From Limnochorda pilosa (GTDB lineage: Bacteria > Bacillota > Limnochordia > Limnochordales > Limnochordaceae), in contig NZ_AP014924.1 in assembly GCF_001544015.1 (NCBI RefSeq), positions 434,001 to 498,000 on the forward strand: 64,000 nt of DNA. The letters are read 5' to 3'. Made by a program: the position numbers and the translations under genes. The notes under the pieces are model-generated. The model made no database searches. It was not told the DNA's origin and saw only the letters and a program-made list of their open reading frames with translations. Shown piece after piece: positions 1 through 64,000 of this stretch. How positions within the stretch are numbered: the first letter of the stretch is position 1; each line of letters opens with the position of its first letter.

Positions 1-270
1 GCCCTGCCTTCGCTCTCGGGGGTCATCCTCACCACCGTGATCCTGGCCATCTCCGGCTCGCTCAAGTCCTTCGACCTGCTCTTCGCCATGACGGCAGGGA
101 ACCCCGCCCGCAGGACGTCGGTTCTGGCCCTATACATGTATGACAACGCCTTCCGGGGATCTCCGGACTACGGGCTGGCCAACGCCGTCTCCACCTTCAT
201 GGTGATGCTCAGCTTCGCGCTCGTCCTGATCCTGGTGGTACTCGAGAAGCGCTGGGGGGGCGGGGAGTGA
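1..270 (+). CDS. Sugar ABC transporter permease, C-terminal part (MalF type)
   Basis: The reading frame is open from the first base, so the 5' part lies outside the window; 89 residues are visible. They contain the end of a binding-protein-dependent transport inner-membrane domain: a segment with FDLLFAMTAGNPAR, which matches the usual FD-lpya-MTgGGPg region of MalF/UgpA-type permeases, followed by a last membrane helix (about 20 hydrophobic residues) and a short basic tail. The stop overlaps the GTG start of the next permease, so the two are translationally coupled and should form the membrane heterodimer of a carbohydrate importer. The binding protein and the rest of the operon would lie upstream. 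Confidence 0.85.
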   Translation, partial: ALPSLSGVILTTVILAISGSLKSFDLLFAMTAGNPARRTSVLALYMYDNAFRGSPDYGLANAVSTFMVMLSFALVLILVVLEKRWGGGE

Positions 271-1160
271 TGGGGGTGGTCGTACCGGCCGGCCAGCACA
301 GGCGCCCGACGGGAGGAGCCGGCCTCCGCCGGGGGGAAACCTCCCCGCTGGCGAAGGTCCTGCTCTACGGGGTGCTGGTCCTCTTCACGCTTGCCACCGT
401 CTTTCCGCTGCTATGGCTGGTCATCAACTCGTTCAAGACCACGCAGGCCTTCCAGATGGACCGGCTGGGCCTGCCCGAGCGGTGGGTGGTGGAGAACTAC
501 GTGCACGCCTGGAGCATCGGGGAGTTCGAGACGCTCATTCTGAACAGCGTCGTCTACACCTTCGTCTCCACGCTGGCGGCCATCCTTCTGTCGGCGGCGG
601 CGGGCTTCGCCTTCGCCAAGCTGAGGTCCCGATGGACGCCGCTCCTCCACGGAAGCTTCGTCATCGGTATTCTGCTCACGATCCAGTCGATCATGGTGCC
701 GCTCTTCCTCGCGGCCAACATGGTGCACCTCTACAACAGCCGGGTGGGCGTGCTCCTGGTCTATACCGGCATCAGCCTGCCTATCGGCATCTACCTCTTC
801 ACCGCGTACATCCGGAGCATTCCCGACGCCATCGTGGAGTCGGCGCGTGTGGATGGCGCGAGCTACCTCACCATCTTCCACAGGATCGTCTTTCCCATGA
901 CCCGACCGGTGGCGGCCACCCTGGCCATCATCAACATTGCCACCATCTGGAACGAGTTCATGCTCATCAACATCCTGGTGTCCGACGACGCGCTCAAGTC
1001 CCTGCCCGTGGGGATCCTCAGGTTCTCGGGCGCCCTCTCTTCCGACTACGGGAAGCAGTTCGCCGCGCTGGTGATCGGCATGCTGCCCATGGTCCTTTTC
1101 TACCTCGTGTTTAGGAAGCAGATCGCGAAGGGCGTTTCGGCCGGAGCGGTCAAGGGCTAG
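267..1160 (+). CDS. Carbohydrate ABC transporter permease (MalG type)
   Basis: This 297-residue protein has the length and layout of MalG-family permeases: a short N-terminal arm, about six hydrophobic segments, and the cytoplasmic EAA loop seen here as ESARVDGASYLTIFHRIVFP. It would pair with the preceding permease and import an oligosaccharide or monosaccharide. The GTG start at 267 overlaps the upstream stop; an ATG follows at 270. The gene lies 41 bp before a GH84 N-acetylglucosaminidase, which suggests an N-acetylglucosamine-containing substrate, although the sequence does not prove it. No ATPase gene is present; such importers often share one MsmX/UgpC-type ATPase encoded elsewhere. Confidence 0.92.
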   Translation: MMGVVVPAGQHRRPTGGAGLRRGETSPLAKVLLYGVLVLFTLATVFPLLWLVINSFKTTQAFQMDRLGLPERWVVENYVHAWSIGEFETLILNSVVYTFVSTLAAILLSAAAGFAFAKLRSRWTPLLHGSFVIGILLTIQSIMVPLFLAANMVHLYNSRVGVLLVYTGISLPIGIYLFTAYIRSIPDAIVESARVDGASYLTIFHRIVFPMTRPVAATLAIINIATIWNEFMLINILVSDDALKSLPVGILRFSGALSSDYGKQFAALVIGMLPMVLFYLVFRKQIAKGVSAGAVKG

Positions 1161-1201
1161 GCGACAGGAACGCATCCGAGCTTCCCAGGAAGGAGATCTT
1201 C

Positions 1202-2638
1202 ATGCCCGCAGGTTTCGCCGTTCGGGGCGTGATCGAAGGATTCTACGGCACGCCCTGGACCCACGCGCAGCGCGTCTCCCTCATGGATTTCCTTCGGAGG
1301 CACGGCTACAATCTCTACGTCTACGCACCCAAGGACGATCCATACCACCGGGCGCAGTGGCGCTCGCCCTACCCGCCCGAGAAGCTGGCGGAGCTGGCGG
1401 AACTGGCCGAGGAAGCCCGCTCGGCAGGCGTCGCGTTCTGCTTTGCTGTGAGCCCGGGTCTGTCGCTGCGTTACGCCGACGAGGGGGAGGTGGAGCTCCT
1501 CTGGCGGAAGCTGGCCTCTCTGGCGGAAGCCGGCGTGAGGCACTTTGGACTTCTCTTCGACGACATCCCACCCGGGCTGCACCATCCCCAGGACCAGGCC
1601 CGCTTCGCCTCTGCCGCCGAGGCCCAGGCGCATGTGGCCGGCGTGCTGCTCGAACGCATCCGAAGGGAGGTGCCACCCCTGCCTGAGGGGTCGGGGCTCC
1701 CCAGCTCGCAGCTCTACTTCTGCCCCACCCACTACCGCGGGGATCCGGACTCGCCCTACCTCCGCCGCCTGGGCGTGCTTCTCGACCCAGAGGTGCAGGT
1801 CTTCTGGACGGGCCCTCGCGTCTGCTCCCGGGAGCTGGCGGTGGAGCACACCCGGGCCGTCGGCCAGGTCCTGCGCCGCCCGCCCCTCTACTGGGACAAC
1901 TACCCGGTGAACGACGGCATGATGACCGCCGAGCTGCACATAGGACCCTACACCGGCCGGGACCCTGGGCTGGCCGAGGTGGCGTCAGGCGTGGTGCTCA
2001 ACCCCATGCCCCAGTACACGGCCTCGAGGTGGGTGCTGGCAGCGGCCGGCCCGTACCTGACCGCCCCCGCCGACTACGATCCTGAGGCCGCCTGGGCGCG
2101 GGTCTGGGAGTCCGTGGCCAGGGGCCTTTCCCCCGACCCGGGCCCACTTGCGGCCGCGCTCCTCCACTTCGGGCAGGCGAACCTGGAGAGCCCCATTCAC
2201 TCGGGGCCCCCGGACGAGCTCATCCAGCCCATCGCCCGTTTCCTCGAATCTCCGATGGAGGAGCGGATGGCTCACGCCGTGGACCTGGAGGCTCTCTTCC
2301 GCCGCATCCTTCGGGAGCGCGACCTCCTGAGCGCCTCCCTACCGGCGGAGACCCTTCTCGAGCTCGAGCCCTGGCTGGACGAGTACGGCCGCTGGGCCGA
2401 GATCGGCCTCCAGGCCCTTCGCGTGACGGAGGCGGTGGTCCAGGTCGCCTGGACGCCCCTCTTGGAGGAAGGCGAGCCATCCGTGCCACCGGCCCTCCAT
2501 GCCGCCGCCCGTCTGGAGCAGGAGCGCCTCCGCACGCTGCTGGAGGCTAGCCTCCGCTTCCGCACCCGGGTGATGGGGGACACCATCCGGAACCTGGCCG
2601 TTCGGGTTCTTCAGGCCAGCGAGGGGTACTTATCCTGA
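1202..2638 (+). CDS. GH84 beta-N-acetylglucosaminidase (O-GlcNAcase/hyaluronidase-like)
   Basis: This 478-residue protein starts at ATG 1202 behind AAGGAG. It opens with GVIEGFYGTPW, the hallmark of glycoside hydrolase family 84, and has the catalytic aspartate pair at residues 120-121 in LLFDDIP. GH84 enzymes cleave terminal beta-GlcNAc by substrate-assisted catalysis with an oxazoline intermediate. There is no signal peptide, so it should act in the cytoplasm on imported oligosaccharides. The catalytic barrel fills roughly residues 1-310 and the remaining 170 residues form a helical C-terminal part, as in other bacterial members. It is the last gene of the importer operon. The family is clear; the natural substrate is inferred. 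Confidence 0.9.
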   Translation: MPAGFAVRGVIEGFYGTPWTHAQRVSLMDFLRRHGYNLYVYAPKDDPYHRAQWRSPYPPEKLAELAELAEEARSAGVAFCFAVSPGLSLRYADEGEVELLWRKLASLAEAGVRHFGLLFDDIPPGLHHPQDQARFASAAEAQAHVAGVLLERIRREVPPLPEGSGLPSSQLYFCPTHYRGDPDSPYLRRLGVLLDPEVQVFWTGPRVCSRELAVEHTRAVGQVLRRPPLYWDNYPVNDGMMTAELHIGPYTGRDPGLAEVASGVVLNPMPQYTASRWVLAAAGPYLTAPADYDPEAAWARVWESVARGLSPDPGPLAAALLHFGQANLESPIHSGPPDELIQPIARFLESPMEERMAHAVDLEALFRRILRERDLLSASLPAETLLELEPWLDEYGRWAEIGLQALRVTEAVVQVAWTPLLEEGEPSVPPALHAAARLEQERLRTLLEASLRFRTRVMGDTIRNLAVRVLQASEGYLS

Positions 2639-3210
2639 ACGCCTTGCGAGCAATGTGTCTGCCCGTTCGGGCGGGCCAAGTTCTGGGCCCCGCATTCCGG
2701 TGCGCCGGAACAACCGGCTATCTCGAGCAGGTGGAATTCCTGCCCCCGCAAGGGCCAGCCACCCACGGGGAAGCGAGCCTTGGGTCGTCAACCGCGAGGT
2801 TGACGGCTAAGCGTAGGCAGCGCGACGACCAGGCCGCAGCTCGCAAGGGCGAAGGGATCGAGCCTCGTTACGGTTATGGACCGAGGGCCGACGGTGTCGG
2901 AATGGCCGGAAGGCAGCAGTACGCGCTCGGTAGGGCGAGAGCGCGGGAGACCTCGGCGGGGTCGGAGACCGCGGCATGGCGGAAATCGAGATAGTACGGG
3001 AACCGGGAGGCCTCCCGGCGTCGCGCGCCGCGCGTACGCCCCACCCGACAGGCGAAGCCGAAGGGCGGCGGAAGCGCCGGGCGGGCGCCCTCTGGGCGCA
3101 GAGCCCCTCATAAGTACTCCGAGCACGGGAGAGCCGCGTGCATGGGGAAGGAGGGGCACGATCTCAAGCGTCCAGAACCCAAATCGCCTCCACGCAGAGG
3201 GAGGACAACG

Positions 3211-4440
3211 ATGAACGAGGGACTGGAACGTATCGCGCAGAGGGCCAAGGCGGACCGGAGGTGTCGGTTTACCGCCCTGGCCCACCACCTCACGGAGGAG
3301 TTCCTCCGTGAGACCTGGCAGGGGCTCAATCGGAAGGGAGCCCCCGGAGTCGACGGCGCGACGGCAGCAGAGTACGCCGCGAACCTGGACGCGAATCTGA
3401 GAATGCTCGTTGACGGGATGAAGCGGCGATACTACCGGGCACCCCACGTGCGCAGGGTCTACATACCGAAGGCGGGCAACCTGGAGAAGCTCAGGCCGCT
3501 CGGGGTACCGACGGTCGAAGACCGCCTCCTTCAGGCGGCGGTCGCTCACATCCTGTCGGCGATCTACGAGGCGGACTTCCTGGAATGCTCGTACGGCTTC
3601 AGACCGGGACGGACGGCGCATCAGGCGCTGGCCGCCCTCCGCAACGAGGTGATGTTCGGCGGGGCCCAGTGGATCTTCGAGGCTGACATTCGCGGCTTCT
3701 TCGACCACCTGGACCACGACTGGCTGATGCGCATGCTCGACCTCCGGGTTGGTGACCCGTGGATCCTACGCCTCGTCCGCAAGTGGCTGAGCGCCGGGAT
3801 CCTCGACCACGGGCAGGTGACGGTGCCAGAGGAGGGCACCCCGCAAGGGGGACCGATCTCGCCGATCCTGGCCAACGTCTACCTGCACTATGCCCTCGAC
3901 CTCTGGTTCGAGAAGGTCGTGCGTCCACGCTGCGTGGGGAAGGCGACCCTGATCCGCTTCGCTGATGACTTCGTCGTCTTCTTCCAGAGCGAGACGGACG
4001 CCAGGCGATTCGCGGCGGCCTTGCCGGCGCGGCTGGCGAAGTTCACCCTCACGCTCGCCGAAGAGAAGACGAACCTGCTTCCCTTTGGGCGGCGGCACTG
4101 GCGGCTCGGGCAGAGCCACCCGTACCACTTCGACTTCCTTGGATTCCGCCACCACCTCGGGACGGATCGCAAGGGCCGCATGGCGGTCGTACGCATCCCG
4201 TCGCCGAAGAGCGTGCGGAAGTTCCTCGCGGAAGTGAAGGAGCGGCTCAGGCAGCACATGCACGACCGACCGCAGGACCAGCAGGCCGCGCTGGCAGCAA
4301 AGCTCCAGGGCTTCTACCAGTACTTCAGCCTCTGGCACACGTATCGGAAACTCTCCGTCGTGCGGCGAGAAGTGCTGAGGCTCTGGAAGTGCATACTGGA
4401 GCACCGTAGCCAACGCGGAGCCCGAACATGGGCGCGCTGA
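3211..4440 (+). CDS. ltrA: Group II intron reverse transcriptase/maturase
   Basis: This 409-residue protein starts at ATG 3211 behind GGGAGG; an in-frame ATG at 3142 is less likely. It carries the retroviral-type reverse transcriptase blocks: KxGxxRPLGVPT-like block 2, SYGFRPGR, the EADIRGFFDHLDH block, TPQGGPISPILAN, and the catalytic FADD at residues 250-253 (phenylalanine in place of the usual tyrosine of YADD). The C-terminal thumb/X domain follows. No HNH endonuclease domain is present, which fits class C-type introns that target DNA hairpins or terminators. The protein assists splicing of the surrounding intron and copies it into DNA. Confidence 0.93.
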   Translation: MNEGLERIAQRAKADRRCRFTALAHHLTEEFLRETWQGLNRKGAPGVDGATAAEYAANLDANLRMLVDGMKRRYYRAPHVRRVYIPKAGNLEKLRPLGVPTVEDRLLQAAVAHILSAIYEADFLECSYGFRPGRTAHQALAALRNEVMFGGAQWIFEADIRGFFDHLDHDWLMRMLDLRVGDPWILRLVRKWLSAGILDHGQVTVPEEGTPQGGPISPILANVYLHYALDLWFEKVVRPRCVGKATLIRFADDFVVFFQSETDARRFAAALPARLAKFTLTLAEEKTNLLPFGRRHWRLGQSHPYHFDFLGFRHHLGTDRKGRMAVVRIPSPKSVRKFLAEVKERLRQHMHDRPQDQQAALAAKLQGFYQYFSLWHTYRKLSVVRREVLRLWKCILEHRSQRGARTWAR

Positions 4441-4511
4441 GAGCGGCACCCGTGGTTCACCCTACCGGTGCCGAAGCTCCTGCACCGGACCGTCTGGCGC
4501 GAGAGATCGGG

Positions 4512-4544
4512 GAGCCCGGTGCGGGAAATCCGCACGCCGGGTTC
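4512..4544 (+). ncRNA. Group II intron domain V
   Basis: These 33 bases fold into the catalytic domain V hairpin. The 8-bp lower stem pairs GAGCCCGG with CCGGGTTC and contains the AGC catalytic triad at 4513-4515. A 5-bp upper stem (TGCGG/CCGCA) is capped by a GAAA-type loop, and there is a CG two-base bulge on the 3' side. Length, bulge position and triad match the family. Confidence 0.88.
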
Positions 4545-4548
4545 TGAG

Positions 4549-4660
4549 GGGGAGGACGGGCCGAAGTCGCCATGCCGGTTCACCAAGGGCACCGCGCCGA
4601 AAGGTGCGGCAACGGAGAATGGTGCTATGGCTACAGCGGCGAGGCCCGCCTCTACCCACC
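4549..4660 (+). other. Group II intron domain VI with enlarged apical part
   Basis: The 5' strand at about 4549-4562 (GGGGAGGACGGGCC) pairs with the 3' strand 4643-4657 (GGCCCGCCTCTACCC), leaving an unpaired A at 4654 as the likely branch point, 6-7 bases before the intron end. Some 80 bases lie between the two strands, including a smaller hairpin around 4590-4612. Domain VI is usually a short simple hairpin, so the extension is unusual. Confidence 0.65.
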
Positions 4661-4670
4661 CACCCTTTCC
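4661..4670 (+). repeat. Second half of the IS left terminal inverted repeat
   Basis: CACCCTTTCC continues the half-repeat CATTCCG at 2693-2699 across the intron. The joined sequence agrees with the outer end of IS copy 2, including the following GGCAGGA. This is the direct evidence for the insertion point of the intron. Confidence 0.8.
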
Positions 4671-4797
4671 CGGCAGGATCCACGGAGTTTTGCATAGAAG
4701 CGTCTCGTAAGTCGGAAACGCTGCACGATAATTGGCGCGAGGGGCGCGAGACCCGCGATTGCGGTTTCGCTGGGGCAGACAGGACTGCGGCTGCCGG

Positions 4798-6546
4798 ATG
4801 CGAAGCTTCTCCCCCGAAAGCGGGGGAGGACCAGTGGATCCCAGCCGAGAGCGTTTCGCCATTCCTCATGGAGGAGCGGCGGTCCTGCTGGCCCGCCTCT
4901 GCCAGCAGCTTCGAATCCGTCCCATCGTGAACGCCATGGTCCGGTGGGATCCCACTCAGTGCAAGGTCTCGCCGGGAACGCTCGTCGTCGCCCTCACCCT
5001 CAACCTCCTGCTGGACCGGGAGCCCTTGTACAAGGTGAAGGAGTTCTACCGCCGGCGCGACCTGGGGTTGCTCTTCGAGGAACCGGTGGACGTGGAGGCC
5101 TTGAACGACGACGCCCTTGGGCGGGCTCTCGATAGGCTGGCCGAGATCGACCTTCCCCAGATCCTCCAGACCGTAGGGCTCTCGGCGGTCCACCTGGGTG
5201 AGATGGAAGTGCGCTCCGTGCACGCCGACACCACCTCCGTCTCGGTCTACGGCGGGTTTGGGCCAACAGAGGGTGACCGGAAGTTCCTCGAGGCACACCC
5301 GGGCAAAGAGCTGGTGAGGATCAGCCGAGGTTACAGCAAGCAGCATCGACCCGATCTGAAGCAGTTCATCACCGGCCTGGTGGTGACGAGCGACGGGATG
5401 CCCATTCTGGGTACCATCCGCGACGGGAACCTGAACGACCAGATCTGGAACCGGGAGATCCTCGAAGCGCTGAAGACCAGCTTCCTGGACCCGCGCCGGG
5501 TGGTCTACGTGGCCGACTCGAGCCTTGTCACTACCAAGAACCTGGATCTCATGGCCCAATCGAAGGTGCGGTTCATCTCCAGGCTGCCGGAACGCTTCAA
5601 AGCATGCGATGAGGTGAAGGCCCAGGCATTCGCCGAGAACCGCTGGCAGCCCATCGGGGTGCTGGCCAAGACCCGCAGGGACGGCGCGTACTACCAAGGG
5701 GTCTCCTATCTTCACCCCATCGACGGGCGCCCCTACCGGCTGACGGTGATCCGCTCCTCGGCCCTGGACGGGCGCAAGAAGAGGAAACTCGACAGCGTCA
5801 TCGGCAAGGAGCGGGAAGAACTGAGCAAGGCGGCCAGGGAACTCATGCGGCAGCGTTTCAACTGCCGGGCCGACGCCGAGGCAGCCCTTGCCTCCTTCCA
5901 GGAGAGCTACCAGGACGCCCTGCACACGTACAAGGGGCAGGTGCTCGCCTACACCGAGTTTCTACGGCCCCGGGGCAGGCCGCGCAAGGAGGTGGTCTAC
6001 CCCAAGAAGACCCACTACCAGGTGGAACTCCGGCTCTTCGCACCGAGCGAGGAGGCCAAGAAGGCGTGGCTCGAACGGGAGAGCGCCTTCGTCTTGATCA
6101 GCAACCTCCCCGAGGAGGAATGGAGCGACACCGCCCTCCTGGAGGAGTACAAGGGCCAGACCAAGGTGGAGCAGGGCTTTCGGGTGTACAAGCACCCGAT
6201 CCTCGCCGAGGGCATCTTTCTCAAGAGCACGCGCCGCGTGGAAGCCTTTGCGTACGTGGCGACGCTCGCCCTCATGGCTGCCGCCTTCCTGGAGTATCGG
6301 GTGCGGCGGGAACTGAAAAAGCGCAAGCGGAAAGGGCTCCGCCTCCTGCGAGGCGACCGCGTCGTAGAACGTCCTGCCAGCCGGGCGCTCCTGGAGGAAC
6401 TCGCTTACATCCACATCCTTTGGCATATGACTCCCGAGGGCTACGGCCGCTATCTGCAGACCGACCTTCCGAAAGAACACCTCGACATCCTCGATCTCGC
6501 CGGCTTTGGGACGGAAATCTACGTTACGCCGATGACCGAGGTTTGA
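4798..6546 (+). CDS. IS1634-family (IS4-like DDE) transposase
   Basis: The 582-residue protein starts at ATG 4798; the frame is open upstream to TTG 4732, but copy 2 also begins at the equivalent codon (MRS-S-ES). The DDE triad is seen as D144 in HADTTS, D240 in YVADSSL and E458 in KGQTKVEQGFR, the last being the YREK-like signature region of IS4/IS1634 transposases. The C-terminal part has a predicted helix rich in basic residues and the usual LDLAGF ending. It appears full length and intact, unlike the second copy at the right of the window. With its left repeat split by the intron, this copy may be unable to transpose until the intron is lost or spliced from RNA. Confidence 0.93.
   Translation: MRSFSPESGGGPVDPSRERFAIPHGGAAVLLARLCQQLRIRPIVNAMVRWDPTQCKVSPGTLVVALTLNLLLDREPLYKVKEFYRRRDLGLLFEEPVDVEALNDDALGRALDRLAEIDLPQILQTVGLSAVHLGEMEVRSVHADTTSVSVYGGFGPTEGDRKFLEAHPGKELVRISRGYSKQHRPDLKQFITGLVVTSDGMPILGTIRDGNLNDQIWNREILEALKTSFLDPRRVVYVADSSLVTTKNLDLMAQSKVRFISRLPERFKACDEVKAQAFAENRWQPIGVLAKTRRDGAYYQGVSYLHPIDGRPYRLTVIRSSALDGRKKRKLDSVIGKEREELSKAARELMRQRFNCRADAEAALASFQESYQDALHTYKGQVLAYTEFLRPRGRPRKEVVYPKKTHYQVELRLFAPSEEAKKAWLERESAFVLISNLPEEEWSDTALLEEYKGQTKVEQGFRVYKHPILAEGIFLKSTRRVEAFAYVATLALMAAAFLEYRVRRELKKRKRKGLRLLRGDRVVERPASRALLEELAYIHILWHMTPEGYGRYLQTDLPKEHLDILDLAGFGTEIYVTPMTEV
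4809..4828 (+). promoter_or_regulatory. Hairpin inside the transposase start region
   Basis: An 8-bp perfect stem (CTCCCCCG/CGGGGGAG) with an AAAG loop covers codons 5-11 of the transposase. In IS copy 2 the same position (59610-59629) keeps the stem with a compensating pair change (CTCCCTCG/CGAGGGAG). Such covariation points to selection on RNA or DNA structure, plausibly limiting transposase translation; the role is inferred. Confidence 0.6.
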
Positions 6547-6584
6547 AGTCTCGTTGCTCCTAAAAAAGGCCGGTGCATGACTCG

Positions 6585-6598
6585 AAGGGTGCGGAATG
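6585..6598 (+). repeat. IS right terminal inverted repeat
   Basis: AAGGGTGCGGAATG is the inverse of the joined left end (CATTCCG plus CACCCTT) and matches the retained end of the second copy at 59771-59785, which fixes the outer boundary of the element. Confidence 0.85.
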
Positions 6599-6738
6599 TG
6601 CGACAGAACACATAGAGAGCAACGTTTTTCATCTCGCAAGGAAGGAGATTCCTTCCGAACGGCGTATCGTATATCAGACAGCATATGGAGCTGTGCTCCG
6701 TGGGTGCCCAGTTGCGAACCGGTGACGGAGGTGCTGAC

Positions 6739-7020
6739 GTGCACAACGGCTTTCTGGTCCACGCTGCAGGCGACTCGGTGGGTGTAGCCGTAGTCGACAT
6801 CGAGCCCGGCACTGCGCACGGCGTGATCCAAGAGGGTGGGCAAACCGTTGAGGTGGAGGTCGTCGAGCCCGTTCCTCTGGGGCACAAGGTCGCCTTGCAG
6901 GACATCGAAGCGGGCCGGTTGGTCACCGAGTACGGTGTTCCCATCGGAAAGGCGACCCAGGCCATTCGCGCAGGTCAGCACGTGCATACCCACAATCTGA
7001 AGAGCGCGAGGTGGGCCTGA
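6739..7020 (+). CDS. UxaA-family small subunit (SAF domain)
   Basis: This 93-residue protein most likely starts at GTG 6739 behind GGAGGTG; the frame is open from 6685. It is a single SAF domain, the N-terminal domain of altronate/galactarate dehydratases, recognised by [21 protein letters not shown] and [19 protein letters not shown]. In many bacteria the UxaA N-terminal SAF domain and the catalytic domain are separate genes, as here; its stop overlaps the ATG of the large subunit. The two should form one sugar-acid dehydratase. The upstream DNA (6599-6738) contains an AT-rich stretch around 6665-6685 that probably includes the promoter. Confidence 0.85.
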
Positions 7021-8174
7021 TGGGAGAGAGCTTTCTCGGTTACCGGAGGCCGAACGGCGCCCTGGGCGTCCGCAACCACGTGGCCATCATCCCCGTGGAC
7101 GACATCTCTAACGCGGCGGCCGAGGGGGTGAGCCGGATCATCCAGGGCACCCTCGCCCTCCCGCACCCCTACGGGCGGCTCCAGTTCGGGGCGGACCTGG
7201 AGCTCTTCTTCCGCACCCTCATCGGCACGGGCGCCAACCCCAACGTCGCGGCGGCGGTGGTCATTGGCATCGAGCCCAACTGGACCCAGCGGGTGGCCGA
7301 CGGCATCGCCCGCACGGGCAAGCCCGTGGCGGCCTTCCACATCGAGCGGTCGGGAGACCTGAAGATCGTCGAGCAGGCGGCCCGAGCGGCCAAGGAGTTC
7401 GTGCACCAGGCGTCCGAGCTGCGGCGCGAGGAGGCGCCCGTGGCGGAGCTGGTGATGAGCATCAAGTGCGGCGAGTCGGACACCACCTCGGGGCTCGCCT
7501 CCAACCCCACGGTGGGGAAGGCGGTCGAGCGCGTGGTGGCGGCCGGCGGGACCGTCCTCTTCGGCGAGACCTCGGAGCTGACGGGCGGCGAGCAGATCGT
7601 GGCCGAGCGGATCAAGGACCCCGCCGAGCGCGAGAAGTTCCAACGGATCTTCGACGAGTACCAGCGGGCGATCCTGGAGCAGGACGCGGACCTCCTGGGA
7701 TCCCAGCCCACCCAGGGCAACATCGCGGGGGGACTCACCACCATCGAGGAGAAGGCGCTGGGGAACATCCAGAAGATCGGGAAGGCCCAGGTGGACGGTG
7801 TGCTGGAGATGGCCGAGGAGCCCCGGGGGCGTGGCCTCTACTTCATGAACACCTCGTCGGCGGCCGCCGAGGCCATCACCCTCTTCGCGGCCGGCGGGGC
7901 GGTGCTGCACCTCTTCCCCACGGGGCAGGGGAACATCGTGGGGAACCCCATCGTCCCCGTGATCAAGCTGAGCGCCAACCCGGTCACGGTGCGCACCATG
8001 AGCGAGCACATCGACCTGGACGTCTCGGGGATCCTCACCCTGGAGGAGAGCCTGGAGCAGGCGGGCGACCGGCTGATGGACCTCATTCTGCGGACGGCCT
8101 CGGGCCGCAGGACGGCCGCCGAGGTCCTGGGCCATCGGGAATTCGTTCTCACCAAGCTCTACCGGAGTGCGTGA
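7020..8174 (+). CDS. UxaA-family sugar-acid dehydratase, large subunit
   Basis: The 384-residue protein starts at ATG 7020, overlapping the stop of the SAF gene (a GTG at 7011 is an alternative). It matches the catalytic part of altronate/D-galactarate dehydratases: [19 protein letters not shown] at the start, [16 protein letters not shown], then the conserved [16 protein letters not shown] and [16 protein letters not shown]. These enzymes are metal-dependent and remove water from a sugar acid to give a 2-keto-3-deoxy acid. The exact substrate cannot be told from sequence. A GntR regulator and an enolase-superfamily enzyme follow, which supports a sugar-acid catabolic operon. Confidence 0.87.
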
Positions 8175-8256
8175 GGGCGCGCCCGGACGAGCGAATGGCA
8201 GACCTTGCACGGCATGGAGGCATGCCTTGGTGGGTCGGGAGACAGGGGGTGACGTC

Positions 8257-8979
8257 GTGGCCAGCGACGGGAGGGCTTCGGCCACGGGGGAGCTGGCGAC
8301 GGAGGAGCCGCTGAAGGTGCAGCGGTTCCCCAACCTGACCGAGCAGGCGTACCACCTGCTTCGGCAGGAGATCCTGAGCAGGCGCCTGCGAGCGGGCGAT
8401 CGGCTGGTGGAGCGGACGCTGGGCGATCGCTATCGATTGAGCAAGACGCCCATCCGGGAGGCCATCGCCCGACTGGAACGAGACGGCCTGGTGGTGATCG
8501 TCCCCTCGCAAGGAGCCGTGGTTCGGCGGCTCGCACTGGGCGAGGTGAAGGACCTCCTCGAGTGCCGGCAAGCCCTGGACGCCTTCGCCGCCCGTCGGGC
8601 GGCCGAGCGGATCCAGCGTGAGGACGTGGTTGAGCTGGAGCAGATGCTCGTTGCCGCGGAGCGCGAACGGGTGAACGGATCGCCGGAGCGGTACCGGGAG
8701 CACGACGCCGCATTTCACGCCCGGATCCGGGAGATGGCCAGCAACGCCACCCTCCTCAGGGTCATGGAGAGCCTGGAGTCCCAGGTTCGCCTGGTGATGA
8801 CCAGCACCACGGGCCTGCCGGGGAGGGTGGGAGCGTCCATGGAGGAGCACCGGCGGATCCTGGAGGCCTTGCGCGCGAAGGACCCCGACGCCGCAGCCCT
8901 GGCGGCTTCGGAGCACGTCGCCCGCATGTTGGAGGCGGTGGAGGAGTACTGGCCCGTGATCGAGCGGGGCGACATCTAG
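8257..8979 (+). CDS. GntR-family transcriptional regulator, FCD subfamily
   Basis: This protein of about 240 residues starts at GTG 8257 behind AGGGGGTG; the frame is open further upstream. The N-terminal winged helix-turn-helix is clear (LTEQAYHLLRQEILSRRLR, then LSKTPIREAIARLERDGLV). The all-helical FCD effector domain follows with the metal-binding pattern of FadR-type regulators (HDAAFHARI, EEHRRILEAL, AASEHVARML). FCD-type GntR proteins commonly sense sugar acids, so it most likely represses the surrounding dehydratase genes. It is encoded on the same strand between the UxaA and enolase-superfamily genes. Confidence 0.9.
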   Translation: MASDGRASATGELATEEPLKVQRFPNLTEQAYHLLRQEILSRRLRAGDRLVERTLGDRYRLSKTPIREAIARLERDGLVVIVPSQGAVVRRLALGEVKDLLECRQALDAFAARRAAERIQREDVVELEQMLVAAERERVNGSPERYREHDAAFHARIREMASNATLLRVMESLESQVRLVMTSTTGLPGRVGASMEEHRRILEALRAKDPDAAALAASEHVARMLEAVEEYWPVIERGDI

Positions 8980-9024
8980 GAAGCCGGGTCCGTCCCAGGA
9001 AACCCCGGGGAGGGAGGCGACGCG

Positions 9025-10146
9025 GTGCGCGTCCGCAAGGTGGAGACCAGGCTCCTGGAGGCGCCGCTGGCGGAGCCGATGGGCGGTAGCGCCCGGCGCC
9101 CGCCCATTCGGTCGCGGCGGTTGCTGGTGGTCCGGCTCGAGACCGACGAGGGCGTGACCGGCTACGGCGAAAGCTACGGGACGCCCCGGTCGGTGAAGGC
9201 CATGGTGGAGGAGCTCTATGCCCCCTTCCTGCTGGGGGCAGATCCTCTGTCAGGCGATCCCCTGGCCCGGATGCAGCGGGAGGGGGTGGGCTACCACGGG
9301 CCCAAGGGCATGGTCTACGAGACGCTCAGCGCGGTGGACACGGCACTCTGGGACCTGAAGGGGAAGGCCCTGAACGCACCTTTGTCCACGCTCCTGGGCG
9401 GCGCCATCAGCGGTACGGTCGACTGCTACGCCGCCAGCGTCTACCTGGGGAGCGTGGAGGAGGCCGAAAGCCAGGCGGCCCGCTTCGCCGAGGCCGGTTT
9501 CCGGGCCATGAAGGTGAAGGTGGGGCAGGGACTGGAGCGCGATCGGGCGGTCTTCCGGGCGGTGCGCCGGCTCGTGGGCGAAGGGACCACCCTCATGGCC
9601 GACGTGAACGGGGTCTACGACGTGAAGACGTCGATCCGCCTCGGGCGGAGCCTGGAAGAAGACGGCCTCTACTGGCTGGAGGAGCCCGTCCCCGTGGAGG
9701 ACGTGGAGGGCTACGCTCAGGTGGCCCGGGCCCTCTCCTGCTACGTGGCGGGAAGCGAGGGCGAGTACACCCGCCACGGCTTCCGGGAGCTGATCGAGCG
9801 GGGCGGGGTGGACGTGGTGCAGCCCGACGTGACCCGCTGCGGCGGGGTGACCGAGACCTGGGCCGCCGCGACCCTGGCCTCGGCCTACCACCGCCGCTTC
9901 TCGCCCCATTGCTGGAGCTCGGTCTTCGGCTTGGCCGCCTCCACCCACCTGACCGCCGCCGCCCCCACCGGTCTCACCGTGGAGTACGACGCCCATCCGA
10001 ACCCCTTGAAGGACGCGCTCGTGGGTGCTCAGCTCAGCGCCGTGAGCGGCCGGCTGCCGGTGCCCGCAGGTCCGGGCCTGGGGGTTCAGGTGGACGAGGA
10101 GGCGTTCGAAAGGCTCACCCAGTGGGTGTCGGCTGTAGGAGGTTAG
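9025..10146 (+). CDS. Mandelate racemase/muconate lactonizing enzyme-family dehydratase
   Basis: This 373-residue protein starts at GTG 9025 behind GGAGGCG. It shows the enolase-superfamily layout: an N-terminal capping domain and a (beta/alpha)7-beta barrel. The KxK motif is at residues 163-165, metal ligands are in DVNG (D193) and LEEPV (219-220) and in the following SEGE segment, and a histidine lies in SPHCWSS (H295). KxK plus His is the catalytic pattern of the mandelate-racemase subgroup, which includes galactarate, gluconate and related acid-sugar dehydratases. With the neighbouring UxaA-type dehydratase it should dehydrate or epimerise a sugar acid. The next gene starts at the very next base. 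Confidence 0.9.
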   Translation: MRVRKVETRLLEAPLAEPMGGSARRPPIRSRRLLVVRLETDEGVTGYGESYGTPRSVKAMVEELYAPFLLGADPLSGDPLARMQREGVGYHGPKGMVYETLSAVDTALWDLKGKALNAPLSTLLGGAISGTVDCYAASVYLGSVEEAESQAARFAEAGFRAMKVKVGQGLERDRAVFRAVRRLVGEGTTLMADVNGVYDVKTSIRLGRSLEEDGLYWLEEPVPVEDVEGYAQVARALSCYVAGSEGEYTRHGFRELIERGGVDVVQPDVTRCGGVTETWAAATLASAYHRRFSPHCWSSVFGLAASTHLTAAAPTGLTVEYDAHPNPLKDALVGAQLSAVSGRLPVPAGPGLGVQVDEEAFERLTQWVSAVGG

Positions 10147-11646
10147 GTGAGCGCCGCGGAGGATCTCGCGGATGATCTTGCAGGCAGGCGAACTCAGAGG
10201 GCGAGGAGGGCGGGCCTCTTGGAGATGTTCATTGGCGGTAGATGGACCTCCTCAGGCGAGCAGGTGGACGTTCGAAGTCCGTACGACGGTCGCGTGGTGG
10301 GCCGCGTGCCCCTTGCCGGCTCTTCCGATGTCGAACGGGCCATCGCATCAGCAGTACGGGGCACGGCCGTGATGAGGGATCTGCCGGCCCACGAGCGGAG
10401 CGCGATCCTGAAGAGGACCGGCGAACGGCTCATGGAGCGCCTCGATGCCATTGCGGACCTGCTGAGCCGTGAGGTCGGGAAGACCATCAGAGAGGCCAGG
10501 GCGGAAGTCCAGCGGTCGGCGGGCCTCTTCTCCTGGGCCGCCGAAGAGGCGAAGCGTCTTTCCGGCGAGACCATACCCTTCGATGCTGCGCCGGGCGCGG
10601 AGGACCGCATCGGATTCTTTCTCAGGGTCCCAGTGGGGGTCGTCGCAGCCATCACACCGTTCAACGTACCGCTGGCCCTGGCAGCCCACAAGCTCGCACC
10701 GGCGCTTGCAGCAGGGAACAGTGTGCTCTTCAAGCCGACGACGGCCACGCCGCTCGCAGACCTGGAACTGGTCCGGGCGCTGGTGGACGCGGGACTCCCG
10801 CCGGACGCGATCAATGCCGTCACGGGACGTGGTTCGACGGTGGGGGACGCCATCGTCTCGGCGCCGCAGGTGCGCATGATCACCTTCACGGGGAGCCGCG
10901 AGGTCGGCCGGAGTCTCACATCCAGAGCCGGGTTCAAGAAGCTCACCATGGAACTCGGGGGCAACGCCCCCTGCGTGGTCCGGCCATCCGCAGATGTCTC
11001 CCGCGCAGCCGGGGCGATCGTACGGGGCGGCTACGCCATTGCGGGTCAGAACTGCATCTCGGTTCAGCGGGTGCTCGCACATTCTGCGGTCTACGCCCCG
11101 TTGATCGACGAGGTTGCGGATCGAGTCAAGAAGCTCCGGAGCGGAGATCCGCTCGATGAAGCGACGGACATGGGTCCGGTCATCAACGGGGCCGAGGCTG
11201 AGCGCATCGAAGAGTGGATCCAAGAGGCCGTGGGGAAGGGTGCCCGGCTGGTTACCGGGGGCCACCGGGAGGGGACGCTGGTCGAACCGACCGTCCTGGC
11301 TGACGTACCGCTCGACTGCCGCGTTTCCACCGAGGAGCTCTTTGGCCCGGTCGTCGCGTTCTACCGGGTCGACGACCTCGAAGAGATCGTCAGGATCGCC
11401 AACGGGGTGGACTACGGCCTTCAGTCTGGCATATTCACCCAGGACGTCGACGAGGCCTTCTGGCTGGCCCGACGGCTTGACGCCGGAGGCGTCTGGATCA
11501 ACGACGTCTCCACGTTCCGCGTTGACTTCATGCCCTACGGCGGGATGAAGGGAAGCGGTTACGGACGGGAAGGTGTCCGGTTTGCGATGGAGGAGATGAC
11601 CGAGATCAAGGTAATTGCCTGGCGTCTCAGGGCTCCGCAGATGTGA
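10147..11646 (+). CDS. NAD(P)-dependent aldehyde dehydrogenase (candidate sulfolactaldehyde dehydrogenase)
   Basis: This 499-residue protein has the catalytic glutamate E269 (MELGGNAP) and nucleophilic cysteine C303 (GQNCIS), the NAD-binding TFTGSREVG motif and EELFGPV. GTG 10147 has AGGAGG four bases upstream inside the previous gene; homologues begin near ATG 10225 (MFIGGRW), so the first 26 residues may be an extension. Base composition changes at this gene from the very GC-rich codon use of the upstream gene to that of the downstream sugar operon. It should oxidise an aldehyde made by the pathway, for example sulfolactaldehyde from the transaldolase at 18944. The family is certain; the substrate is inferred from context. 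Confidence 0.9.
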   Translation: MSAAEDLADDLAGRRTQRARRAGLLEMFIGGRWTSSGEQVDVRSPYDGRVVGRVPLAGSSDVERAIASAVRGTAVMRDLPAHERSAILKRTGERLMERLDAIADLLSREVGKTIREARAEVQRSAGLFSWAAEEAKRLSGETIPFDAAPGAEDRIGFFLRVPVGVVAAITPFNVPLALAAHKLAPALAAGNSVLFKPTTATPLADLELVRALVDAGLPPDAINAVTGRGSTVGDAIVSAPQVRMITFTGSREVGRSLTSRAGFKKLTMELGGNAPCVVRPSADVSRAAGAIVRGGYAIAGQNCISVQRVLAHSAVYAPLIDEVADRVKKLRSGDPLDEATDMGPVINGAEAERIEEWIQEAVGKGARLVTGGHREGTLVEPTVLADVPLDCRVSTEELFGPVVAFYRVDDLEEIVRIANGVDYGLQSGIFTQDVDEAFWLARRLDAGGVWINDVSTFRVDFMPYGGMKGSGYGREGVRFAMEEMTEIKVIAWRLRAPQM

Positions 11647-11760
11647 GGGGGTGATGGGAACCTAGCCAGTGCTAGAAACCTGAAGCGTCGTGGCTTCGTT
11701 GACGTTCGGACGGAACGTGATTCTCGACGGCGAGTTCGTACAAGAGGGAGGGATAGTTGA

Positions 11761-13029
11761 ATGCGTCGTACCCCCATGGGGTGGATGGTCCTTACGCTCG
11801 CCCTATGCCTCAATCTCTCCTCCGTCGTCACTGCCCAGAGCACCCAGATCACGTTTCAGATGCTCCTGCAGGGCGGTGACATCGTCGCCAATCAGATCCG
11901 CGACATCGTCGCGCAGTTTGAGGCCAAAAATCCGGACATCGATGTTGACATCGTGTTCGTGCCGGGGACCAGTGGCGATCTGCACACCCGGTTGGTGACC
12001 CAGTTTGCCGCACGCGACCGGACCGTGGACGTGATGAGCATCGATGTCATCTGGCCGCCCAGCTTCGCACGGGCCGGATGGCTCGAGCCTCTCGACTCGT
12101 ACGTTGATTCGGAAGACGTCGCACGCTACACGCCTGGAGCGATTGACGCTGTCACCATCGATGGCAGGCTATACGCCATCCCCTGGTACTACGATGTCGG
12201 GCTCCTCTACTACCGAACCGACCTGCTAGAAAAGTACGGCTTCGAGCCACCGACTACCTGGGACGAACTCAAGGCTCAATCGGCTGCCATCACCCGGGGC
12301 GAGGGCGATCCGGTTCTCAATGGCCTCTTGTTCCAGGGAGCGCGCATCGAAGCGCTCACCGACACCTACCTTGAGATGCTTTGGGGTATGGGCGGTGACG
12401 TCTTAGGCGAGAACGGGCGGGTGATCCTGGACGATGGCAAGGGACTGGCTGCGCTCGAGTTGCTCCTGAGCATGGTGAACGAAGGGGTGACACCTCGGGG
12501 GATCGTCGAACAAGCAACCGACACGACCCGACTCAACTTCCAGGCCGGTCGCGCCGTCTTCCTCCGCAACTGGACGTATGCTTGGGCGCTCTTCAATGGC
12601 AGCGACTCGACTGTGCGCGGGAAGGTCGGGATCTCCACCCTTCCCAGCAACGCTGGGTACCCCACTGCGAGCACGCTCGGTGGATGGTTCCTGGCCATCA
12701 ATGCGACCTCGGACAGCAAAGAGGCGGCGTGGCGGTTCGTGGAGTTCATGACCGATACGCAGGCGCAGAAGCTAATGGGCGCCAGGCTGAGCTACCTGCC
12801 TTCGCTCCTTTCCGTGTACGGGGATCCCGAGGTCCTCGATGTCAACCCACAGTTCCAGGACCTTCTGCCCGTGGTCGAGTCGGCGCGTGCCCGACCCGCA
12901 GTGCCCGAGTACGCGGAGATCTCCGCCGCTATGCAAACCGCGCTTAACGCGGCGCTGGCCGGGCAGATCAGGGCAGAAGAGGCAGTCCAGCGGATGGTGC
13001 AGGATATTCGGCGCATTCTCGGTCGATAG
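11761..13029 (+). CDS. Sugar ABC transporter extracellular solute-binding protein
   Basis: This 422-residue protein starts at ATG 11761 behind GAGGGAGGG. An N-terminal signal peptide (about 26 residues, ending near TAQS) precedes a family 1 periplasmic-binding-type fold; motifs such as YAIPWYYDVGLLYYRTDLLEKYG and the TWDELKAQ segment are typical of sugar-binding proteins. It captures the substrate outside the cell for the two permeases that follow directly. The 114 bases between the aldehyde dehydrogenase and this gene show no other feature than the ribosome binding site. The ligand is unknown; in the pathway proposed here it would be sulfoquinovose or a glycoside of it. Confidence 0.92.
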   Translation: MRRTPMGWMVLTLALCLNLSSVVTAQSTQITFQMLLQGGDIVANQIRDIVAQFEAKNPDIDVDIVFVPGTSGDLHTRLVTQFAARDRTVDVMSIDVIWPPSFARAGWLEPLDSYVDSEDVARYTPGAIDAVTIDGRLYAIPWYYDVGLLYYRTDLLEKYGFEPPTTWDELKAQSAAITRGEGDPVLNGLLFQGARIEALTDTYLEMLWGMGGDVLGENGRVILDDGKGLAALELLLSMVNEGVTPRGIVEQATDTTRLNFQAGRAVFLRNWTYAWALFNGSDSTVRGKVGISTLPSNAGYPTASTLGGWFLAINATSDSKEAAWRFVEFMTDTQAQKLMGARLSYLPSLLSVYGDPEVLDVNPQFQDLLPVVESARARPAVPEYAEISAAMQTALNAALAGQIRAEEAVQRMVQDIRRILGR

Positions 13030-13042
13030 GAGGGGGCGGCGG

Positions 13043-14008
13043 ATGTCTGAGACGTCGGCGGAACGGCAGGTGATCGACGCTGAACGCCAGCGAGCCTTAG
13101 AACGGCAAGGGAACCGGCGCCGGATGGGCGGCTCGGAGGGCGGCTTCGCCGCCCTCCTCCTAGGCCCTACCGTCGCCTTCCTAAGCATCTTTGGACTATT
13201 TCCGCTGGGTCGGAGCGTTTGGATGAGCTTGAGGAGCTACAAGTTGAGTCAGCCGTGGACCGGTTTCCCCTTTGTCGGGCTGCAGAATTACCTTCGGATC
13301 TTTTCGGACCATGCGGTGATGGACGCCATCCGCGTCACCTTGGTCTACGTGCTAGTCACGGTCACGTTCCAGGTGATCTTCGGTCTCGTAATCGCGCTCC
13401 TGTTGCATCCCCCCTACCGGGGTCGAGGTGTGACGCGAACACTTATGCTCCTGCCCTGGACTCTTTCGCCCGTGCTGGCTGGGGTCATGTGGAGCTGGAT
13501 GTTCAACAGCTCGCATGGGGTGATCAACGACCTCTTGATCCGCCTGGGACTCGTCTCGCTGGAGCAACCGATCCTGTGGTTGGGTGACCCCGACCTCGCC
13601 CTCTGGAGTGTGATGGCCGCTGCCGTGTGGGGTGCTAGCTCCTACTGTGCTCTGCTCCTGCTGGCGGGTCTGCAGGGGATCCCAGACGAACTCTACGAAG
13701 CGGCGCGCATCGACGGCGCCTCAGGTATGCGCAGTTTCTGGACCATGACGCTTCCGCTGCTTCGCCCGGCGGTCATGGTCGCAGTAACCCTTCGCACACT
13801 CGGCGCGTTACAGGCTTTCGACCTGCCCTATGCCATGACCGGAGGCGGTCCCGGTAACGCAACGCAGACCCTACCCATGTATATCCACCAGTACACATTC
13901 GGCTTCCTTGACTTCGGTTACGGTTCGGCACTGGCCGTCGTTTTAATGCTGATCGGTCTTACTCTGGCCATAGTGTACGTCAGGGCGCTCTCGAGCGAGG
14001 AGGCGTGA
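13043..14008 (+). CDS. Sugar ABC transporter permease (MalF type)
   Basis: This 321-residue protein starts at ATG 13043 behind AGGAGGG; the frame is open well upstream inside the binding-protein gene. A basic N-terminal arm is followed by six membrane segments. The EAA loop reads EAARIDGASGMRSFWTMTLP, and the conserved FDLPYAMTGGGPGNAT lies near the end. It forms the channel with the MalG-type permease 3 bases downstream. No ATPase gene is in the operon, so a shared ATPase is likely. Confidence 0.92.
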   Translation: MSETSAERQVIDAERQRALERQGNRRRMGGSEGGFAALLLGPTVAFLSIFGLFPLGRSVWMSLRSYKLSQPWTGFPFVGLQNYLRIFSDHAVMDAIRVTLVYVLVTVTFQVIFGLVIALLLHPPYRGRGVTRTLMLLPWTLSPVLAGVMWSWMFNSSHGVINDLLIRLGLVSLEQPILWLGDPDLALWSVMAAAVWGASSYCALLLLAGLQGIPDELYEAARIDGASGMRSFWTMTLPLLRPAVMVAVTLRTLGALQAFDLPYAMTGGGPGNATQTLPMYIHQYTFGFLDFGYGSALAVVLMLIGLTLAIVYVRALSSEEA

Positions 14009-14011
14009 CCC

Positions 14012-14842
14012 GTGCGGATACCCCGTGTGAGGCGTACCTGGTTTTCTATTCTGGTGATACTCGGTGTGGGCATATCCATCGGCCCGTACGTCTGGACCCT
14101 CCTCACTTCCCTGAAGACAGAAGACGAGCTCTTCCAGGTTCCTGTCACCTACCTGCCCCAGGTACCGACGTTCGAAAACTACGTCAATGTGTTCGCTCAG
14201 AATCCCTTTGGACGGTTTATCCTCAACAGTCTGATCGTCTGCACGGTAGCGACCACGGTCGTCCTGGTGTTGGGCTCCTTGGCGGGCTATGCCTTCGGTC
14301 GCCTCCGGTTCCCAGGGAAGGGACCGCTCTTGCTCGGAGTCCTGGCTTTCTCTACACTGCCGGTGATGTCGCTCATCGTCCCCCTCTACACAATCGTTCA
14401 AGGCCTTGGATGGCTCAACTCGTACTTGGGGCTCATCATTCCTTACGTCACGTGGACGCTCCCCCTCGCCGTCTTCATCCTCACCAACTTCTTCAGGCAG
14501 ATTTCGAAGAACCTTGAGGAGAGCGCCTGGATCGACGGTGCCACGCGCCTGGGGGCGCTTCGCCATGTGATCGCGCCGTTGAGCGGTCCTGGTCTGGTCT
14601 CGGCGGCGACCATCACGTTCGTCAACATATGGAACGACTTTCTGATCGGCTTCACGCTCGTCTCGCAGCGGGAGATGCGGACCGTCACCGTCGGGATCAC
14701 CATGTACCAGAGCGAGTTTGCCTTTCCGTGGGGGACGATCACGGCTGCCGTCTCCATCGCGACCATTCCGGTCGCGATCCTCCTGCTGTTCGGTCAGCGC
14801 TGGGTCACCTCGGGGCTGACGGCCGGGGCTATCAAAGGATGA
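14012..14842 (+). CDS. Sugar ABC transporter permease (MalG type)
   Basis: This 276-residue protein starts at GTG 14012, three bases after the previous stop, with GAGGAGGCG as ribosome binding site inside the preceding gene. Six hydrophobic helices surround an EAA loop that reads EESAWIDGATRLGALRHVIAP. The typical ending TSGLTAGAIKG is present. It is the partner of the 13043 permease. Confidence 0.92.
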   Translation: MRIPRVRRTWFSILVILGVGISIGPYVWTLLTSLKTEDELFQVPVTYLPQVPTFENYVNVFAQNPFGRFILNSLIVCTVATTVVLVLGSLAGYAFGRLRFPGKGPLLLGVLAFSTLPVMSLIVPLYTIVQGLGWLNSYLGLIIPYVTWTLPLAVFILTNFFRQISKNLEESAWIDGATRLGALRHVIAPLSGPGLVSAATITFVNIWNDFLIGFTLVSQREMRTVTVGITMYQSEFAFPWGTITAAVSIATIPVAILLLFGQRWVTSGLTAGAIKG

Positions 14843-14914
14843 CAGGAAGGCCCTCCACTGTCGCGGTGTTCGTGACCAAGGCCACGCGGTGGGCAGACGA
14901 GGAGGAGGGGAATC

Positions 14915-16279
14915 ATGAAGAGAATAGGGCTTCTCTCGATCGCTCGAGCAACGTTCGACGTGGGAGCGATCGTGAGCGACCGCCGGTCCCTGGCGCGTCT
15001 TCTCGAGGACCCGCGAGAGGGAGCCGGTTCCCCCATCGAGGTTGTCCAGGTCGATCGGCCTATCACCCAGCCCGACGACGTACCGCAAGCTATCCGCGTG
15101 CTCCGAGAGGCCGATGGCCAGGGCGGGGCGCGCATCGATGCGCTGGTCGTGCACCAGGGGACCTTTGCCGATGCGTCGGTTCTCCTTGCGCTCGTTCAGG
15201 CGTTCCGGTCCCCTGTTATCCTGTGGGCGGTTCCCGAGCCGGTCTCTGAGACGGGCCGGCTGCGACTCAACTCGTTCTGTGGCGCGAATCTCGCAGCCAA
15301 TACGCTCCACCGTATCGGGCATCCGTACACCGCGGTCTACGGAGGCGCTACCACCGCCACGGCGCACGAGATCATGCAGCGGGCACGCGCCTTCGCGGCC
15401 GTGGAGAGGGTACGCAGGGCAAGCGTTCTGGTACTGGGCGAGGCGCCCACCGGTTTTTTCCCGTCGCAGCTGGACCCACTGCACGTGGCCGCAAGGTTCG
15501 GGTCGAAGGTGCGTCACGTACCGCTGAAAGTGCTCTTCGACCGGGCCAACGGGCTTCCGCAAGAACGCGTGGAGACCGTGTTTCATGAAGAGGCTGCCAC
15601 CTTGCGCGGCATCAACGAGGTCCCACAGGTCCAGGCCAACCAATCGATCCGAGCCCAGATCGCGATCCAGGACGCCTGCGAGGAAGTTGGTGCGGACGCT
15701 GTTGCCGTCGAGTGCTGGCCGGACTTCATGGTCCAGTTCGGCGGGGCGGCATGCTGGTCGATGAGCCGCTTGATCGACCGGGGGATCATGGCCGGGTGCG
15801 AGGCGGACGTCTACGGCGCGCTCACCATGATGATGCAGCACGAAATCACTGGGGAAGCCTCCTTCTTCGCGGACTTGGTCGAAGTGAAACGCGAAGAGAA
15901 CACGGGCACGTTCTGGCATTGTGGGGCCGCCCCGCTATCGCTTGGCAACCCTGAAGAGATTCGGGCCAGTCGACAACCTAACCGTCAGGTGGCGCTCACG
16001 CTAGACTTTGGACTCCGACCCGGACGCGTCACAGTCGCGAAACTCTACAGGGGCCGGGAAGGCGAGGCGCTCTTCATCACGACCGGCACGGCGCTCGCGC
16101 GCCCGGTCCAGTATCGGGGGAACACGATGGTGGTGCAATTCGATCGGGACGCTGGGGAACTGCTCGATCTCATCTTCGACGAGGGGCTCGAGCACCACTA
16201 CTCAGTTGCCTACGGTGACATGCGCCGCGAACTCACGCTGGTAGCGCGAGAGCTTCAGCTCCCCGTGATGGAGGGATGA
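14915..16279 (+). CDS. L-fucose/L-arabinose isomerase-like sugar isomerase (candidate sulfoquinovose isomerase)
   Basis: This 454-residue protein starts at ATG 14915 behind GAGGAGGGG. It has the three-domain arrangement of the FucI/AraA superfamily: an N-terminal Rossmann-like part, a middle domain with ADAVAVECWPDFM and GCEADVYGAL that supplies metal-binding acidic residues, and a C-terminal region with the conserved histidine in NTGTFWHCGAAP. These Mn-dependent enzymes interconvert an aldose and a ketose. It lies between an ABC importer and a GH31 glycosidase whose start overlaps its stop (ATGA). The kinase-free operon suggests that the ketose goes directly to the transaldolase, as in the sulfo-transaldolase pathway. 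The family is well supported; the substrate is inference. Confidence 0.82.
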   Translation: MKRIGLLSIARATFDVGAIVSDRRSLARLLEDPREGAGSPIEVVQVDRPITQPDDVPQAIRVLREADGQGGARIDALVVHQGTFADASVLLALVQAFRSPVILWAVPEPVSETGRLRLNSFCGANLAANTLHRIGHPYTAVYGGATTATAHEIMQRARAFAAVERVRRASVLVLGEAPTGFFPSQLDPLHVAARFGSKVRHVPLKVLFDRANGLPQERVETVFHEEAATLRGINEVPQVQANQSIRAQIAIQDACEEVGADAVAVECWPDFMVQFGGAACWSMSRLIDRGIMAGCEADVYGALTMMMQHEITGEASFFADLVEVKREENTGTFWHCGAAPLSLGNPEEIRASRQPNRQVALTLDFGLRPGRVTVAKLYRGREGEALFITTGTALARPVQYRGNTMVVQFDRDAGELLDLIFDEGLEHHYSVAYGDMRRELTLVARELQLPVMEG

Positions 16280-18894
16280 CGATGCAACCGTCCGAGTGGC
16301 TCGGGTTGCAGCCGCGTCCGGTGGATGCACTGACCCATATCGAGTCGATAAGGGCGCTCGAAGGGAGCGCAGGGATCGAGCTTCTGGGCCGTCTCGCCTC
16401 CGGGCGGGCCGTTCGGTTGCGAATCGAGGCGGCGCGGACAGGCGTGGTCCGCATCCAGTTCGGGCCTGTGGAGCGATACGGCGGGCGCAACGTGCCGAGT
16501 TCGCCAGGCCATGACAGCAAGGTAACGTTTCGGCCCGTGAACGACCCGCCTGGCGCGGAATCTGGACCCTCGGGCTTCGCTGAAATCGCCGACGCCCTGA
16601 AGGGGCCCCACAGATTCACCGCGAACGGGTTACGTCTCACGGTCAGTGGAGATCCCTTTCGTTTACAGATCGAAGAAGCAGTGAGTGGACAGCTGTTTCT
16701 GAAGACCGCCGACGGGGACACGGACGTGATGCTTCGCACACGGGTGCCAGGTTTCGCGTTGCAGCTTCACGCGGAATTACAGGGGGCGCTTCAGACCGAA
16801 CAGGCCGTGATGGGCCTCGCGGTAGGGCCTGATGAAGCCTTCTTCGGCCTTGGTGAACAGTTCGGCCCACTCAACCTGCGCGGGCGCCGAGTGCAACTCC
16901 TGAACCTGGACGCGATGGGAGTGGGAACCGACGCTGCGTACAAGAACGTGCCCTTCGTATTGAGTAGCCGCGGCTACGGTCTATTCTGGAACACCTACGC
17001 TCGCATGGTGCACGACGTCGCCTACCCTCAGACCAGCCTGTACAGCTACCGCGTGGTGAGCGACGAGCCCGTCTTCGACCTGTGGTTCTTCTACGGCCCC
17101 AGTCCCGGCGAGGTTCTCCGTCGCTACACGGAGTTGACGGGTCGACCCGAAGTGCCGCCCCTTTGGGCTTTTGGGTTATGGATGTCTCGCTGCTGGTACG
17201 AGACTCAGGAAGAGGTCGAGACGGTAGCCGCTCGAATGAAGGCCGAGAGACTCCCCTGCGATGTGCTTGTACTGGACGGGCGGGCATGGCTCGATCTGAG
17301 GACGCGCTGCGACTTCCAGTTCGATCGCACGCGCTACCCAGAACCGGAAAGTCTCGTCGCGGACTTGCGAGCGCTCGGAATCCGGGTTTGCCTCTGGGAA
17401 TACCCCTATGTCTCTGTACACAGCCGACTGTTCCCCGAGGCAGCGTCCAAAGGGTATCTGCTTCGAGACTCCTCAGGTAAGCCGTATATGATCCATTTCC
17501 CTAAGGAAGCGTTTAACCAGCAGCTGACAGCTTTCCCGGACAGCGGGATCGTGGACTTCACCAACCCCGAGGCGGTCCAGTGGTACCAGGAGCTACACCG
17601 TCCGCTCTTTCAAATGGGAGTCTCAGTTTTCAAAACAGACTTCGGCGAGCAGGTGCCGCCCGATGCGGTGGCCTCGAACGGGCTCACGGGAAGCGCGCTG
17701 CACAATGCATACGCCTTGCTTTACAATGAGGCCGTCTACGAGGCCACGCGAAGGTTCACCGGTGAGCCGGTAGTTTGGGCGCGATCCGGTTGGGCGTGCT
17801 CTCAGCGATTCCCGATCCACTGGGGCGGCGACCCCCCTGCAACGTGGGACGGCTTAGCCGCCACGATACGGGGCGGACTCTCCCTCAGCCTTTCGGGCTT
17901 CTCTTACTGGAGTCACGACATCGGGGGCTTTTACGGTCCCAAGCCGTCACAGGAACTCTACATTCGGTGGACCCAATTCGGCGTGTTCAGTCCGTTCGCT
18001 CGTTTCCACGGAACAACACCCCGAGAACCATGGTATTACGGTGAGGAAGCCATGTCCATCTTTCGCAAGTACGCGAAGATACGCTACCGCTTAATCCCGT
18101 ACTTGGTTGCTGCAGCGTGGGAGAGTAACCGTTCCGGGCTGCCGATGATGCGAGCCGTGATTCTTGAGGCGCCAGACCAGGAGGTGGCCAAGAGTGCTGA
18201 CCTTGAATACCTACTCGGCTCGGACCTCCTGGTGGCTCCGCTGACCCGGCCCGGAGGAGCGCGGCGGGTGTATCTTCCACCGGGCACGTGGATCGACGTG
18301 TGGGAGGGGAGGATACATCGCGGGCCCACACATATCGACGTCGTGGTGCCGCTCGACCGGATCCCCGTGTTTGCCAGAGGGGAGTCTGTCATCCCGCTGG
18401 GTAGGGGTGCCATTGGAGAGGAGATCCCCCACGTCGGGGAAGCGACGTGGAAGCCGGTCCGCCTGGAGTATTTCGCCGATCCCCAAACGCAATCAGGCGA
18501 CGCAAGCGTGGAGGTGTGGGCAGCCCTGGCAACATCAGTATCGGAGCGTTTCAGCGGGGAAGCCGCCAACGATCGTGTATCTGTCCCAGTACGGTATCAC
18601 CTGAAGCGTGACGGCTCAACATTGTCTCTCTGGCAAACTGGGACCGATCCGTGGACTGGATGGCTGCGCTGGCATGGGATCGACGTGGAGAAGGTAGAGC
18701 GCGTTTGGGTCAATGGTCAAGCCTGCCCGCGGATGGATCCATTCGATCCTGGAGCAAGCCTATTTGACCTCGAAGCAGGCAAGGAGGGTAGCGGTGTCGG
18801 GTGGCACAGAAAAGGACGGGTCCTTTCGATTCCCGTGCACATCCTACCTGGCGGTGTGATCTGTCACGTCGAAGTGGCATTGGCTGCGAACTGA
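16276..18894 (+). CDS. GH31 alpha-glycosidase (YicI-like)
   Basis: This 872-residue protein starts at ATG 16276, overlapping the isomerase stop. Family 31 features are clear: nucleophile D455 in VFKTDFGEQVP and acid/base D519 in IHWGGDPP, plus SGFSYWSHDIGGF and FARFHG. The KTDFGE motif resembles the alpha-xylosidase YicI more than the sulfoquinovosidase YihQ, which has an ADFGE motif. However, the stretch that follows the LDG motif contains several arginines (GRAWLDLRTRCDFQ), unlike the YicI pocket. Without a signal peptide it should act in the cytoplasm on an imported alpha-glycoside. The C-terminal 200 residues form the usual beta-sandwich domains. Codon use is clearly less GC-rich than in the flanking regions. 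Confidence 0.9.
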   Translation: MTMQPSEWLGLQPRPVDALTHIESIRALEGSAGIELLGRLASGRAVRLRIEAARTGVVRIQFGPVERYGGRNVPSSPGHDSKVTFRPVNDPPGAESGPSGFAEIADALKGPHRFTANGLRLTVSGDPFRLQIEEAVSGQLFLKTADGDTDVMLRTRVPGFALQLHAELQGALQTEQAVMGLAVGPDEAFFGLGEQFGPLNLRGRRVQLLNLDAMGVGTDAAYKNVPFVLSSRGYGLFWNTYARMVHDVAYPQTSLYSYRVVSDEPVFDLWFFYGPSPGEVLRRYTELTGRPEVPPLWAFGLWMSRCWYETQEEVETVAARMKAERLPCDVLVLDGRAWLDLRTRCDFQFDRTRYPEPESLVADLRALGIRVCLWEYPYVSVHSRLFPEAASKGYLLRDSSGKPYMIHFPKEAFNQQLTAFPDSGIVDFTNPEAVQWYQELHRPLFQMGVSVFKTDFGEQVPPDAVASNGLTGSALHNAYALLYNEAVYEATRRFTGEPVVWARSGWACSQRFPIHWGGDPPATWDGLAATIRGGLSLSLSGFSYWSHDIGGFYGPKPSQELYIRWTQFGVFSPFARFHGTTPREPWYYGEEAMSIFRKYAKIRYRLIPYLVAAAWESNRSGLPMMRAVILEAPDQEVAKSADLEYLLGSDLLVAPLTRPGGARRVYLPPGTWIDVWEGRIHRGPTHIDVVVPLDRIPVFARGESVIPLGRGAIGEEIPHVGEATWKPVRLEYFADPQTQSGDASVEVWAALATSVSERFSGEAANDRVSVPVRYHLKRDGSTLSLWQTGTDPWTGWLRWHGIDVEKVERVWVNGQACPRMDPFDPGASLFDLEAGKEGSGVGWHRKGRVLSIPVHILPGGVICHVEVALAAN

Positions 18895-18943
18895 ACGCCG
18901 CGAAACGGTTCGTGTCAGCAACGGATAGCAGAGAGGTGAGAAC

Positions 18944-19609
18944 ATGGAGTTGTTCTTGGATACAGCGCAGGTGGATGAGATCCGGGAGGCAAGAGATTGG
19001 GGAGTCCTGGATGGCGTCACCACCAATCCGTCACACGTGGCTGCTTCTGGGCGGCCATTCCTAGAGGTGGTACGCGAGATCTGCGCCCTGGTCGACGGTC
19101 CGGTCAGTGCCGAGGTGACTGCAACCCTGGCCGACGAGATGATGGAGCAAGGCCGACTGCTTTCGCGGGTTGCGCCGAACGTGGTGGTAAAGGTACCGGC
19201 CACCAGAGAGGGCATCAAGGCGATAAGGCAGTTCTCGGACGAAGGGATCAGTACAAATGCTACCCTGGTCTTCACCCCTGCTCAAGCGCTGTTGGCTGCC
19301 AAGGCAGGCGCTACGTACGTGAGTCCGTTTGTTGGAAGGCTTGACGCCATCCAGCACCACGGAATGGAACTGGTCGAGCAGATCCGCCGTATCCATGACA
19401 ACTACTCATTCCCAACGAAACTACTGGTGGCGGCGGTGCGCCATCCCGATCACGTGGTGGAGGCGGCGCTGATTGGTGCAGATGCCGCCACCTTGCGCTT
19501 AGATGTTCTTCGGTCTCTCTACGAACATCCGCTTGTCAATATAGGATTGCAACAGTTTCTAGATGACTGGGCTCGCATCCCGAATGCGTTTCGACGGTAT
19601 GAATTGTGA
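18944..19609 (+). CDS. Fructose-6-phosphate aldolase/transaldolase-family enzyme (candidate sulfofructose transaldolase)
   Basis: This 221-residue protein starts at ATG 18944 behind GAGGTG. It belongs to the short TalC/FSA transaldolases: GVTTNPS near the start, the Schiff-base lysine K83 in NVVVKVPAT, then STNATLVFTPAQALLAAKAG and YVSPFVGRLD. Such enzymes cleave or transfer a dihydroxyacetone unit from a ketose. It is the last gene of the operon, 49 bp after the GH31 gene. In the sulfo-transaldolase pathway the equivalent enzyme converts sulfofructose and glyceraldehyde-3-phosphate to sulfolactaldehyde and fructose-6-phosphate. A generic transaldolase role is the alternative. Confidence 0.88.
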   Translation: MELFLDTAQVDEIREARDWGVLDGVTTNPSHVAASGRPFLEVVREICALVDGPVSAEVTATLADEMMEQGRLLSRVAPNVVVKVPATREGIKAIRQFSDEGISTNATLVFTPAQALLAAKAGATYVSPFVGRLDAIQHHGMELVEQIRRIHDNYSFPTKLLVAAVRHPDHVVEAALIGADAATLRLDVLRSLYEHPLVNIGLQQFLDDWARIPNAFRRYEL

Positions 19610-19639
19610 ACTGCCCCGTTGTCAAGAAGTGGTGTCAGT

Positions 19640-20150
19640 AGTGCTGACGTGGCCGACGTCTTCCTGGTCTTCGCTCGGCGGTCGCCCGGACGGGACCCCC
19701 TGAGATCAGCGCCTTCATGGTGGAACGGAGCATGCCCGGGCTGGAGACGGAGACCCTCCACCACAAGCTGGGCGTTCGGGCGGGGAACACGGGCGGCATC
19801 CACCTGCGGGAGGTGCGGGTGCCCGCCTCGCACCTGCTGGGCGAGGAGGGCGAGCGCTTCAAGATCGCTATGTCGGCCCTGGACAACGGTCGCCTCACGG
19901 TGGCGGCGGGGGTGACGGGCACGGCGCGGGTCTGCCTAGAGGAGAGCGTGCGGTACGCGAAGGAGCGGGAGACCTTCGGCAAGCCCATAGCCGAGCACCA
20001 GCTCGTGCAGCAGATGATGGCCCGCATCGCCGAGGGCTATGAGAGTAGCCGCCTCCTTTACTCCTGGGCGGTTTGACTCAAGAACCAGGGGAAGCGCTGC
20101 ACCCGGGAGACGTCGCTGGCCGAGCTCCACGCCTGCGATGTAGGTTTCCA
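19640..20150 (+). pseudogene. Acyl-CoA dehydrogenase remnant
   Basis: Only the middle of an acyl-CoA dehydrogenase is left. A first piece (DVFLVFA) lies in one frame near 19650, then a frameshift leads to an open stretch from 19717 with FMVERSMPGLE, HKLGVRAGNTGGIH and YAKERETFGKPIAEHQLVQ. A TGA at 20073-20075 interrupts the expected LLYSWAV-LKNQGKR, after which the same frame continues with TRETSLAELHACD to about 20150. The N-terminal and C-terminal parts are missing. It begins about 30 bases after the sugar operon and resumes the very GC-rich composition, so the operon may have been inserted next to it or disrupted it. Confidence 0.8.
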
Positions 20151-20730
20151 AGGAGGGGTCCCGAACCCGTGGATAGCACCTTCCGTGACGTCCCTGGCCC
20201 CCCCGCCCCTCGACGCCATCTCGCTCCGAGCCCGATCCCCGCGACGCTCCCTCCGGATTCATGCCAGGCCCGCCCCCACGTCCTCGGGCAAGGCCCAAGG
20301 CGGCAGGGCGCGACCGAGCGGGCGGTCCTCCCGGCTCCCCAGGGATGACCTGGTAGAAAAAGAGGCCCCGTCCGGCGATCTCGATCCACCGGTCGCGGAA
20401 CCTGCATCCCGCACCCTTTGAGCCAGCGGGATTCTCCGGCGGTTTGATTTGGTATGGTCTCAGTTTGCAGTGAGCGGTTCGAAATGGATCTCAGGCCCGA
20501 AACCAGCGAGTCGGACTGGTCTTGTACAGTCGGAAGGCAAATCGCGGACCCCCGATCCCTCAACCATGGTCTTTTTCGGCCGTGAACGGCCTGGTCACGG
20601 CCAGGGGTGCCCCACGGCATGACGCGGGGTGATCGAAGCGTGCAGGCGGGCGTGAGATCGGACAAGCGTGCACGTGCCCAGGATCAAGCAGCGTCCTTCG
20701 TGGCGGAAGAGGGTGGGCTCTTGAAGCGTG
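20151..20730. other. Non-coding stretch between acyl-CoA dehydrogenase remnant and gene
   Basis: I see no gene here. The open frames lack ribosome binding sites and family motifs. Base composition drops around 20430-20530. No hairpin followed by a T-run was found. It is probably decayed coding sequence. Confidence 0.5.
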
Positions 20731-22332
20731 TCAGCCCACCCTCTCCCCGAGGACTTCCTCATCCCTCCCCGCCCACGCGGGGTACTCCTCGCCTACCAGG
20801 AACCGCCGGGCATAGAGGCCAGCCAGCCGGCCGTACCGATCGCCCTGGCTGGCGGCCAGGTCGTAGAGGAGCCCCACCTGGGCGGCGTCAGCCAGGCGGG
20901 TGAGGGCGTGCTTGGCGTACCACTGGGCCTCCTCGGGGGGCAGGGAGGAGAGCCGGTCCACCTCTTGCTCGACGGTCCGGCGGGCCTCGGACGCTTCGGG
21001 CGTGCCGGCCTCCTCCAGCATCGGCACGAGCTCGGCCAGGAAGCTCTCGTGGGCCCGCTTCTTAGCCATCGCCTCCAGCAGGTCCAGGGCCTGGATGTTG
21101 CTCGGTCCCTCCCAGATGGGGGTGATCAGCGCCTCCCGGTGCCAGCGGGCGACCGCGTACTCTTCCAGGAAGCCCAGGCCGCCGAAGAGCTCCATGGCCA
21201 GGCGGGTGCTCTCGGCCGCGTGGTCAGCGGTGCGGTTCTTGGCCAGGTGGGAGAGGAAGCGGGCGTAGTGGTAGTCGGGGGTGTAGGGCGGGCGCTCGTG
21301 CCAGCTCCGGTCGAAGGCGTCCACGGCCCGGAAGGAGAGGGCGAGGCCGGCCGCCTGGCGGACGGCCAGGTCGACCAGGTCCCGGCGGATCAGGGGGTGC
21401 TCCACCAGGGCCTTCCCGAAGGCTGTGCGGTGGCGGACCCGGTAGAGCGCCTCCAGATGGGCCTTCTTGGCGATGCCCATGGCGCCCAGGGCGTTGGCCA
21501 GGCGGGAGGAAGTGAGGATCTCCAGGGTGTAGTAGATGCCCTCCTCGGCCCGGCCGATGAGGAAGGCCTCGGCGTCCGGAAGCTCCACCTCGCCCGAGGG
21601 GACGGCCCGTGTGGCGCTCTTCTCCTTTAGGCGGCGAACGTGGTAGTTGAGGGTGCCGTCCTGCCGGAGCCGGGGCACCAGGAAGAGGGCCAGGCCCTTG
21701 GGTCCCGCCGGGGCGCCCTCGGGCCGGGCGGTGGCGACGGCCAGGTCGGTGAGGCCCGCCCCGCTCGCGAAGTACTTGTCGCCCCCGGAGAGCCGCCAGA
21801 GAGGACCGTCAGGCCGGGCAACGGTCCGGTTCGCCCCCAGGTCGCTGCCGCCCTGGATCTCGGTCATCCAGGTGGCGCCCCAGGCCTCGCCCGAGAGGAG
21901 CCGCTCCTTCCAGCCGGCGTGCTCGGGGGCGTACTTGTGGATCGCGTAGACCACCTGCTGGGTGATGGTGAGGATGCAGTAGAGCCCCGGGTCGCCCAGG
22001 AGGTAGCCCAGCGCGTAGTGGTGGTGCCAGCTCCCGCCCTGGTAGGGAGGACGCATCAGGGGGGCGAGCTCCTGGAGGAGCGCCTCCTGGGCGGGGGAGA
22101 GGCGCACCCGGTCGACGCGGTTCCCGTCCAGGTCGTGCATCACCAGGACGGGCGGCGCCTCCCGGTCCACATGGTAGCCCACCCGGTACGCCTCACCGCC
22201 CATCAGCTCGCCCCAGGCCTGGAGCTGGGGCCGGTGGGCCTCCACGTCGGGCCAGTAGCGCCCAAGCACCGCCTGCAGGTCCTGATCCAGCGTGAAGTGG
22301 TTCTTGCCGTACGCATAGGACTGCAACCTCAC
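20731..22332 (-). CDS. Acyl-CoA dehydrogenase (AidB/ACAD11-like)
   Basis: This 533-residue flavoenzyme starts at GTG 22332, overlapping the thioesterase stop. It has WMTEIQGGSDLGANRTVA (the AidB-type FAD/substrate region), KYFASGAGLTDLAVATARP, the RHRTAFGKAL motif and a C-terminal FGGLGFLEEYAVARWHREA with PIWEGPSNIQALDLL, all typical of the AidB-like group of acyl-CoA dehydrogenases. It is longer than classical members (about 380), as the group is, because of extra N- and C-terminal regions. The order thioesterase then dehydrogenase, downstream of a MerR relic with an intact operator, suggests a fatty-acid or branched-chain acyl-CoA degradation operon. Confidence 0.88.
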   Translation of the reverse strand: MRLQSYAYGKNHFTLDQDLQAVLGRYWPDVEAHRPQLQAWGELMGGEAYRVGYHVDREAPPVLVMHDLDGNRVDRVRLSPAQEALLQELAPLMRPPYQGGSWHHHYALGYLLGDPGLYCILTITQQVVYAIHKYAPEHAGWKERLLSGEAWGATWMTEIQGGSDLGANRTVARPDGPLWRLSGGDKYFASGAGLTDLAVATARPEGAPAGPKGLALFLVPRLRQDGTLNYHVRRLKEKSATRAVPSGEVELPDAEAFLIGRAEEGIYYTLEILTSSRLANALGAMGIAKKAHLEALYRVRHRTAFGKALVEHPLIRRDLVDLAVRQAAGLALSFRAVDAFDRSWHERPPYTPDYHYARFLSHLAKNRTADHAAESTRLAMELFGGLGFLEEYAVARWHREALITPIWEGPSNIQALDLLEAMAKKRAHESFLAELVPMLEEAGTPEASEARRTVEQEVDRLSSLPPEEAQWYAKHALTRLADAAQVGLLYDLAASQGDRYGRLAGLYARRFLVGEEYPAWAGRDEEVLGERVG

Positions 22333-22787
22333 GAGGGGCCACCCTCCCTGACTTCCGGACCGGCGCCGGTGGCGACGATGGTGCCCTGGGCCGTGGCGCA
22401 GAGGGTCTCGTTGCCCTGGCCGTCCACCGCGAAGACGTCGCAGCGGCAGACGGCCTGACGTCTCCCCGCGTGGACGACCGTACCCCGAGCGATCAGACTC
22501 TCGCCCACCGCCGGCCTCAGGTAGTTGATCTTGTACCCGGAGGTCAGGACGCCCGGGCCGAGGACGGTCCCGCCGGCGAAGGTGAGGACGTTGTCGGCGG
22601 CGTAGCTCAGGACGCCGCCGTGGACGAACCCGTTCTGCTGCAGCAGCTCTTCCCGGATGGGGATCCTCAGCACGGCCATACCCGGCGAGAAGGCTTCAAG
22701 GGTCGCGCCGATCAGGAGGCTGAAAGGCTGGGCCGCCAGGACCCGGTGACCCAGGTGCAACAGATCAAGGGGCTCCACGGTTGGCAT
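22329..22787 (-). CDS. PaaI-family hotdog thioesterase
   Basis: This 152-residue protein has the single hotdog domain of PaaI/YdiI-type acyl-CoA thioesterases, with the conserved QNGFVHGGVLSYAADN segment (catalytic Asn, HGG, and acidic residue in the central helix) and TSGYKINYLRPA. It would hydrolyse an acyl-CoA, often an aromatic or short-chain one. Its stop overlaps the start of the acyl-CoA dehydrogenase (GTGA), and its start overlaps the end of the MerR remnant, so the three formed one operon. Confidence 0.85.
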   Translation of the reverse strand: MPTVEPLDLLHLGHRVLAAQPFSLLIGATLEAFSPGMAVLRIPIREELLQQNGFVHGGVLSYAADNVLTFAGGTVLGPGVLTSGYKINYLRPAVGESLIARGTVVHAGRRQAVCRCDVFAVDGQGNETLCATAQGTIVATGAGPEVREGGPS

Positions 22788-23091
22788 GGTCCTCCCGCAA
22801 GTGGGAATCAGGGCCCGTCTTCTCGTCGAGGAGGTGCTGCAGCCCCGCCTCCAGGTCCCGCAGCTCGGAGCGCAGGACCTCCAGGTCGGCGATCTGGGCC
22901 TCCACCTCGGCGATCCGGGCCCGTCCCAGGCGCAGGACCTCCCGGAGCTGGGTCACCTCGGTGCGATCCACGTCGTAGAGGTCCAGCACCTCCCGGATCT
23001 CGGCCAGGGTGAAGCCGAGCCGCCGGCCCATGCGCGACCATCTCCCTGTGGAACCAAGAGTAACTAACGTTGACGTAAGCGTCAATAACAT
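22765..23091 (-). pseudogene. MerR-family regulator, DNA-binding domain deleted
   Basis: From about 23030 downwards the frame encodes the second half of a MerR regulator: RMGRRLGFTLAEIREVLDLYD followed by a long coiled coil ending near LLDEKTG. The N-terminal helix-turn-helix and wing (about 50 residues) are absent; the frame runs straight into the promoter DNA containing the dyad at 23070-23085. A deletion between the start and codon 55 or so is the simplest explanation. The gene heads the thioesterase/acyl-CoA dehydrogenase operon and probably once controlled it, like LiuR-type regulators. Confidence 0.72.
23070..23085. promoter_or_regulatory. Operator-like dyad upstream of the MerR remnant operon
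   Basis: TTGACG-TAAG-CGTCAA is a perfect 6-bp inverted repeat with a 4-base centre. As I recall, it resembles operators of LiuR-type MerR regulators of acyl-CoA degradation (TT-ACG-TAAACGT-AA type). It lies directly before the thioesterase operon on the minus strand. Confidence 0.6.
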
Positions 23092-23158
23092 TCCGAAGGG
23101 AGGCCGCCATGGGTGGCGGCGCCGCGGCTGGCTATGGCTACCCGTTGCCTTCGGGTTC

Positions 23159-23350
23159 CTATGACCTGGGCGGCGTGTCGGGCTGGGTGGGAGGCGCCTC
23201 GCGCGCCCCTGCCTCCTGCGTGGAGCCAGCCCCCAGCTCGGTCGCCAGCGCCTCGGCGTGGCGCGCGATCACCCTCAGCTTGCGCACCAGATCGTTGATG
23301 CTGCTTTCCAGCTCCACCGCGAGCTTCTCCATCCTGGTCTGGCCTGGCAT
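23159..23350 (-). CDS. Small helical protein, unknown function
   Basis: This 63-residue protein starts at ATG 23350 with GGAGGTG seven bases upstream, a convincing ribosome binding site. The middle (KLAVELESSINDLVRKLRVIARHA) would form an amphipathic helix or coiled coil; the C-terminal third is rich in Pro, Ala and Thr and looks disordered. No family is recognised. It lies between the MerR remnant operon and the NuoF-like remnant, both on the same strand. Confidence 0.5.
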   Translation of the reverse strand: MPGQTRMEKLAVELESSINDLVRKLRVIARHAEALATELGAGSTQEAGAREAPPTQPDTPPRS

Positions 23351-23459
23351 TGGCTTCACCTCCAACGGGTCTACTCATGGCTCTATGAACCGACGGCACG
23401 ACGTGGCCTGCGCCGCCAGTCGTGACGAGCTCAGCGGGCGGCCATTCGGAGGCGGAGCC

Positions 23460-23987
23460 CTGGACCTCCAGGGATTCGGGGTCGATGAGGCCGCAGTCCT
23501 GAAGCACCATCCGCTTCTGGAGGCGCATCATCGGGTGCTCGCGGAGGAGCGGCGGCCGCCCGGGGAAGGCGGGCTCGTCGGCTGAGGGCTGGATCGGTGC
23601 CTCGAAGTTGGCCCCTTTGCCCTCGGAACCGTCGGTGACCACGCCCAGCAGCAGGTCGCCGGGGACGATGCCGTGGTCCACGTACTCGTGCAGGATGCGC
23701 TTCAGGTTCCGCTCGTCGCAAGGCCCGAAGGAGAGCCGGGGCCCGCCTGGGAGGCGGACGTCGACGATGGGCTCCCAGCGGCACATGCCGATGCAGCCCA
23801 CCTGCTTCACCACGGCTTCCTGCCCGCGCACCGCCAGCTCCTCGCGCAGGAGCGCCGGGATCCGGTCGGCGCCCGCGGCACGGCCGCACGTACCCGAACC
23901 GACGAAGAACTCGGGCAGGGCCACCTGCAGGCCGCTTGCCGGCGGCGGGGTCTGAAGCAGGCTCCCCTCACGCCGGGACGTGGTCAC
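23460..23987 (-). pseudogene. NuoF/HydB-like diaphorase subunit, C-terminally truncated
   Basis: The frame begins with a thioredoxin-like [2Fe-2S] ferredoxin domain: SGTCGRAAGA and VGCIGMCRWEPIV, the cysteine pattern of NuoF-type subunits of NADH-linked hydrogenases and formate dehydrogenases. It then enters the flavoprotein part with HPMMRLQKRMVLQDCGLIDPE, but homology stops there (about 23460). The NADH-, FMN- and 4Fe4S-binding regions, more than 400 residues, are gone, and the frame continues through unrelated DNA to 23082. The neighbouring NuoE remnant shows that a whole electron-bifurcating or diaphorase module decayed here. Confidence 0.75.
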
Positions 23988-24225
23988 GTTGGCTCCTCCT
24001 CCGGTAACGGGCCAGGATGCGGGGGACCTGCCGGGAGGTCACCCGTCCGAAGACGTCGCCGTCGATGACCAGCGCTGGCCACGCCGTAGGCCTGGGCGAC
24101 GGAGATGCCCGCTTCCCTGCCGCAGCGGACCACTTCTGCGCGGGGAAGGTACCCGTGCTCCTCCTGGACCTGCTACAGCAGAACGATGATCGATGGACGT
24201 CCGTTGCGAGCCGCACCGTCCTCGG
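23968..24225 (-). pseudogene. NuoE-like [2Fe-2S] subunit remnant with internal deletion
   Basis: Read on the minus strand, the stretch first gives an amber stop in the expected LQEVQ segment (IIVLL-stop-QVQEEHGYLPRAEV), then GISVAQAYGVAS, after which about 80 residues with the four iron-sulfur cysteines are missing. The end of the family, VFGRVTSRQVPRILARYR, follows in another frame, and its stop overlaps the start of the NuoF remnant. Two kinds of damage (nonsense and deletion) make this a clear pseudogene. Confidence 0.7.
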
Positions 24226-24526
24226 CGTCAGGCTGGTGGACGGGAATGGGAACGACCTTCAAGACGGGCCGGGTCGATGGTGCAGGGGTCGAATCCTGAG
24301 AGGGAGTTGCCTCCAGGCCCGCGAAAAGAACGCAAGAAACTAGGGCTGCCCGGGACAGATGGCAAAGTTTCCATGATCAAGGCCCGAAGCCTCATCACGA
24401 CCAGCGTGCTCGAGGCGCCGGGCCTCGGGAGCGCCGTTGGCCGGCCGTTCTCTCCGTCCGAGGGATGTGGGGGATTGCTGGGTGGGAGCGGAGAACCGCG
24501 ACAGAAGGCGCCGGGGGGCACCGCAC
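24226..24526. other. Spacer before the poly-gamma-glutamate locus
   Basis: No supported gene. It separates minus-strand remnants from the plus-strand gamma-glutamate genes and so should hold the promoter of the latter, but no convincing -35/-10 pair was recognised. Confidence 0.4.
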
Positions 24527-25657
24527 GTGCGACGAGGGGTCGCATTGTTCGTCGCGGTCATCGCCCTGGTGGCGCTCTCGTCGGGTACCTTCCGCTCCAT
24601 GGAGAGGGCCGACGTGATCGTGCCTGGGCCAGGGGTCACGGCTACGGCCCGGTTGTCGGACTACTTCGCCCCGCTGGCGGGAAGCCCGGGGGAGACGCCC
24701 GTCTACGTGCTGGACAGCGGCAACCCCGGCGGCACCGTGGTGATCCTGGGCGGCACCCACGCCGACGAGCTGGCCGGCAAGCTTGCCGCCGTCCTGGTGG
24801 TGGAGAACGCCGTGGCTCGCCAGGGACGCCTCCTGGTGATCCCCGAGGCCAACGCCAGCGCGTCCACCCATACCCTTCCGCTGGAAGGCCACCCCCAGCG
24901 GGTGTTCATTCCGCTTCCCGACGGCAGCGAGCGGACCTTCAAGTTGGGGAGCCGGGTCACCAACCCGCTGCACCAGTGGCCTGACCCTATCGTCTACGTT
25001 CACGCCGCCTCGGGGCAGGAGCTCGCCGGCTCCGATGCGCGGAACCTGAATCGGAACTACCCCGGGCGGCCCGACGGGTCGCTCACCGAGCAGGTCGCCT
25101 ACGCCATCCAGCAGCTCGTGGTTCAGGAAGAGGCCGACCTGGTGATCGACCTCCATGAGGCCTCGCCCGAGTACCCCGTCATCAACACCATTGTGGCCCA
25201 CCCCAGGGCGATGGATCTGGCCGCCTGGGTCGCGCTCGAGGTTCAGATGGAAGGGATGAGCCTCGGGCTGGAGCCCTCCCCCGAATCCCTCCGGGGACTG
25301 ATTCACCGCGAGCTGGGCGACCAGACGTCCGCCCTGGTGGTGCTGATGGAATCGGCCAACCCGGCCCAGGGCCGGCTGCGGGGGAAGACCGACGCCGACC
25401 TGGTCCTGGAAGGCCAGGACCCCAACTACGTGAAGGCGGCCCGGATCGGGCGCCTCTACGTTCCCTTCGACGAAGGCGGGCACCCCCTCTCCGAGCGAGT
25501 GGCCCGCCACATCACCGGACTTCAGTCCTTCCTGCGCAACCTGGGACTCTTCGGTGAGGACCAGGAGGTCGTGGTGGAAGGGCTGCCCTCCTATGCAGAG
25601 CTGGCCGGGAGCGACCTGGGCCGCTTCCTGCAGGGGGCCGAACCGACTGAGCACTGA
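24527..25657 (+). CDS. Aspartoacylase/succinylglutamate desuccinylase-family metallohydrolase, exported
   Basis: A GTG start at 24527 gives 376 residues with a signal-peptide-like N-terminus (VRRGVALFVAVIALVAL). The open frame reaches TTG 24437, so the start is uncertain. Zinc-ligand motifs of the M14-like AstE/AspA family are present: LGGTHADELAGK (HxxE) and VIDLHEASPEYP (second His). A related gene (29674) lies at the other end of this operon. Members cleave amide bonds of acylated or gamma-linked amino acids. Next to a gamma-glutamyltransferase and PgsBC it may trim poly-gamma-glutamate chains outside the membrane; this role is inferred. Confidence 0.75.
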   Translation: MRRGVALFVAVIALVALSSGTFRSMERADVIVPGPGVTATARLSDYFAPLAGSPGETPVYVLDSGNPGGTVVILGGTHADELAGKLAAVLVVENAVARQGRLLVIPEANASASTHTLPLEGHPQRVFIPLPDGSERTFKLGSRVTNPLHQWPDPIVYVHAASGQELAGSDARNLNRNYPGRPDGSLTEQVAYAIQQLVVQEEADLVIDLHEASPEYPVINTIVAHPRAMDLAAWVALEVQMEGMSLGLEPSPESLRGLIHRELGDQTSALVVLMESANPAQGRLRGKTDADLVLEGQDPNYVKAARIGRLYVPFDEGGHPLSERVARHITGLQSFLRNLGLFGEDQEVVVEGLPSYAELAGSDLGRFLQGAEPTEH

Positions 25658-25713
25658 CCGGCGACGCACGCCGGGAGAAAACCCTCGTCTCGAGGGCAAA
25701 GGAGGTTGGGGAC

Positions 25714-27435
25714 GTGTCCAACTCGCGCATCGGCTATCAGCGCTGGGCGATCTCGAGCCTGGTCGCCCTGCTCGTCGTTTCGATGGTCGCATCGGGAGCA
25801 GCCCTGGCCCAGGGGACCCTGCTGCCCGAGGTACGGGCTGAGAACGGTATGGTCGCCTCGGCGCACCCGCTCGCGTCCGAGGCTGGCGTCGAGATCTTGA
25901 TGAAGGGCGGCAACGCGATCGACGCGGCCGTCGCCGCCGCGTTCGCGCTGGGCGTGGTGGAGCCCAACGCCTCGGGCCTGGGCGGCGAGGGCATGATGGT
26001 GATCCACCTGGCGGGCGGTGACCTGACTGCCATCGACTACCGCTCCGCCGCGCCCCGGGCGGCCACCCTCGAGCGCTACGCGGATGGGACGGCCTCCACG
26101 GGCTGGGAGTCGGTGGGCGTGCCCGGTACCGTGGCGGGCCTCTCTACCGCCCTGAGCCGGTACGGCACCATGAGCCTGGCCGAGGTCCTGGAGCCTGCCA
26201 TCCGCCTGGCGGAGGAGGGCTTCCCCGTCAGCGAGACGCTGGCTGCCTCCATCTCCGACAGCTACGAGGCGATCCTGGCCGACCCCGAGCTTGCGTCCAT
26301 CTACCTGGTGGACGGCTTCCCGCCCATGGCCGGCGACATCCTCCGAAACCCGAACCTGGCCAGGACCATGCGGATCCTGGCGGGGAAGGGTCAGGACGCC
26401 TTCTACCGCGGTGAGATCGCTAAGGCGATCGCGGCCGCCATGGAGGAGAACGGCGGCCTGATCACCACCCTGGACCTGGCCGACTACCGCGCCTTCGAGC
26501 GCGAGCCGGTGAGGGGCAGCTACCGGGGCTACGAGGTGGTCTCCGCGCCCCCGCCGGTAGGCGGCATGGCCGTGGTGGAGGCGCTCCAGATCCTGGAGAA
26601 CTTCGACCTCTCGGGCGAGACCTTCCCGTCCACCCGGGTGATCCACCTGGCCGCCGAGTCGCTCAAGCGTGCCTTTGCCGACCTCAACTGGTACAACGGC
26701 GACCCGGCCTTCGTCGACGTGCCGGTGGAGGGGCTCACCTCCAGGGAGTACGCCGCCCGGCGGGCTGAGGAGATCCCCCTCGATCGGATGGGCGAGCGCC
26801 CCCAGGCCGGAGACCCCACGCCCTACGGGGCAGGTGTGCCGGTGGGCGCCTATGCTGCGCCGGGGCATGAGTCGGCCAGCACCACCCACCTCTCGACCGC
26901 CGACGCGGAAGGGAACGTGGTCGCCCTCACCCAGACCATCTCCAGCTTCTTCGGAGCCAAGGCCGCCGTGCCGGGAACCGGCATCGTCCTGAACAACGAG
27001 ATGGTCAACTTCAGCACCCGACCGGGGCTTCCCAACACCCTGGCACCGGGCAAGCGGATGCGCACCACCATCGCCCCTACCCTCCTCCTGCAGGACGGCG
27101 AGCCCGTCCTCTCCATCGGCACCCCGGGCGCCGGGCGGATCGTCTCGACGATGGTGCAGCTGATCGTCAACCTGGTGGACTACGAGATGAGCCTCCAGGA
27201 GGCGATCGAGGCGCCGCGGTTCTACGCCCGCGACTCGGAGAAGAACCTCCACATGGAGAGCCGGGTGCCGGCTGACATCCGGGCCGAGCTCGAGGCGATG
27301 GGGTACACCCTGAACGTCCACGGTGACTGGGACCTCTACTTCGGCGGCGCCCAGGGGATCATGATCGAACCCGAGACCGGCGAGTTCGTCGGCGGAGCGG
27401 ATCCCCGCCGGAGCGGCGGCGTGGTCGGGTACTGA
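25714..27435 (+). CDS. ggt: Gamma-glutamyltransferase
   Basis: This 573-residue precursor starts at GTG 25714 behind AAAGGAGG, with a signal peptide ending near ALAQG. The family signature is complete: the autocleavage and nucleophile threonine T390 in ASTTHLSTADAEG, GLGGEGMMVIH in the large subunit, and PNTLAPGKRMRTTIAPT plus GTPGAGRI in the small subunit. The proenzyme cleaves itself into two subunits. The protein transfers or hydrolyses gamma-glutamyl groups and, in poly-gamma-glutamate producers, degrades or releases the polymer. It lies in a row of genes leading to pgsB, which supports this function over glutathione turnover. Confidence 0.94.
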   Translation: MSNSRIGYQRWAISSLVALLVVSMVASGAALAQGTLLPEVRAENGMVASAHPLASEAGVEILMKGGNAIDAAVAAAFALGVVEPNASGLGGEGMMVIHLAGGDLTAIDYRSAAPRAATLERYADGTASTGWESVGVPGTVAGLSTALSRYGTMSLAEVLEPAIRLAEEGFPVSETLAASISDSYEAILADPELASIYLVDGFPPMAGDILRNPNLARTMRILAGKGQDAFYRGEIAKAIAAAMEENGGLITTLDLADYRAFEREPVRGSYRGYEVVSAPPPVGGMAVVEALQILENFDLSGETFPSTRVIHLAAESLKRAFADLNWYNGDPAFVDVPVEGLTSREYAARRAEEIPLDRMGERPQAGDPTPYGAGVPVGAYAAPGHESASTTHLSTADAEGNVVALTQTISSFFGAKAAVPGTGIVLNNEMVNFSTRPGLPNTLAPGKRMRTTIAPTLLLQDGEPVLSIGTPGAGRIVSTMVQLIVNLVDYEMSLQEAIEAPRFYARDSEKNLHMESRVPADIRAELEAMGYTLNVHGDWDLYFGGAQGIMIEPETGEFVGGADPRRSGGVVGY

Positions 27436-27492
27436 CGCTTCGGCTCCTGCGGTGCGGCGTCTGAAGGGCAGATCGAGATGGGAGGATGAGCC

Positions 27493-28095
27493 GTGATGCG
27501 AATCGAGCGCCTGGCCGCGGGAACGAGCCGGACCCGGAGGACCTGCCTCTGGCCGGCCGTCCTGGGCCTCGCCGTCGCCCTGGCCGGCATGGCGGTCGCG
27601 CCGGCCGGTGCGGCCGGAGCGTCCAGGCCCGCGATCATCACCTCCGCGGGGCAGAGCTCCGACGCGGTGATGGTCAACGTGCTGGCCAACACCCAGCTGA
27701 AGCTGGGCCTGGAGTACGATCCGCTGGTCGGGGCCGATGAGCTGGCCGGATACAACACCCTGGTGGTGGTCGTCGGCTCGAGCGCCAAGGGCCTGGGTGC
27801 CGCCGGCATCGACGAGGCCCAGGAGCTGGCGCGGGTCCAGGCGATCATGGAGCAGGCGGACGCGAGCGACATGTTCGTGCTCCTGATGCACGTGGGCGGC
27901 ACCGCCCGCCGGGGGCCCGCCTCGAACCAGCTGATCGAGGCAGTGGCGGCCCACGCCGACGCCATGATCGTGGTCAAGGCCGGCAACGACGACGGCCTCT
28001 TCACCGAGTTGGCCCGGCAGCACGGGATCCCGCTCACCGAGGTGGAGCGGATCGTCGACGCCCGGGAGCCGCTGACGGGCCTGTTCGGGAACTGA
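27493..28095 (+). CDS. DUF6305-like secreted or membrane-anchored protein
   Basis: This 200-residue protein starts at GTG 27493 (ATG at 27496) behind GGGAGG. A signal peptide (about 45 residues, ending near GAAGAS) precedes one alpha/beta domain with alternating strands and helices: PAIITSAGQSSDAVMVNVLA, TLVVVVGSSAKGLGAAGID, MFVLLMHVGGTARRG. The fold pattern suggests a small Rossmann-like domain. I recall DUF6305 proteins beside poly-gamma-glutamate genes, but the match is from memory. Its function is unknown. Confidence 0.6.
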   Translation: MMRIERLAAGTSRTRRTCLWPAVLGLAVALAGMAVAPAGAAGASRPAIITSAGQSSDAVMVNVLANTQLKLGLEYDPLVGADELAGYNTLVVVVGSSAKGLGAAGIDEAQELARVQAIMEQADASDMFVLLMHVGGTARRGPASNQLIEAVAAHADAMIVVKAGNDDGLFTELARQHGIPLTEVERIVDAREPLTGLFGN

Positions 28096-28135
28096 GCGAG
28101 GGACTGAGTCACGAACTGAGTCAGGGGGAGCGCGG

Positions 28136-29443
28136 GTGTTCTCACCAGCGGTGGTCGTAATGGTCATGGTCGTCCTCTTCGCCGTCGCCGCCCTGGCGGC
28201 CCGCGCTCCCATCGGGCTCGCTCTCGCCCTGGCGGCGGCTGCGGGAGGCCTGCTGGGCGGGCTCGCCCCCGATCTCCTGCGCCACCTGCTGGAGGGCAGC
28301 CTCGGCTACCTGGACACCATGCTGATCATCGCCGCGGCGATGATCTTCGTGAAGGCGACGGAGCTGTCCTGGGGCCTGCCCAGCCTGGCTTCGGGCCTGG
28401 TGGCCCGCTTCGGGCGGAAGCCGGTGCTGCTCCTGCCGCTCCTGGCTCTGGTGGTGATGCTCCCCGGCATGATCACCGGCTCCTCCACGGCCTCCGTTCT
28501 CACCACGGGCGCCCTGGTGGCGCCGGTGCTGGTGGGCATGGGCATGGAACGGAGTCGGGCCGGGGCGTTCATCGCCATGGCGGCCATCTACGGCATGCTG
28601 GCGCCGCCGGTCAACATCCCGGCGATGCTGATCGGGGGCGGGGTGGACCTGCCCTACGTGGGCCTGGAAGGACCCCTCCTCCTGGGCACCCTGCCGCTCG
28701 CGCTGGTCACCGCATGGTACCTGGGACTGCCTATCATGGGGGGGAAGGGCAGCTCCCCGGCTGTCGCCGCCGGCGGCCCGGGGGGCCTTCCCTCGCCCGC
28801 GGGCGGGGCCGAGCGAGCCGGTGCCTGGCGCCACTGGCTCCCGTGGCTGGTGGTCGCCCTGCTGATGGCGACGGGCAGGCTCTGGCCCGGCATCGTCCCG
28901 GACCTGGGGCTCCCGCTGGTCTTCCTCATCGGCGCGGGGGTCGCCTGGCTCGTGGGTGCGAGGCGCTTCTCCTGGAGCGCCTGCGCCCGGGAGGCGGTGG
29001 CGGCTGCCATCCCGGTCCTGGCCATCCTGGTCGGGGTGGGCATGTTCATCCAGGTCTTCACCGCCACTGGCGGCAGGGGCTGGGTGGTGGTGGGCCTCCT
29101 CGCGATGCCTGCCCTGGCCCAGTACGGGGCGATGGCGGTGGGACTCCCCCTCTTCGGTGCGGTGTCGGCCTACGGAGCCGCCTCGGTGCTGGGGGTCCCC
29201 TTCCTGCTGGCCTTCCTGGGCAACAACGACCTGGTGACCACCGCCGGGCTCTCGCTCCTGGCGGGCCTGGGCGACCTGATGCCGCCCACGGCCCTGGCAG
29301 GCATCTTTGCCGCGCAGGTGGTGGGCGAGCCCTCGTACTGGGGAGTCCTGCGGCTCACCCTGGTGCCTGCACTGCTCACGCTCCTGGCGGGTCTGGCCAT
29401 GGTCGCCTGGGCCGGGCCGATCGGGCGTCTTCTCTTCGGCTGA
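28136..29443 (+). CDS. Multi-spanning permease, DctM/IT-superfamily-like
   Basis: This 435-residue protein starts at GTG 28136. About 11-12 hydrophobic helices are visible. PGMITGSSTASVLTTGALVAP and YGMLAPPVNIPAMLIGGG resemble the conserved loops of the large TRAP permease subunit (DctM) and related ion transporters; a second, weaker repeat occurs near GDLMPPTALAGIF. No DctP or DctQ partner gene is adjacent, so it may work alone. Within a poly-gamma-glutamate locus it may move glutamate or short gamma-glutamyl products, which is speculative. Confidence 0.6.
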   Translation: MFSPAVVVMVMVVLFAVAALAARAPIGLALALAAAAGGLLGGLAPDLLRHLLEGSLGYLDTMLIIAAAMIFVKATELSWGLPSLASGLVARFGRKPVLLLPLLALVVMLPGMITGSSTASVLTTGALVAPVLVGMGMERSRAGAFIAMAAIYGMLAPPVNIPAMLIGGGVDLPYVGLEGPLLLGTLPLALVTAWYLGLPIMGGKGSSPAVAAGGPGGLPSPAGGAERAGAWRHWLPWLVVALLMATGRLWPGIVPDLGLPLVFLIGAGVAWLVGARRFSWSACAREAVAAAIPVLAILVGVGMFIQVFTATGGRGWVVVGLLAMPALAQYGAMAVGLPLFGAVSAYGAASVLGVPFLLAFLGNNDLVTTAGLSLLAGLGDLMPPTALAGIFAAQVVGEPSYWGVLRLTLVPALLTLLAGLAMVAWAGPIGRLLFG

Positions 29444-29455
29444 GGGGGCAGGCAG

Positions 29456-29599
29456 ATGCAGTGGATCTACTGGGTGCTGGTGATCTACGTGGCGGGCCTG
29501 GTCGCGTGGCACCTGCTGCGGGGGCGGCGGTTCCGCGACCAGCTGACGGCCGCGCTGGTGCTGCTTCCCCTGCTGCTCCGGGCCTTCTGGATCCGGTGA
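29456..29599 (+). CDS. Small hydrophobic membrane protein, 47 residues
   Basis: ATG 29456 opens a 47-residue frame 12 bases after the permease stop, with GAGGGGGC upstream. It has two hydrophobic segments (WIYWVLVIYVAGLVAWHLL and LTAALVLLPLLLRAFW) separated by a basic loop. The spacing suggests translation with the permease, perhaps as a small accessory subunit. No family is known to me. Confidence 0.6.
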   Translation: MQWIYWVLVIYVAGLVAWHLLRGRRFRDQLTAALVLLPLLLRAFWIR

Positions 29600-29673
29600 G
29601 CCGTCCTGGCCGGCGCCCGATGGATCGATCTGGGACCGCATTCTGCCGAGGAACGAGCGAACGAGGAGAGGGG

Positions 29674-30756
29674 ATGGAGAGGATGGCGCACTCGTCCTTC
29701 CGGAGAGTCTTCGTCGTCCTGCCGGCCGTGCTGGGGCTGGCGGTGCTCGTGGGCGCGGGCGCGGCCGCGGCGGGCCCCGGCCCTTACGTGAGCCACGACA
29801 TCCGGCCGGGGGCGGGGGTCACCCGGGTTGGCTGGCTGAGCGAGTATCATCCGGCCCTGAAGGGGACGCCCGGCGACACGCGGGTCTACGTCCTGGAGGG
29901 CTCCGAGCCGGGGGCGACGGTCTTCGTGGCCGGCGGGACCCACGGCAACGAGATCGCCGGGGCGATGGCCGCCACGGTGCTGGTGGAGAAGGCGGTGGTG
30001 ACCCAGGGCCGTCTGATCGTCATCCCCCGGGCGAACAACAGCGCCGCCACCTACGCCGAGATCGAGTACGGCGACCCGGGGCAGATCTGGCTCGTCACGC
30101 CGAGCGGGCCCAGGGCCTTCCGCTACGGGGCGCGGCGTACCCATCCGGACCATCAGGGCGTGCCCGACCCGGCGGTCTTCGTCCATCCCCTGGGCGCGGA
30201 GTTCGAGGGGGCCGAAAGCCGTAACCTGGACCGGGTCCACCCCGGGAGAGCCGACGGCACCCTCACCGAGCAGGTGAGCTACGCGATCGTGGAGCTCCTC
30301 CGCCGGGAGAAGGTCCACGTCGCCTTCGACCTGCACGAGGCCGGGCCCACCTCGCGGCTGGCCAACATGCTGGTGAGCCATCCCAAGGGGCTGGAGATCG
30401 GCGCCCTCGCCCTGCTGAACCTGGAGTACGAGGGCATCTCCATGAAGCTCGAGCACTCGTCCGTGGACTTCCGGGGCCTGAGCCACCGGGAGTGGGGCGA
30501 CGCCACGCCTGCCTACTCCTACCTGATCGAGACGCCGAACCCGGCCCAGGCTTCGGCGGGGAGCGACGAGCGCAGGAACGCGGATCCGGTGAACGACCCG
30601 GAGTCGCCCCTCTGGAAGCGGGTGGGTACCCACCTGGATACGGTCCGGAGCGTGCTGGACGCCTTCGCCATGACCGATCCGGGCTTCGCCTTCAGCTACG
30701 CCGCTCCGGGCTACGCAGAGCTGGAGGCTCGGGGCCTGGGGGCCAGCCTCAACTAG
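29674..30756 (+). CDS. Aspartoacylase/succinylglutamate desuccinylase-family metallohydrolase, exported (second paralogue)
   Basis: This 360-residue protein starts at ATG 29674 behind GAGGAG, with a signal peptide ending near AAAG. Zinc motifs: AGGTHGNEIAG (HxxE) and AFDLHEAGP. It is clearly related to the 24527 gene along its length: both have RLxVIPxAN, a DPxVFVH-like region, ARNLxR-PGRxDG-LTEQ and SPAY-like ends. Two diverged copies flanking gamma-glutamyltransferase suggest different substrates or directions of trimming. A rho-independent terminator follows at 30773. Confidence 0.8.
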   Translation: MERMAHSSFRRVFVVLPAVLGLAVLVGAGAAAAGPGPYVSHDIRPGAGVTRVGWLSEYHPALKGTPGDTRVYVLEGSEPGATVFVAGGTHGNEIAGAMAATVLVEKAVVTQGRLIVIPRANNSAATYAEIEYGDPGQIWLVTPSGPRAFRYGARRTHPDHQGVPDPAVFVHPLGAEFEGAESRNLDRVHPGRADGTLTEQVSYAIVELLRREKVHVAFDLHEAGPTSRLANMLVSHPKGLEIGALALLNLEYEGISMKLEHSSVDFRGLSHREWGDATPAYSYLIETPNPAQASAGSDERRNADPVNDPESPLWKRVGTHLDTVRSVLDAFAMTDPGFAFSYAAPGYAELEARGLGASLN

Positions 30757-30772
30757 ACGCCGGGGCTGCCAG

Positions 30773-30812
30773 GACCCCCGCCCTCTGCCGGGAGCGGGGG
30801 TCTTCCGCTTTT
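30773..30812 (+). terminator. Rho-independent terminator between the hydrolase operon and pgsB
   Basis: A perfect 9-bp stem (GACCCCCGC, 30773-30781, with GCGGGGGTC, 30794-30802) and a 12-base loop are followed by TTCCGCTTTTCT. It separates the degradative genes from pgsBCW. Confidence 0.75.
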
Positions 30813-30867
30813 CTGGCCCCTTCCCTGCGGCTGCCAGCAGGAAGGCACCGGGCGCGCCTGCGAAGAC

Positions 30868-32223
30868 ATGAAGGTCGGGGTGGGGGGAGTGGCGTCGGTG
30901 GTGGAGGTGGCCCTGCTGGGGGCCGTTGCCGCGGGGCTGGGGATGGCGGAGCAGGCCCGTCTCCAGCGAGCCCGGGCCGCGGTGGCCGTGCGGGTGCACG
31001 TCAACGGAACCCGGGGGAAATCGACGGTCACCCGGCTCCTGGCGGCGGCGCTCCAGGCGTCGGGCGCCCGGGTGCTGGGAAAGGTGACCGGCACCGAGGC
31101 CCGCTGGCTCCTGCCGGACGGCACCGAGGAACCGGTGCGGCGCGGGGCCGGGGGAGCGACCATCCGCGAGCAGGCGCGGGCCGTGGTGCGTGCGGCTCGT
31201 CTTGGCTGCGACGCGGCCGTCCTCGAGTGCATGGCGCTCCGCCCCGAGCTCCTCTGGGTGAGCGAGCACCGGATGGTCCGCAGCACCCTGGGCGTGATCA
31301 CCAACGTCCGGGACGACCACGGTGACGTGATGGGCCGCGACCGGGCCGAGATCGCCCGGACCCTGGCCAACACCATTCCTGCCGGCGGCCTCCTGGTGAC
31401 CGGCGACGCAGCGGCCTTTCCCTTCTTTGCCGAGGAGGCCCGGCGCCGGAAGAGCCGAGCCTACCTGGCATCCCCTCTCGATCCGGCGAGGGCGCCTGCA
31501 ACCCTGGGCGCTGCCCTGGCCTGGCACGCGCCCGAGAACCTGGGCGTCGCGATGACGGCCGCGAGGCTCCTGGGCGTGGACGAGCCCACCGCCTGGCGGG
31601 GTTTCGCGGCCGCGCTGGTGGAGCCGGGTACCGCCGCCTGGACGGTGGGCCGCCTGAGGGACCCGGGCGCGGGCGAGCGCTCCACCGTGCTCCTGGTGGA
31701 CGCCCTGGCGGCCAACGACCCGGACTCTTTCCGGCGGGTGATGGAGGGCGCGCTGGCCGCCTGCCCGCCGGCGGCCGGCTTCGAGCTGCGGGTGATCTAC
31801 CACCACCGGGCGGATCGGTCCGAGCGGGCAGGGAGGTTCGGGGGTCGCCTTCCTGAGGTCCTGCGGAGCGTAGGTTCGGAGCACCCGGCACGCGTCTGGG
31901 CCACGGGCGACAGGGGCGGTGCGCGCCTCCTGGGGGCGGGCGCCTGCCAGGGCCCCGGGGCCCCCGGCCTCCTGCTGGCCCGGTGGGGCGTGGAGCCGGG
32001 AGCCGGCGGGGGAGCAGATGAGGCTCCCGGCGGGCGGCCGGGTGAGGGTTCGGGCGGGGATCCGGGGTCCACCCGCCCGCACGTGGTGGTGGTCGCCTGC
32101 GGCAACACCCGGGGCGCCAGGAGCTGGCAGGAAGGGTACGGCCCCTGGCAGCCGGTGCCCCTGGGGCGGGCCGCCGGGGCCGGCGAGCCGGCGGCGGCCG
32201 AGGGAGGCGTTGCGGGTGGTTGA
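30868..32223 (+). CDS. pgsB: Poly-gamma-glutamate synthase ATPase subunit PgsB/CapB
   Basis: This 451-residue protein starts at ATG 30868. An N-terminal membrane helix precedes the Mur-ligase-like ATP-binding motif HVNGTRGKST, followed by LECMALRPEL and GVITNVRDDHGDVMG, all characteristic of PgsB/CapB amide ligases that join glutamate through the gamma carboxyl group. The length is somewhat above the usual 390-400 because of a Gly/Pro-rich C-terminal stretch (about residues 360-430). PgsC overlaps its end. The usual third partner, PgsA/CapA, is not encoded here. Confidence 0.92.
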   Translation: MKVGVGGVASVVEVALLGAVAAGLGMAEQARLQRARAAVAVRVHVNGTRGKSTVTRLLAAALQASGARVLGKVTGTEARWLLPDGTEEPVRRGAGGATIREQARAVVRAARLGCDAAVLECMALRPELLWVSEHRMVRSTLGVITNVRDDHGDVMGRDRAEIARTLANTIPAGGLLVTGDAAAFPFFAEEARRRKSRAYLASPLDPARAPATLGAALAWHAPENLGVAMTAARLLGVDEPTAWRGFAAALVEPGTAAWTVGRLRDPGAGERSTVLLVDALAANDPDSFRRVMEGALAACPPAAGFELRVIYHHRADRSERAGRFGGRLPEVLRSVGSEHPARVWATGDRGGARLLGAGACQGPGAPGLLLARWGVEPGAGGGADEAPGGRPGEGSGGDPGSTRPHVVVVACGNTRGARSWQEGYGPWQPVPLGRAAGAGEPAAAEGGVAGG

Positions 32224-32659
32224 GAGCGCGGTCGCGGTCGGGGTGCTCCTGAACCTGCTCCTCTACGAGGGCGTGGGCCTTACCGCCGGCGGCATGGTGG
32301 TGCCGGGCTATCTGGCCCTCTTCCTGGACCAGCCGCTCCGGGTCGCGGCGACCCTGCTCCTGGCCGTGGTCACCTGGCTCGTGGTCGCACGGGGCTTGGG
32401 ACGGATGACGATCCTGTTCGGGCGGAGGCGCTACGGAGCGATGCTGGTGGTGGGGATCCTGGGCACCTGGGCGCTGGCCCGGCTGGCACCCCACGTGGCC
32501 GTGGCCGGTGCCGACGTGCGGGCGATCGGCTACATCGTACCGGGTCTCCTGGCCAACGAGATGGAGCGGCAGGGGGTCCTGACCACCCTCGCCGCCACCG
32601 CGGCCCTGGCCGTGATCACTCGGCTCATCCTCCTCCTCTTCACGGGCTGGGGACTCTGA
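32216..32659 (+). CDS. pgsC: Poly-gamma-glutamate biosynthesis membrane protein PgsC
   Basis: GTG 32216, behind GAGGGAGG and overlapping the end of pgsB, gives 147 residues, close to the 149 typical of PgsC. Four to five hydrophobic helices are present, with the conserved GLTAGGMVVPGYLALFLDQP and IGYIVPGLLANEMERQG. It partners PgsB in polymer synthesis and export. Its stop overlaps the ATG of the next gene (TGATG). Confidence 0.9.
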   Translation: MVESAVAVGVLLNLLLYEGVGLTAGGMVVPGYLALFLDQPLRVAATLLLAVVTWLVVARGLGRMTILFGRRRYGAMLVVGILGTWALARLAPHVAVAGADVRAIGYIVPGLLANEMERQGVLTTLAATAALAVITRLILLLFTGWGL

Positions 32660-33801
32660 TGGGGCGACGTGCCGGCAGGGAAGCAAGAGGCGGCACCACG
32701 GCCGCCGCGCCTCAGGTGCTCCGCCCCAGGCAGGGGCGCTTTCCCCAGCCGCCGGCCCATCTTGCCCTTGCGGCGCTGCTCCTGCTGGCCGGCTACTACG
32801 CCGCGCTGGCGCTGGGCTGGCTGCCTCCCCTGGGCGAGGAAGGCCTGGCGGGCGGGAGCCTCCCCGATGCCATCCGCCGCGAGGCGGTGGCGAGGATGGC
32901 CCGGGCGTTGCCGGTCCTGGCCGAGGAGCGGGCCAAAAGGGGGTTCCCCCTGGACCCGGTCGCGGACCCCAACCGCACGGGGCTGATCGGGGTCGAGTTC
33001 ACCGAGATCACCACCACCATGGGCGATCCGGTCGCCAAGAGGACGGCCGCCAACCCCCAGTGGGCGGGCGTCCTCGCCGAAGAGCTCTGGCGGGCGGGCG
33101 CCCGGCCGGGAGACGTGGCGGCCGCCACCCTGTCGGGGTCCTTCCCGGGCCTGAACCTGGCCGTCTTTGCAGCCGCCGACGCCCTGGAGCTGCACCTGGC
33201 GGCGGTCGCCTCCCTGGGGGCCTCCATGTGGGGCGCCAACCTGCCCCTGTGGACGTGGGCCGACATGGAGCGGACCCTCTGGGAGAAGGGCCTGATCGGC
33301 CAGCGCTCCCTGGCCTACGCGCTGGGCGGCGAGGGCGACCGGGGCGGCGGCCTCCTCCCCGAAGGGGTGGAGGCGCTCCGGGCAGCCGTCGACCGATCGG
33401 GCGTGCCTCTGCTGGCGGCCGAGGGCGGAAGCGCGTCCCCGGAAGGCGCGAGCCTGCAGGGCGCGAACCCGGCGGCACGGGACCTGGAGAACGCAGTCCA
33501 GGCCCGCCTGGAGCTCTTCGACGAGGTGGCGGCGCGCCACGGGGCCAGGATCGCGGCCTGCGTGAACGTGGGGGGCGGCCAGGCGGCCCTGGGGCGATGC
33601 CCGGCGATGCTCGCACTGCCGCCCGGCCTGAACCTGCCCCAGGAGGTGCCCGCCTGCGGCCCGGAGGCGGAGGCGGGGGTGCTCTCCCGGATGGCCGGGA
33701 GGGGCGTGCCGGTGATCCACCTGCTCAACATTCGGGAGCTCGCGCTGCGAAGCGGGCTACCCATCGATCCCGTCCCCTTCCCAGAGGTGATCCCGCCATG
33801 A
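32659..33801 (+). CDS. pgsW: Poly-gamma-glutamate system protein (PgsW type)
   Basis: This 380-residue protein starts at ATG 32659. One N-terminal membrane helix (about residues 35-58) anchors a large soluble domain. Motifs such as GLIGVEFTEITTTMG, GDVAAATLSGSFPGLN and ASMWGANLPLWTW agree with my memory of the poly-gamma-glutamate system protein family found next to PgsBC in Firmicutes and Fusobacteria. Its biochemical role is not established. It may substitute for or complement PgsA, which is missing here. Confidence 0.75.
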   Translation: MGRRAGREARGGTTAAAPQVLRPRQGRFPQPPAHLALAALLLLAGYYAALALGWLPPLGEEGLAGGSLPDAIRREAVARMARALPVLAEERAKRGFPLDPVADPNRTGLIGVEFTEITTTMGDPVAKRTAANPQWAGVLAEELWRAGARPGDVAAATLSGSFPGLNLAVFAAADALELHLAAVASLGASMWGANLPLWTWADMERTLWEKGLIGQRSLAYALGGEGDRGGGLLPEGVEALRAAVDRSGVPLLAAEGGSASPEGASLQGANPAARDLENAVQARLELFDEVAARHGARIAACVNVGGGQAALGRCPAMLALPPGLNLPQEVPACGPEAEAGVLSRMAGRGVPVIHLLNIRELALRSGLPIDPVPFPEVIPP

Positions 33802-35213
33802 CCTCCCGGCGCGGGCTGGCGGGGCCTGCGCTCCTCGCCGCCGGGGTGGCGCTGCCGGCCCTCCTGCCCCATCAGGCCTTCGGCATCCTGCCGCTGGTGC
33901 GGGAGGCGATCGAGCTGCTGGACAGCGGCCGGCTCCTCCTGGCCGCGGGGGCGCTGGTGGTCCTGAACACGGTGCGGGCCGTCCCCATCTACCTGGGTGC
34001 CTTCCTGACGGCCGAGGCCGTCAAGACCAGCGCCCACGGGCAGGCGCGGCGGTGGCTCAGCTGGCTCGCGCCCCTGGCGGTGATCCCCACCGCCTACGTG
34101 CTGGTCCAGTGGATCCACGGGGTGCACTACGACTTCGGCGGCCCGGCCATCGCGGGGGTGTTGGCCGCGGCCCTGGTCCACCACATGGCCGAGGCGACCC
34201 ACGGGCGGTTCATGCGGGGCGCGATCCTGACCGTCTTCCTCCTGGGCCTCCAGTGGTTGGACGTGGTACCGGCACTGACCCGGCATGGGTTCGGGAACGG
34301 GGAGCTCTCCATCGAGATCAAGCTCGCGGCCGGCTTCCTTCAGTCTGAGCGCCTCTTCAACCTCTGGGGGCTGGCCGGTTTCGACGTCTTCACGGCCATT
34401 GCGGTCCTGATGGCCAAGTTCATGGTGGACTACCGGAAGCACCTGGCAGTGATCGTTGCCAGGCAGCAGGAGGAGCTGCAGGTGGCCCGGGCCGAGGCCA
34501 GGGCCCGGGAGGAGGCCGAGCGGAACCGGGCCCTGGTGGAGGTCCAGGCGCTGGTCCACGACCTGAAGACCCCCCTGGCCACGGTCTCAGGCCTGGCGAG
34601 CCTCCTGGGGCTCTCGCTGCCCGTCGCCTCGGACCGGCGGCTGCGGGCTCACGTCAGCCGGGTGGAGAGGGCGGTGGCCACCATGAGCCAGATGATCGCC
34701 GAGATCCTCTCACCCCAGGCGGCCCGCCGGGTGGACGGCCACGAGCTGATCCGCTACCTGCGGGCGCAGCTCTCGGCCGTCGACAATCCGGCGGTGGGGG
34801 CAACCCCTTCGACCAGGCAGCCCCGGCCCACGGTCTTCCTGGTTACGGACCGCCTGCCGGCGGTACGGGTCAACCTGCTCAGGGCGAGCCGGGCCCTCTT
34901 GAACGTGCTCACCAACGCCCGGCGGGCCGCGGGGCCCGAAGGCCGCGTGCGCGTCCAGGTGGCGGGGACCTCACGCGAGCTCCGGATCCGGGTGCGGGAC
35001 TGGGGGCCCGGCATGGACGCCGAGACTGCCCGGCGCGCCTTCGAGGCCGGCTTTGGTCGCTCGGGCAGCTCGGGGATGGGGCTCACCTTCGCCCGCCAGG
35101 TGGTGGAGGGGGAGCTGGGCGGCCGCATGACGCTCAGGAGCCTGGAGGGCCGGGGGACCCTGGTGGTGGTCCGCTTTCCGGCGTGCAGGGAGGGTGAGGC
35201 AGATGGCGGGTGA
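33798..35213 (+). CDS. Membrane sensor histidine kinase of the poly-gamma-glutamate locus
   Basis: This 471-residue protein starts at ATG 33798, overlapping the pgsW stop (ATGA). The N-terminal 210 residues hold about six membrane helices. A coiled coil follows and then the H-box with the phosphorylated H254 in LVHDLKTPLA. The ATPase domain has an N-box (NVLTNARRAA), RVRDWGPGMD (G1) and GSSGMGLTFARQVVEG (G2). It is coupled to the response regulator next to it. The multi-pass sensor region suggests detection of a membrane-linked signal such as polymer or wall stress. Confidence 0.9.
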   Translation: MTSRRGLAGPALLAAGVALPALLPHQAFGILPLVREAIELLDSGRLLLAAGALVVLNTVRAVPIYLGAFLTAEAVKTSAHGQARRWLSWLAPLAVIPTAYVLVQWIHGVHYDFGGPAIAGVLAAALVHHMAEATHGRFMRGAILTVFLLGLQWLDVVPALTRHGFGNGELSIEIKLAAGFLQSERLFNLWGLAGFDVFTAIAVLMAKFMVDYRKHLAVIVARQQEELQVARAEARAREEAERNRALVEVQALVHDLKTPLATVSGLASLLGLSLPVASDRRLRAHVSRVERAVATMSQMIAEILSPQAARRVDGHELIRYLRAQLSAVDNPAVGATPSTRQPRPTVFLVTDRLPAVRVNLLRASRALLNVLTNARRAAGPEGRVRVQVAGTSRELRIRVRDWGPGMDAETARRAFEAGFGRSGSSGMGLTFARQVVEGELGGRMTLRSLEGRGTLVVVRFPACREGEADGG

Positions 35214-35877
35214 GAGCCGGCGGCCACTCCTGGCGGCGATTGACGATGATCCCGGGATCCGGTACACTCTGCGGAGCATCGCCCGCCACGCGGGCTGGAT
35301 CATGGTCACCTTCCCCCAGGGTACGACGGCCCTGCGCTGGCTCGCGCGCCGGAGGCCGGACATCCTGATCATCGACTACCATCTGCCCGGCGAGAACGGC
35401 CTCGCCCTGACCCGAACCCTGCGCCAGATGGATCCGGAGCTGCCCATCGTGGTCCTGACCGTCGACGAGCGGCAGGAGCTGGCCGACGCCTTCTGGGAGG
35501 CGGGCGCGAGGGACTTCGCCCTGAAGCCGATCCGGGCCCCCGACCTGCTGGCGCGGCTCCGGGTTCACCTGGAGCGGCGGCGGGAGGCGGGCGAAGCGAG
35601 GGAGAGTGCTCCCCGCACACCGGCCGGGCCTTCCGCCGGCGGCGCCGGCTCCGAGAATCTGCCCAAGGGGATGCAGCAGGCGACCATGGAGGCGGTGATC
35701 CGGATCCTCACCAAGGCTCCCGGAGGGGTGGCCGTTCAGGACGTGGCCGAGGCCGGGGGGTTCGCCCCAGCGACGGCCTACCGTTACCTGCGCCACCTGG
35801 AGGCGCGGAGGCAGGTACGCGTCTCCCTGGAGTACCAGGCGGTGGGACGGCCAAAGAAGGTGTATAGGCTGCGCTGA
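35203..35877 (+). CDS. Response regulator, receiver plus helix-turn-helix output
   Basis: ATG 35203 (behind GGGAGGGTG, overlapping the kinase gene by 11 bases) gives 224 residues. The receiver domain has the acidic pair in AIDDDPG, phosphoacceptor D58 in IIDYHLPGENG, the switch threonine in VVLTVDE and the lysine in FALKPIRAPD. After a flexible Pro/Gly/Ser linker, a winged-helix output follows (GVAVQDVAEAGGFAPATAYRYLRHLEAR), similar to CitB/DcuR-type regulators. It probably controls pgsBCW and perhaps the degradative genes upstream. Confidence 0.9.
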   Translation: MAGESRRPLLAAIDDDPGIRYTLRSIARHAGWIMVTFPQGTTALRWLARRRPDILIIDYHLPGENGLALTRTLRQMDPELPIVVLTVDERQELADAFWEAGARDFALKPIRAPDLLARLRVHLERRREAGEARESAPRTPAGPSAGGAGSENLPKGMQQATMEAVIRILTKAPGGVAVQDVAEAGGFAPATAYRYLRHLEARRQVRVSLEYQAVGRPKKVYRLR

Positions 35878-35938
35878 AGTACACCGGAGGCTGGATCCTG
35901 GCGTGAGTTTCCGCTCTAGCCGCGGCAGATGCGGGTGA

Positions 35939-36001
35939 GTCACCATCAGGATGTTCTTCGCGGATCACCCTCCTGCGCACTTCCACGCTCAGGATGGTGA
36001 C
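35939..36001. repeat. Inverted repeat after the two-component genes
   Basis: GTCACCATC (35939-35947) and GATGGTGAC (35993-36001) are perfect 9-bp inverted copies 45 bases apart, in the 111-base gap between the response regulator and a minus-strand remnant. No T-run follows. It may be a weak two-way terminator or chance. Confidence 0.35.
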
Positions 36002-36345
36002 CGCACCGCGTGCAGCCAGGCCTCGACCTCCCGGGGGGAACGCAGGTGGATCACCCGCAGGTGGCGGTGCTCCGGGCGGTGGAAGAGCTCGGGGTACTCA
36101 CGCCTGCGCCGGCGGTAGGTCCGCAGGGCCCACAGAAGGATCGAATCACGGCTGAAGACTCGCCCCAGGCTCTCCCGGTTCCCGGACCACAGCTCCCGCC
36201 GGAGCAGCGTCCGTGCCAGAGTGCGCCGCAGCAGACGGCCCATGATGACGGGTGGGGAGAAGTCCAGCCAGACGACGGTATCCGCCGCGGGCCAGAGGAG
36301 ATCCCGCACCCTGCTGTAGTTGCCGTCGACCACCCAGCCCTCCTG
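35989..36345 (-). pseudogene. Adenylate-kinase-like (FlaR/topology modulation) protein, N-terminal half lost
   Basis: The minus-strand frame has WVVDGNYSRVRDLLWP, TVVWLDFSPPVIMGRLLRRT, LWSGNRESLGRVFSRDS and RRRRREYPELF, the C-terminal two thirds of P-loop kinases annotated as AAA or DNA-topology modulation proteins. The N-terminal P-loop (GSGKST-type) and lid start are absent; the sequence before GWVVDGNYS is low-complexity and unrelated. Without the P-loop it cannot bind ATP normally. Confidence 0.7.
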
Positions 36346-36456
36346 CCGGCCGGGGGCTCGGTCGGGCGTCGGGCCTGGGCTCGCAGTGGCCAGCGGTGGT
36401 CCCGTCTCGTGGGTCCCCATCGCTTGGCCGGGTTGATGCGTCTCCTCCACCCGAGC

Positions 36457-36604
36457 TCAACCCCCCAGCGGTTGGAGCCACAGCTCGCGGCGGCGGGGCC
36501 CGTCGAACTCGCAGAAGAAGACGCGCTGCCACCGCCCGGGTGACCGCCTCGGTCACGTCGATCCACTCGGTCGACTGGTGGCTCTCCACCGCCAGCGCTT
36601 GCAC
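36457..36604 (-). pseudogene. YjbQ family remnant with internal deletion
   Basis: The minus strand encodes the beginning (VQALAVESHQSTEWIDVTEA) and, in another frame right after it, the end (QRVFFCEFDGPRRRELWLQP, stop at 36457) of a YjbQ/secondary thiamine-phosphate synthase-type protein. About 90 central residues, including the HTTA catalytic region, are missing. This is a clean scar of an internal deletion. Confidence 0.7.
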
Positions 36605-36793
36605 GCTGCATCCCCCCGTTCCAGAGCCTCTCCGTCCGGGAGCCCCGGCCACGAGCCTCTGGGGCGCCGGACTTCTCTTATTCCCCGACCGAGCCGGGAT
36701 GCCTGCCGGCCGCAGTCGGGCCATAATGGTTTGGACGCTCGACGCCGGAGGGTCAAGCGCTGCAGGGTCGAACACGGAAAGGGGATGGGGACC

Positions 36794-37216
36794 ATGGCGG
36801 GCAAGTTCCTGCTCAGCGACGAGGAGTGGAGGAAGCGCCTGTCGCCCGAGGAGCATCGGGTGCTGCGCAGGGCCGGCACGGAGCCGCCCTGGGAAGGGTG
36901 CTTCGTGGGGACCAAGGAACCAGGGACGTACGTGTGTGCCGCCTGCGGCAACCCGCTCTTCAAGTCCGGGGAGAAGTTCGAGTCGGGAACCGGTTGGCCG
37001 TCCTTCACGCAGCCCATCTCACAGGACGCCGTGACCGAGCACGAGGATCGCTCCCACGGCATGATCCGCACCGAGGTCCGTTGCGCCCGCTGCGAGAGCC
37101 ACCTCGGGCACGTCTTCCCGGACGGCCCCCCGCCGACCGGCTTGCGCTACTGCATGAACTCCGTCGCCATGAAGCACGTGCCCCAGGGGCAGCCGATCCC
37201 ACTGGTCACGGAGTAG
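36794..37216 (+). CDS. msrB: Peptide-methionine (R)-S-oxide reductase MsrB
   Basis: This 140-residue protein starts at ATG 36794 behind AAAGGGG (a second ATG at 36785 is possible). Two zinc CxxC pairs (VCAACGNPLF, RCARCESHLGHVF), GTGWPSF and the catalytic cysteine in GLRYCMNSVAM are all present, so it is a full MsrB domain. It repairs oxidised methionine in proteins using thioredoxin. It stands alone among remnants of other genes. Confidence 0.95.
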   Translation: MAGKFLLSDEEWRKRLSPEEHRVLRRAGTEPPWEGCFVGTKEPGTYVCAACGNPLFKSGEKFESGTGWPSFTQPISQDAVTEHEDRSHGMIRTEVRCARCESHLGHVFPDGPPPTGLRYCMNSVAMKHVPQGQPIPLVTE

Positions 37217-37364
37217 ACGGTCTCCCCGGCCGGGAGGCGCCTGGGTTCCGAAGGGAGGGTCTACTACACCAGATGGCGCAGGCCCTGGGAGCCTCATGAG
37301 GCGGTCGAAGCCGCTCGCTCGACCGGCGGTGGGAGGCTGCGTGTCCATCGAAGCCAGGTCGTTA

Positions 37365-37382
37365 CTGACACCGAGGTGTCAG
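37365..37382. promoter_or_regulatory. Dyad upstream of the YcaQ-like glycosylase
   Basis: CTGACACC-GA-GGTGTCAG is an 8-bp inverted repeat with a 2-base centre, 64 bases before the GTG of the next gene. Its shape suits a TetR-type operator, but no T-run follows and no regulator gene is nearby. Confidence 0.4.
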
Positions 37383-37445
37383 GGCAGTCGCGGTCAGTCA
37401 TGGAGTTCGGCAGCCTTGCTTGCGTAGAGGGAGTGGCGTACCCCG

Positions 37446-38678
37446 GTGAGCCACGACGACGCCACGCGATCGGTCCCGGCGGCGGCCCTCCGGCGCCTGG
37501 TCCTGGCCAGGAACGGGCTCCTGCGGTGGAGCCGCGGGCGGGGCCCGCACGGTGAGGGCGGCCCTTGGCGGGACGGGCTCGGGGGCGAGGAGGGCACGCT
37601 CCAGGCCATCCGCCGGCTGGAAGCGGTCCAGCTGGATCCTGTGGCCGTGGTGGAACGGAACCACCACCTGGTCCTACGCAACCGCGTCGCGTCGTATCGC
37701 CCCGAGCACCTGGAGGCCCTCTACCGGCAGAGGCGCGTTTTCGAGTACGAGGCCAATGCCCGCTGCGTTCTCCCCATGGAGGACTACGGCACCTTCGAGC
37801 CGATGCGCGTCCACCTTCGGTTCCTCCAGCCCCCCTTCTCGCCCGAGCTGCAGGCAGCGGCCGAATACGTACGCGAGCGCTTGGCCGCCGAGGGACCGCT
37901 CCCGGCCCGGAGCCTCGAATCGGGCGACCGCGTCAAGGGCTACTGGGACGCGGCCCCGAAGACCAAGGCCACCTCCCAGGCGCTGGAGCACCTGTGGGAG
38001 GCGGGGGAGGTGGTGGTGGCCCTGCGGCAGGGAGACGAGCGCCATTTCGCCCTGTCCGAGCTGTGGCTCGATCGGCCGGGCGGAACCGGCTCCTGGGAGC
38101 CTCTGCTGCACAAGTACCTGAGGGCGTACGGTGTGGCCGACACGGGCGACTTCCGCTTCGGCTGGCGCAAGTGGCCGGCCGCCGAGCGGAAAGCGGCCGT
38201 CGAGCGGCTGGTGAGGCAGGGCGAGCTCGAACGGTTTCGCATCGACGGCGCGCGCCGCACCTACTACGTCCTGTCGGAGTTCGTGCCGCTGCTGGAGGCA
38301 TTGGCCGGTGCCACCGTGGCGCCCGATGTCTACCTGCTCCCGCCGCTGGACAACGTTCTCTGGCGCCGGGAGCGCGTGGCGGACCTCTTCGGCTTCGACT
38401 ACACTTGGGAGATCTACCTCCCGCCGGCCAGGCGCCGCTTCGGCCCCTACGCCATGCCGGTGCTGGAAGGGGACCGTTTCATCGGCCGCCTGGACGCCAG
38501 GATGGACCGGTCCGACCGCGTGCTCCGGGTGGAACGCTTGACCCTGGAGCCTGGCGTGGAGCCGTCGCCCAAGCAGATGGCCAAGGTGTGGGCGGGCATC
38601 GAAGGCCTCGCAGGCGATGTCGGGGCGACCCGCGTCGACAGGCGGGCCACTCAAGGGGCGCCGCAGCCACAGGGCTAG
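37446..38678 (+). CDS. YcaQ/AlkX-like winged-helix DNA glycosylase
   Basis: This 410-residue protein starts at GTG 37446 and belongs to the DUF1006/HTH_42 family typified by E. coli YcaQ (AlkX) and AlkZ, which unhook interstrand crosslinks. The catalytic QxD motif appears as LEAVQLDPV (near residue 60). Also present are VFEYEANARCVLPMEDY, a central winged-helix block (LEHLWEAGEVVVALR, RHFALSELW) and a C-terminal KVWAGIEGLA. A short gap of 229 bases with a dyad precedes it. A role in DNA repair is well supported by family. Confidence 0.88.
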   Translation: MSHDDATRSVPAAALRRLVLARNGLLRWSRGRGPHGEGGPWRDGLGGEEGTLQAIRRLEAVQLDPVAVVERNHHLVLRNRVASYRPEHLEALYRQRRVFEYEANARCVLPMEDYGTFEPMRVHLRFLQPPFSPELQAAAEYVRERLAAEGPLPARSLESGDRVKGYWDAAPKTKATSQALEHLWEAGEVVVALRQGDERHFALSELWLDRPGGTGSWEPLLHKYLRAYGVADTGDFRFGWRKWPAAERKAAVERLVRQGELERFRIDGARRTYYVLSEFVPLLEALAGATVAPDVYLLPPLDNVLWRRERVADLFGFDYTWEIYLPPARRRFGPYAMPVLEGDRFIGRLDARMDRSDRVLRVERLTLEPGVEPSPKQMAKVWAGIEGLAGDVGATRVDRRATQGAPQPQG

Positions 38679-38734
38679 CTCTGACGCTGCGGTGGAGGAG
38701 GGGCCCCCTGCCCTTCGGGCGTCCCGCGCGCAGG

Positions 38735-38908
38735 AAGCCTGCCGGCGAGCGCCGGCGAGATCACCCGGTGCCGCCGCCTCCTCGAGCTCACCCGGCACGA
38801 TCTGCTCGCCACCGCAGGAAACCTGACCGACGCCGTGCTGGACTGGGACCCGCCCTACCGTTCCTTTGCCCCGTGGGCCCGGTGGCGTACGATCCGCCAG
38901 ATCCTCTC
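38735..38908 (+). pseudogene. DinB-family fragment
   Basis: One frame reads LLELTRHDLLATAGNLTDAV and LDWDPPYRSFAPWARWRTIRQIL, which resembles the first helix pair of DinB-type four-helix proteins. It stops at the end of the converging GNAT gene (38907). Both the N-terminal start and the C-terminal half are missing. The identification rests on a short pattern. Confidence 0.45.
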
Positions 38909-39434
38909 ACAAGCCCTTCTCCAGCTCGATCTCGTCGTGGATGGGGATCCCATGGTCCCCCACGCGCGGGATGGTCGGCTTCGCGTCCCGGGCCGCATCG
39001 ACGGCGCCTGGATAGAGCGCCGCGAGCCGGTAGCCGCGCCGCTGGTAGAAGCGGAGGGCGTCCAGGTTGTCGTTGGTCGTGGTCAGCCAAACCCGGCGGC
39101 ACCCGGCCTCCCTCGCGACCGCCTCCACCGCCTCGAGCAGGAGGCTGCCGATCCCCTTTCCCTCCAGCCGGGCGTTGAGGCTCAGCACTTCGCACTCGGG
39201 AGCGCCGCCCGCCTCCGAACCGATGCGGTAGGTGACGGCACCCACCCGCTCGCCGCCCTGCCAGGCTATCCGCGCCTCGAGGTCGTCGAGCCGGTGGCGC
39301 TTCCCCCGGCTGATCATCGTGGTGCCGCCCCACTCGGCCGTCCAGAGCTGCTCCAGCCACGCCCGGTCGACCTTCGTCGAGGGTGGGGTCACGGTGACCG
39401 GGCCCTCTGCGCTGGGGCCCTCCACGTGCGGCAC
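38907..39434 (-). CDS. GNAT-family N-acetyltransferase
   Basis: GTG 39434, seven bases after AAGGAGG, gives 175 residues; the open frame extends further upstream but without a good start. The acetyl-CoA binding motif A is seen in LNARLEGKGIGSLLLEAVE and motif B in LTTTNDNLDALRFYQRRGY, which is typical of RimI-like GNAT enzymes. The last part (GIPIHDEIELEKGL) is a usual ending for the DUF-like GNAT group acting on small molecules. The substrate is unknown. Confidence 0.85.
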   Translation of the reverse strand: MPHVEGPSAEGPVTVTPPSTKVDRAWLEQLWTAEWGGTTMISRGKRHRLDDLEARIAWQGGERVGAVTYRIGSEAGGAPECEVLSLNARLEGKGIGSLLLEAVEAVAREAGCRRVWLTTTNDNLDALRFYQRRGYRLAALYPGAVDAARDAKPTIPRVGDHGIPIHDEIELEKGL

Positions 39435-39514
39435 GAGGCCACCTCCTTCGCGAACGGCCCACGCCTTCGACGCCGGCCGCCCGACAACCTGCGGCCGTGC
39501 CGTCTCCTGCCCCT

Positions 39515-40345
39515 GCCGCCGGCAGGAGACGGCGGGGCGGATCGTGGAGCTCGCCCGGGAGCGGGGCGCCGACTTCCTCCTCGTCGCAGGCGATGTCTTC
39601 GAGCACAAGACTGGACGAGCTCCAGCGCCGCCGGGCGGAGCTGCGGGCGGAGCTCGACGGCGTGGACACCCTCGAGGTGCGCTCGGGGTCCGGCGAGGCC
39701 GTTCAGCCGGAGGAAGAGCTGCGGGGCGTGGAGGCCAAGCTCAAAGAGCTTCTCGCCCCGTTCCTCGCCCGCTCCTCCGCCTCCTGCCGGGAGCTGAAGC
39801 TGAGCCGGGAGGAGCTGAAGGCCCGGCCCGAGCCGCACCTGGAGGGCCTCGCCGGGGCCCTGGAAGAAGCCGAGACCCGGCTCGCAGGGGCCCGTGAAGG
39901 GCGCGACCGAAGGGCGAGCGAGCTCGAGGCCGCCCGCGTGGAGAAGGCCCGGTTGGAGCAGGAACGGGCGGGGCGGGAGGCCGAGCGCGGCCATCACCAG
40001 GACACCGTCGCCAGGATCGTCGCCGAGGCCGGCTCCGAGCAGGCGGTGGAGCAGGCGTACCAGGAGGCCCGCCGCGAGCGCGACGCCGCGCGCGCCCGGG
40101 TGCAGGAGCTTCAGGAGAAGCTCTTCGTCCTCACCCGCTTGGCCCTGGCCCGCTACCTGGCCTCCGCCGAGGGCCGGCTGCTCTTCGTGCTGGACGACCC
40201 CCTGGTGAACAGCGACCCCGTGCGCCACCACCGCCTGGTGGAGCTGCTCGAGGAGGCCACGGAGGACCTCCAGGTGGTGGTCCGCACGTGTCACCCGGAG
40301 CGGTGCCGGGGGGTGGCGGGAGGGTATTACCGCATGGCGTCGTAG
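39515..40345 (+). pseudogene. Fused remnants of a YhaO-like phosphoesterase and YhaN-like SMC ATPase
   Basis: From 39515 one frame gives TAGRIVELARERGADFLLVA-GDVFEHKT, the start of an SbcD/YhaO-type metallophosphoesterase. At about 39610 the homology jumps, in another frame, to a long coiled coil (LDELQRRRAELRAEL onwards) ending in the Walker B region LLFVLDDPLVNSDPVRHHRL and VVVRTCHPERCRG of an SbcC/YhaN-type ATPase. The ends of the first gene and the start of the second, more than 2 kb, are missing. The coiled-coil ORF (39497-40345) might still be translated but lacks the Walker A half. Confidence 0.7.
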
Positions 40346-40461
40346 GGGGTAGGCAGCGCATACGATCCGCGGAGGAGCCCGCTTCATGCCCCTGACGAAC
40401 ATCCGGAAGCGTGCGCCACGGCCCCCGGGCTCGGGTCGTGTGGCTGAGACAGGGTGAGCGC

Positions 40462-41067
40462 GTGTACGACCGTGAGATGCGGCACGTGGACTGGGACGAG
40501 GTGTTCCGGCGGCAGGTCCTCCGGAGCGCCGAAGTGGAGAGGTGGCTCGACGCCCTGGCGCTCCGGGCCGACGGCACGGTCGCGGACGTCGGCTCGGGGC
40601 CGGGCTACGTCACGCTGCGGGCCGCCGCCCGGCTCGGCCCCGGCGGCTGCGTCTTCGCCGTCGACCGCCGGGAGGAGGCCCTCGCCTACCTGCGTCACAA
40701 GCTGGCGGAGGACGGGCAGGCCGGGGAGCGGGGAAGGGTGGAGACCGTGGTCTCCGACGCGGAGAGCTTCACGCTCCCCCAGGCCGTCGACGCCGCCCTG
40801 GTGACCCACATGCTCCACCACACCGACCAGCCCCGCCGGGTCCTCGACGCGGTCCTCGCCGCCCTGGCTCCCGGCGGCCTCGCCGTCGTCGCCGAGTTCG
40901 ATCCAGAAGCGCCGGGGGAGGTGGGTCCTCCGCCCGCCGAGCGGATTCCGCGCCCGGAGCTGGAGACCTGGCTCAGGGAAGCGGGCTTCGAGCTGCAGGG
41001 AGAGGTGCCGTCCGGGGTGGAGCAGTACGCCCTGCTGGTGCGGCGCCCGGAGCACCGGGCGGGATGA
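40462..41067 (+). CDS. Class I SAM-dependent methyltransferase
   Basis: The best start is GTG 40462 (201 residues); the frame opens at 40411. The SAM-binding motif I is VADVGSGPGYVTLRAA, then FAVDRREEALAYL (acidic residue that binds the ribose), VVSDAES and ALVTHMLHHTDQPRRVLDAV, as in UbiE/Methyltransf_11-type enzymes. The target is not recognisable. It follows the YhaN remnant and has no evident operon partners. Confidence 0.85.
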   Translation: MYDREMRHVDWDEVFRRQVLRSAEVERWLDALALRADGTVADVGSGPGYVTLRAAARLGPGGCVFAVDRREEALAYLRHKLAEDGQAGERGRVETVVSDAESFTLPQAVDAALVTHMLHHTDQPRRVLDAVLAALAPGGLAVVAEFDPEAPGEVGPPPAERIPRPELETWLREAGFELQGEVPSGVEQYALLVRRPEHRAG

Positions 41068-41235
41068 GGAACAGGCCGACCTTGCGTTGATGGACCTCTC
41101 TTTCACCCCATGGGTGTCGAGAAGGGCCGCGTCCTATGCGCTCCCCGTCTCCGTCTCCGTCACCGTGAAAGGGGCTGGGCGTAGTAGAGGTTGGCGACAG
41201 TGGGCGAGGTCCAAGCACGGGATGTGCAATTCCCT

Positions 41236-41610
41236 TCATTCCCGTGGCAGGATCTTGACTGTTGCAGAGCGGGCACGGAGTCCGATCATCGGGTTGAGGT
41301 AGGGGCTGCCGCGGTACTTCGCCCGGTAGGCGTCGTCGATTCGGTCTTGGATGGGCCCGTCCACCGGCTCGAAGGTGACTTCCCTGGTCATGCCGGCCAC
41401 CGTGATCCGCCCTGCCTTCTGCCGCACCGCGGCCTGGTACCAGCGGGAGTTTTGCCCGTTGTAGGCACGCACGTAAACGGCGTCGTCCACCACGACGCAC
41501 CAGACCCACGTGGGCGTGCCGTACGTCACCCCGTCCGCACGGAACGGCGAGACGTGGAGATCGTCGGCCACAGCGATCTTTTCCAATTCATCTTTTGACC
41601 ATGTGCCCAT
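41236..41610 (-). CDS. DUF2255 family protein
   Basis: This 124-residue protein starts at ATG 41610 behind GAGGAGG. It has the DUF2255 pattern: W-DELEKIAVADDLHVSPFR, TWVWCVVVDDAVYVRAYNG, SRWYQAAV and AYRAKYRGSPYLNPM. The fold looks like a small beta-barrel similar to F420/flavin-dependent nitroreductases, but the function is unknown. It is the last gene of the MerR-controlled alcohol dehydrogenase operon. Confidence 0.85.
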   Translation of the reverse strand: MGTWSKDELEKIAVADDLHVSPFRADGVTYGTPTWVWCVVVDDAVYVRAYNGQNSRWYQAAVRQKAGRITVAGMTREVTFEPVDGPIQDRIDDAYRAKYRGSPYLNPMIGLRARSATVKILPRE

Positions 41611-41646
41611 GGTGGGACCTCCTCGGAACCGTCAAACACCAGTTCG

Positions 41647-42051
41647 CTATCCCCGGTACTGTTCCTGCGTGACGTGCTCCAGCCAGTCGGCGGTCTTGCC
41701 GTCGAGGGCTTCCTGGATGGCGATGTGCGTCATGGCCGTGGTGGGCGCGGCGCCATGCCAGTGCTTCTCGCCCGGCGGGATCCAGACCACGTCGCCGGGC
41801 CGGATTTCCTGGATGGGGCCTCCCCAGGTTTGGACCAGGCCGCGACCGGCGGTCACGATCAGGATCTGGCCCAGCGGGTGGGTGTGCCACGCCGTCCGGG
41901 CGCCGGGCTCGAAGGTGACCATCGCGGCCCGCACCCTCCCCGGATCGTGCGCCTCATACAGCGGGTCTACGCGCACGGAACCAGTGAAATACGCCTCCGG
42001 CCCCTTGCCGGAAGGCTGTGAGCCAGCGCGCCGAATCTCCAATCTCCCCAC
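41647..42051 (-). CDS. Cupin-domain protein
   Basis: This 134-residue single-domain cupin starts at ATG 42051. Metal-binding motif 1 is [16 protein letters not shown] and motif 2 is [16 protein letters not shown], so all four usual metal ligands are present. The family includes proteins linked to carboxymuconolactone decarboxylases and quercetinase-like enzymes. It lies 9 bases after the aldo/keto reductase stop, in a stress operon, so a role in handling a toxic carbonyl compound is likely but inferred. Confidence 0.87.
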
Positions 42052-42060
42052 TCCTTCCCC

Positions 42061-44116
<2,056 letters not shown>

Positions 44117-44233
44117 GGAAACGCACCTCCTGTTGCGGACTACCCGGCCAGGGACGATCCACAGCCGTTGCACCCTTATTGTGGCCGCTGCCGGCAGTGT
44201 CGGATGAGACGAATCTCTTGGCCGGGCAAGGCA

Positions 44234-44264
44234 ACTGTAATGCATTAGAGAGACTCTAAGTCAA
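44234..44264 (-). promoter_or_regulatory. MerR-type promoter and operator of the alcohol dehydrogenase operon
   Basis: On the minus strand TTGACT (-35, 44259-44264) and TACAGT (-10, 44234-44239) are separated by 19 bases, the overlong spacing that MerR activators correct by twisting DNA. A perfect dyad TTAGAG-AGA-CTCTAA (44245-44259) lies in the spacer. It resembles operators of AdhR/NmlR-type MerR proteins. The MerR gene at 45211 is the obvious candidate regulator. Confidence 0.8.
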
Positions 44265-44540
44265 CAAGGCTTGCTAGAGTCCCACGTGGCGAGAGCCCCA
44301 AGTGGTGGTGTCAAAGTTCAGGCCGCATGGGCCGAGTCTGGTGCCTCTTGACACAAGAGGTCACCGGCGCTTCCCTTCGGGTTGGACGAACATCCCCCGA
44401 AGGGAGGCTGGCTGACCGGTGACCATTGGCTTTAGGATGGCACTTCTTGATCCATTGCGCCAATACCCGGGCATGGCAGATCTTGGAATTGCCCCGATTG
44501 CGTGGACACCCCGATACTTGCGGCATAGGCCCCGGAAAGA

Positions 44541-45115
44541 TCAGCTCCCCAGGGCCCCTTCCGAGCCGACGAACCACGCCTTGCCGCCGGGGCCCGACGC
44601 CGACTGGGGCACCTTCCGGGTCTCGACGCGGCCCCGGGGCGTCACGACCCGCATGCTCTCCACCGCGGTCTCGATCTTGCCGCACAGGGTGGCGGAGCGG
44701 CCGCCGGCGCGGGTGGCGATCCAGCCGCCCACCGTGGAACAGGTGTAGGACTGGGGGCAGTGGCGGAAGGCCAGTCCCTCGCGGCGCAGGGCCTCCTCCA
44801 GGTCGGGGCCGAGGATGCCGGCCTGCACCCGGGCCCGGCGGCTCAGCTGGTCGATCTCCCGCACCGCCCGCATCTCCCGCAGCTCGACGCTGAGGACCCC
44901 GGCGTAGTTCGGCGGCACGTCGGGTTCGATGCCGCCCACCACCGAGCTCTCGCCGCCCGGGGGGATCAGCGCCACCCGCCGGGCTTCGGCGAACTCGAGG
45001 AGGCGCAGGAGGTCGTCCTCGCAGGTGGGGTACACGACGACGTGGAGGGCCCGCTCGTAGGGCGTGGCGACGATGCGCCCACGGAATGTTGTGGGTTGGC
45101 CGCGGGTAGGCCCTG
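44541..45115 (-). pseudogene. FAD-binding oxidase fragment (alkylglycerone-phosphate synthase-like)
   Basis: The minus-strand frame shows VVVYPTCEDDLLRLLEFAEA, LIPPGGESSVVGGIEP, QAGILGPDLEEALRREG, CPQSYTCSTVGGWIATRAGG and WFVGSEGALGS, the FAD-binding domain of FAD_binding_4 oxidases. It stops (44541) immediately after the GSEGALG motif, so the C-terminal substrate domain is missing, and the N-terminal part before HVVVYP is also cut. The stretch 44265-44540 next to it holds no recognisable gene. Confidence 0.72.
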
Positions 45116-45210
45116 ACGTCATCAGCGGCCCACCCGCTCGTCTATGGTCCAAGGGATTGGTAGAGTCAAGGCGTAAGTCACTAGAGCAGCTCGAACCAGG
45201 TGGAGGGGAC

Positions 45211-45663
45211 ATGATGTACACCATTAAGAAAGTCGCAGAGATGACGGGCATCTCCGGGCACACCCTGCGTTTTTACGATAAGGAGGGCCTGTTCCCGTAC
45301 GTTGCCCGCGATCAAAACAACGTGCGCGTCTTCTCGGACGAGGATTTGGAATGGGTCCGTACTGTAAAGTGCTTGCGCGATACGGGCATGCCGCTGGCTG
45401 AGGCCAAGGAGTATGTCCAGCTCTGCCTGCAGGGGGACGCCACCATCCCAAGGCGTTACGAAATGCTCCGGAAGCAGCTGCAAAAGGCGGAACAGCATCT
45501 GGTTGAGATACAAGACAGGATGAATACTCTGAAGATGAAAACGGAGTATTACAAGGGGGTGCTGGAAGGGAAACGCCAGGACCTCTGGAATCCGGTGCAC
45601 TTTACACGGGCGGACAGGAAACCACAGAGGAAAGAGAAAGACCCCTCCTCCATGCCGGCGTAG
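45211..45663 (+). CDS. MerR-family regulator (AdhR/NmlR-like)
   Basis: This 150-residue protein starts at ATG 45211 behind GGAGGGG. The N-terminal helix-turn-helix and wing are intact (MYTIKKVAEMTGISGHTLRF, YDKEGLFPYVARDQNNVRVF), followed by RTVKCLRDTGMPLAEAKEYV and a long dimerisation helix. No cysteine pair for metal binding is seen at the end, so it is of the small-molecule or aldehyde-sensing type. Base composition is lower in GC than in its neighbours. It probably activates the divergent alcohol dehydrogenase operon 1 kb away, whose promoter has a MerR-type dyad; a gene remnant now lies between them. Confidence 0.88.
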   Translation: MMYTIKKVAEMTGISGHTLRFYDKEGLFPYVARDQNNVRVFSDEDLEWVRTVKCLRDTGMPLAEAKEYVQLCLQGDATIPRRYEMLRKQLQKAEQHLVEIQDRMNTLKMKTEYYKGVLEGKRQDLWNPVHFTRADRKPQRKEKDPSSMPA

Positions 45664-45719
45664 GCCGGGCATGGCGACATGCCGCCCGCGCCCCAGCCCC
45701 GGACAGGCCTTTGGTCCGG

Positions 45720-46665
45720 CGTTTCGTGTACACTACGTGCTCAGTGCAAGCCGGATCGTCTGCCAGGCGGCTCGGTGCGTCCAGAGCGCTGGCAGCCGGA
45801 GGATCATCCGCCGTGCGTGGCGCACCAGCAAGGCCGGTACCCGGAGCAAGGTCCGTTGCGGGCGGGTCGCGGTGTGGTGGCGATAGGGCGCCGGGGCCAG
45901 CTCCTCCAGCAGGGCTTGCGTGCCGAGGTGGGCATCTCCCCGGACGAAGCGGACCGGGCGGCCCTCCGGGAGCTGCTTCTTGGCTTGGCGGTAGAAGCGG
46001 ATGACCTCCCGGGCGTTCGGGGTCTTCCCCGAGCGCAGGGCAGCGTGCAACAGCGCCCGGCTCTGCCCTCGAAGGCGACGAAGGGCTGGTAGCTCCGCCG
46101 GCCATGGTAGCGGGGGTTGTAGCCCACGGCCGCGCCCTGCTGGCGGCCGTGGATCGTCTCCACGGTGTTGTCGATGTCCACGATAGCCCCGCCGCAATTC
46201 CGGAGGAGAGGGTGGAGCATCTCCCGGTGGACACCCTCCAGCCCCGCTACCTCCCGGCGGCTCCCGAAGCGATCCAGCGCCCGGTAGCCGGTGGCCGGGT
46301 GGGGCAGCTTCCTCAGCCGGAGCTTGGCCGCGCCCAGAGGGCACCCGGCGGGTCGTACTTCAGCTCAGCGGTCTCGATCATACGGCCCATCCCCAGGGCG
46401 GCCTTCAGGATCAGGTACTCCACCTCGGTGGTCCGGGAGTAGGTGGCCCACAGAGACTTGGGGGTGAGGTGCCGCTCCAGGCCGGGTGCCCCCTGGGCGC
46501 GGGAGCCCGAGATCGTCGAAGAGGTCGACCAACAGGTTCGCCCCGCCGAACGCCGTGAGACCGTGTTTGTCGAAGCGTTCCTCGATCTGCGGTGCGGGGA
46601 AGGAAAGCAAGGGGGAAGGCGTCGAAGCGTTCACCCGGAAGGTGCCCTTTCGTTGTTTGGATTTG
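45720..46665 (-). pseudogene. IS1380-like transposase, degraded
   Basis: Pieces of one transposase appear in several minus-strand frames: start TKSKQRKGTFRVNAS and ERFDKHGLTAFGGANLLVDL near 46660-46500, then GGAIVDIDNTVETIHGRQQG and YNPRYHGRRSYQPFVAF (46200-46090), REVIRFYRQAKKQLPEG and VRFVRGDAHLGTQALLEEL (about 46000-45890). The order and motifs (DxDxTVxxxxGxQ, GYNPxxHGRxSYxP) fit the IS1380 family. Frameshifts and missing pieces show that it is inactive. Terminal repeats were not identified. Confidence 0.75.
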
Positions 46666-46952
46666 GTCATCATCTCCTTCCTAAAAAGCCTCCTGCGAAA
46701 TCTCGGTTGATGCATTGTTTGGCAAAGGCAGAGCGGATCGCCTGCGTCGAGTCGTGTCCCAGCTATCCTCCCGGGCACGAGAACGGACCGTCATCAACGA
46801 GCCTGCAGAAGCCTTGAAGGAACTTGGTGGCGAGTACGTGCTGCCGTTCCGGTTCGTGTCAGCGACGGGCGGGCCTTCGCTGCGTCCTCCGGCCGTGCGT
46901 CGATCCCCATGACTCCACCTCCCCGCATTGCGCTCCGCCCGTCAGGAAGCGA
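46666..46952. other. Short spacer between the IS1380 remnant and a GDPD remnant
   Basis: A plus-strand frame (46715-46912) exists but shows no family motif and no good ribosome binding site. I see nothing supported here. Confidence 0.3.
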
Positions 46953-47640
46953 TCACCAGGCGGCCCAGCGGCCCTGTCCGCCGGCTGAAGGCGCCGGCTC
47001 CATGGACGGCTGCAGGCCCGCAGGCGGCACGATGGCGCGCAGCCAGTCTTCGGGCGACGCGGCGCCCCAGCCGCGCTCGGCGAGCAGGCGCAGGAGCGCC
47101 GCGGGGTCGTCGGCGGTCATGCCGTCTACGCCGGCGTCCAGGGCCCTGCGGGCATCCGCCGGCTCGTGCACCCCGTAGGCCCGCACTTGGAGGCCCAGGG
47201 CCCGTACCTCCGCCACCGCCTTGGCCGCCAGCCCCTTGGCCGGCGGGCAGAGCTGCGCGATGCCCCGTCTCACGGCCCGGCGGGCCAGGTCCGGGTCCAG
47301 GGCCGGGCAGAGGAAGCCAGCGGAGAGCCGCCGCTCCAGGGACAGGGCGTCCAGCAGCGCCCCCCAGTGGAATGAGGTCACCTGCACCCGCCCCACCCAC
47401 CCCCGGGCCCGAAGCAGCCGCACCGTGGGCGCGACGGCCCTGGGGTCCTTCAGCTCCAGCACGAAGGGAAGGTCGGGGAACTCCTGCAGCGCTTCTTCCA
47501 GGGCGAGGATCCTCTGGCGCCCGTGCTCGGGCCCGAAGTGCCCTGAGGCGTCGAGCGCCCGTAGCTCCGCGAGGGTGAAGTCGTCCACGGGACCTCGGCC
47601 GTCGGTCACCCGGTCCACCCAGGCGTCGCGGCCTCCTCAT
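46953..47640 (-). pseudogene. Glycerophosphodiester phosphodiesterase, N-terminal part lost
   Basis: The frame encodes the second part of a GDPD barrel: DRVTDGRGPVDDFTLAELRA, FVLELKDPRAV (metal-binding E-x-K), VQVTSFHWGALLDAL, and the last strands GLQVRAYGVHEPADARRALD and GVDGMTADDPAALL. The beginning with the catalytic HRG and ENT motifs is missing, and no start codon with ribosome binding site is near 47618. The region between 47640 and 47790 may hold further decayed sequence. Confidence 0.72.
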
Positions 47641-47789
47641 CCGTCCGCGCAAAGCGCCGGCCACGACCTCCGGCGACGGCGCAGGAAGGGGCCGGCGCGC
47701 CCCGAAGGCAGAACGGGGCGCCGTGCCGTACCAGGCGATCGCACGCGGCAGACCCCATCATCCGGAAGCGCCAGCGGGGGTCTGGGGCC

Positions 47790-48785
47790 ATGGCCAGCGG
47801 TTCACCCGCGACGTCGAAGTCCAGTCGTAGGGCCGGCAGCCCGCGCGCCCGCCGGGCGTGGGTGATCCTCGCCGCGCTCGTGGTCGTCCTCTGCCTCGCC
47901 ACCTACGGCTCGATGGTGTGGACCATCTCGGGCATCTTCGCCAAGCACGTGGTGGCGGGCGACGGCCTCGGCCCGGAGAGCTTCGGGCTGCAGGCGGAGA
48001 CGGTATCCCTCACCAGCTCGGACGGGCTCGCGCTCCAGGCGTGGTGGGTCGTTCCCCAGGCGGAGCCGAAGGGCACGGTCATCCTCCTGCACGGCATGGA
48101 CGGGATGGACGCCACCTCCATGCTCGGGCACGCACGATTCCTCGGGGACGCCGGCTACGCGTCCCTGGCGCTCGACATGCGGGCGCACGGCCGAAGCGAG
48201 GGGGACCGCATCGGGCTCGCGTTCGAAGAGCCCCGGGACGTCTCTGCGGCCATCGACTGGGTCCTCGCCCAGGAGCCCGTCGCCGGGAAACCCCTCATCC
48301 TCCTGGGCGCCTCCCTGGGTGGGGCGACGGCCCTACGCGCCGCTGCCGCCCGGCCCGAGGTGGACGCGGTCGTCAGCGAGGGCTCCTACGCCTCCGTCGA
48401 CCGCATGGTCGTGGGCTTCATGGAGATGATGGGCGCGCCCAGGGCCCTGGCGCTGGCGCTCGACCCCTTCGCCAAGCTCGCGCTCCTCACCCTGTACGGC
48501 GTCTGGCCCGCCACGGCGTCGCCCGTCCACGACATCGGCGCCATCGCCCCCCGGCCGGTCCTGCTCATCCACGGGGAGAAGGACGACCAGATCAGCCTGG
48601 ACCACCTGGCCGCCCTCCAGGCCGCGGCCGGACCCGGCGCCGAGGTGTGGGTCGTCCCCGGCGCCGGGCACATCGTCTTCGAAGACGTCGCGCTGGGCCC
48701 GAGGGACGGCACGTACAAGGCGCGGCTGGCGGAGTTCTTGTCCGAGGTGGTCGAGGGGAACGGGCGAACCGACCGAGGGGTGTAG
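47790..48785 (+). CDS. Alpha/beta hydrolase, membrane-anchored
   Basis: This 331-residue protein starts at ATG 47790. An N-terminal membrane helix (about residues 24-48) precedes an alpha/beta-hydrolase domain: oxyanion region LLHGMDGMDATSM, nucleophile elbow GASLGGATAL, acid-loop HGEKDDQISL and catalytic His in GAGHIVFEDV. The domain is close to YqkD/BAAT-like serine aminopeptidase-type hydrolases. It should act at the outer face of the membrane on an unknown ester or peptide. No operon partner is evident. Confidence 0.87.
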   Translation: MASGSPATSKSSRRAGSPRARRAWVILAALVVVLCLATYGSMVWTISGIFAKHVVAGDGLGPESFGLQAETVSLTSSDGLALQAWWVVPQAEPKGTVILLHGMDGMDATSMLGHARFLGDAGYASLALDMRAHGRSEGDRIGLAFEEPRDVSAAIDWVLAQEPVAGKPLILLGASLGGATALRAAAARPEVDAVVSEGSYASVDRMVVGFMEMMGAPRALALALDPFAKLALLTLYGVWPATASPVHDIGAIAPRPVLLIHGEKDDQISLDHLAALQAAAGPGAEVWVVPGAGHIVFEDVALGPRDGTYKARLAEFLSEVVEGNGRTDRGV

Positions 48786-48851
48786 CGGGGCGAGGGGGTC
48801 TGCGCCGGTGGCCCGGGTCTGGTGTAGGATCCCCCTCCGTCTCCGTCCCCG

Positions 48852-49739
48852 GTGCTGGGAGTGGCGGCCTTGGACGTGCTCTACTACTGGAGGTCGGACA
48901 ACTACCGGCAGGATCGGGCGTTCGGCTTCGGCTACCACCTGAACCAGGGGAGCCCGCTCCTCTCGAGGCTGGAGCGGGGCGCGCACGTCTGGGCCTTCAC
49001 GCGCCGGGCGCGGGACGGTGCTTACGTGCTGGCGGCGGACCTGGTGGTGGGGGCGGTAACCGCCAACCGCGCCGGGTACCGCTACGGTCGCTGGCGGGTC
49101 TGGGGCGACCTGGAGCGCACCCGGTACTTCGACGTGGACCACGGCCCCGATGCGGAGCCCGTCCTTCGCTCCCTGACGATCCGGGCGGCGTCCCGGCACT
49201 TGGGCCAGAGCTTCCAAGGCTACGCCGCCGTCCGGCCGCTCCGTCCCGACGATGCCGCGCGCCTGGCCGACTTCGCCGCCTACCTGCCCATGGAGCCCCG
49301 GGTGCCCATCATCTACACCGAGGATCAGTTCGAGGCCGCCTTCCTCCAGGGAGGCATCGACCTGGTGCGCCACCACATGGTCCGGGAGACGGCGGCCGAC
49401 CTGGACGTGCGCCAGGCGTACCTCTACCGCCCCGCCCGCGTGGCCCGCTCGCAGGCACTGGCCCGCGAGCTCTACCAGCTCTACGAGGGGCGCTGCCAGC
49501 TCTGCGGGATGGATCCCGGCAAGCGCCTTGGCGCGGAGATCAGCCAGGCCCACCACGTAGTCTGGCTCTCCCGGGGCGGGGACGACGAGCTGGAGAACCT
49601 GGTGCTCCTCTGCCCCAACCACCACCGCAGCGTCCACGTCGTCGACGCCCCCCTCGACTATCGCGGCCCTGCCTTTCTCTTCCCGAACGGGGTGAGGGAG
49701 GAGGTGCGGATCAACCGGCACCTGCCGGTGGCGCGGTAG
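48852..49739 (+). CDS. HNH endonuclease domain protein
   Basis: The frame opens at GTG 48852; TTG 48870 (start MDVLYYWRSD) is a plausible alternative. The C-terminal 90 residues form an HNH nuclease with its structural zinc site: CQLCGMD, the catalytic ISQAHHVVWLSRGGDDELEN and CPNHHRSVH. The N-terminal 190 residues begin with LYYWRSDNYRQD and seem to form a separate domain, perhaps for DNA or modified-base recognition; I do not recognise it. Such solitary HNH proteins are often modification-dependent restriction enzymes. Confidence 0.8.
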   Translation: MLGVAALDVLYYWRSDNYRQDRAFGFGYHLNQGSPLLSRLERGAHVWAFTRRARDGAYVLAADLVVGAVTANRAGYRYGRWRVWGDLERTRYFDVDHGPDAEPVLRSLTIRAASRHLGQSFQGYAAVRPLRPDDAARLADFAAYLPMEPRVPIIYTEDQFEAAFLQGGIDLVRHHMVRETAADLDVRQAYLYRPARVARSQALARELYQLYEGRCQLCGMDPGKRLGAEISQAHHVVWLSRGGDDELENLVLLCPNHHRSVHVVDAPLDYRGPAFLFPNGVREEVRINRHLPVAR

Positions 49740-50143
49740 GGGGTGTCCGCCACTCGACGGTCGTCCGACCCGCTCACGGGCCGTCCAACGTAGTGCACCT
49801 GCTCTTGCTCACGGGACTGTGAGTCTTGCCGACTCGCACCGTATTACGACAATCGAATAGGTGTTCCTCCTACGGCCGCGCCTCCCCGGGTCGGCTATTC
49901 TCAGCGGGGTTCGTGAGGCACTAACGTAGGCTGATCGACGGCGGCTGTTCCCTCCCAGGATCGATCAAACCACCTGTACACGGTGGACGCCGCACCGCGG
50001 GTTGGCTGGGGGGGGGCGGACAAGGGTGCCAATGGACTCCGAGCGCGCCGGATGCCGGCTGGCAGCTCACGCGTCCCGAGCGGGACTCCAGGCAGAGGAC
50101 CGGCCTGCCCTGTGAGGAATGACTGACCCAGGGAGGCGGCTAC
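49740..50143. other. Non-coding gap
   Basis: This 404-base stretch has no supported ORF. It contains a run of G residues near 50010 and lower-GC DNA at 49790-49870 that may hold the promoter of the following truncated nuclease gene. Nothing else was recognised. Confidence 0.4.
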
Positions 50144-50640
50144 ATGGGCGACATCAAGCTCTTCCGCGTGAACGGAGGACGAGCGACCGAGCTTTCGGGG
50201 AGCTCGGTGGCCCTGGAGAGATCACTTCAGACGCTCATGGAAAGCAACCTGGAGGCTCTGCTGGGTGTGCGGTTCCTGGCGAGCGAGTACGAGACCGGCC
50301 CGCAGCATCGAGGGCGCGTCGACACGTTGGGCGTCGATGAGAACGGGAGTCCGGTCATCATCGAATACAAGCGGGCCACGAACGAGAACGTCGTCAACCA
50401 GGGTCTCTTCTACCTCGACTGGTTGTTGGATCACAAGGCGGAGTTCGAGCTCCTGGTCCTTGAGCGGCTGGGCAAGGAGGAGCGGCAGCGGATCGACTGG
50501 ACGGCACCGAGGCTCGTCTGTGTCGCCGGAGACTTCACGCGCTACGACGAGTACGCCGTGAAGCAGATGAACCGCAATGTCGAGCTGATTCGCTACCGCC
50601 GCTTCGGGGAGGACCTGCCGACCTCGACCGAGCTCGGGAC
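50144..50640 (+). pseudogene. DUF91-like PD-(D/E)XK nuclease, C-terminally truncated
   Basis: ATG 50144 behind GGGAGGCGG opens a frame with the nuclease core RGRVDTLGVDENGSPVIIEY-K (D...ExK), LFYLDWLLDHKAEFELLVLE and VCVAGDFTRYDEYAVKQMNR, typical of NucS/DUF91-like proteins that in other bacteria continue into a DUF5655 domain. After IRYRRFGED the match ends (about 50640). The frame runs on through the lacI promoter region to 51034 without sense. The catalytic core might still fold, but the gene is cut at its 3' side. Confidence 0.65.
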
Positions 50641-50738
50641 CTCATCCAGAGGAGCTACGATGCTAGCTAACGACGAGGCGCACGAGGCGGAAAACGGTCG
50701 ACCGGCTCATGGCCCACGGTGGAACCGGCACCCGGGCC

Positions 50739-50794
50739 TTGACACGCGGGCGAATCCGGGATACCTTTCCTGTAGAGGTAAGTTTAGCGCTAAA
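50739..50794 (+). promoter_or_regulatory. lacI promoter with palindromic operator
   Basis: TTGACA (50739-50744), a 17-base spacer and TACCTT (50762-50767) form a plausible sigma-A promoter. Just downstream, TTTAGCGCTAAA (50783-50794) is a perfect 12-bp palindrome with the central CG typical of LacI-family operators. It would cover the transcript start and lets the LacI protein control its own operon. Confidence 0.7.
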
Positions 50795-50841
50795 TGCATG
50801 GCATTCCTGGCGCCTGCGGACGGACGGGGGAGGTGGGAAAC

Positions 50842-51942
50842 GTGGCACCCAGGCTCAATGACGTGGCCCGAGTCGCGGGTGTCTCGCCCACGGCGGTCTC
50901 CCTGGTCCTGCGGGGCGAGCACGGTTCCCGCGTCAGCGCGGAGACGGCCCGCCGCATCCAGGAGGCCGCACGCCGCCTCAACTACGTCCCGAACCGCATG
51001 GCCCGCGGCCTGGTTACCCGGCGATCGGGGATGATCGGCCTGTGGGTCCCGTTCCACGGCCCCCTGCTCCTCAACTTCTTCCTCGGCCAGCTCCTGGCCG
51101 GGGTCCAGCACGTGGCGCAGGAACGAGGCTTCGACCTGGTCCTCTACTCCGAGCCCCAGGAGGCCGGGGCTCGATACGGCAGCATCCCAGCCCAGCGCCT
51201 GGCCAGCAGCAGCGTGATCGACGGCCTTCTCCTGGTGAGCACCCGCTACACCACGCCCGAAAGCCTCCATGGGAACCTGGACCGCCTGGCCGAGTTGGGC
51301 ATGCCCTTCGTGGTGGCCAACCACTGGCCGCCGGTCTCGAGCAGGTACTCCTGCGTGGGGATCGCCGAGGACGAGCGGATCCGACTGGCGTTGAACCACC
51401 TGGTCGGATTGGGGCACCAGAGGATCCTCCTCCTGGGTGGGGATCCCTCGAGCGTCACGGCTCAGAAGGCCTGGCAGGCCTTCCGCGAGCAAGCACGCGC
51501 CCAGAGCGTCGACCGCGAGTGGTACGACACGGCCGGAGGCCGCTGGTACCTGGAAGGCGGCTACGACGAGAGCCGTGCCTATACCGCTGTCTTCCGAAAG
51601 CTGCTGGCCGGCTCCCAAGCCACGGCCATCCTGGCCATGAGCGACGAGATGGCGATCGGTGCCCTCAGGGCGTTGAGGGAACGCGGCATGAGGGTGCCGG
51701 CCGACATGTCCGTCATGGGTTGCGACGACATCATCCTGGCCTCATACGTGGACCCGCCCATCACCACGCTACGTTCGCCCGCCTTCCAGATGGGGGTGAC
51801 GGCCGCTGAGATCCTCCTGGCTCAACTGAATGGCGACTCCAGGCCGCAGCAGGTGATGTTGCACTCGGAGCTGGTCGTGCGGGCGTCGACAGGTCCCTAC
51901 GGGCAACGAGAGGAGAGCCCGGAGGCGCCCGCAGCGCCCTGA
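50842..51942 (+). CDS. LacI-family transcriptional regulator
   Basis: GTG 50842 behind GGGGGAGGTGG gives 366 residues. The helix-turn-helix and hinge are complete (RLNDVARVAGVSPTAVSLVL, RIQEAARRLNYVPNRMARGL). A periplasmic-binding-like effector domain follows, with IDGLLLVSTR, HQRILLLGGDPSS, TAILAMSDEMAIGAL and SVMGCDDIILASYVDPPITT. It most probably represses the ABC importer genes downstream in the absence of its sugar ligand and also its own promoter through the palindrome at 50783. Confidence 0.93.
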   Translation: MAPRLNDVARVAGVSPTAVSLVLRGEHGSRVSAETARRIQEAARRLNYVPNRMARGLVTRRSGMIGLWVPFHGPLLLNFFLGQLLAGVQHVAQERGFDLVLYSEPQEAGARYGSIPAQRLASSSVIDGLLLVSTRYTTPESLHGNLDRLAELGMPFVVANHWPPVSSRYSCVGIAEDERIRLALNHLVGLGHQRILLLGGDPSSVTAQKAWQAFREQARAQSVDREWYDTAGGRWYLEGGYDESRAYTAVFRKLLAGSQATAILAMSDEMAIGALRALRERGMRVPADMSVMGCDDIILASYVDPPITTLRSPAFQMGVTAAEILLAQLNGDSRPQQVMLHSELVVRASTGPYGQREESPEAPAAP

Positions 51943-52031
51943 TGCGTCCAGGCTGGCACGCCGAAAGGAGAAGCCCGTCCCGCGCTCCACGGCGGGCGAC
52001 GGGCGGGCGGAACGAAAGGGAGGGAAGGCAA

Positions 52032-53300
52032 GTGGTCAAGCTGCGCAAGTGGGGCCTTCTGGCTGTCGCGCTGGGAGCGATCCTGGTCCTCGGCACCGGC
52101 AGTGCACAGGCTGCGGGCCTGGTCTACTCGGGCTGGCTGGGTGAGGAGGGGCAAGCCCGGGCGTCCGTGCAGTACGTCATCGAGCGGTGGAACCAGGAGC
52201 ACCCCGACCAGGCCGCCCGGTGGGAAGGCTGGCCCTTTAGTCAAGCGCTAAACCAGATGATCCTCCGCTACAACTCGGGGGCACCCGTCGACACTGCGCA
52301 CATCAACACCGACTGGCTCCCGGTCCTGGTGGGCGCAGGCGCCCTGGTGGACCTGCGAACCGTTCTGGACCCCGCCGTCTTCGAGACCTTCGACCCGGCG
52401 GCACTGGGGGCGGGCACACAGGACGGCGTCGTCTACGGCCTGCCGCGCACGATCGGCTCCATCGCCATGATTTCCAACCCGGAGCTCCTTCAGAAGGCCG
52501 GCATCTCCCGCGCCCCGCGCACCGTCAAGGAGTTCGAGGCGGCCCTGGCAGCATTGCGCAAGGCCGACCCCGATGTGATTCCCTACGCCTTCGCCACCGA
52601 CGTGGGCACCCTGGGCAAGGACTTCCAGATGTGGCTCTGGACCTTCGGCGGCCGTGTGTTCGGCGACGACGGGCGCGTCACCATCGACGGCCCCGAGGGG
52701 GTCGCCGCGCTGAGCTGGCTCAAGGAGCGTGTGGACAGGGGTGAGATCGCGGTCGGCCTCTCCCGTTTCGACGCACGCACCCTCTTCGCCAACCGCCGTG
52801 TCGGCTTCTACGACGACGCCGTGGTGGCCAAGGGGATCCTGCGCAACCAGTCGGGCGTCGCAAGCGACGGGGAGCTGCTGGCCTTTGCCCGCCCCATGGC
52901 CCGGCCCGTGCTGGAGGAGGACGACCCGCCCGCCCACCTGCTGTGGGGGCACCTGCTGGTCGTCTTCGACGGCCCGAACGCCAAGGCGGCCGCCCGCTTC
53001 GCCGCCCTGGCCGCGAGCACGGACGCGGCGCTGGTGCGGTATCGGAACGAGGGGGTGCCGCCGGCGACCCGAGAGGCCCTGGCAGCTCCCGAGGTGAAGG
53101 ACGACGCGTGGATCAGCGGTTGGGTGCCGGCGCTCACTCGGACGGCCCGCCCGGCCGAGACCGAGGCCTTCGCCCAGAAGGCGGCCCTGGAAGCGATCAT
53201 CGCCGAAGAGGTCCAGGGAGCCCTGACCGGCCAGAAGAGCGTGGAGCGGGCGCTGCGCGACGCGTCGCGGCGTCTGACGGAGGCCACGCGTTCCAAGTGA
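52032..53300 (+). CDS. Sugar ABC transporter solute-binding protein
   Basis: GTG 52032 behind GGGAGGGAAGG gives 422 residues. The signal peptide runs to about residue 27 (GSAQAAG). The family 1 binding-protein fold is indicated by RWNQEHPDQ, GVVYGLPRTIGSIAMISNPE and DFQMWLWTFGGRVFGDDGRV. It lies 89 bases after lacI and before two permeases, so it delivers the substrate to them. An operator-like half-site (AGCGCTAAA) occurs within the coding region at 52244-52252. Confidence 0.9.
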   Translation: MVKLRKWGLLAVALGAILVLGTGSAQAAGLVYSGWLGEEGQARASVQYVIERWNQEHPDQAARWEGWPFSQALNQMILRYNSGAPVDTAHINTDWLPVLVGAGALVDLRTVLDPAVFETFDPAALGAGTQDGVVYGLPRTIGSIAMISNPELLQKAGISRAPRTVKEFEAALAALRKADPDVIPYAFATDVGTLGKDFQMWLWTFGGRVFGDDGRVTIDGPEGVAALSWLKERVDRGEIAVGLSRFDARTLFANRRVGFYDDAVVAKGILRNQSGVASDGELLAFARPMARPVLEEDDPPAHLLWGHLLVVFDGPNAKAAARFAALAASTDAALVRYRNEGVPPATREALAAPEVKDDAWISGWVPALTRTARPAETEAFAQKAALEAIIAEEVQGALTGQKSVERALRDASRRLTEATRSK

Positions 53301-53343
53301 ACGAGGAAGCCAGGGACTCCGGTCCGACGGGGAGGGTCACGCC

Positions 53344-54285
53344 ATGGCCTCGGCACCGTTGCACGAGCGCGAGCTAGCCCAAGCGAACGCAGGGAGCCGG
53401 ACCGTGTCTCGGCGTGACGAGCGGGCAAGGGCCCGGTTCGGGCTCTTGCTCGCCGCCCCCGCGGTCCTCATCTTCGTTGCGATCATCGGGTACCCCTTGG
53501 TCCAGTCGGTGATCACGTCGCTCTACGACGCGAGCCTGCTCCGCCCCGGACGCGCCTGGGTGGGCCTGGAGAACTTCAGGAGCGTGCTGGGCGGGAGCAC
53601 CTTCTGGCCGATCCTGCGGGCCACGGGCGTCTTCGTGCTCGGAACCACGGGCCTGGGTGTGGCGCTTTCCTTCCTGTGGGCGCTCTTCCTCAACGAGAGC
53701 TTTCCGGGCCGGAACGTGCTCCGGGGCCTTTCATTGATCCCGTGGATCGTTCCTTCCACGGTCGGGGGGTTCCTGTGGCTCTGGATGTTCCACGGCCAGT
53801 TCGGCGTGATCAACGGGTTCCTCCGGACGCTGGGCGTCCTCGACCGGCCCATCGTCTGGCTGGCCAGCCCCGCCTGGGCACAGGCTGCCGTGATCCTGGC
53901 CCGGGTGTGGCAGGCGATGCCGTGGTACACGCTCCTCCTCCTCGCTGGCCTCCAGGGCATCGACCGGCAGATCCTGGAGGCGGCCCGCGTCGACGGGGCC
54001 GGCAACCTCCGGCTGGTCACCCGCGTCATCCTGCCCCAGGTCCGGTTCATCCTCTTCCTGACGACGATGCTGGCGCTCATCGGCAACCTGCAGCACTTCG
54101 ACCTCATCTGGGTCATGACCGGCGGCGGGCCGGGGCGCGCCACCGCCACCTTCTCGGTGGAGGTGTACCAGCAGGCCTTCCAGCGTTGGGACACGGGCAC
54201 CGCGGCCGCCATCGGCGTTCTGTGGATGGGTTTCATCTCGGTGGTCGCCTTCTTCTATCTGCGGCGTCTTGACGTGGGGGAGTGA
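53344..54285 (+). CDS. Sugar ABC transporter permease (MalF type)
   Basis: This 313-residue protein starts at ATG 53344 behind GGGGAGGG. Six membrane segments and the EAA loop (EAARVDGAGNLRLVTRVILP) are seen, together with the FDLIWVMTGGGPGRAT signature of UgpA/MalF-type subunits. It pairs with the permease that follows. The N-terminal 30 residues are hydrophilic and basic. Confidence 0.92.
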   Translation: MASAPLHERELAQANAGSRTVSRRDERARARFGLLLAAPAVLIFVAIIGYPLVQSVITSLYDASLLRPGRAWVGLENFRSVLGGSTFWPILRATGVFVLGTTGLGVALSFLWALFLNESFPGRNVLRGLSLIPWIVPSTVGGFLWLWMFHGQFGVINGFLRTLGVLDRPIVWLASPAWAQAAVILARVWQAMPWYTLLLLAGLQGIDRQILEAARVDGAGNLRLVTRVILPQVRFILFLTTMLALIGNLQHFDLIWVMTGGGPGRATATFSVEVYQQAFQRWDTGTAAAIGVLWMGFISVVAFFYLRRLDVGE

Positions 54286-54290
54286 GGACC

Positions 54291-55130
54291 GTGCTCGAGC
54301 AGAAGACGTGGAGCTATCGCATCTTCATGGCGGTGACGGGGCTGAGCCTCGGCCTTTTCGTGCTCTTCCCGCTCTACTGGATGGTGGTGACCTCCCTCAA
54401 GCCCCTCCCGGAGATCTTCAAGGCCATCCCTTCCTTCGTGCCGCTCCACCCCACCGCGGGCAACTACCGGGCAGCGCTCTTCCAGACCGATCTCCTCGTC
54501 TTCTTGCGCAACAGCCTGATCGTCTCGTCGGCGGCGAGCGTGGTGGGCATCGTGGTTGGGGTCATGGCCGGGTACAGCTTCTCCAAGTTCCGCTACGTGG
54601 GCCGCCGGCCCGCCATGCTCATGCTGCTCACGGCCCAGATGTTCCCCCTGGCCGTCCTGCTGCTCACCCTGTACCCTACCTTCCGGTCCGTGGGCCTGAC
54701 GGACAGCTACGCAGGGCTCGTCCTGGCCTACGTCACCTTCGGTCTTCCGATCTCCACCTGGATGCTCAAGACCTACTGCGACCAGGTGCCCGACGAGATG
54801 CTGGAGGCGGCTCGGGTGGACGGGGCAAGCGAGGGGATGATCTTCACCCGGGTGGTGATCCCGGTGGTCACGCCGGGCCTGGTGGCCGCCGGCGTGTACA
54901 CCTTCGTGTGGGCCTGGAACGACCTCCTCTACGCGTTGACGCTCATCACCTCCAGCGCCCGCCGGACCATCGCGCCCGGGCTCCTCGGCACCTACCTGGG
55001 TGAGGTCCAGTCCAACTGGGGGGGCATGATGGCCGCTTCGATCCTGGTTTCGATTCCGGTGCTGGTGGTCTTCATCCTGGTGCAGCGGCACGTGGTCCAA
55101 GGACTCACGGCCGGTTCAGTCAAGGCTTGA
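54291..55130 (+). CDS. Sugar ABC transporter permease (MalG type)
   Basis: GTG 54291 (279 residues) has GGGGAG at a fitting distance; GTG 54282, which overlaps the previous stop, is the alternative. Six helices, the EAA loop (EAARVDGASEGMIFTRVVIP) and the ending VVQGLTAGSVKA are typical of the family. It completes the importer with the genes at 52032 and 53344. Confidence 0.92.
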   Translation: MLEQKTWSYRIFMAVTGLSLGLFVLFPLYWMVVTSLKPLPEIFKAIPSFVPLHPTAGNYRAALFQTDLLVFLRNSLIVSSAASVVGIVVGVMAGYSFSKFRYVGRRPAMLMLLTAQMFPLAVLLLTLYPTFRSVGLTDSYAGLVLAYVTFGLPISTWMLKTYCDQVPDEMLEAARVDGASEGMIFTRVVIPVVTPGLVAAGVYTFVWAWNDLLYALTLITSSARRTIAPGLLGTYLGEVQSNWGGMMAASILVSIPVLVVFILVQRHVVQGLTAGSVKA

Positions 55131-55146
55131 CGGGAGGGTGCGGCGG

Positions 55147-57045
55147 TTGATCTCGAATCAGGCAGCGCGAACCCACCGCCAGAGCGGGTTGCAGGCGGAT
55201 CTGCTCGTGGCGGGCGGGGGGCTGGCCGGCGTCAGCGCCGCCATCAGCGCGGCGCGGAACGGGCTTTCAGTGGTGCTGGTGCAGGATCGGTCCGTGCTGG
55301 GCGGCAACTCGTCCAGCGAGGTCCGCATGCACACCTGCGGGGCCGACATGCTGCGCGACGGGCTGGACAACCGCGAGAGCGGGATCATCGAGGAGCTCCG
55401 CTTGGAGGAGGCGGTGCGCAACCCGCAAAGGTCGCCCAGCATGTGGGACCTCATCCTGTACGAGGCCATTCGCCGGGAGCCGGAGCTCACGCTGCTCCTC
55501 AACACCTACGTGGACGGGGTGGAGATGGAGGCAAGCGGCCGCATCCGGGCGGCGCTGGCCACGCGCCCCTCCACCGAAGAGCGGTTCCGCATCGAGGCGC
55601 CCCTCTTCGTGGACGCCACGGGCGACGGGCGGCTGGGAGTGGAGGCCGGCGCCGAGTACCGGGTGGGCCGGGAGGCCCGCCACGAGTTCGGCGAGTCGCT
55701 GGCGCCCGAGGCGGCCGACACCAAGGTCCTCGGAAGCACGCTCCTCCTCATGGCCCGGCGCCACGACCGGCCCATGCCCTTCGTGCCTCCCCCGTGGATC
55801 CGCCGGTTCCACGAGGAGGACCTCCCCCACCGGCCACATGTGGACTACGAGTACGGCTACTGGTGGCTCGAGTGGGGAGGGGAGCTCGACACCATCCGCG
55901 ACAACGAGCGGATCCGGGACGAGCTCCTGGCCATCGCCCTGGGCATCTGGGATCACGTGAAGAACAGCGGCCTCCACCCGGACTCGGCCCCGTGGGCTCT
56001 GGAGTGGGTGGGGATGGTGCCCGGCAAGCGGGAGTCCCGCCGCTTCCTGGGGGACCACGTGCTCACCCAGCAGGACGTGCAGGAGGCCGTGCTCTTCCCG
56101 GACCGGGTGGCGTACGGCGGCTGGCCCATCGACCTCCACCCGCCCGAAGGGGTCTTCTCGCCCGACCCGCCCTGCGTGCAGCACGGGTTGCGGCAGCTCT
56201 ACAGCATCCCGCTCGGCAGCCTCTACTCCCGGAACGTCCCCAACCTCTTCATGGCGGGGAGGAACATCAGCGCGACCCACGTGGCCTTCGCCTCCACCCG
56301 GGTGATGGCCACCTGCAGCGTCATCGGCCAGGCGGTAGGCGCCGCGGCCGCCCGCTGCCTGGAGGAGGGCCTCTCGCCCCGGGAGCTGCGTAACGACCCC
56401 GCGGCCCTGGGGCGGCTCCAGCAGACCCTCCTCCTCCAGGACGCCTACCTCATCGGCGTGCGGAACGAGGACCCGCTGGATCTGGCACGCCGTGCCTCCG
56501 TCCGAGCCTCGTCCGAGGCTTCGGACGCGCCCGCGGCCCGCGTCCTCGATGGGGTGACGCGCCGTACTGCGGAAGGGAGCCACTATTGGCAGGGCCGGCC
56601 CGAAGAGGAGATCGACGAGGCGGCGGCCCGGTGGCTCCAGACGCCCAGAGGCAGCAGCCCCCCGGAACGCTTGGCCCGGCCCCGGCGGCTGCGTGAGCCG
56701 CAGTGGCTCGAGCTTCGCTGGGCGGAGCCGGTCCCGCTGCGCGAAGTCCACCTGACCTTCGATACCGGCCTGCATCGCAGGCTTGCGCTCTCCCAGAGCG
56801 ACAGCGAGACGGCCCTGATGATTCGCGGTCCCCAGCCCGAGACGGTGGCCGACTACGTGTTGAAGGGAACGACAGCCGACGGCAGGGTGGTGGAGCTCGC
56901 CCGGACCGAGGAGAACTACCAGAGGAAGCGGGTGCACGACCTCTCGGCAGCGGCCGGAACCCAGCGGTTCACCGCCCTGCGGGTGGAGGTGCTGGGAACC
57001 CAGGGCTTCCCGGCCGCACGGATCTTCGAGGTGCGGGTGTACTGA
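55147..57045 (+). CDS. FAD-dependent oxidoreductase with C-terminal carbohydrate-binding-like domain
   Basis: TTG 55147 has GGGAGG at the right distance; GTG 55138 is directly against it. The roughly 630-residue protein begins with the dinucleotide-binding motif DLLVAGGGLAGVSAAISAAR, then LGGNSSSEVRMHTCGAD, typical of the FAD_oxidored (PF12831) family. NLFMAGRNISATHVAFASTR lies near the FAD-binding end. The last 150 residues (from about DAPAARVLDGVTRR, with PQWLELRWAEPVPLREVHLT) look like an F5/8-type discoidin beta-sandwich. Together with the ABC importer and LacI regulator it should oxidise or modify an imported sugar or polyol. There is no signal peptide. Confidence 0.85.
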   Translation: MISNQAARTHRQSGLQADLLVAGGGLAGVSAAISAARNGLSVVLVQDRSVLGGNSSSEVRMHTCGADMLRDGLDNRESGIIEELRLEEAVRNPQRSPSMWDLILYEAIRREPELTLLLNTYVDGVEMEASGRIRAALATRPSTEERFRIEAPLFVDATGDGRLGVEAGAEYRVGREARHEFGESLAPEAADTKVLGSTLLLMARRHDRPMPFVPPPWIRRFHEEDLPHRPHVDYEYGYWWLEWGGELDTIRDNERIRDELLAIALGIWDHVKNSGLHPDSAPWALEWVGMVPGKRESRRFLGDHVLTQQDVQEAVLFPDRVAYGGWPIDLHPPEGVFSPDPPCVQHGLRQLYSIPLGSLYSRNVPNLFMAGRNISATHVAFASTRVMATCSVIGQAVGAAAARCLEEGLSPRELRNDPAALGRLQQTLLLQDAYLIGVRNEDPLDLARRASVRASSEASDAPAARVLDGVTRRTAEGSHYWQGRPEEEIDEAAARWLQTPRGSSPPERLARPRRLREPQWLELRWAEPVPLREVHLTFDTGLHRRLALSQSDSETALMIRGPQPETVADYVLKGTTADGRVVELARTEENYQRKRVHDLSAAAGTQRFTALRVEVLGTQGFPAARIFEVRVY

Positions 57046-57179
57046 CGGTCGGGTGCATTCCTGGGAGAGTGGCACGGGCGTGCTGCAGATCTTCAGGTAA
57101 GGCGGAGAGCCCACAGCTCTCCTTGGCGCGAGGCGACCGCCATCTCGATGGTGGCCGCGTCGGTGGCCTAGCACCAACG

Positions 57180-57762
57180 AGACTGCTCAGGGCACGGGGT
57201 TTCGTGCTGGTGCTGCTGTTGCTGGCTTCACAAGGGATCGTTCTCAGCGATTCCGGTGAAGGGGCGTGGGCGGCCCTGCAGAGCTTTCTCTCCGACCCAC
57301 GCGCCGGCACCTCCGAAGACGGATTGGTCGTGATCAGAAACTTCGTGACCGGCGGCCTGATGCGCGGCAAGAACGTTCGGTACCACTACGCAAGGGACGA
57401 GGTCCCGGTCGACGGGAGCATATCGGTACCCGCCGAAGATCCCTATCGTCTTTCGGGATCTTTTTTCCGCCCTGACGGAGGAGACCTCGGCGGTTGCGTA
57501 TGAGGGAGGAGCGGCTGGACTGTCCGAGGTGCTCTCCGATGGGGCCCAAGGGTATGGTTTCCCTCCGACTTCTGAATTGATCCTGCGACTCATTCGTCTC
57601 TTCGAATCTATTCCGTCATGCTCTCCGTGCATCCTGTCCCAGGGCGGTATTGCTGTCGTGGCCGACGTCGATGTCTTCCTGGGCTACGCAACGGGATCCG
57701 TGGCGATTCTGGTGCGAGAAGAGGATGGCTTCAAGGTGAGGGCCATCCTGGACATGCGCTAG
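57180..57762 (+). pseudogene. Unknown exported or membrane protein, frameshifted at a T run
   Basis: One frame gives a hydrophobic N-terminal segment (RGFVLVLLLLASQGIVLS), then AALQSFLSDPRAGTSEDGLV, VIRNFVTGGLMRGKNVRYHY and DPYRLSGSFF up to about 57465. The sense then continues in another frame with EETSAVAYEGGAAGLSEVL, GYGFPPTSELILRLIRLF and VREEDGFKVRAILDMR, stopping at 57762. The shift falls at a run of six T (57461-57466). No start codon with a good ribosome binding site was found. No family is recognised. It could be a phase-variable gene or a plain pseudogene. Confidence 0.5.
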
Positions 57763-57812
57763 GCGGACGGGATGACGATGTCGAGGACCTACCTCGGGAG
57801 GAGGGACCCGAT

Positions 57813-57995
57813 GTGGGTAGTCGTAAGGAAAGGGCGAAGTCAGATCGGAGGAGGGATTTCATTGTCGGGAACGTCGCCGTTCTACTGATTGGGGTGGTGA
57901 CCGTCTTGCTGATTGTCGCGGCGGCCGCTGCTGCTCGTTACAATTACGGTAGGGTTGTCGAATGGTTTCGCCGGCGTGGGAGAACCCCTCGATGA
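57813..57995 (+). CDS. Small single-pass membrane protein, unknown
   Basis: GTG 57813 behind GGGAGGAGGG gives 60 residues. A basic N-terminus (KERAKSDRRRDF) precedes one strong membrane helix (VAVLLIGVVTVLLIVAAAAA) and a basic C-terminus. It follows the frameshifted gene by 50 bases and may belong to the same transcript. No family is recognised. Confidence 0.5.
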   Translation: MGSRKERAKSDRRRDFIVGNVAVLLIGVVTVLLIVAAAAAARYNYGRVVEWFRRRGRTPR

Positions 57996-58246
57996 ATGCT
58001 GTTCATGACCTTCCTTTCGGCTCCCTTCGTCATCGCGAACTTCTGGAGCTCGGGTTGATGGGGGTGGGCCCCTTTTCCTCCATCACGAGCCGTCGGATTG
58101 GCCAGGGCGAGCTCGTGCCCCATCGCGCTGCCCACGAAGAACCGCTCGAGCACCTCGCGCTTCTTGGGATCCTCGCAGTCGGAGCGCCGGATCTCGCAGA
58201 CATTTCCCGGGAAACGCGACCAGATGTAGCCCAAGAGGTACTTCAT
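57944..58246 (-). other. Unidentified ORF next to the truncated IS copy
   Basis: The first 55 codons (MKYLLGYIWSRFPGNVCEIR, then RSDCEDPKKREVLERFFVGS) look like real protein, but the rest runs antisense to the small membrane gene. No ribosome binding site is seen. It begins 16 bases from the point where IS copy 2 is cut, so it may be a fragment of a gene joined to the element by deletion. Confidence 0.3.
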
Positions 58247-58261
58247 CTTTAGCCCCAGGGC

Positions 58262-59640
58262 GCCCCTGCTCCACTTTCGTCTGGCCCTTGTACTCTTCGA
58301 GGAGCGCGGTGTCGCTCCACTCGTCCTCGGGGAGGTTGCTGATCAAGACGAAGGCGCTCTCCCGCTCGAGCCACGCTTTTCTCGCCTCCTCGCTCGGCGC
58401 GAAGAGACGGATCTCCACCTGGTAGTGGGTCTCCTTGGGGTAGACCATACCTTCGCGCGGCCGGCCCCGGGGCCGCTTCTCTTCGGTGTAGCCGATCACC
58501 AGTCCTCGGGTGGTGTGGAGCGCGTCCTCGTGGGCCTTCTGGAAGGCCGCCAGGGCGGCCTCGGCGTCCGCCTGGCAGCTGAAGCGCCGCCCCATCAGCT
58601 CCCGGGCCGCCCGCTGCATCGCCTCTTGCTCGGTCCGGATGAGCCGCTCGAGCTTCTTCTCCTTCCGCTTGTCCAGCGACGAGGAGCGGACTACGGTGAG
58701 CCGGTAGGTGCCGCCCGCCAGCGCGTGGCGGTAGGAGACCGCGTGGTAGAACGCCCCGTTCCGCCGGGTCCGGGCGAGCCTGCCGATGGCCTGCCACCGG
58801 TCCTCGGCAAAGGCCCTCGCCTTCACCTCGCCCGCCGCCTTGAACGTCTCAGGGATCCGGGAGATGAAGCGGACCTTCGATTGGGCCATCCGCTGGAGGT
58901 TCTTCGCGGTGACCAGGCTCGAGTCGGCCACATAGACGACAGAGCGGGGATCCAGGAAGCTCTGCTCCAGGCTCTCGATCATCTCTCGATTCCAGATCTT
59001 GTCACTCAGGTTCCCATCCCCGATGGTCCCCATCAGCGGCACGCCTTGTTTCGAGACCATCAGCCCCGAGACGAACTGCTTGAGGTCTGGACGGTGCTGC
59101 TTGCTGGCCGTGGGTGATCTTCACCAGCCGCTTCTCGGGGTGGGCCTCCACGAACTTCTGGTCCCCCGGAGTCGGCTCGAACTCGCCGTAGACGGAGACC
59201 GGAGTGGTGTCGGCGTGGATGGAGCGGACCTCCATCTCTCCCAGGTGGACCGCCGAGAGCCCCACGCTCTGGACCAGTTGGGGCAGGTCGATGGCGGCCA
59301 GCCGGTCCAGCGTTCGCCCCAGGGCATCGTCGTTGAGGGCCTCCACCTCCACCGGCTCCTCGAAGAGGAGCCCCAGGTCCCTCCGCCGGTAGAACTCCTT
59401 CACTTTGTAAAGCGGCTCGCGGGCGACCAGCATGTTGAGGATGAGCGCGACGACGAGCGTCCCGGGCGAGGCCTTGCACTGCTTGGGGTCCCAGCCGACC
59501 ATGGCGTTGACGATACGGCGGATGCGCAGCTGCTGGCAGACCCGGGCGAGCAGGGCGGGCGCACCGCCCTGCCGAACCACCAGCCGCTCCCGTCTCGGCT
59601 CCAAGGGCGCTCCCTCGCTTTCGAGGGAGAGGCTTCGCAC
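58262..59640 (-). pseudogene. IS1634-family transposase, frameshifted and truncated
   Basis: The start (GTG 59640) gives MRSLSLESEGAP and runs to about 59105 in good agreement with copy 1 (HADTTPVSVYG with the first catalytic Asp). A one-base shift at about 59105 moves the reading to another frame (VSKQGVPLMGTIGDGNLSDK, then VYVADSSLVTAKNL with the second Asp). It ends at KGQTKVEQG, losing the last 120 residues. The gene cannot make a working transposase. Confidence 0.85.
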
Positions 59641-59770
59641 CTGGCCCGCCAGATCCTGTTAGAAGGCCCAAAGCCTTAATTGCAAAACCCGCTTTGCTCG
59701 CGGCAAGTTTCGAATAACGATTCGGGACCTTGCTCTTAATTCACCTCAAAACCATCGGGTTCCTGCCAAG

Positions 59771-59785
59771 AAAGGGTGCGGAATG
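59771..59785 (-). repeat. Terminal inverted repeat of IS copy 2
   Basis: AAAGGGTGCGGAATG equals the right end of copy 1 (6585-6598). The inverse order, CATTCCGCACCCTTTC followed by GGCAGGA, is the uninterrupted version of the left end that the group II intron splits in copy 1. Confidence 0.8.
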
Positions 59786-59935
59786 CGGGCTCAAGGGGGA
59801 CAGCTATCGCATGCGTTCACGGATCCGGCCACCCACGCCTGCGGAGTGAGTCTCCGGCTCTCGTACCAGGAGAGCGCGCGTTGCGCTCGAACGGCGATGA
59901 CCTTGCGGGTTTTTCATGGCCAAGAGTGCGGGTTT

Positions 59936-60637
59936 TCAAGTGGCCATTGACAGACGGGAAGAGTGCTCGCACAGGTGGGCTACTGGGCACGCCTTGCAGA
60001 GTGGCTTGGTCGGGCGGCAGAAAGCAGCTGCAATATCGAGAATGCCGAGATTGAATTCCTTGCTGCGGTGCTTCGGGAGGAACTCCTCGGCTGCTCTACG
60101 GAGGCGATGATCAGCGTACGCGGCGCCGCGACCCGGCAGGTCCATGAGTCTACGCATTAGCCTGCCGCTGCTCTCGTCTACCATTGGAACAGGATCGTTG
60201 AAGGCCGTACAGAGAACAGCACGGGCACTGTAGGCACCGACGCCAGGAAGTTGCAAAAGTGCTTCAAGATTCCGTGGGACTCTACCGGCATGTTGCCGCA
60301 CTAACAGCCTGGACGTCTCGATTATGCAGTCCGCTCGGCGCACTAGTCCCAAGGGCTGAAGCAAGCGGCGCAGCGATTGGGGGTTCGCTCTGGCCATCGC
60401 CATCGGACTTGGGAATCGGTGCGTCAACTCGAGGTAGGTGGGGACCACTCTGTCTGCTTGAGTTCGGCGAAGGAGAATCTCAGCGAGCAGGACATGGAAT
60501 GGATCGGTTGACGTGCGCCACGGGTAGTGCCGTCCGTTCCGGCGGAACCAGTATACTACAGTGGCGGTCGTCTTGCGCCGCCAAGAGGTGTCTCGCATAG
60601 AGTGTATCATCTTCTCGTGCACGGCCTGTGTAGTCAT
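59936..60637 (-). CDS. MIG/MutY-type helix-hairpin-helix DNA glycosylase (candidate T:G mismatch glycosylase)
   Basis: ATG 60637 gives 233 residues; GTG 60664 and ATG 60610 are possible. The EndoIII/MutY fold is clear: GRHYPWRTSTDPFHVLLAEI, LLRRTQADRVVPTYLEL, the hairpin motif LQLPGVGAYSARAV, the catalytic Asp in PVPMVDESSG, and four iron-sulfur cysteines in FCRPTKPLCKACPVAHLCEH. The residue before S-A in GVGAYSA is tyrosine, as in Mig.MthI-type thymine glycosylases, where MutY has serine and EndoIII lysine; the Tyr-Asp distance is 18. Such enzymes repair T:G mismatches from deaminated 5-methylcytosine and accompany cytosine-methylating restriction systems, which agrees with the Z1 and PD-(D/E)XK genes beside it. 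Confidence 0.82.
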   Translation of the reverse strand: MTTQAVHEKMIHSMRDTSWRRKTTATVVYWFRRNGRHYPWRTSTDPFHVLLAEILLRRTQADRVVPTYLELTHRFPSPMAMARANPQSLRRLLQPLGLVRRADCIIETSRLLVRQHAGRVPRNLEALLQLPGVGAYSARAVLCTAFNDPVPMVDESSGRLMRRLMDLPGRGAAYADHRLRRAAEEFLPKHRSKEFNLGILDIAAAFCRPTKPLCKACPVAHLCEHSSRLSMAT

Positions 60638-60664
60638 CTCGAACGGGTGACGCCTGTCCGCCAC

Positions 60665-60910
60665 TCAAACGAACACAAGCTTAACGAGTGCAGCCTTGCT
60701 ATAGTTCGGCGACCCGCTTCACCATTACCAGTGTATCAGTGGTCTCTCTCCAGCGCTCATCCGTTCGCGCGTACAGTGCTGTTGTCGCGTCTTTCGCTAT
60801 AGTCGCTGGCGTGAAAGGAACTGTCATTCAGCGGCCAGGAATTGGCGAGTTCTGGTGTTTAAGACTCTACCATAGCCTAGCGGCCACGTGATGAAGGGCC
60901 GATGCTACGT
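60665..60910. other. Spacer within the defence region
   Basis: This lower-GC stretch contains only short open frames without motifs. It could hold the promoter of the minus-strand glycosylase gene. No regulatory element was recognised. Confidence 0.35.
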
Positions 60911-61981
60911 TCAGGAGGTCCCTGAATGCCTAGCTAAGTCCCTAGGTTCCGGTGTCGGCTGCCTAATGGCATGGTCACCGGCTCCGGTGCGGCCCGGACC
61001 CATCGACCATGTATCTAGCCATGCGTCTAGGTCCGTTTGATCGATCCGATGCGCCAGGTCAAGATCAACCCTATACTGAGTGCCCGAGACTCCTGGCGGT
61101 TCCGCCATTTCGAATCGCGGAGCCTCGCTTGCCCAGTACCAGGCCAGATCAGTCGAGGCTGCGTCAACATCGTAGGCTGGGCCTCGTTCTCCAGGTGAAT
61201 CCATTCCTGCGCGCCTTACGGCGCGTTCGAGGGTGATGTAGGCCTCTGTTCCACGTAGTGACTGTCTTGCGTCGCAGATGAGCCGCGCTAGGGTGAGTCC
61301 GTTCGGGTCCTCTTGGACCAAGACAGACGCAATCGCAATCTGTTCCCCGGAAGTCGGAAAGAGTTGATGGTGCGAGAACCGATGGACTCGTCTGGGCCCA
61401 AGCCCGGTCTTGATCTCCACGCAGCACCTTCCACGAGGTTCTTTGAAGTCGAACCGATCTGTAGAATGTTTGTGCCAGAACGGTGCCCAGAATTGGAATC
61501 CTCGCACACGATGCATGACGAATAACTCGCCCCATAGGCCCTGCCGCTCCGCGGCGAGGTCGTTGCCCGGTGTTGTGGCGAACAACGATACCAGCGTCCC
61601 CAAGAAGTCGGTTAGTAGATCAGCGTCAATATCGCTACGGGTGCCGTACTCCGCCAAGAAACCATCCAGTACATGGAGGAATGTGTCGGTTTCCTTCGTG
61701 TCAGTAGTCACGCACGACAGCGCGTGCAATGTTACCGTCCGGGCATTTCCGTCCTCCTGGCCGAGTTCGATAACCCTGTAATCTCTCGACAACTCTAGGG
61801 CAACGCTGCGGGTTCGAAGCGCCGGGCGAAAGTGCGTTCCCCGCGCGGGGACAAAGAGTGCTGGCCGTCCACTCGCGTCTACCCCAAGGTATGCCTCGCT
61901 TTCGCAAGGAATGCGGGCTATAGTGTAAGTGTGGTCTGTTGGGCGCTGTACGAGCGCCCGAAGGAGATCAACAAGTGTCAT
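60911..61981 (-). CDS. PD-(D/E)XK motif protein (PF14390 type)
   Basis: This 356-residue protein starts at ATG 61981, overlapping the stop of the Z1 gene (ATGA), so the two are translationally coupled. The nuclease-like core is seen in GLWGELFVMHRVRGFQFW, STDRFDFKEPRGRCCVEIK and the strand that follows: an acidic residue followed by ExK (VEIKTG). N-terminal motifs (YLGVDASGRPALFVPARG) match my memory of the family called PD-(D/E)XK motif protein, which accompanies Z1-domain ATPases, GHKL/MORC-like ATPases and cytosine methyltransferases in restriction systems. It may act as the nuclease or as a structural partner. Confidence 0.8.
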   Translation of the reverse strand: MTLVDLLRALVQRPTDHTYTIARIPCESEAYLGVDASGRPALFVPARGTHFRPALRTRSVALELSRDYRVIELGQEDGNARTVTLHALSCVTTDTKETDTFLHVLDGFLAEYGTRSDIDADLLTDFLGTLVSLFATTPGNDLAAERQGLWGELFVMHRVRGFQFWAPFWHKHSTDRFDFKEPRGRCCVEIKTGLGPRRVHRFSHHQLFPTSGEQIAIASVLVQEDPNGLTLARLICDARQSLRGTEAYITLERAVRRAGMDSPGERGPAYDVDAASTDLAWYWASEAPRFEMAEPPGVSGTQYRVDLDLAHRIDQTDLDAWLDTWSMGPGRTGAGDHAIRQPTPEPRDLARHSGTS

Positions 61982-64000
61982 GGACTCCCCACCACATAAT
62001 GCAGATCGTAGTGAGCGTTATCCGCCGGAACGTAGAGAGCTAGGGCCGTCGTTTCCAGCGAATTGGGTGCATCAGGGACCTCCAGTCGTATGATGTGCAC
62101 CTGGAGCTGCACACGGTTCCCGTGCAGACCGCTATCTCCGGGATAGTACTCCGGGTCGTCGAGTGATCTCCCGGGTGACCGGCCCTGCATCGGGTTGATT
62201 CGACCGTTATCCAGCTTTGTCCGCCTCCGTGGACGACCGCCGGACATCAGTAGGACATCCAGGTTCGGCAAGGCGCCCGCAACAAAGAGCCTAGTAAGAA
62301 ACTCGTTGGTGTAGGTTGCCTCCCAGTCTGTTCCGTCCATGTCAAGCCGCCCAAGGAGGTCATGAACGACCACGGTGGTATCGCAGTTGGCCAAGAGGTG
62401 GTGCTCAACATTGCCAAACTGATGGGCCTGCGGCCTATGAACAGAGAAGAACCGGACCACGTGCGCGACATTCTGCTGCGCTCGAACCGGGTCTTCGACA
62501 ACAATCTGCTGCACGTCCCAGCCCTGGCCTCTGAACTGCCGATAACTCGCAACAGAGGATCGCGTAGGGCGCAATCCCATAGATATATCCAGGCTAAACA
62601 TACGCGGCCACTCTCGAATTGACAGGCCCTGGCGCTCATTGCGCCTTAGAGCATCCCAGAAGTCGTCCTCGTGCTGAAGAAGCTCAGTGTAGTCGCGGCG
62701 CAGTTGCGGTGGAAGGAAGATGCGACACAAGTCAAGGTATGACTCCTTGTACCCAAACCACCGCGCCCGCTGCTCGAGGGTGTCAGCGTTGGTCTCAGTC
62801 CTCGCGCGGCGTGTGATGTAGCTTACAGCCAGGCCATCAATAGTGACGCCTCGTCCCAGCATGTTCCCTCCGACAAGGATGTTATTGCGCAAGCGAAAGG
62901 AAGTTCGAATAGGATCACTACCAACGGGTAGGCTATTCACCAGCCAGACTTCGACAGCCAATTCATTTGGAAGCTGTTGTCGAACGCTTGCCCAGTCTGG
63001 GATATGCTCAACTGTACGACTGAGGTCATCGTAGCCTTGGCGAAAGAGCGCATCCAACTCTACTAGCGCGGGATCGGTGGAAGGCAGTGTAAGGTTACTA
63101 CGCCAGAGAGATAGCAGATTGCGAACTGCCTCGTGCATACGTCTGTGACTCTCGCGCCGTTGTGCAGTATGAATCAGCATAGCGTGCCGGCCTTGCGGCT
63201 CTCGCAAATGGCGTACCGCGGCTCCAACTAAAAAGGTTGCTATCGCCAATCGGAGCGATGCAGGTATTCCTTGGGAGTCCTCATCATCAGCTTCGTCAGC
63301 AGGGATATCCCTGACATACTGGTCCTGGTCTTGCCCGAAGAAGACGCCGCCTCCGCAGTAGCCGCTGCCTGGCTCAAGCAGCACGCCGAAATCAGGTGAC
63401 AGTCCATCAATGATGGGGATCAAGAGGTTGGCCTGTGGAGTTGCTGTGTAGGCAACATAAGCATGGTGTGGGAGCTCGTCCCTTAGTTCGAGAATGCCTC
63501 TGTAAACGGCCGACATCCTCCCACGCCTGAACTGGGTGTTGAGAGAAGCCTCATCGCCTTCGTCATCTATGATCAGCATCGGGTAATTGTCCAACTCGGG
63601 GTCCCCAAGAATACGCCGGAGGTTGGCGAGGCGCGTAGGGTTCTTGAGCGTGACGAGGACGGCACTTCCAGCTTGGTTTACCACACCTTGAATGACATCT
63701 AGGTCGGGTGGCGTTGGGTTCTTGAAGGCCGCAAGAGATAGTCGATTCGCCCCAAGATCATCACAGAGTCGGTTATACGTCTGCTCAAGCAGCGTCTGCT
63801 TTGTGCCAGAGAGTACCGCGATGATGCGGTAGCCATTATCGATCGCAAGTGCTATGAGGCTTGTGTACGAGAGGGTTTTCCCACTCTGCACCTTACCCAG
63901 TGCCAAGCCCGTAGACCGGTTAGGTGGTCCCTGAGGACTGGGACAGTAAGCCAACACTGTACCGGCGGTTGTGACTACGCGCTGCCAGTCAGCGTCGCTG
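61978..64000 (-). CDS. Z1-domain ATPase/helicase-like protein, N-terminus beyond window
   Basis: The frame is open to the end of the window, giving at least 674 residues; family members have about 900, so some 200-250 N-terminal residues lie outside. The Walker A motif is GKVQSGKTLSYTSLIALA and Walker B is YPMLIIDDEGDEAS. Helicase-like motifs follow: AYVAYTATPQANLLIP, ILVGGNMLGRGVTIDGLAVSY and TLEQRARWFGYKESYLDLCR. This is the Z1 arrangement (PF10593), a superfamily 2-like ATPase known from paraMORC-type restriction-modification operons. The methyltransferase and GHKL ATPase expected with it could lie beyond 64000. The DNA is lower in GC than most of the window, which fits transfer. Confidence 0.88.
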   Translation of the reverse strand, partial: SDADWQRVVTTAGTVLAYCPSPQGPPNRSTGLALGKVQSGKTLSYTSLIALAIDNGYRIIAVLSGTKQTLLEQTYNRLCDDLGANRLSLAAFKNPTPPDLDVIQGVVNQAGSAVLVTLKNPTRLANLRRILGDPELDNYPMLIIDDEGDEASLNTQFRRGRMSAVYRGILELRDELPHHAYVAYTATPQANLLIPIIDGLSPDFGVLLEPGSGYCGGGVFFGQDQDQYVRDIPADEADDEDSQGIPASLRLAIATFLVGAAVRHLREPQGRHAMLIHTAQRRESHRRMHEAVRNLLSLWRSNLTLPSTDPALVELDALFRQGYDDLSRTVEHIPDWASVRQQLPNELAVEVWLVNSLPVGSDPIRTSFRLRNNILVGGNMLGRGVTIDGLAVSYITRRARTETNADTLEQRARWFGYKESYLDLCRIFLPPQLRRDYTELLQHEDDFWDALRRNERQGLSIREWPRMFSLDISMGLRPTRSSVASYRQFRGQGWDVQQIVVEDPVRAQQNVAHVVRFFSVHRPQAHQFGNVEHHLLANCDTTVVVHDLLGRLDMDGTDWEATYTNEFLTRLFVAGALPNLDVLLMSGGRPRRRTKLDNGRINPMQGRSPGRSLDDPEYYPGDSGLHGNRVQLQVHIIRLEVPDAPNSLETTALALYVPADNAHYDLHYVVGSP

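Follow-up and report, generated by a model that had tools for sequence, protein, structure and literature searches.

Which sugar is degraded by an operon of Limnochorda pilosa that encodes an importer, a glycosidase, an isomerase and a transaldolase but no sugar kinase, and how far is its carbon used within one cell? As a rule, half of the carbon that sulfoglycolytic bacteria obtain from the sugar leaves the cell as a C3 sulfonate, and other species have to complete its degradation. For the window analysed here, a stretch of 64,000 nucleotides (positions 434,001 to 498,000 of contig NZ_AP014924.1), a sequence-only reading had proposed sulfoglycolysis of the transaldolase (Sft) type by seven genes, from an aldehyde dehydrogenase (ALDH) to a transaldolase. 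We found a longer operon, which with a probability of about 0.7 serves the complete degradation of a 6-sulfonated hexose; we infer this sulfur-bearing sugar, probably of plant origin, to be most likely sulfoquinovose or a glycoside thereof.

Results

Eleven co-directional genes on the forward strand, spanning 6739–19609, form a real operon with intergenic gaps of −10 to 114 bp. The seven genes listed earlier (ALDH, binding protein, two permeases, isomerase, GH31 glycosidase and transaldolase) all proved to be long uninterrupted open reading frames with the boundaries proposed for them, with gaps of −4 to 114 bp in this part (10147–19609). The start of the operon, however, had been placed too far downstream, and the first four genes, coding for SuyA, SuyB, a GntR regulator and an enzyme of the MR_MLE superfamily, had been missed. 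They lie on the same strand, separated by −10 to about 80 bp, and at the MR_MLE/ALDH junction the distance is 0 bp. A transposase-like gene is located just upstream of suyA (4732–6546). Scans for promoters and terminators gave nothing above chance. Family profile searches of the products confirmed that no sugar kinase is encoded, and DUF4867 (SftX/SqvB), the usual companion of the sulfo-transaldolase (sulfo-TAL) pathway, was indeed not among the families of the 11 products, as had been noted for the adjacent genes.

Judged from their sequences, the SAF protein and the UxaA-family protein that open the operon are the two subunits, SuyA and SuyB, of (R)-sulfolactate sulfo-lyase. The small SAF-domain subunit (6739–7020, PF08666; GTG start, frame open from 6685) and the large GD_AH subunit (7011–8174, PF04295 and PF20629) are encoded separately and side by side, as is characteristic of SuyAB, their frames overlapping by 10 bp. 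SuyB was 61–65% identical to homologues from sulfolactate and DHPS operons, followed by a gap, other plasmid matches reaching 42% at most. Furthermore, of the four cysteines that characterise UxaA/GarD, three were replaced, exactly as in the homologues from sulfonate operons. Identity gap and cysteine pattern place the protein in the SuyB subgroup rather than with UxaA/GarD. SuyA was 46–56% identical to SuyA-like proteins adjoining SuyB in other genomes. The next gene codes for a GntR/FCD-type regulator (8257–8979, PF00392 and PF07729), and GntR genes adjoin suyAB in other sulfonate loci, too. The sulfonate is probably desulfonated inside the cell and not exported. The lack of a sulfonate exporter in the operon, correctly observed before and counted against the Sft assignment, loses its force as an objection since SuyAB would account for it.

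The isomerase (14915–16279), with a predicted AraA/FucI fold, falls in the SftI/SqvD clade (97* in a tree of 62 rows with canonical SftI). Comparison by profile and tree sided with the proposed relationship to SftI, and a grouping with xylose or fucose isomerases was not seen. The sole family match was NF048012 SftI with 290 bits, below the curated cut-off of 700; the isomerase of a canonical operon likewise remained under this cut-off (382 bits). A PDB sequence search returned no match. We propose that the enzyme is a sulfoquinovose isomerase. Its nearest group in the tree includes L059, whose locus holds SuyAB, SlcC-like and ComC-like genes. Operons of Halanaerobiales and other anaerobes with GH31, isomerase and MR_MLE genes (L046, L048, L060, L079 and L092) were considered as kin, but their isomerases lie outside the group of the window protein and SftI; their MR_MLE proteins are only 24–30% identical to that of the window, and these operons were set aside as substrate evidence.

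The suyA-suyB-gntR-MR_MLE block is present twice in the genome, MR_MLE being 96% and SuyA 76% identical to the second copy. The surroundings of the second block comprise ComC and a TctA/TctC importer, and no close SlcC. Similarity between the two blocks stops at 10132, the end of MR_MLE, and because of this boundary at the MR_MLE/ALDH junction an older sugar operon could have acquired the suy module. The duplication with its DNA-level boundary and the transposase-like gene upstream would even fit two units without relation to each other: a mobile module for sulfolactate that was inserted before an independent sugar operon beginning at the ALDH gene. We consider this improbable: no base pair separates the MR_MLE and ALDH genes, the product expected from ALDH on an isomerase-transaldolase route is the enantiomer of the SuyAB substrate, and L059 independently couples a related isomerase to SuyAB.

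The transaldolase (18944–19609, PF00923), a proposed sulfofructose transaldolase, carries the predicted Schiff-base lysine, Lys83, which is conserved in 42/42 aligned TAL/FSA sequences. It is the sister of the sulfofructose transaldolase (SF-TAL) clade in the tree (92/87) and not a member of a generic group, and its His31 and Ala164 occur in every SF-TAL examined and in no generic one. The proposed likeness to SftT did not extend to Trp-Lys at 132–133, since position 132 is Arg as in generic TALs, where SF-TALs have Trp. The protein is 61% identical to the other TAL of the genome.

The GH31 glycosidase (16276–18894, PF01055) is of a divergent type with uncertain substrate and keeps both catalytic Asp. 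At the YihQ positions Q262, Q288, R301, W304 and Y508 it has C, D, a gap, C and F, i.e. none of the five QQRWY sulfonate-site residues, and was rightly described as not YihQ-like. The label YicI-like held for the overall score and not for the motif: the −1 subsite reads DGRAW, and the YicI loop DCFW is absent. Against NF007940 the protein scored 510 bits (cut-off 606). A sulfoquinovosidase of the YihQ type is the usual, not strictly required, companion of the sulfo-TAL pathway. For ALDH (10147–11646, PF00171), proposed as sulfolactaldehyde dehydrogenase, the nearest NCBIfam was lactaldehyde dehydrogenase (517 bits, below cut-off). It is not of the RlGabD type; at one of two proposed sulfonate-site positions it has the His reported for B. 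megaterium SlaB, at the second Ala. The ABC importer consists of a binding protein (11761–13029, PF01547) and two permeases (13043–14008 and 14012–14842, both PF00528). The nearest solved structures of the binding protein are MalE3 (41%) and then SmoF (40%), a sulfoquinovosyl glycerol-binding protein.

The lactaldehyde-type ALDH, the missing sulfonate site in GH31 and the generic Arg132 of the transaldolase would be in line with an operon for a non-sulfonated sugar. There, GH31 would free xylose or a 6-deoxyhexose, the isomerase would form the ketose, the transaldolase would yield glycolaldehyde or lactaldehyde for oxidation by ALDH, and the UxaA-family pair would act as a sugar-acid dehydratase in two parts. 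The drop in identity after the closest SuyB homologues, their location in sulfonate operons, the cysteine pattern of SuyB, the SftI/SqvD clade of the isomerase, His31/Ala164 and the absence of the YicI loop from GH31 all argue against this explanation, which we rate slightly lower still than two separate units. A xylose or 6-deoxyhexose (quinovose) substrate, first suggested by the ALDH, was set aside once SuyAB had been recognised.

Sulfoquinovose yields (S)-sulfolactate, whereas SuyAB requires the (R) form. The MR_MLE (mandelate racemase/muconate lactonizing) gene (9025–10146, PF13378 and PF02746) accompanies suyAB where SlcC and ComC would be expected. Sequence and alignments revealed KVK as the KxK motif, D/E/E metal ligands and an Asp/His dyad, the features of the mandelate racemase subgroup, and we regard the enzyme as a candidate racemase or lyase for (S)-sulfolactate. 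A close SlcC was not found: the best match in the genome (46%) lies in a 555-residue frame, as phosphoglycerate dehydrogenase would have. The term "sulfolactate racemase" occurred in no paper of the literature searched. An MR_MLE protein beside suy genes of Paracoccus aestuarii was rejected as a close relative, being only 25% identical. A role as an SfcF-like sulfosugar-acid dehydratase, with the operon covering a portion of an Entner-Doudoroff-type pathway that acts on sulfofucose or sulfoquinovose, is very unlikely: although both Pfam domains recur in SfcF (sulfogalactonate dehydratase of the sulfofucose pathway) and clusters of this kind have been connected with suyAB (PMC12421959), the window protein is only 31% identical to an MR_MLE fragment from the S. 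mexicanum cluster, no SfcH-, SfcD- or SfcE-type gene lies in the operon or was seen in the second suy locus, and isomerase and transaldolase would be superfluous for such a pathway.

Discussion

The best reading of the operon is a sulfo-transaldolase pathway "extended" by SuyAB. Gene content, SuyAB identity, the isomerase clade and the duplicated suy block are read from the DNA itself; the steps of the proposed pathway would be the following. The ABC importer would take up the (glycosylated) sulfosugar, GH31 would release it from the glycoside, and the SftI-like isomerase would convert it to sulfofructose. Without the need for a sugar kinase, the transaldolase would then transfer a dihydroxyacetone unit onto glyceraldehyde-3-phosphate, so that fructose-6-phosphate and (S)-sulfolactaldehyde are formed. 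ALDH would oxidise the latter to (S)-sulfolactate, MR_MLE would convert this to (R)-sulfolactate (or cleave it), and SuyAB would form pyruvate and sulfite; proteins from genes outside the operon would export the sulfite or oxidise it.

This reading is supported by the identity of SuyAB, the isomerase clade with L059, the transaldolase residues, the tight gaps, the published extended clusters, the SmoF relative and the duplicated suy block. It is weakened by GH31 without QQRWY, the transaldolase with Arg132 and 61% identity to the other TAL, the sub-cut-off isomerase score, the type of ALDH and the suy-block boundary. The Sft idea itself gained independent support from the isomerase clade, the sister position and two residues of the transaldolase and the SuyAB pair opening the operon. 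As a canonical Sft cluster, however, the operon does not qualify, given probable intracellular desulfonation, the GH31 and isomerase deviations, the missing DUF4867 and the four overlooked upstream genes.

Sugar cleavage and desulfonation in one operon would allow one organism complete use of the sugar carbon. While the general idea is known, MR_MLE may be a new way to handle sulfolactate and is a concrete candidate for a one-step solution of the (S)/(R) mismatch. Tentatively, a single (S)-sulfolactate racemase or (S)-specific sulfo-lyase might replace the two-dehydrogenase SlcC/ComC detour, making the operon a self-contained pathway from sulfoquinovose to pyruvate and sulfite. One stereochemical step of this pathway would then have gone unrecognised, and its GH31 would be a sulfoglycosidase of a new type; we regard this fuller version as possible rather than probable.

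Bioinformatic analysis has already drawn attention to extended sulfo-TAL clusters with SuyAB in both Thermotogae and Chloroflexi (PMC9594981). As in the window, a FucI-family isomerase, a transaldolase and SuyAB are clustered; cleavage to sulfite and pyruvate replaces export there and probably does so in the window. The window differs in lineage, in its GH31 without the YihQ site, in the generic-looking Arg132 of the transaldolase and in MR_MLE tied to suyAB, although the published clusters, known by description only, may have some of these features as well. Among Bacillota, canonical sulfo-TAL (Sft/Sqv) operons, for which L062, L067, L068, L070, L072, L084 and L088 served as controls, also combine an SftI-family isomerase and a transaldolase without a kinase. 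They have, however, a YihQ-type GH31 and a YihU-like reductase beside an SF-TAL with Trp-Lys, whereas the operon analysed here encodes ALDH, SuyAB and an ABC importer together with another kind of GH31. In Paracoccus wurundjeri (PMC12421959), a tandem sulfofucolytic and sulfolactate sulfo-lyase pathway likewise joins sulfosugar breakdown to SuyAB and has an ABC importer, but is of the Entner-Doudoroff type (SfcH/D/F/E) with SlcC/ComC, in contrast to the isomerase and transaldolase found here. Finally, the SlcC/ComC-SuyAB cassettes of Chromohalobacter, Paracoccus and Rhodococcus share SuyAB with GntR regulators; where these cassettes have SlcC and ComC, the window operon has neither and carries MR_MLE instead.

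Results

The operon comprises 11 plus-strand genes (6739 to 19609, intergenic gaps −10 to 114 bp) in the order suyA, suyB, gntR, MR_MLE, ALDH, binding protein, two permeases, isomerase, GH31 and transaldolase (TAL), on the single 3.82 Mb contig of the genome. Every gene listed by the sequence-only reading was found, and its statement that a sugar kinase is missing held for all 11 genes. The operon, however, starts further upstream than the 10147 given there, and the four genes missed (suyA, suyB, gntR and MR_MLE) were the ones that decided the sulfosugar reading. A transposase-like gene with a DUF4277 domain (4732-6546) lies directly upstream of suyA.

The UxaA-family protein encoded at 7011-8174 (387 residues) shared 61-65% identity with 13 plasmid-borne homologues and at most 42% with the remaining plasmid matches; the same break was seen in 398 genomes of the phylum (60-72% versus at most 46%). 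All four high-identity neighbourhoods that we opened were sulfonate operons: hpsN-hpsO-suyA-suyB in Cupriavidus, suyAB with SlcC-like, ComC-like and exporter genes in Paracoccus, suyAB with ALDH, SlcC-like and ComC-like genes in Rhodococcus, and a plasmid cluster in a Sinorhizobium mexicanum strain listed as sulfofucolytic with SuyAB homologues (PMC12421959). Four cysteines are conserved in the UxaA/GarD superfamily, sulfolactate sulfo-lyase excepted (PMC6336799). These columns read C/C/C/C in E. coli UxaA and GarD and I/R/I/C in the window protein, and the sulfonate-operon homologues carry the same replacements. Based on the identity break, the neighbourhoods, the cysteine replacements and the small SAF-domain gene preceding 7011-8174, which is the predicted SuyA, we named the two a predicted SuyAB pair. 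In Paracoccus aestuarii, another type of MR_MLE gene (14238-15143, 25% identity to the window's), perhaps SfcF-like, comes after the suyAB-SlcC-ComC-exporter cluster (locus L140).

Sulfosugars such as sulfoquinovose and sulfofucose give sulfolactaldehyde and sulfolactate in the (S) form, but SuyAB is specific for the (R) form. Known systems bridge the two with SlcC and ComC, neither of which is among the 11 genes. Residues typical of the mandelate racemase subgroup (the KxK motif, the acidic metal ligands and the Asp/His dyad) are present in the MR_MLE protein and, judged from sequence, would be suited to alpha-proton abstraction from sulfolactate. In the proposed mechanism this enzyme would act on (S)-sulfolactate. 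That it is instead a sulfosugar-acid dehydratase like SfcF, a member of the same Pfam pair, is very improbable, the partner enzymes of SfcF being absent from the operon. The suyA-suyB-gntR-MR_MLE block is repeated at 2.094-2.098 Mb (identity 98% for SuyB, 96% for MR_MLE), accompanied there by ComC and a TctA/TctC importer. No close SlcC was found in the Limnochorda genome, and no other MR_MLE relative exceeded 41% identity in 398 genomes.

The window TAL was nearest to the genome's other TAL (61%), followed by housekeeping TALs. In the tree this pair was sister (support 92/87) to the sulfofructose transaldolases (SF-TALs), a long-branched clade containing BmSF-TAL. His31 and Ala164 occurred in 8/8 SF-TALs and both Limnochorda proteins, and in 0/31 other TALs; we take the latter position to be that of the phosphate-binding serine in generic TALs. 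Since Arg132 is kept where SF-TALs have Trp, the protein is no more than a candidate sulfofructose transaldolase, sister to the SF-TALs. The other TAL (2.081 Mb; 8843-9541 in locus L174) is the only further one in the genome and also has His31 and Ala164. Its gene neighbours those of a nucleoside hydrolase and an SDR protein and is about 13 kb away from the second suy locus.

Neither Pfam models nor PDB sequences matched the isomerase. Its sole NCBIfam match, to the model for the sulfoquinovose isomerase SftI, scored 290 bits, below the cut-off of 700; an isomerase from a canonical YihQ-TAL-YihU operon reached only 382 bits. The predicted fold (pLDDT 93) matched L-arabinose and L-fucose isomerases. 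In a tree of 62 sequences the window isomerase joined those of a Bacillota MAG (CF.Solf.bin.16, L059) and a Sulfobacillus (89), then Moorella isomerases (95*), and this group formed one 29-row set with canonical SftI/SqvD (97*), not the grouping with xylose/fucose isomerases that the sequence-only reading had named as counter-evidence.

Lactaldehyde dehydrogenases were nearest to the ALDH. Of the two proposed sulfonate positions, one is occupied by His in this enzyme, as is also usual in the lactaldehyde dehydrogenase subfamily. The GH31 protein (best homologue 45% identity) has both catalytic aspartates and 0/5 YihQ sulfonate-site residues, whereas YihQ proteins of canonical operons largely retain the five. 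As the sequence-only reading had stated, it is not YihQ-like; the YicI-like character stated with this applies to the overall score alone, as the YicI loop is absent. The protein has an Arg-rich loop of its own, GRAWLDLRTR. The GH31 substrate is the weakest link of our reading. Among solved structures, the binding protein was closest to MalE3 (41%) and to SmoF (40%), a sulfoquinovosyl glycerol-binding protein.

Candidates for sulfite handling encoded in the genome are TauE-family proteins, three PF00174 sulfite-oxidase-type proteins and one sulfite/nitrite reductase; none of their genes adjoins the operon. One TauE-family gene (C1:1506103-1506872) reads as two segments separated by a TAG stop and is possibly a broken exporter.

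Relatives of the isomerase occurred in other settings. L059 (7570-14770) is an informative case: one array holds the SftI-like isomerase, then a class II aldolase, an FGGY kinase, SuyAB and SlcC-like and ComC-like dehydrogenases, and ahead of the array lie genes for an alpha-L-rhamnosidase (GH78) and a sulfatase. In Moorella acetogens (Moorella sulfitireducens, L055/L042; L044, L045, L047) an SftI-like isomerase accompanies an ABC importer, a PFK-type kinase and a class II aldolase, which together make up a sulfo-EMP2-like set; SuyAB (68-70% identity to the window's) is encoded at a separate site in these genomes. From this gene content, acetogens are predicted to use sulfosugars and to desulfonate them. 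A conserved operon type at five loci (L046, L048, L060, L079, L092), with SftI-like isomerase, GH31, MR_MLE, ABC importer, PfkB kinase, class II aldolase and an aldehyde:ferredoxin oxidoreductase (an ALDH instead in L092), is a putative, undescribed sugar route. A glycyl radical enzyme is encoded in L049 (5524-10540) next to an aldolase, an FGGY kinase and an SftI-like isomerase; the specific model that it matched best was sulfopropanediol dehydratase HpfG (550 bits, below the cut-off of 1000).

Discussion

The operon probably works like an extended sulfo-TAL pathway. The match to the Sft pathway in the sequence-only reading survives to this extent; we do not class the operon as a canonical Sft operon because it was tested for the YihQ motif, for a DUF4867 gene among its 11 genes and for an isomerase score above the SftI cut-off, and had none of the three. 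Sulfo-TAL clusters with SuyAB have already been reported for Thermotogae and Chloroflexi (PMC9594981), so that the principle is known. The Limnochorda operon would be a variant of this extended sulfo-TAL type, one in which the GH31 is unusual, the TAL is less specialised and MR_MLE is a partner gene.
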